The position numbers and the translations under genes are program-made. The notes below the pieces were generated by a model. That model was given only the letters and a program-made list of their open reading frames with translations. It did not search any database and was not told the DNA's origin. A stretch of DNA of 14,915 nt from an uncultured Acetatifactor sp. (GTDB taxonomy: Bacteria > Bacillota > Clostridia > Lachnospirales > Lachnospiraceae): contig CAKRRU010000064.1 of the NCBI GenBank assembly GCA_934394515.1, positions 1 through 14,915 on the forward strand. The letters are read 5' to 3'. Positions within the stretch are counted from its first letter, which is position 1. Each line of letters begins with the position of its first letter. Below are positions 1 through 14,915 of this stretch, one piece after another.

Positions 1-72
<72 letters not shown>

Positions 73-111
73 ATATTTATCGGTATCTGTTTTAACAAAC
101 CGACGAAGCAT

Positions 112-140
112 ATTGTAACTTATCAGACATCATTTGTCAA
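112..140 (-). promoter_or_regulatory. sigma-A promoter of tRNA-Arg(UCU)
   Basis: On the minus strand a -35 TTGACA (135-140) and a -10 TACAAT (112-117) are separated by 17 nt. This would start transcription near 105, about 33 nt before the tRNA. Confidence 0.8.
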
Positions 141-189
141 CACTTTTGTACTAATTTTTTGAAAAATAAATACAAAACAAAGTTACAAG

Positions 190-264
190 TCGGGGTGACA
201 GGATTCGAACCTGCGACCCCCTGGTCCCAAACCAGGTGCTCTAGCCAAGCTGAGCCACACCCCG
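190..264 (-). tRNA. tRNA-Pro(UGG)
   Basis: On the minus strand the acceptor CGGGGTG (258-264) pairs with CACCCCG (191-197), and the discriminator A is at 190. The anticodon stem CCTGG/CCAGG closes the loop TTTGGGA, giving anticodon UGG. CCA is not encoded: the genomic sequence after the discriminator is CTT, so CCA would be added after transcription. Confidence 0.95.
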
Positions 265-267
265 GAA

Positions 268-298
268 CTGCACTGCTATCGCATTTTCAGCAATGCAG
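268..298 (-). other. Hairpin in the tRNA-Pro precursor leader
   Basis: CTGCATTGCT and AGCAGTGCAG form a 10-bp stem with one G-U pair and an 11-nt loop. It begins almost exactly at the predicted transcription start and ends 3 nt before the mature tRNA. No U-tract follows, so it is not a terminator. It may protect or present the 5' leader to RNase P; its role is unknown. Confidence 0.5.
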
Positions 299-303
299 GA
301 GTT

Positions 304-333
304 ATTATAACCCGTTCCTTTTAAATCTGTCAA
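304..333 (-). promoter_or_regulatory. sigma-A promoter of tRNA-Pro
   Basis: TTGACA (328-333) and TATAAT (304-309) are both perfect hexamers, separated by 18 nt on the minus strand. The predicted start is near 297, directly before the leader hairpin. Confidence 0.85.
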
Positions 334-354
334 GGGAATTTTCAGCTCCGGTCA

Positions 355-834
355 TCACTCCAGATATGCAATCGTAAAATGCACTTTCTCATTCCTGTCA
401 ATCTCCATGATCGCATAGGAAGGCTTCCGTCCCTCCTGTCTGGGATAAGACAGGCTTCCCGGATTTACTGCTATAATATCATCGTTGATATCTATTACCG
501 GACGATGCGTATGTCCGTACAATACGATATCCACGCCCCTGTCAATCGCTTCTCTTTTAATCGTTTCATTGCCCATGGACACATAATAATTATGTCCGTG
601 AGTCACCCATACTTTGTAAGGTCCGATATCCAAGGTGATCTCTCTGGGAAGATCCGAAAAAAAATCATTATTTCCCAGAACAATATATACCGGGCACTCT
701 GCCGCTGCGGAAAGCGCATACTCAGCCCCTTCCGCATCCCCACAGTGGATAATCATATCCGGGTGATGCATTTCCAGTACCTTGAAGTAATTCTCATTCC
801 TTTTATGGGTATCACTTACGATCAGTATCTTCAT
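355..834 (-). CDS. yfcE: YfcE/MJ0936-type metallophosphoesterase
   Basis: This 159-residue protein matches the small YfcE-type calcineurin-like phosphoesterases, which bind two metals and cleave phosphodiester bonds; the natural substrate is generally unknown. All metal-binding motifs are in order: SDTH (D8, H10), GD (D33), GNND (54-57), THGH (78-81) and GHTH (107-110), followed by NPGSLSYPR. Length is normal for the family. It is the last gene of a four-gene operon, and its start overlaps the end of rdgB by 23 bp, which suggests translational coupling. Pairing of rdgB with a YfcE-type phosphoesterase is common in Firmicutes. An AGAGGA/GAAG-type ribosome site precedes the ATG. Family assignment is firm, substrate unknown. 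Confidence 0.93.
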   Translation of the reverse strand: MKILIVSDTHKRNENYFKVLEMHHPDMIIHCGDAEGAEYALSAAAECPVYIVLGNNDFFSDLPREITLDIGPYKVWVTHGHNYYVSMGNETIKREAIDRGVDIVLYGHTHRPVIDINDDIIAVNPGSLSYPRQEGRKPSYAIMEIDRNEKVHFTIAYLE

Positions 835-1423
835 ATTTCTTCAGTTCCTCTTTCATCAGCTCCAGTGCCTTACCTCTGTGGCTGACCTGATTCTTCTCTT
901 CTTCTGTCAACTCTGCTGTGGTCTTGCCGAATTCCGGTACATAGAAAATGGGGTCATAGCCGAAACCGTTAGCTCCCTTCTCTTCATATCCGATCTTGCC
1001 TTCGATCGTCGCTCTGGTGGTAAGTTCTCTGCCATCCGGCAATACTGCCGCGATTGCACAGACAAACCGTGCCGTGCGCGCTTCATCCGGCACACCTTCC
1101 AGTCTCCGGATCAGATCTGCATTCTTAATGGAATAGGATGTATCTTCTCCCAGATATCTGGCGGAATAGATCCCCGGTTCCCGATTCAGTGCATCGATCT
1201 CCAGTCCGGAGTCGTCCGCCATTACAATGTCTTTCGTAAAAGCAGCCACCGCCCGGGCTTTGATCAGTGCGTTCTCTTCATAGCTTTTACCATTCTCTTC
1301 AATCTCTGCTTTGATTCCCGCATCTTTCATGGATACGACTTCCAGACCTGTGTCTTCCATGATCATGCGGATCTCTTTGATCTTGCCGGCATTGCCGGTC
1401 GCAAATACGATTCTTCCCTGCAT
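812..1423 (-). CDS. rdgB: RdgB/HAM1 XTP/dITP pyrophosphatase
   Basis: The enzyme hydrolyses dITP, XTP and related non-canonical purine triphosphates to monophosphates, keeping deaminated bases out of DNA and RNA. Family motifs are present: TGNAGK (9-14), the acidic ADDSGL (69-74), PGIYSARY (83-90), NGFGYDPIF (152-160) and SHRGKA (181-186). The frame is open upstream to 1471, but I chose the ATG at 1423 (203 aa) because GAGG lies 6 nt before it and the protein then begins at the first family strand; an ATG at 1435 has its purine run only 1 nt away. It follows the amidase-like gene by 86 bp and overlaps the phosphoesterase downstream. Confidence 0.96.
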   Translation of the reverse strand: MQGRIVFATGNAGKIKEIRMIMEDTGLEVVSMKDAGIKAEIEENGKSYEENALIKARAVAAFTKDIVMADDSGLEIDALNREPGIYSARYLGEDTSYSIKNADLIRRLEGVPDEARTARFVCAIAAVLPDGRELTTRATIEGKIGYEEKGANGFGYDPIFYVPEFGKTTAELTEEEKNQVSHRGKALELMKEELKKYEDTDRK

Positions 1424-1509
1424 CTTAATCCTCATGCCTTTCAGTAACCTGCGGACCCGCGTATTTTTCACACCGGATTCTTTGCCGCATTTATGTTCTT
1501 ATATATTCA

Positions 1510-2580
1510 TCATTGCGTATTAGTATAAACCTCGGAAATGGCTTCTGCAATACCTTCCGCCAGCTTTTTTTGATAGCTTTCCTGTTCCAGCAGCTGTCTC
1601 TCACTGCTGTTGGTCACATATCCGAGAGAAATCCGGGCTGACGGGATTTTCAGCTGCCATAAAATATCATCTTCCGCTGCCGGGAACAGTCCGATCGCCC
1701 GGTTGCTGGAAGCGACTGTCACCTGCCTGGTCACACAGTCTGCCCACTGTACATTCCCAAAGTCCGGCAGATAATATTCATCATTGTACTCCGCCCGGAT
1801 TCCATAGCTACTCTCATCCGCATCATCTGCCGACACCCCGATCTCCAGATACAGATCGGCATTCACCCAGTCCGCAAAACTGCGTCTTGCCTCCTGCGTG
1901 ATCTCTGTGTCCTCCGTGCGGGTAAGATACACTTTTACCTTACCGCCCTCTAACAGCTGGGCTGTCTGCCTGGCCACCTCCAGTGCGATCGTCTTCTCCT
2001 CGCATCCGGCGGCGGTAACGCCTTTCTCTCTGCCGCCTCCCACAGGATCCAGCACTACAATGCAATCATAATTGTCTCCGGGATTGACAAAATCGATCTT
2101 CAGCATTCCCTCTTCCAGTGTACTGTGATACTCCAGTATCTCCTTCATGGACAGTCTGAGCAATACGCCTTCGTTCTGTGCTTCACAGATACCTTCTCCC
2201 ACCAGACTGAAATCTCCGGTCAGCTGATGTTCCCGGTAAAATGCTTTCCTGCCGTTCTGCACATAGATCCAGAGTTCTTTTTCCATGTAATGGTTTTCCA
2301 CCACTACATTTTCTGCTTTTGTACCGGTCTCCAGCGGTATGCATATTTCCCGGTCTGCCTTCCTGTCTTCTGTCATGGTCAGCTGCATTTCATGGGACCG
2401 TTCTGTCTGCTTCTCCGTGACCAGCCCTCCCTGTTCCTGACTCAGGGCAGAGATTTCTACAGTCTTATGTGCTGCTGTCCAGAGCAGAATACCCAAAGAA
2501 AAGCTTCCTAACAGGATCCAGAGGACAAGTGTGATACGCCTATTCTGTTGTTGATCCCTGATCTGTAGTATTTTTTTCAT
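1510..2580 (-). CDS. Membrane-anchored amidase_3-fold protein, catalytic residues lost
   Basis: This 356-residue protein has one N-terminal membrane segment (about 17-37), an extracytoplasmic linker and stalk (40-170), and a C-terminal domain (about 172-350) aligning with N-acetylmuramoyl-L-alanine amidases of the AmiC/CwlV (amidase_3) type. The fold markers IVVLDP, EEK (194-196), LTR (219-221), ADLYLEI and GYVTNSSE..LL....YQ..LAEGI are clear. The residues needed for zinc and catalysis are mostly replaced: DPGHGG reads DPVGGG (His to Gly181), SIH reads EIG (His to Gly248), and the late VELGF reads ISLGY (Glu to Ser318). Only the Glu of the EK motif remains. It is therefore probably a pseudo-amidase acting by binding or scaffolding at the envelope. 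Its ATG is 5 bp after the methyltransferase stop, with only a weak ribosome site. Confidence 0.85.
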   Translation of the reverse strand: MKKILQIRDQQQNRRITLVLWILLGSFSLGILLWTAAHKTVEISALSQEQGGLVTEKQTERSHEMQLTMTEDRKADREICIPLETGTKAENVVVENHYMEKELWIYVQNGRKAFYREHQLTGDFSLVGEGICEAQNEGVLLRLSMKEILEYHSTLEEGMLKIDFVNPGDNYDCIVVLDPVGGGREKGVTAAGCEEKTIALEVARQTAQLLEGGKVKVYLTRTEDTEITQEARRSFADWVNADLYLEIGVSADDADESSYGIRAEYNDEYYLPDFGNVQWADCVTRQVTVASSNRAIGLFPAAEDDILWQLKIPSARISLGYVTNSSERQLLEQESYQKKLAEGIAEAISEVYTNTQ

Positions 2581-2585
2581 TAATT

Positions 2586-3737
2586 CTAAACGTCTCTTCT
2601 CTTCGGAGGCTTCGGTCCCAGGAACTGATAATAATAAGTCTTCATCATTCCGTTATAGATCTTGCGGTTTTTGTCCGCTTTTCTGCCGATATCCTTCTCC
2701 GCCTGCTCGTAGGCAGTGATCAGATACATGCTCCAGGAATCCAGCTCCCTGAATCGTTCTCCGATGGTACGGTACAATTGCGGCATCTGGCTCTTATCCT
2801 GCAAACGCTCTCCGTAGGGAGGATTTGTAATGATAAAGCCATATTTTTTCGGATGATGGAGATCCTCCACACTGCGACGCTGAAAATGGATCAGCTTATC
2901 CACGCCTGCCATCCGCGCATTTTCCCTGGCGATCTTCACCATATCCTCATCGATATCATATCCCTGAATATCCGTCTCCACCGACAGATCGATCATCTCT
3001 TCCGCTTCATCACAGGCATCGTACCACACTTTTTTTCCTACGATATGCGGCCACTCCTCCGCCGTAAAGCTGCGGTTCCTGCCGGGTGCCATATTGGCTG
3101 CCATCATGGCTGCCTCGATGGGAAAAGTGCCGCTTCCGCAAAAAGGATCCACCAGGATCCTGCCGGCATTCCATGGGGTCAGCTCGATCAGTGCCGCTGC
3201 CAGATTCTCCGCAATGGGAGCCTTCGCCGTCAGTTTTCGGTAGCCACGTTTATGCAGGGATTCCCCGGTACTGTCCAGTCCCACAGTCACTTCGTCCTTC
3301 ATCAGGAATACGCGGACAGGAAAACCGGCACCATCCTCCGGGAACCAGCTGATGTCATACTGTGCCTTCAGACGCTCCACCATTGCCTTTTTCATAATAG
3401 ACTGAATATCCGAGGGACTGAATAATTTGGACTTTACGCTGGCTGCCTTAGCCACCCAGAATTTTCCGTCTTTTGGAATATACTCTTCCCATGGCAGCTC
3501 TTTCGTCCCCTGGAATAATTCTTCAAAAGTCTCCGCATGGAAGCTTCCTACCTTGATCAGGATTCTCTCTGCCGTGCGCAGGAAAATATTCGCCCTGCAC
3601 AAAGCCTCCTCATCCCCGAAAAAGGTAATACGGCCGTCCGCTACTTCCGTAATATCATATCCCAGATCTGTAATCTCTCTTTTTAATACCGATTCCATAC
3701 CGAAATGGCAGGGAGCAATCAATTCAAAACGTTTCAT
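2586..3737 (-). CDS. THUMP-domain class I SAM-dependent RNA methyltransferase (RlmL/YpsC-like)
   Basis: This 383-residue protein has a THUMP-type RNA-binding N-terminal half (about 45-155) and a Rossmann methyltransferase C-terminal half. The SAM-binding motif DPFCGSGTF is at about 197-205, an acidic GYDID follows, and the N6/N2-methylation motif NPPYGERL is at about 305-312. The family (COG0116) includes E. coli RlmL, which methylates guanine in 23S rRNA, and B. subtilis YpsC; the modified site here cannot be read from sequence. The frame extends to 3773, but ATG 3737 has GGAGG 5 nt upstream and starts with the family's MKRFELIAPCHFG. It is the first gene of the operon, with a strong promoter. 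Confidence 0.93.
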   Translation of the reverse strand: MKRFELIAPCHFGMESVLKREITDLGYDITEVADGRITFFGDEEALCRANIFLRTAERILIKVGSFHAETFEELFQGTKELPWEEYIPKDGKFWVAKAASVKSKLFSPSDIQSIMKKAMVERLKAQYDISWFPEDGAGFPVRVFLMKDEVTVGLDSTGESLHKRGYRKLTAKAPIAENLAAALIELTPWNAGRILVDPFCGSGTFPIEAAMMAANMAPGRNRSFTAEEWPHIVGKKVWYDACDEAEEMIDLSVETDIQGYDIDEDMVKIARENARMAGVDKLIHFQRRSVEDLHHPKKYGFIITNPPYGERLQDKSQMPQLYRTIGERFRELDSWSMYLITAYEQAEKDIGRKADKNRKIYNGMMKTYYYQFLGPKPPKRRDV

Positions 3738-3775
3738 TCGTTCCTCCGGATCTCTGTCGTTAATAGTCATCAAAT

Positions 3776-3804
3776 ATTATATATGGATTCCGGAAATATG
3801 TAAA
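3776..3804 (-). promoter_or_regulatory. sigma-A promoter of the methyltransferase-amidase-rdgB-yfcE operon
   Basis: TTTACA (3799-3804) and TATAAT (3776-3781) are 17 nt apart on the minus strand, with a start near 3769, about 32 nt before the ATG. The -35 box lies directly beyond the upstream terminator hairpin. Confidence 0.8.
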
Positions 3805-3826
3805 TAGGGCTGCCTTACGGCAGCCC
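3801..3826 (-). terminator. Terminator after the Asn-rich small gene
   Basis: GGGCTGCC (3819-3826 on the minus strand) and GGCAGCCC (3807-3814) form a perfect 8-bp stem with a 4-nt GTAA loop, followed by the moderately U-rich TATTTA. It separates the small gene from the methyltransferase operon. Confidence 0.7.
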
Positions 3827-3846
3827 CCGAAAAATTATGCACCAGA

Positions 3847-4005
3847 TTAGCAGTTCTTGTTCTGCTCTTTGTTATTGTTCCGGTTCTTATTCTGATTCTG
3901 GTTGTTCTGCTTATTCTGGGAGTTCTGACTGTTCTTGCTGTTCTGGCTCTCATCATAAGAGTTGTTATACTTGTTCTCGTTGTTCTGTTCATAATTGTTA
4001 GGCAT
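3847..4005 (-). CDS. 52-residue Asn/Gln-rich small protein, putative forespore product
   Basis: The peptide begins MPNNYEQNNENKYNN and ends KEQNKNC. It has 21 Asn and 8 Gln among 52 residues, plus Lys, Ser and Glu, and no hydrophobic stretch, so it is probably disordered. A near-perfect ribosome site AGGAGGT lies 7 nt before ATG 4005, and a hairpin terminator follows. The frame is open to 4068, but only ATG 4005 has a ribosome site. Upstream, GCATA-N17-CATACTA fits the B. subtilis sigma-G consensus (GHATR, CATNHTA), which would place expression in the forespore, as for small acid-soluble spore proteins; no SASP family motif is recognised. I do not assign a family. Coding status is well supported by its signals; the spore role is inference. 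Confidence 0.78.
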   Translation of the reverse strand: MPNNYEQNNENKYNNSYDESQNSKNSQNSQNKQNNQNQNKNRNNNKEQNKNC

Positions 4006-4049
4006 ATTTGTGACCTCCTGATAGGAAATATCTTTTTTAGTTACAGGAG

Positions 4050-4078
4050 TAGTATGTCTGTTTTGCACAAAAATATGC
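4050..4078 (-). promoter_or_regulatory. Putative sigma-G (forespore) promoter
   Basis: On the minus strand GCATA (4074-4078) is followed after 17 nt by CATACTA (4050-4056). Both match the published B. subtilis sigma-G boxes. The start would be near 4043, giving a leader of about 37 nt carrying AGGAGGT. A sigma-A reading (TTGAGC at -35) has no suitable -10 at 17 nt. Confidence 0.6.
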
Positions 4079-4113
4079 TCAATTTTTATGGTACTTTAGA
4101 ACTAAATTTCTTC

Positions 4114-4142
4114 TTGCATTTTTGTGTCATTAGTACTATAAT
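4114..4142 (+). promoter_or_regulatory. Plus-strand promoter of the candidate C-rich sRNA
   Basis: A perfect TATAAT (4137-4142) is preceded at 17 nt by TTGCAT (4114-4119, only TTG conserved). The predicted start is about 4149, 3 nt before the first hairpin of the candidate RNA. Confidence 0.55.
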
Positions 4143-4148
4143 CAGTAT

Positions 4149-4244
4149 TGTAAATAGAAACCCCTTCATGATTCTATTTGCACCCTTATGTATTATTTAT
4201 ACTCCCCTCATGAGAGCCACCAGCTTCCCCCTGGTGGCTCTTTA
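4149..4244 (+). ncRNA. Candidate C-rich small regulatory RNA
   Basis: About 96 nt with no ORF. From 5' to 3': hairpin 1, AAATAGAA/TTCTATTT (4152-4159 and 4172-4179) with a 12-nt loop containing CCCCTTCATG; a single-stranded linker with CACCCTTATG (4181-4190) and TCCCCTCATG (4203-4212); and a perfect 11-bp terminator-like stem (4213-4241) whose 7-nt loop is CTTCCCC. Four C-rich, unpaired anti-Shine-Dalgarno motifs in one short RNA is the design of Firmicute C-rich sRNAs such as RsaE and LhrC. The U-tract is short (TTTACGTT), which is the weak point. No gene on this strand explains the promoter or hairpins. The alternative is a structured region read from the minus strand. Confidence 0.5.
4213..4244 (+). 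terminator. Terminator-like hairpin closing the candidate sRNA
   Basis: AGAGCCACCAG and CTGGTGGCTCT form a perfect 11-bp stem around a CTTCCCC loop, followed by TTTACG on the plus strand. On the minus strand it lies about 22 bp past the DUF1700 stop but is followed by CATGAGGGG, which has no U-tract. It may still serve as a 3' barrier for that gene. Confidence 0.55.
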
Positions 4245-4263
4245 CGTTATCTCTGTATATTTT

Positions 4264-4764
4264 CTAATTAAGCCAGTCTCTAAATAGTTTCACCAAAAAC
4301 AATACTACCAGAATCGGAATCAGTACCGGTGCCAGAAAAGACAGCACTGAAAATACCGCACTGAAGATCAGCACTACTACCAGGATCCCAAGGATCAGCC
4401 ATACCCAGGCCGGAAGCTTTGCCAGTACATTGGCCGCTTTTCCCTGATGCGTACCGTGTTCCTCTCCGGTATCTTTGCTGTAAGTGTGATGCGTACTCTG
4501 TCCGCCGGCTTCCCTGTACTCTCCGTTGCCATAGACGGTGTTACGATATCCGGAACGGTTATCGCCACCGTTCGTCTGAATGATCGTACGGGCAATCAGT
4601 CTCGGATCTCCCAGGCTCTCCAGGACTTCCTCTTCCGTCCTGCCCTTGCGGATCTCCGTATTTATATAATCCTCATAATAATTCACATTATCCATGACCA
4701 GACTCGGAGAAACTCTTCCGTTCAATGCCATCCGCAGTCTGTCAATAAATTCCTGTTTGTTCAT
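4264..4764 (-). CDS. HAAS/DUF1700 family membrane protein
   Basis: This 166-residue protein has an N-terminal HAAS-type helical domain (about 1-60: MNKQEFIDRLRMAL, YYEDYI, GRTEEEVLESLGDPRLIA), a polar Gly/Asn/His-rich linker (about 65-112), and a hydrophobic C-terminal part with two closely spaced membrane segments (about 118-163). HAAS domains are found in Firmicute membrane and transcription-related proteins, often beside PadR regulators; no PadR gene is present here. ATG 4764 was chosen over an in-frame start at 4803 because a GGAGG lies upstream (12 nt, rather long) and the family begins at MNKQEF. It appears monocistronic with its own promoter. Molecular function unknown. Confidence 0.85.
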   Translation of the reverse strand: MNKQEFIDRLRMALNGRVSPSLVMDNVNYYEDYINTEIRKGRTEEEVLESLGDPRLIARTIIQTNGGDNRSGYRNTVYGNGEYREAGGQSTHHTYSKDTGEEHGTHQGKAANVLAKLPAWVWLILGILVVVLIFSAVFSVLSFLAPVLIPILVVLFLVKLFRDWLN

Positions 4765-4793
4765 GTAATCACGATTCCTCCGTTTACATGACC

Positions 4794-4822
4794 ATTTTAG
4801 CATGACATAAGTACTACGTAAA
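4794..4822 (-). promoter_or_regulatory. Promoter of the DUF1700 gene
   Basis: TTTACG (4817-4822) and TAAAAT (4794-4799) are 17 nt apart on the minus strand, with a start near 4787, about 22 nt before the ATG. Confidence 0.6.
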
Positions 4823-4869
4823 TATACGGTTTCGGAAGTATTTCTAAAACTTTTCTAAAATGTCGGTAA

Positions 4870-5007
4870 TTAATTTTTTGTTTTTTCTTTATCGGTAACT
4901 CTGCGATCTGTAAACAATTTCAACAAACTAACCATTAACATGAGTAACAACATGACCGCAAAGATCCCGGTCATCCCCATCTCCATAATGTAAAGTGCCG
5001 TTGCCAT
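4870..5007 (-). CDS. Small OadG-type subunit of a Na+-translocating decarboxylase
   Basis: This 45-residue ORF runs MATALYIMEMGMTGIFAVML to the lysine-rich end DKEKTKN. It has a single membrane helix (about 5-32) preceded by the Gly-Met pattern seen in OadG-type gamma/delta subunits, then a short charged cytoplasmic tail. A strong ribosome site (AAGGAAGGG, 9 nt upstream) precedes ATG 5007. It lies 119 bp downstream of the beta subunit on the same strand, as expected for a partner that helps assemble or stabilise such complexes. It is shorter than typical OadG proteins (about 80-110 aa) and lacks their long C-terminal tail. Identity is inferred from the motif and context. Confidence 0.7.
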   Translation of the reverse strand: MATALYIMEMGMTGIFAVMLLLMLMVSLLKLFTDRRVTDKEKTKN

Positions 5008-5126
5008 CTGTGTTTTCCCTTCCTTTCTTATTTTTTTGCTTACTTTCTGTCGTACTGTTCAAAACCCGCTGAACAAACTGATCTGATATCTCTATAACAT
5101 TACCTGACCGGTTTTCTGTAATTTTT

Positions 5127-6263
5127 CTATAAGAACTGTGTCACCAGCCGTATCAGCAGTCCTCCCGCAACCGCTGAAGCAATCTGTCCGGCTACATTGG
5201 CACCGGCTGCATGCATGATCACGATATTCCCCGGTTTTTCCTCCTGCGCAAGCTTTTGTACCACTCTGGAAGACATAGGGAACGCAGAAATACCGGCCGC
5301 ACCGACCATTGGATTGATCTTATTTTTCAAGAACAGATTTAACAGTTTTGCAAACAATACGCCGCCTACCGTGTCAAATATAAAAGCTGCCAGCCCGATG
5401 ACCATGATCAGAAGCGTATCCCATCTTACGAAAAGTTCCGCCTGCATGCTGAAAGATATAGTAATTCCCAGGAGCAGCGTGATCAGATTGGTCAACGTTG
5501 TCTGCGCTGTTTCACTCAAGGTTTTCAGTACGCCGCATTCCCTGATCAGATTGCCAAACATCAAAAATCCCACAAGCGGCGCTGACGAAGGTGCAATGAG
5601 ACCTACAATAATTGTCGTAAGCACCGGGAAAAGGATTCTGGTCCGCTGTGATACAGAGCTGCCCTGATACTCCATAGAGATCCTGCGCTCTTTCTTCGTC
5701 GTCACCATTTTAATTGCCGCCGGCTGTACGATCGGTACCAGTGCCATATAGGAATATGCCGCGACAGCGATCGCACCTATGTAGTTAGAATGTAACACCT
5801 GAGATACCAGCAGTGCCGTAGGTCCGTCGGCTGCACCGATGATGGCAACCGATGCCGCATCCTGCAGGGGGAACCCCATAGCCGTCGCAAGCAGAAGCGC
5901 AGCAAAGATACCGAATTGCGCCGCAGCGCCGAATAAAAGCAGGATCGGTTTGGATAAGAGCGGACCGAAATCGATCATTGCACCGATTCCGATAAAGAGC
6001 AGTAACGGCAATGCCTCCGAAGCTTCAATGCCCGTCTGGTACAACCATGACACAATGCCGTTCACTTCTCCGACACCCTGCAGGGTCTGGTTCAGTGCAT
6101 TGCTTCCCGGCAGATTAACCAGGATCGCGCCAAATCCCATGGGCAGCAGGAGCGCCGGCTCATATTGCTTTTTAATGGCCAGCCAGATCAAAATGCCGCC
6201 CACCGCATACATCACAAGCTGCTGCCAGGTAACCGATAAAATTCCTTCCAGAAAAAAAGTCAT
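5127..6263 (-). CDS. Na+-translocating decarboxylase beta subunit (OadB/GcdB/MmdB family)
   Basis: This 378-residue polytopic membrane protein couples decarboxylation of a carboxybiotin carrier to Na+ export. Family hallmarks are present: GIGAMIDFGPLL (92-103), IIGAADGPTALLV (141-153, with D146 matching the essential Asp of the Klebsiella beta subunit), GNLIRECG (237-244) and GAAGISAFPMSSRVV (321-335). Length is typical. AAGGAGGTAGTT precedes the ATG. Downstream lies only the small OadG-type protein; no carboxyltransferase alpha subunit or biotin carrier is in the window, so the substrate (oxaloacetate, methylmalonyl-CoA or glutaconyl-CoA) cannot be assigned. The unit is preceded by a promoter and a riboswitch-like leader with a transcription terminator. 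Confidence 0.95.
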   Translation of the reverse strand: MTFFLEGILSVTWQQLVMYAVGGILIWLAIKKQYEPALLLPMGFGAILVNLPGSNALNQTLQGVGEVNGIVSWLYQTGIEASEALPLLLFIGIGAMIDFGPLLSKPILLLFGAAAQFGIFAALLLATAMGFPLQDAASVAIIGAADGPTALLVSQVLHSNYIGAIAVAAYSYMALVPIVQPAAIKMVTTKKERRISMEYQGSSVSQRTRILFPVLTTIIVGLIAPSSAPLVGFLMFGNLIRECGVLKTLSETAQTTLTNLITLLLGITISFSMQAELFVRWDTLLIMVIGLAAFIFDTVGGVLFAKLLNLFLKNKINPMVGAAGISAFPMSSRVVQKLAQEEKPGNIVIMHAAGANVAGQIASAVAGGLLIRLVTQFL

Positions 6264-6333
6264 AACTACCTCCTTGTTTTGCTTTTTGTGTTTTCAGTTA
6301 TCATGGAGTTACAATTGCAGACAAAAAGAGAAT

Positions 6334-6386
6334 AAAAAAGGAGACCTCCACCACGAAAACCTTACGGTTTCGGTGATGAAAGTCTC
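6334..6386 (-). terminator. Riboswitch expression-platform terminator
   Basis: Minus-strand RNA downstream of the aptamer can fold into a long hairpin: GAGAC (6382-6386) with GTCTC (6341-6345), and GAAACC with GGTTTTC around a GTAA loop, followed by TTTTTT (6334-6339). The 5' arm uses the GAGAC loop and the 3' strand of the aptamer's P1, so aptamer and terminator are mutually exclusive. Ligand binding would therefore switch the gene on. Confidence 0.7.
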
Positions 6387-6471
6387 GCCATTTCAACCTT
6401 CAGCGGGCACGCTGTGCCGTATTGACGCCTGGATCCATAAAAAATATGGTGGCTACTCCCTTTTCATAACC
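6372..6471 (-). promoter_or_regulatory. yybP-ykoY (Mn2+)-type riboswitch aptamer
   Basis: On the minus strand the closing stem P1 is GGTTATGAAA (6462-6471) with TTTCATCACC (6372-6381), 9 of 10 pairs. Just inside are the two signature loops of the class: AGGGAGTAGCC on the 5' side and GGCGAGACTTTC on the 3' side. Between them come a CCAT/ATGG hairpin, the CGTCAATACGG junction and a GGCAC/GTGCC hairpin. The yybP-ykoY class senses Mn2+ and usually controls Mn exporters, TerC-like proteins or P-type ATPases. Here the downstream gene is a Na+-pump beta subunit, so another cation aptamer with similar loops (for example the Na+ 'DUF1646' class) should be excluded by a covariance search. Confidence 0.75.
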
Positions 6472-6480
6472 AATCGATAC

Positions 6481-6523
6481 GCAACGATCGCAGAGGATAC
6501 TTGCAAAACCTTCCTATCGTTGC
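6481..6523 (-). other. Leader hairpin upstream of the riboswitch
   Basis: GCAACGAT (6516-6523 read on the minus strand) and ATCGTTGC (6481-6488) form a perfect 8-bp inverted repeat with a 27-nt interior. It lies between the predicted start (about 6528) and the aptamer. It may insulate the aptamer; its role is unknown. Confidence 0.45.
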
Positions 6524-6534
6524 CTTTATTTATT

Positions 6535-6563
6535 TTTATACACGGATATACAAGTATTGGCAA
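6535..6563 (-). promoter_or_regulatory. sigma-A promoter of the riboswitch-oadB-oadG unit
   Basis: TTGCCA (6558-6563) and TATAAA (6535-6540) are 17 nt apart on the minus strand, giving a leader of about 265 nt before the beta-subunit ATG. Together with the leader this accounts for the gene-free stretch between 6264 and 6586. Confidence 0.75.
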
Positions 6564-6586
6564 TAGATGTTAAGAAATTTTAACGC

Positions 6587-6616
6587 AAAAAACCCCGGAG
6601 ACATTCATCTCCGGGG
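6587..6616 (-). terminator. Intrinsic terminator of tRNA-Arg(ACG)
   Basis: CCCCGGAG and CTCCGGGG form a perfect 8-bp GC-rich stem with an 8-nt loop, followed on the minus strand by TTTTTT (6587-6592). It starts 7 nt after the tRNA 3' end. Confidence 0.93.
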
Positions 6617-6622
6617 CATTGA

Positions 6623-6696
6623 TGTACGTGACAGGATTCGAACCCACGACCTACTGGTCCGTAGCCAGTCGCTCTATCCAGCTGAGCTACACGTAC
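6623..6696 (-). tRNA. tRNA-Arg(ACG)
   Basis: The minus-strand acceptor GTACGTG (6690-6696) pairs with CACGTAC (6624-6630). The anticodon stem ACTGG/CCAGT closes CTACGGA, anticodon ACG (first base read as inosine, decoding CGN). D-arm TAGCTCAG and T-loop TTCGAAT are standard. CCA is not encoded (TCA follows the discriminator). Confidence 0.95.
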
Positions 6697-6710
6697 ATTC
6701 ACAGGTTTTC

Positions 6711-6744
6711 GCCTGCAACAGTATGTATTGTAACTGTTGCAGGC
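6711..6744 (-). repeat. 12-bp inverted repeat straddling the tRNA-Arg promoter
   Basis: GCCTGCAACAGT (6711-6722) and ACTGTTGCAGGC (6733-6744) are perfect inverted repeats with a 10-nt centre. The centre contains the -10 box, and one arm fills most of the -35/-10 spacer. As RNA it could be the 3' hairpin of the HPr-like gene, but no U-tract follows. As DNA it has the form of an operator. Confidence 0.75.
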
Positions 6745-6755
6745 AAAAATGTCAA
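6727..6755 (-). promoter_or_regulatory. sigma-A promoter of tRNA-Arg(ACG)
   Basis: TTGACA (6750-6755) and TACAAT (6727-6732) are exactly 17 nt apart on the minus strand, with a start near 6720, about 24 nt before the tRNA. Confidence 0.85.
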
Positions 6756-6773
6756 TAGAATTTTTTAATTTTT

Positions 6774-7067
6774 TCAAACAATTTTGTTTTCTGCCTGTTT
6801 TTCAGCAGTCTTAACCACCTTAACATCATATTTTTCCAGAATAGCCTGTTTGAATTCTTCGTAATTGTCCTCGTCATCATAGCAGGCATATTCAATTTCC
6901 AGCGGTTCTTCCATCTTCATCAGAAGCATACCGAGAATGGACTTGGCATCCATGCTCATCTTATGCACCCGAATATCGATTGCGTCGTCGAATTCATTAC
7001 AGGTATCTACAAAATGTCTGATGTCATCCTCCGAATGGAAGGTAACATATAAGGTTTCCTTTGTCAT
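6774..7067 (-). CDS. HPr-like protein lacking the phosphorylatable His
   Basis: This 97-residue protein has an HPr-type sequence pattern: strand ETLYVTF, a first helix, RVHKMSMDAKSILGMLLM and a final helix EEFKQAILEKY. The segment KSILG matches the Ser46 region that HPr kinase modifies in Firmicutes. The site where HPr has the HARPA motif reads SEDDIRHF, so the catalytic His15 is absent and it cannot carry PTS phosphate in the usual way. B. subtilis Crh (Gln at 15, Ser46 kept) is a precedent for a purely regulatory HPr. I chose ATG 7067 (GGGAG 5 nt upstream); ATG 7079, with GGAG, is the alternative. It lies downstream of pyrF on the same strand. Confidence 0.82.
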   Translation of the reverse strand: MTKETLYVTFHSEDDIRHFVDTCNEFDDAIDIRVHKMSMDAKSILGMLLMKMEEPLEIEYACYDDEDNYEEFKQAILEKYDVKVVKTAEKQAENKIV

Positions 7068-7157
7068 CTGTTCTCCCATCTGTCCGTCTCCGGACACCCC
7101 TACATCGTATAGTATGTATCTTTTCTCTCTCGTTTATCCAACCATTTACAGACCGTC

Positions 7158-8087
7158 TTATGAACGGTTTGCCAGTGCCTGTGCGATATCCTCACGCATA
7201 TCCAGAACTGCCGCACGGGAAGCCCCGGCATAATTCTGTTCGCCGAACTGTGCGTATTTCTCCTGCTGATAAGCTGCGATAATGCCGCGGGAAGAGTTGA
7301 TGATCGCACCCAGTCCGTCCTCATTGAAGAAGTGTACCAGGTCTGCGCCCTTACCGCCCTGTGCACCGTAACCGGGTACCAGGATAAATGCCTTCGGCAT
7401 TACTTTACGAAGCACCTTGCCCTGTTCGGGATAAGTAGCTCCCACTACAGCACCGACATAGCTGTAATCATCGCCCATACAGTCTGCTCCCCAGGCTGCC
7501 ACCTTTTCTCCGACCAGCTCATACAGAGGTCTTCCGTTAATCAGCTGATCCTGGAACTCGCCGCTGCTGGGATTGGAAGTCTTCACCAGTACGAAAATAC
7601 CTTTCTTCTCTTCCTTACAAATCTTCACGAAAGGATTTACACCGTCGGATCCCAGATAAGGGTTCACGGTAACGAAATCTTCGTCAAAACCGTAATAGTT
7701 CTTGCTGCCTACCTGTACTTTGCCCAGATGTCCTACCGCGTATGCTTCGGAAGTGGATCCGATATCTCCGCGCTTGATATCGCCAATGACGATCAGCCCC
7801 TTCTCCTTACAATAGTCCACCGTCTTCTTAAATGCCACCATTCCGGGAATGCCGAACTGTTCATACATTGCCACCTGAGGCTTCACCGCCGGTACCAGAT
7901 CATAGATGGCATCCACAATTCCCTTATTGTACTGCCAGATTGCCTCTGCAGCGCCTTCCAGTGTCTCACCGTACTCAGCAAATGCTGCTTTCTTAATATA
8001 TTCGGGCACGAATTTCATCATGGGATCCAGTCCTACGACGATAGGTGCATTGGTTTCTTTGATGCGAGCGATCAGTTTGTTGATCAT
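7158..8087 (-). CDS. pyrF: Orotidine 5'-phosphate decarboxylase, type 2
   Basis: This 309-residue enzyme converts OMP to UMP, the last step of de novo pyrimidine synthesis. The catalytic D-x-K-x-x-D motif is seen as GDIKRGDIGST (102-112; D103, K105, D108). Other family segments are VVGLDPMMKF (17-26), VNPYLGSDGVNPF, LVKTSNPSSGEFQ and LVPGYGAQGGKGAD, the last for phosphate binding. Length fits the longer type 2 enzymes. The frame extends to 8183, but ATG 8087 has GGAGG 4 nt upstream and begins at the family's N terminus. No other pyr gene is adjacent. It lies between the nrdD terminator and the HPr-like gene. No clear sigma-A promoter was found in the roughly 95-bp leader. Confidence 0.97.
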   Translation of the reverse strand: MINKLIARIKETNAPIVVGLDPMMKFVPEYIKKAAFAEYGETLEGAAEAIWQYNKGIVDAIYDLVPAVKPQVAMYEQFGIPGMVAFKKTVDYCKEKGLIVIGDIKRGDIGSTSEAYAVGHLGKVQVGSKNYYGFDEDFVTVNPYLGSDGVNPFVKICKEEKKGIFVLVKTSNPSSGEFQDQLINGRPLYELVGEKVAAWGADCMGDDYSYVGAVVGATYPEQGKVLRKVMPKAFILVPGYGAQGGKGADLVHFFNEDGLGAIINSSRGIIAAYQQEKYAQFGEQNYAGASRAAVLDMREDIAQALANRS

Positions 8088-8183
8088 ATTTCCTCCGTTC
8101 TGCAATGCTCTCTCACACTGCATCTTTAATTTAAACGATTCCTGCCGGATTTTCATGCAAGTAGAATTACTTTCATATTGCAC

Positions 8184-8211
8184 AAAAAGGCACCGCCTTC
8201 GGGCGATGCCT
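8184..8211 (-). terminator. Intrinsic terminator of nrdD
   Basis: On the minus strand AGGCATCGCC and GGCGGTGCCT pair over 10 bp (one G-U) around a CGAA tetraloop, followed by a run of T (8184-8188). It starts 12 nt after the nrdD stop. Confidence 0.93.
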
Positions 8212-8222
8212 CCTGACTGTTA

Positions 8223-10616
8223 CTATTCTACCCCAACTAATGTCAGTTGGTCAACGTACTTCTTGATATTTGAAGCATTTACATACTTTTTATGGCTGTC
8301 ACCGTTTACCACGACCAGCGTCGGCGCCTGCATCACGCCGTAACGCCTTGCCAGTTCCATATTTTCTTCCGCATCGATGGTCACGTAGTATACATTTTTC
8401 AGATATTCCTTGACCAGTTTGCAGTTAGGACAGGTCTTGGTGGTAAACAAATACTTAATATTTGCCGGCTGTTCCACTTTTACATCCACATCTTCCGCAA
8501 AATTGGAGAGTGTCACGACACTTCTTGTAGGACGTTTCAAAGAAGAATGGGCAATGTCATATTCGGTTCTGTTCGCATATTCCTGCAGCTTACCATCGTT
8601 CCAGTTCTGTACCGGGCGGTAGTAACCGGTGATGCGGCTGTAAACTTCCGTCTTCGCGCCGCAGTGAGGACAGGTCTTCACCTCACCTGCCAGATAGCCA
8701 TGTTCCTTACAGATCGAATAGGTAGGTGACAAGGTATAGTAAGGCAGCTTATAATTGGACGCTATCGTTTTCACTAAAGATGCCGCAGCCTTCCAGTCCG
8801 GAAGCTTCTCTCCTAAGAATGCATGGAACACGGTACCCGAAGTATACAACGTCTGCAGCTCATCCTGAATATCCAGTGCATCGAAAATATCCACCGTATA
8901 ATCTACCGGCAAATGGGACGAGTTCGTATAGTAAGGCGTATCGCCCGGTTTACCTGCGGTCTTGATGCCCGGCCAGCGCTTTCTGTCATGCTTTGCCAGG
9001 CGGTATGTGGTGCTCTCCGCCGGAGTTGCCTCCAGATTATAGAGATCGCCGTACTGCTCCTGATAGTCGGACAGGCGCTCTCTCATATGGTTCAGTACTT
9101 CTTTGGTGAACTCCTGTGTTCTGGGATCACTCATATCCGCTCTGAGCCAGTTGGCGTTCAGTCCCACCTCATTCATGCCGATCAGACCAATGGTGGAAAA
9201 ATGGTTCTCAAAGGTTCCCAGATAACGCTTGGTATAAGGATACAGTCCCTCATTCAAAAGTTTCGTAATGACACCGCGCTTGATTTTCAGGGATCTCGCC
9301 GCAATGTCCATCATATGATTCAGTCTGGTATAGAATTCATCCTTGTTCGCAGACAGATAAGCGATTCTGGGCATATTGATCGTAACTACACCCACGCTTC
9401 CGGTGCTCTCACCGGAGCCGAAGAAACCGCCGGTCTTCTTGCGCAGTTCTCTTAAGTCCAGGCGCAGTCGGCAGCACATACTGCGGACGTCACTGGGCTG
9501 CATATCGGAATTGATATAGTTGGAAAAATACGGGGTGCCGTATTTCGCGGTCATTTCGAATAACAGTCTGTTGTTCTCGGTATCGGACCAGTCAAAATCT
9601 TTCGTGATGGAGTAGGTTGGGATCGGATACTGGAAACCACGGCCGTTGGAGTCGCCTTCGATCATGGTCTCGATAAATGCCTTGTTGACCATGTCCATTT
9701 CCTTTTTACAATCCTTGTATTTGAAGTCCATCTCTTTTCCGCCGACCAGTGCCGGAAGCTCTGCCAGATCATCGGGCACCGTCCAGTCCAGCGTAATGTT
9801 GGAAAAAGGAGCCTGGGTCCCCCAGCGGCTGGGCGTATTCACACCATAAATAAATGCTTCGATGCATTTTTTCACTTCGGGATAGCTTAAATTATCTACT
9901 TTTACAAAAGGGGCCAGGTAAGTATCAAAGGAAGAGAATGCCTGCGCTCCCGCCCATTCGTTCTGCATGATTCCCAGGAAGTTTACCATCTGGTTGCACA
10001 ATACGGACAGGTGCTTTGCCGGTGCGGAAGTAATCTTGCCGGTGATACCGCCCAGTCCTTCCTTGATGAGCTGTTTTAAAGACCATCCTGCACAATAACC
10101 GGTTAACATCGACAGATCATGGATATGGATATCTGCGTTTCTGTGGGCTTCCGCGATCTCTTCATCATAGATCTCGGACAGCCAGTAATTCGCCGTTACG
10201 GCACCGGAATTGCTTAAGATCAGACCACCGACGGAATACGTCACCGTGGAATTCTCCTTCACGCGCCAGTCTTCTACTTTTACGTAGCTGTTGACCACGT
10301 CCTTATAGTCTAAGATCGTGGATTTCATCGTACGCATCTTCTCCCGCTGCTTGCGGTACAGAATATAGGCTTTCGCCACCTCTTCATATCCTGCCTGCCC
10401 CAGGACGCGCTCCACACTGTCCTGAATGTCCTCGACATGAATTTCGCTGTTCTCCACCTTCTTCTGGAAATCAGCCGTCACCCGTAACGCAAGAAGATCA
10501 ATGATGTCATTGTTGTAGCTCATCTGCGTTGCAGTAAAAGCCTTCATAATGGCATCATTGATCTTCGTCAGTGTAAAATCCGCTTTCGATCCGTCTCGTT
10601 TGATTACCTGAAACAT
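8223..10616 (-). CDS. nrdD: Anaerobic (class III) ribonucleoside-triphosphate reductase with fused glutaredoxin-like tail
   Basis: This 797-residue enzyme reduces NTPs to dNTPs with a glycyl radical. Order of parts: ATP-cone allosteric domain (about 2-95); ten-strand barrel with the active-site region SMCCRLRL (C381/C382); a zinc site, CKEHGY plus CPHC (C636, C649, C652); the glycyl-radical loop SRITGYYRPV (G664); and an extra C-terminal domain (about 719-797) with KYLFTTKTCPNCKLVK and QAPTLVVVNG, a glutaredoxin/NrdH-like fold with a CPNC redox pair (729-732). The tail probably supplies reducing equivalents in cis. The frame extends to 10694, but ATG 10616 has AAGGGGGT 7 nt upstream and starts the ATP cone. 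The activase gene nrdG, often adjacent, is not in the window. NrdR-type boxes lie at its promoter. Confidence 0.97.
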   Translation of the reverse strand: MFQVIKRDGSKADFTLTKINDAIMKAFTATQMSYNNDIIDLLALRVTADFQKKVENSEIHVEDIQDSVERVLGQAGYEEVAKAYILYRKQREKMRTMKSTILDYKDVVNSYVKVEDWRVKENSTVTYSVGGLILSNSGAVTANYWLSEIYDEEIAEAHRNADIHIHDLSMLTGYCAGWSLKQLIKEGLGGITGKITSAPAKHLSVLCNQMVNFLGIMQNEWAGAQAFSSFDTYLAPFVKVDNLSYPEVKKCIEAFIYGVNTPSRWGTQAPFSNITLDWTVPDDLAELPALVGGKEMDFKYKDCKKEMDMVNKAFIETMIEGDSNGRGFQYPIPTYSITKDFDWSDTENNRLLFEMTAKYGTPYFSNYINSDMQPSDVRSMCCRLRLDLRELRKKTGGFFGSGESTGSVGVVTINMPRIAYLSANKDEFYTRLNHMMDIAARSLKIKRGVITKLLNEGLYPYTKRYLGTFENHFSTIGLIGMNEVGLNANWLRADMSDPRTQEFTKEVLNHMRERLSDYQEQYGDLYNLEATPAESTTYRLAKHDRKRWPGIKTAGKPGDTPYYTNSSHLPVDYTVDIFDALDIQDELQTLYTSGTVFHAFLGEKLPDWKAAASLVKTIASNYKLPYYTLSPTYSICKEHGYLAGEVKTCPHCGAKTEVYSRITGYYRPVQNWNDGKLQEYANRTEYDIAHSSLKRPTRSVVTLSNFAEDVDVKVEQPANIKYLFTTKTCPNCKLVKEYLKNVYYVTIDAEENMELARRYGVMQAPTLVVVNGDSHKKYVNASNIKKYVDQLTLVGVE

Positions 10617-10644
10617 CTTGTGTACCCCCTTAACTCGTGTCCCC

Positions 10645-10701
10645 ATAGACCGTTTTCCCGGATTCCAAGGAAAAACGTCGTCAAAACCTATCACGGTCTA
10701 T
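10645..10701 (-). other. Structured 5' leader of nrdD
   Basis: A perfect 9-bp inverted repeat, ATAGACCGT/ACGGTCTAT (10693-10701 and 10645-10653), encloses a second stem, CGTTTTTCC with GGGAAAACG (one bulge). The outer stem starts at the predicted transcription start, and the Shine-Dalgarno site lies about 20 nt past it, unpaired. It could stabilise the mRNA or be regulatory. No known riboswitch class is recognised. Confidence 0.5.
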
Positions 10702-10728
10702 TCTACAACACATTGTGGGGGAAGTCAA
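10700..10728 (-). promoter_or_regulatory. sigma-A promoter of nrdD
   Basis: TTGACT (10723-10728) and TAGAAT (10700-10705) are 17 nt apart on the minus strand, with a start near 10693 and a leader of about 77 nt. Confidence 0.8.
10703..10718 (-). promoter_or_regulatory. NrdR box 2 (promoter-proximal)
   Basis: The 16-mer CCACAATGTGTTGTAG fits the core C-W-A-T-N-T-N-T-W-G-T of the NrdR consensus (acaCwAtATaTwGtgt) with a few mismatches. It occupies the spacer between -35 and -10, where NrdR would block RNA polymerase. Confidence 0.65.
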
Positions 10729-10735
10729 TTAAAGA

Positions 10736-10751
10736 GTACTAGATATTGTGT
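10736..10751 (-). promoter_or_regulatory. NrdR box 1 (promoter-distal)
   Basis: The 16-mer ACACAATATCTAGTAC matches 13 of 16 positions of the NrdR consensus. It lies just upstream of the -35 box, 33 bp start to start from box 2, about three helical turns. NrdR represses ribonucleotide reductase genes as an ATP/dATP-sensing repressor that binds paired boxes. Confidence 0.75.
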
Positions 10752-10788
10752 ATACATCAGTTCACCCACCATTTGCGAGACCACTGCC

Positions 10789-12120
10789 TTACGCCCTCTT
10801 CCACACTCTGTGATACAGCACATACGCCACCACAGCTGTCACCCCTTCGGTGCATACGAATGCCCACCATACACCGGCAGCTTCCAAAAAGCGGCTAAAC
10901 ACAAATGCCGCCGGAATGATCACAGCCACATATCTCATCACAGAGATGACAAGAGACGCCATACCCTGTCCCAATGCTTCCAAAGCTCCGGAGCAGGTAA
11001 CAGAGACTGCCGACATGATAAATCCCATGCTGATAATATGCAGAGCCGTAATACCTATCGTTATCGTCTCCGGGTTCTCAGTGAAAAGTCCGATCAGTTC
11101 TCTCGGGATCAGCCAGCACAGTGCCGTACCGATGACCATGATCCCTGCGGTCAGTTCCATCGTCAGACGATAGATCTGCTCCACCCTTTTCCGTTCACCG
11201 GCACCGTAATTGTATCCGATCAACGGCCGGATACCCTGGATGATACCGTTGGAAGGCAGGTAGATAAATGTCTGCAATTTATAATAGACACCCAGTACGA
11301 GCACATAGCTCTGGGAAAAGGCTGCCAGGATACCGTTCAGTGCCGAGATCAGCAGGGACGGCAATGCCATATTCAGGCTGGCCGGGATTCCGATACCGTA
11401 AGTCTTGCCGCAGATCTCCGCCTCCGGGCGCAGGTAGCTTCTGCGCAGCTTTACCGGCAGAGGATCTGCAACGTAATAGATGATATACACAAGCAATGTG
11501 ATGACCTGTCCGATTCCGGTCGCCAGTGCCGCCCCTGCGATCTCCATCCGGGGAAAAGGTCCGATACCGAAAATCAGGAGCGGATCCAGTACAATATTTG
11601 CCACAAATCCGGCAACCATGCTGATCATAGTGGCTCTCATCCGTCCGACGGACTGGAAGATCTTTTCCAAAGTAATTCCGCCGGTAACCACGGTAGAGAA
11701 CAGAAATACCACGTTGGAGTACTCCATCCCCAGAGCCCTCACAGCATCACTTTTCGTAAACATTCCCAGAAACGCATGCATTCCGCAGAGGAACAGAATC
11801 ATGAGAAGGACACCGTGCAGCACTCCCAACACCATTCCCTGCGTCGCTGTCTTGTCGGCTTTTTCCTGATTCTGTGCTCCCAGATAAAAGGAGATCATCG
11901 CGTTGACACCCACACCGAAGCCCACCGCAACGGCGGTCAGAAGATTCTGCGCCGGATAGACCAAAGACAGTGCTGTCATGGCGTCCTCGCTCAGTTTCGC
12001 TACGAAATAACTGTCTACAATATTGTAAAGGGAATTGAATGCCATGGACAGCACCATTGGAAGTGCCATGGACATTACCAGAGGGAATATTTTCTTTTCT
12101 TTCATATAAGTCTGATTCAT
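10789..12120 (-). CDS. MATE family efflux transporter
   Basis: This 443-residue polytopic membrane protein has about 12 predicted membrane helices in two related halves (for example SMALPMVLSMAFNSLYNIVDSYF in the first helix region and GIPASLNMALPSLLISALNG starting the second half). MATE carriers export cationic drugs or metabolites with H+ or Na+ antiport; the substrate is not predictable. ATG 12120 has GAGG 7 nt upstream. A GTG at 12216 in the same frame, with AGGAG 6 nt upstream, would add 32 residues (FFTREICACAHLAQT type) encoded by the hairpin-rich segment at 12136-12218; that extension is not part of the MATE fold. No terminator with a U-tract is seen before nrdD. The promoter at 12424-12452 may drive it through an attenuator. 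Confidence 0.92.
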   Translation of the reverse strand: MNQTYMKEKKIFPLVMSMALPMVLSMAFNSLYNIVDSYFVAKLSEDAMTALSLVYPAQNLLTAVAVGFGVGVNAMISFYLGAQNQEKADKTATQGMVLGVLHGVLLMILFLCGMHAFLGMFTKSDAVRALGMEYSNVVFLFSTVVTGGITLEKIFQSVGRMRATMISMVAGFVANIVLDPLLIFGIGPFPRMEIAGAALATGIGQVITLLVYIIYYVADPLPVKLRRSYLRPEAEICGKTYGIGIPASLNMALPSLLISALNGILAAFSQSYVLVLGVYYKLQTFIYLPSNGIIQGIRPLIGYNYGAGERKRVEQIYRLTMELTAGIMVIGTALCWLIPRELIGLFTENPETITIGITALHIISMGFIMSAVSVTCSGALEALGQGMASLVISVMRYVAVIIPAAFVFSRFLEAAGVWWAFVCTEGVTAVVAYVLYHRVWKRA

Positions 12121-12135
12121 TTTATTCCTCATTTC

Positions 12136-12218
12136 TGCGCACGCCTTTTGCGCATAACGAGTTTGTGCCAAGTGCGCGCAGGCACAAATCTCGCGTGTGA
12201 AAAATTTATTTTTCACAC
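12136..12218 (-). repeat. Three tandem hairpins upstream of the MATE gene, possible dispersed element
   Basis: Three consecutive inverted repeats fill 83 bp: a 10-bp perfect one, GTGTGAAAAA/TTTTTCACAC, around TAAA (12195-12218); CGAG(A)TTTGTGCC/GGCACAAACTCG (12158-12193) with an 11-nt loop and one bulge; and TGCGCA/TGCGCA (12136-12154). The reading frame stays open through all three and joins the MATE frame. Such a compact, GC-richer, multi-hairpin segment could be an interspersed repeat or a regulatory leader; there is only one copy in the window. Confidence 0.65.
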
Positions 12219-12313
12219 TGTTCTCCTATCACAATTCATTCCTATAGATTTTACCTTATATAATGCTCTCTATAATCTACCGCATTTATTTTCATTCCGG
12301 ATATTCACCGCAC

Positions 12314-12344
12314 AAAAAAGCCACACAGCTATAAACTGCGTGGC
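12314..12344 (-). terminator. Intrinsic terminator of the 12.4-kb short transcript
   Basis: GCCACGCAG (12336-12344 on the minus strand) and CTGTGTGGC (12320-12328) pair over 9 bp with one G-U and a 7-nt loop, followed by TTTTTT (12314-12319). A strong intrinsic terminator about 105 bp after the DUF4317 stop. Confidence 0.9.
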
Positions 12345-12417
12345 GAAAATAAGATCAATATCCTGAAAAATCCACTGCCCTTACGGGTTTTATGATTCTT
12401 GATTCAATTTTGTTCCA
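12314..12417 (-). ncRNA. Candidate small RNA or attenuated leader (about 104 nt)
   Basis: A perfect consensus promoter and a strong terminator enclose about 104 nt with no credible ORF. The RNA starts near CTGGAACAAAATTG, contains a small CCC-GTAA-GGG hairpin at 12374-12384, a U-rich linker, and ends in the terminator. It does not match 6S, tmRNA, 4.5S/SRP or riboswitch consensus sequences I know. Since the MATE gene starts 194 nt further on the same strand with no other clear promoter, this may be either an independent sRNA or a transcription-attenuation leader controlling the exporter. Confidence 0.55.
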
Positions 12418-12423
12418 GAGCGT

Positions 12424-12452
12424 ATTATAGGGAAGAAAACGCATTCTGTCAA
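12424..12452 (-). promoter_or_regulatory. Perfect sigma-A consensus promoter
   Basis: TTGACA (12447-12452) and TATAAT (12424-12429) are exactly 17 nt apart on the minus strand. The TGA stop codon of the DUF4317 gene is embedded in the -35 box. The predicted start is near 12417. Confidence 0.85.
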
Positions 12453-13072
12453 GCCTGTACACCTAAGATTTTTGCAAACAGCTGCGCACCTTCCTGTGCC
12501 TGATAGATATTGATCCCGTCAATATCCGTGCTGTGATTGGCAAATGCCGGGTACAGGAACCCGGCTTCCGGTTTTCCTGCTTCATACTCTCCGCTGACCG
12601 GACTGACCGTGCCGATCAGAAATTGATAGACTTCCTCGGATTCCCACTGGTTCTCCTTATCCTTCCCCTTGGTCGGCACATCATAACTGCCGAAGAAAAG
12701 GTAGATTGCATAAGGATATCCCGGCTGATATCTCTCTCCGATATATTCATACAGAGCATACAGCAGCGCATCATTTTTCAATTCGCACTGGCGCAGTGCC
12801 TCCAACAGCTGCATAACGCTGCCCGGTTTCCGCGCCCCCTGATTCAGACGGTAATTTTTCAGATTCACATTTGTATCGGAATAAGGTACCGCCTTGGCAA
12901 TATTCAGATTCTTCTCTTTTTCACTTCCGGACAATTTCAGAAAATGGGTATTAAAGGTACCGTCGATAAATCCTTCTTCATCCATATATGCTCCTGCGAT
13001 TCTGGAAAAGCAATTGCGGGATACGGTCATTCTTCTGGTCAGTTCCAGCATGTCTTCTCTGTCTATGTGCAT
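12449..13072 (-). CDS. DUF4317 family protein, short form
   Basis: This 207-residue protein resembles DUF4317 proteins of Clostridia. Shared segments are the N-terminal helix ending NCFSRIAGAYMDEEG (about 20-34), LLYALYEYIGERYQ, the YDVPTKGKD segment, EEVYQFLIGTVSPV and the C-terminal GFLYPAFANHSTDIDGINIYQ (about 171-191). Family members I know of are nearly twice as long (about 380 aa); here the start and end motifs are both present with a shorter middle, so this looks like a compact variant, not a truncation. No function is established for the family. There are no membrane segments or signal peptide, so it is probably cytoplasmic. ATG 13072 matches the usual N terminus and has AAAGGTG about 11 nt upstream; GTG 13084 is the alternative. 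Confidence 0.8.
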   Translation of the reverse strand: MHIDREDMLELTRRMTVSRNCFSRIAGAYMDEEGFIDGTFNTHFLKLSGSEKEKNLNIAKAVPYSDTNVNLKNYRLNQGARKPGSVMQLLEALRQCELKNDALLYALYEYIGERYQPGYPYAIYLFFGSYDVPTKGKDKENQWESEEVYQFLIGTVSPVSGEYEAGKPEAGFLYPAFANHSTDIDGINIYQAQEGAQLFAKILGVQA

Positions 13073-13114
13073 CTTACTTACCACACCTTTCGTTTCTTCC
13101 GCAAATATCTTCTT

Positions 13115-13151
13115 TCTATATCCATCTTATAAATATAGCTTAGTGGCAGGC
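13115..13151 (-). promoter_or_regulatory. Likely promoter of the DUF4317 gene
   Basis: On the minus strand TTGCCT is followed after 16 nt by TATAAG, about 55 nt upstream of the start codon. The spacing is slightly short and the -35 imperfect, so this is tentative. Confidence 0.4.
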
Positions 13152-13173
13152 AATGGTCTGCAACACCATTACC
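13149..13173 (-). other. Hairpin between the histidine phosphatase and DUF4317 genes
   Basis: GGTAATGGT and ACCATTGCC pair over 9 bp with one G-U and a 7-nt loop, about 30 bp past the phosphatase stop. No U-tract follows, so it is at best a 3'-stabilising hairpin or a weak terminator. Confidence 0.4.
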
Positions 13174-13201
13174 TTCCTATACAATCCGCAATCTTTCAGA
13201 C

Positions 13202-13819
13202 TTATAACAATTTACTCTTAGCGTTTGTACTTGTTCCGTCCATGTACTCCAGAAGTGAAAGTTTCCCATTCCGGCACTCCAACACTGCTGTCGCACAGTT
13301 TCCCATATGAACATGCCAGAAATCTTCCACCGGGATATTCATCACCGGATTCAGAATACTCCGGTTTACACCACCATGCGCCACTACCAATACAGTTTCA
13401 TACGTTCCCTCCAGCGGCAGCAATACCTGTTTCACAAATTCTCCGCTTCTGGCATAGAGCTGCGCAAAGCTCTCCGCCCCTTCCGGTGCAATATAACTGC
13501 CCGGATCGGAAAACGGCTCTCCTGTCCCCTTGGGAATCGTCCGGATATCAACCCCTTCGCAAGGTCCGAAATTGATCTCTTTTAAACGTTCATCTGTCGT
13601 TAACGTAATTCTGCGCTCCCCTATGATTGTCTCCGCGGTATGCACCGCCCGGATCAAGGGCGAACAAAAGGCGATCTCAAACGGAACCTCTTTTAATCTC
13701 TCTGCCGCTTCCGCCGCTTGTGCCAATCCCTGTTCATTCAGGTCAATATCCGTCTGTCCCTGAATCTTCCCTGCCTGATTCCAGGCGGTTTCACCGTGTC
13801 TTACCAAATAGATCTTCAT
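13202..13819 (-). CDS. Histidine phosphatase (phosphoglycerate mutase-like) family protein
   Basis: This 205-residue cytoplasmic enzyme belongs to the cofactor-dependent mutase-like branch. The catalytic RHGET is at 7-11 (H8 becomes phosphorylated), followed by the phosphate-pocket SPLIRAVHTAE (53-63, R57), an acidic E81 in LKEINFGPCEG, and the second catalytic His in VAHGG (H148). Members act as broad phosphatases (PhoE-like), alpha-ribazole phosphatase (CobC) or mutases; the short length and lack of mutase insertions favour a phosphatase. No cobalamin genes are nearby to support CobC. ATG 13819 has GAGGAT 9 nt upstream. It is transcribed from its own promoter, downstream of pnp. Confidence 0.93.
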   Translation of the reverse strand: MKIYLVRHGETAWNQAGKIQGQTDIDLNEQGLAQAAEAAERLKEVPFEIAFCSPLIRAVHTAETIIGERRITLTTDERLKEINFGPCEGVDIRTIPKGTGEPFSDPGSYIAPEGAESFAQLYARSGEFVKQVLLPLEGTYETVLVVAHGGVNRSILNPVMNIPVEDFWHVHMGNCATAVLECRNGKLSLLEYMDGTSTNAKSKLL

Positions 13820-13879
13820 GTATCTTTATCCTCATTTATCCGATTACTTCTTCGTATTTCATCCACATTCATCTGTACC

Positions 13880-13909
13880 AAAATACTACGGTTTCCACTA
13901 TTCTGTCAA
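13880..13909 (-). promoter_or_regulatory. Promoter of the histidine phosphatase gene
   Basis: A perfect TTGACA (13904-13909) and TATTTT (13880-13885) are 18 nt apart on the minus strand, about 60 nt upstream of the start codon. The rest of the 13820-14133 gap holds only the pnp terminator; I see no other gene there. Confidence 0.6.
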
Positions 13910-13992
13910 CCGATGACCACGTAATAAAGGCAACATTTTCCCACAGGTATCAGCGTCGTGCCCCCCAACAGCATCATTTACATAAACGCATT

Positions 13993-14031
13993 AAAAATCC
14001 GCTGCATGGTGCGTTTTCCATACAGCGGATT
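13993..14031 (-). terminator. Intrinsic terminator of pnp
   Basis: AATCCGCTGTATGG (14018-14031 on the minus strand) and CCATGCAGCGGATT (13996-14009) pair over 14 bp with one G-U around an 8-nt loop, then a T run. It is about 100 bp past the pnp stop. Confidence 0.93.
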
Positions 14032-14133
14032 CCTATTTGATTATGTGATACTATTACGCAATAAGTGATTCCTGCAGACTTTGTCTCCTCTCGAAATCAT
14101 AACAGCCATATATAATCCGGGCTATCGCCCTGC

Positions 14134-14915
14134 TTACTGCTGTGCAACATCCTTCATAGAGAAGCTGATTCTGCCCATCTTATCCTTGCCCAGGCATACT
14201 ACAGTCACTACATCGCCCAGAGTCAGGACATCTTCTACACGGTTGATTCTCTCCTTGGCGATCTTGGAGATGTGTACCATGCCTTCCTTACCGGGTGCGA
14301 ACTCGATGAATGCACCGAATTCCTTGATGCTTACAACTTTGCCCTTGAAGATCTGACCTTCTTCGAAGTCAGTGGTGATGATCTTCACCATATCCAGAGC
14401 CTTGTCCATCATTTCCTTATCGGTACCGCAGATAGATACCTTACCGTCATCGGTAATATCGATTTTCACGCCGGTACGTGCAATGATCTCATTGATGGTC
14501 TTACCACGCTGACCTACGACATCACCGATTCTGTCGGGATCGATCTGGATGGAGATGATCTTGGGAGCATATTTGCCAACCTCTGCTCTGGGAGCGGAGA
14601 TTGCAGGCTTCATGCAGGTATCCATGATGAACAGTCTTGCATCACGGCATCTTGCGATCGCACCCTCAACAATAGGTCTGGTCAGACCGTGGATCTTGAT
14701 ATCCATCTGGATCGCAGTAATACCTTCGGTAGTACCGGTTACCTTAAAGTCCATATCTCCGAAGAAATCTTCCAGTCCCTGGATATCGGTCAGCAGCACG
14801 AAATCATCGTCGGTCTCACCGGTTACCAGACCACAGGAAATACCTGCTACCATCTTCTTGATGGGTACACCTGCTGCCATCAGGGACATGCAGGAAGCAC
14901 AGGTGGAAGCCATGG
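14134..14915 (-). CDS. pnp: Polyribonucleotide nucleotidyltransferase, 5' part missing
   Basis: The visible 260 codons are the C-terminal third of PNPase, the phosphorolytic 3'-5' exoribonuclease of RNA decay; the gene continues beyond the right edge. Parts in order: the end of the second RNase PH-like core domain (ASTCASCMSLMAAGVPIKK, GISCGLV, TDIQGLEDFFGDMDFKVTGT, ITAIQMDIK), the KH domain (IDPDRIGDVVGQRGKTINEI, with the G-x-x-G loop in GQRG) and the S1 domain (GQIFKGKVVSIKEFGAFIEF through DKMGRISFSMKD). All agree with normal PNPase. The protein ends right after S1, with no long tail. The apparent ATG at 14913 is internal to the core domain and is not the start. A strong terminator follows. 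Confidence 0.97.
   Translation of the reverse strand, partial: MASTCASCMSLMAAGVPIKKMVAGISCGLVTGETDDDFVLLTDIQGLEDFFGDMDFKVTGTTEGITAIQMDIKIHGLTRPIVEGAIARCRDARLFIMDTCMKPAISAPRAEVGKYAPKIISIQIDPDRIGDVVGQRGKTINEIIARTGVKIDITDDGKVSICGTDKEMMDKALDMVKIITTDFEEGQIFKGKVVSIKEFGAFIEFAPGKEGMVHISKIAKERINRVEDVLTLGDVVTVVCLGKDKMGRISFSMKDVAQQ

Follow-up and report, generated by a model that had tools for sequence, protein, structure and literature searches.

On the plus strand of the window, i.e. the whole stretch of 14,915 nucleotides analyzed in this study, we identified a C-rich element of about 100 nt (4148..4247), which probably is the gene of a trans-acting, Hfq-independent antisense sRNA of the Lachnospiraceae with its own promoter and terminator. 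Judged by sequence comparison, it represents a previously undescribed RNA family within a known kind, namely the C-rich antisense sRNAs. A C-rich small RNA gene had been proposed here in a preliminary description, and this proposal was borne out, as the element recurs in relatives with covarying stems, a nearly invariant core, and promoter-like flanks. Because of this recurrence with covarying stems, it is taken to be more than a chance structure.

Position, promoter, and predicted fold

The element was matched by covariance model R1 with 92.4 bits, a score that has to be read with the fact that the window sequence is one of the 29 sequences used to build this model. Upstream, the plus strand shows the promoter-like sequence TTGCAT-17-TATAAT (4114..4142; -35 at 4114-4119, -10 at 4137-4142). 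It is followed by a 5' hairpin (4149..4182) with C-motif 1 (CCCC, 4161-4164) in its loop, the linker core ACCCTTATGTATTATTTATACTCCCCTCA (4182..4210), which carries C-motifs 2 and 3 and is the most conserved part in the sequence comparison, and a terminator-like hairpin (4212..4242) with 12 predicted pairs and the loop CUUCCCC (4224-4230), i.e. C-motif 4. Both hairpins are based on the predicted fold and on covariation. Sequence and fold agree in this with the order described before, a promoter with a 17-nt spacer, then a 5' hairpin, a linker, and a terminator-like stem. Folding of positions 4149-4250 resulted in -31.4 kcal/mol (z = -7.7), which was equalled by none of 200 shuffled sequences, and within the linker a weak hairpin of four pairs was predicted at 4190-4202. 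The C-runs of the window are located at 4161-4164, 4183-4185, 4204-4207, and 4227-4231. Their description as unpaired holds except for one end base in the first run, where 4161 and 4170 form a lone pair, and one in the fourth run, and of the previously given starts 4161 was exact, while 4181 and 4203 included one or two leading bases (runs from 4183 and 4204). The placement of the element opposite to the genes was confirmed, since the tRNAs and the large ORFs with family matches are all encoded on the minus strand.

Neither end of the putative transcription unit is strong by consensus. The -35 box matches TTGACA at only three of six bases, which is why the promoter was missed by a consensus scan, and the T-tail behind the 3' hairpin is short (CTTTACGTT), so that this hairpin was not listed in the terminator scan of the window. 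Across the family, a TTG in the -35 box together with a TA...T -10 box was found in 69 of 80 distinct sequences, the spacer was 17 in 68 of them, and a promoter score of at least 9 of 12 was reached by 63 of the 80 compared to 19.5% of shuffled flanks. Further upstream, GGTACTTTAGAACTAAATTT (4090..4109) was noticed by eye as a possible operator; it appears to be a diverged form of the partly palindromic motif GGACTTTRGTACYA, which lies near the -35 box, upstream of the promoter, in seven related loci (L005, L007, L012, L016, L017, L021, and L032) and is present in two copies each in genomes G317 and G024. As an operator of a wider regulon this motif was rejected, since a search with GGACTWTRGTACYA at one mismatch revealed 32 matches in nine genomes, below the reversed control; the form of the window, as it occurs in G001 and G002, has diverged too far for this pattern to detect it.

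The element does not look coding, because the distances between the motifs are spread over all three frames and no frame was free of stops throughout the 80 sequences (stops in 45, 78, and 66 of them for the three frames), which does not fit a gene for a small protein.

Conservation and covariation in relatives

The set of 80 sequences excludes copies from phages and prophages, partial second copies, and the second copy of G103, as well as weak model hits (L066-L071), a truncated hit (L167), several repeat loci of genomes already used, and two identical sequences. Loci L155-L159 and L094, in which the CUCCCC half is missing, were set aside. Covariation was computed on a MAFFT alignment that was not fitted to the structure. 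Changes on both sides were detected in 16 of 18 pairs, with 114 such cells compared to a mean of 42 in shuffled alignments, and the covariation score of 0.57 was reached by none of 500 shuffles and dropped to 0.19 or less when the partners were slid by one to three columns. In the 5' hairpin (helix 1), five of seven pairs had changed on both sides, with 93% of the cells still paired, while in the terminator-like hairpin this applied to all 11 pairs.

The positions of TTATTTATACTCCCC in the linker were 98-100% identical over the 80 sequences, and 53 of the 55 sequences found by BLAST or the model, rather than by the core word, possess it exactly. This invariance is in part a product of selection, since 25 of the 80 sequences were fetched with the exact core itself and the other 55 were also picked by similarity. 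With regard to the C-runs, a CCC was present in the predicted 5' loop of 54 sequences (none in 26) and in the predicted terminator loop of 68 (none in 12), and the C-runs were about 90% unpaired in the predicted folds. The two linker C-runs are spaced by 10 to 19, in 57 of 78 measured cases by 14. Four C-motifs, as described for the window, do exist there, but they are not the rule for the family, because only 46 of 80 sequences have at least four C-runs, compared to 77 with at least three. The CATG or TATG that had been pointed out next to each of three C-runs did not generalize: it accompanies all three only in the window and its relative L052 (2/80), and 73 of the 80 sequences have none of the three. 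Overall, the comparison proposed in the preliminary description, namely whether loops are conserved while stems covary in relatives, was carried out and gave a largely positive result.

Distribution across genomes

The exact 15-mer TTATTTATACTCCCC was detected in 134 of 299 Lachnospiraceae genomes, compared to five for the reversed control, and was absent from the other 165; 130 of the 134 carry it in single copy. Searches with R1 (29 sequences) at E <= 0.01 revealed matches in at least 62 of 120 family genomes, three of them (G003, G023, and G081) with weak matches only, though G003 also has the exact core, and no match in 58. Within the class, at least eight of 291 genomes matched; the strong ones (G001, G024, and G323) were all in the family draw as well. 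Since a prefilter let only 32 (family) or 13 (class) candidates per genome be scored, these counts are lower bounds. A match of 38.9 bits in G492 may represent a distant relative. The exact 16-mer occurred in three of the 291 class genomes, but together with the architecture only in G323, so that G508 and G479, which displayed neither the architecture nor any model match, were rejected; this search is blind to variants such as that of G001. A DNA search against 397 family genomes gave some match at E <= 1 in 351, many of which may be due to chance, while the top matches span most of the element. The nearest loci were obtained via the neighboring HAAS protein, namely L001 (Lachnospiraceae bacterium GAM79) and L002, with elements 94% and 88% identical to that of the window, respectively; judged by these loci, the window appears to be chromosomal DNA of a member of the Lachnospiraceae. 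Based on the family and class counts, the RNA appears to be mainly a feature of the Lachnospiraceae, though far from universal within this family.

Neighboring genes

In the window, the element is flanked on one side by a convergent gene for a HAAS-domain protein (4264..4803, minus strand; PF22564) and on the other by a small Asn/Gln-rich ORF without Pfam family (3847..4068, minus strand), which is divergent from the sRNA, and a gene for an RlmL-like THUMP/UPF0020 RNA methyltransferase (2586..3773, minus strand; PF01170, PF22020, and PF02926). Using single-linkage BLASTP clusters for 55 loci including the window, members of the HAAS cluster were identified beside 24 and members of the methyltransferase cluster beside 32 loci; both numbers may be undercounts, since each locus covers just about 3 kb. 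In the remaining loci, neighbors are different or out of reach, so that the synteny is partial, and in L001 and L002 extra sequence separates the HAAS gene from the element. A relative of the Asn/Gln-rich ORF occupies the same place in L052, and similar ORFs were seen by eye in L162 and L080.

Copies in phages and prophages

Twenty viral contigs contained the exact 16-mer. Six of them showed an R1 match at E < 1e-8, and the other 14, without such a match, were dropped. Five phage or phage-like loci (L075, L077, L084, L087, and L093; L075 and L093 classified as phage-like by eye only) harbor the conserved core and, behind it, a hairpin whose stems are unrelated. In L084 and L087, the core is located behind a gene matching a family of late-regulator type and adjoins a predicted tRNA, that of L084 being of unknown type; L087 also encodes a DNA polymerase and a helicase. 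Both loci have in common a hairpin-like stretch, CCTCCTTCCGGCTTCCGGGTGTAAAAGCCCGGT, upstream of the predicted tRNA and the core. In L077, the core precedes a portal gene, and a promoter (TTGTAA-17-TAGTAT) and a hairpin of its own were recognized by eye. In locus L080, a HAAS gene adjoins the element on one side, and genes recognized by eye as those of a phage lie on the opposite side. Genome G166 possesses one copy in the usual neighborhood (L162) and three more full-length model matches in L160, which carries phage-type genes including an ERF recombinase, and L161; one of these extra copies adjoins an integrase gene, and the promoters and 5' hairpins of the extra copies were identified by visual inspection. 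Searches of INPHARED and PLSDB, the former evaluated for the best 40 of 94 phage records, resulted only in short matches with E values of 0.6 or more, which were taken as chance.

Duplication of the 3' half

In two genomes, the 3' half of the element is duplicated. The second copy is identical over 82 bases in G163 (L164 2762-2859 and L165 3014-3106) and over 70 bases in G030 (L166 1868-1978 and 3702-3818), where both copies form a direct repeat, and both identical blocks begin at TAACCCC. In G163, an integrase gene adjoins the full copy (L164), while the partial copy is located on a different contig, within reach of genes of repressor and HTH type; the two copies would presumably be joined by a single element. 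The G030 copies are 1840 bases apart and enclose a gene for an AAA ATPase and an ORF of 89 aa without Pfam match, and an integrase gene was not found between or near them within L166. These arrangements suggest integration into the 3' half, with a clear case in one genome and a possible one in a second. Genes for tRNAs and tmRNA are used as integration sites, and mobile elements of this kind are known to insert into functional RNA genes at their 3' part. As at those sites, an RNA gene here has its 3' half duplicated near an integrase gene; unlike them, the gene concerned would encode a C-rich RNA of regulatory type, and the arrangement is clear in one genome only.

Putative targets and protein partners

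RNAs of the RsaE/RoxS family bind ribosome sites and repress metabolic mRNAs. For the element described here, the four motifs were compared at three word lengths with 669 translation starts in 800 kb of the relative G001, using shuffled motifs as control. In 11 of 12 comparisons, complementarity to these starts was no better than for shuffled C-rich motifs. The exception was the terminator loop at 8-mers, with seven starts, a value as high being obtained by five of 200 shuffles; as one among twelve comparisons, this signal was not relied on. At the level of 6-mers, complements of three of the four motifs were commoner in starts than in gene interiors, a comparison that is biased because start codons were assigned by a crude rule favoring GGGG sites. 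The binding of ribosome sites claimed before is thus left without a general signal above shuffled motifs in G001, apart from the terminator loop at 8-mers, though pairing of the C-runs with such sites is plausible. The ribosome site of nrdD that had been named as complementary (TTAAGGGGGTACACAAGATG) is present in the window but, by eye, offers only about six contiguous pairs.

Hfq (PF17209) was detected in none of 120 Lachnospiraceae genomes, a sample outside the window's own genome, while the same profile matched five of 14 control genomes, including E. coli and B. subtilis. In this respect, the family differs from the hosts of Hfq-dependent sRNAs, which encode this protein. A protein of the Jag_N/KhpB type was matched in 50 of 60 family genomes.

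Proposed function and alternatives

In the reading that we favor, a sigma-A-type promoter belonging to the element would drive transcription of an RNA of about 100 nt, which would end at the element's terminator hairpin. The unpaired C-runs of this RNA in the 5' loop, the linker (two), and the terminator loop would base-pair with Shine-Dalgarno sequences rich in G, and, as with RsaE/RoxS and LhrC, this pairing would block translation or alter mRNA decay, presumably without Hfq. Since pairing with ribosome sites would not require the full length of the nearly invariant AU-rich stretch that separates C-motifs 2 and 3, this spacer may additionally serve to bind a protein or a dedicated target. 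Some phages and prophages carry the core together with a hairpin and would presumably exploit or mimic the regulator of the host, and the 3' half of the sRNA gene can serve a mobile element for integration.

It is also conceivable, though in our view rather unlikely, that the RNA acts mainly via a protein, with the core UUAUUUAUACUCCCC titrating or modulating an RNA-binding protein and the C-runs not serving as seeds against ribosome sites. This would fit a core that is more invariant than short antisense seeds require (with the above selection of sequences in mind), its retention in phage copies with changed stems, the complementarity to ribosome sites that mostly does not exceed that of shuffled motifs, and the KhpB/Jag_N-type protein as a possible partner. 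The C-runs outside the core, however, in the 5' loop of 54 and the terminator loop of 68 of the 80 sequences, resemble the multi-motif antisense kind, and no partner protein is known. Much less probable is that the element is no regulator at all but a conserved intergenic terminator or an attachment site of mobile elements with a chance promoter. The identical blocks of 82 and 70 bases, one beside an integrase gene, and the modest promoter and terminator of the window would agree with this, but the duplicated part includes neither the covarying 5' hairpin nor the promoter-like sequence, and the integration habit described above concerns functional RNA genes. Hardly to be expected, finally, is an action from the minus strand, with a G-rich signal in what would be the terminator or 3' region of the HAAS gene. 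In the same kind of fold test, the minus strand also folded better than shuffled sequences (z = -3.5), the hairpin follows the HAAS gene after about 20 bases, and all five sub-threshold Rfam matches were on this strand; the plus strand folds better still, its promoter-like sequences are found in 69 of 80 sequences, the element is kept in many loci with different neighbors, and in L001 and L002 it is separated from the HAAS gene by other sequence.

As for the antisense sRNA, its copies in phages and the absence of any detectable Hfq lend it more interest than the usual newly found sRNA would have. The Lachnospiraceae belong to the major commensals of the gut, and a conserved sRNA in a family without detectable Hfq would offer a handle on antisense regulation and on the replacement of Hfq, while phage-borne copies would turn it into a testable point of conflict between host and phage. 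A more far-reaching version, which we regard as speculative and on balance improbable, would assign it a central place as riboregulator in a family that gave no Hfq match, with a core that binds an RNA chaperone and with copies in phages and prophages, on unrelated stems, that take over or sequester the regulator during infection.

Comparison with known RNA families

A search of the window against all 4227 Rfam families resulted in tRNAs only above threshold. At E <= 5, the locus gave five sub-threshold matches, the highest to RefA9 (24.4 bits, cut-off 49) and none to LhrC, for which Rfam holds a model; at E <= 1, no family matched the element in 20 related loci. The RsaE model (RF01820) found nothing at the locus (E <= 5), nor did it match the element in any of the 20 related loci (E <= 1). 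Among 60 family genomes, it exceeded its cut-off in none and gave no match where R1 matched, while 15 showed weak matches elsewhere than at the R1 element; in control genomes, it matched B. subtilis and L. lactis, one of these two above its cut-off. A different C-rich hairpin was noticed in G055 (L215 1498-1596, minus strand), with 30 bits for the RsaE model and 25 bits for R1, and is perhaps another C-rich sRNA. No title on a trans-acting sRNA in Lachnospiraceae, or on the element itself, was among the literature matches listed. A transcription start site study of C. phytofermentans, the excerpted text of which gives a size threshold of 200 bp (PMC5171806), would for this reason probably have missed an RNA of about 100 nt.

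The kind of layout suggested before, that of RsaE and LhrC, was recovered, as the arrangement of C-runs in the window and the family fits the architectures described. According to excerpts of the respective reports, RoxS has four C-rich regions (CRR1-4), with one target not majorly affected by deletion of hfq (PMC4409812), RsaE has two C-rich motifs in an unpaired stretch between two stem-loops (PMC6435200), and LhrC presents CUCCC or UCCC in loop A, a single-stranded stretch, and the terminator loop and can bind lapB mRNA (PMC4132741); action on Shine-Dalgarno sites is described in these excerpts for RsaE/RoxS (PMC4409812, PMC6435200). LhrC binds such sites as well. As far as these excerpts go, RsaE/RoxS of Staphylococcus and Bacillus share with our element the order of a stem-loop, a C-rich linker, and a terminator stem-loop, but differ in the linker sequence and in matching RF01820. 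LhrC of Listeria likewise resembles it, with C-runs of the window at the 5' loop, the single-stranded stretch, and the terminator loop, but is present in five copies, whereas 130 of the 134 genomes with the core have one, and no Rfam family, LhrC included, reached its threshold at the element. Since the RsaE model does not recognize the element, we regard this as a likeness without membership in RsaE/RoxS or another Rfam family; by analogy, the element may work like RsaE/RoxS and LhrC.
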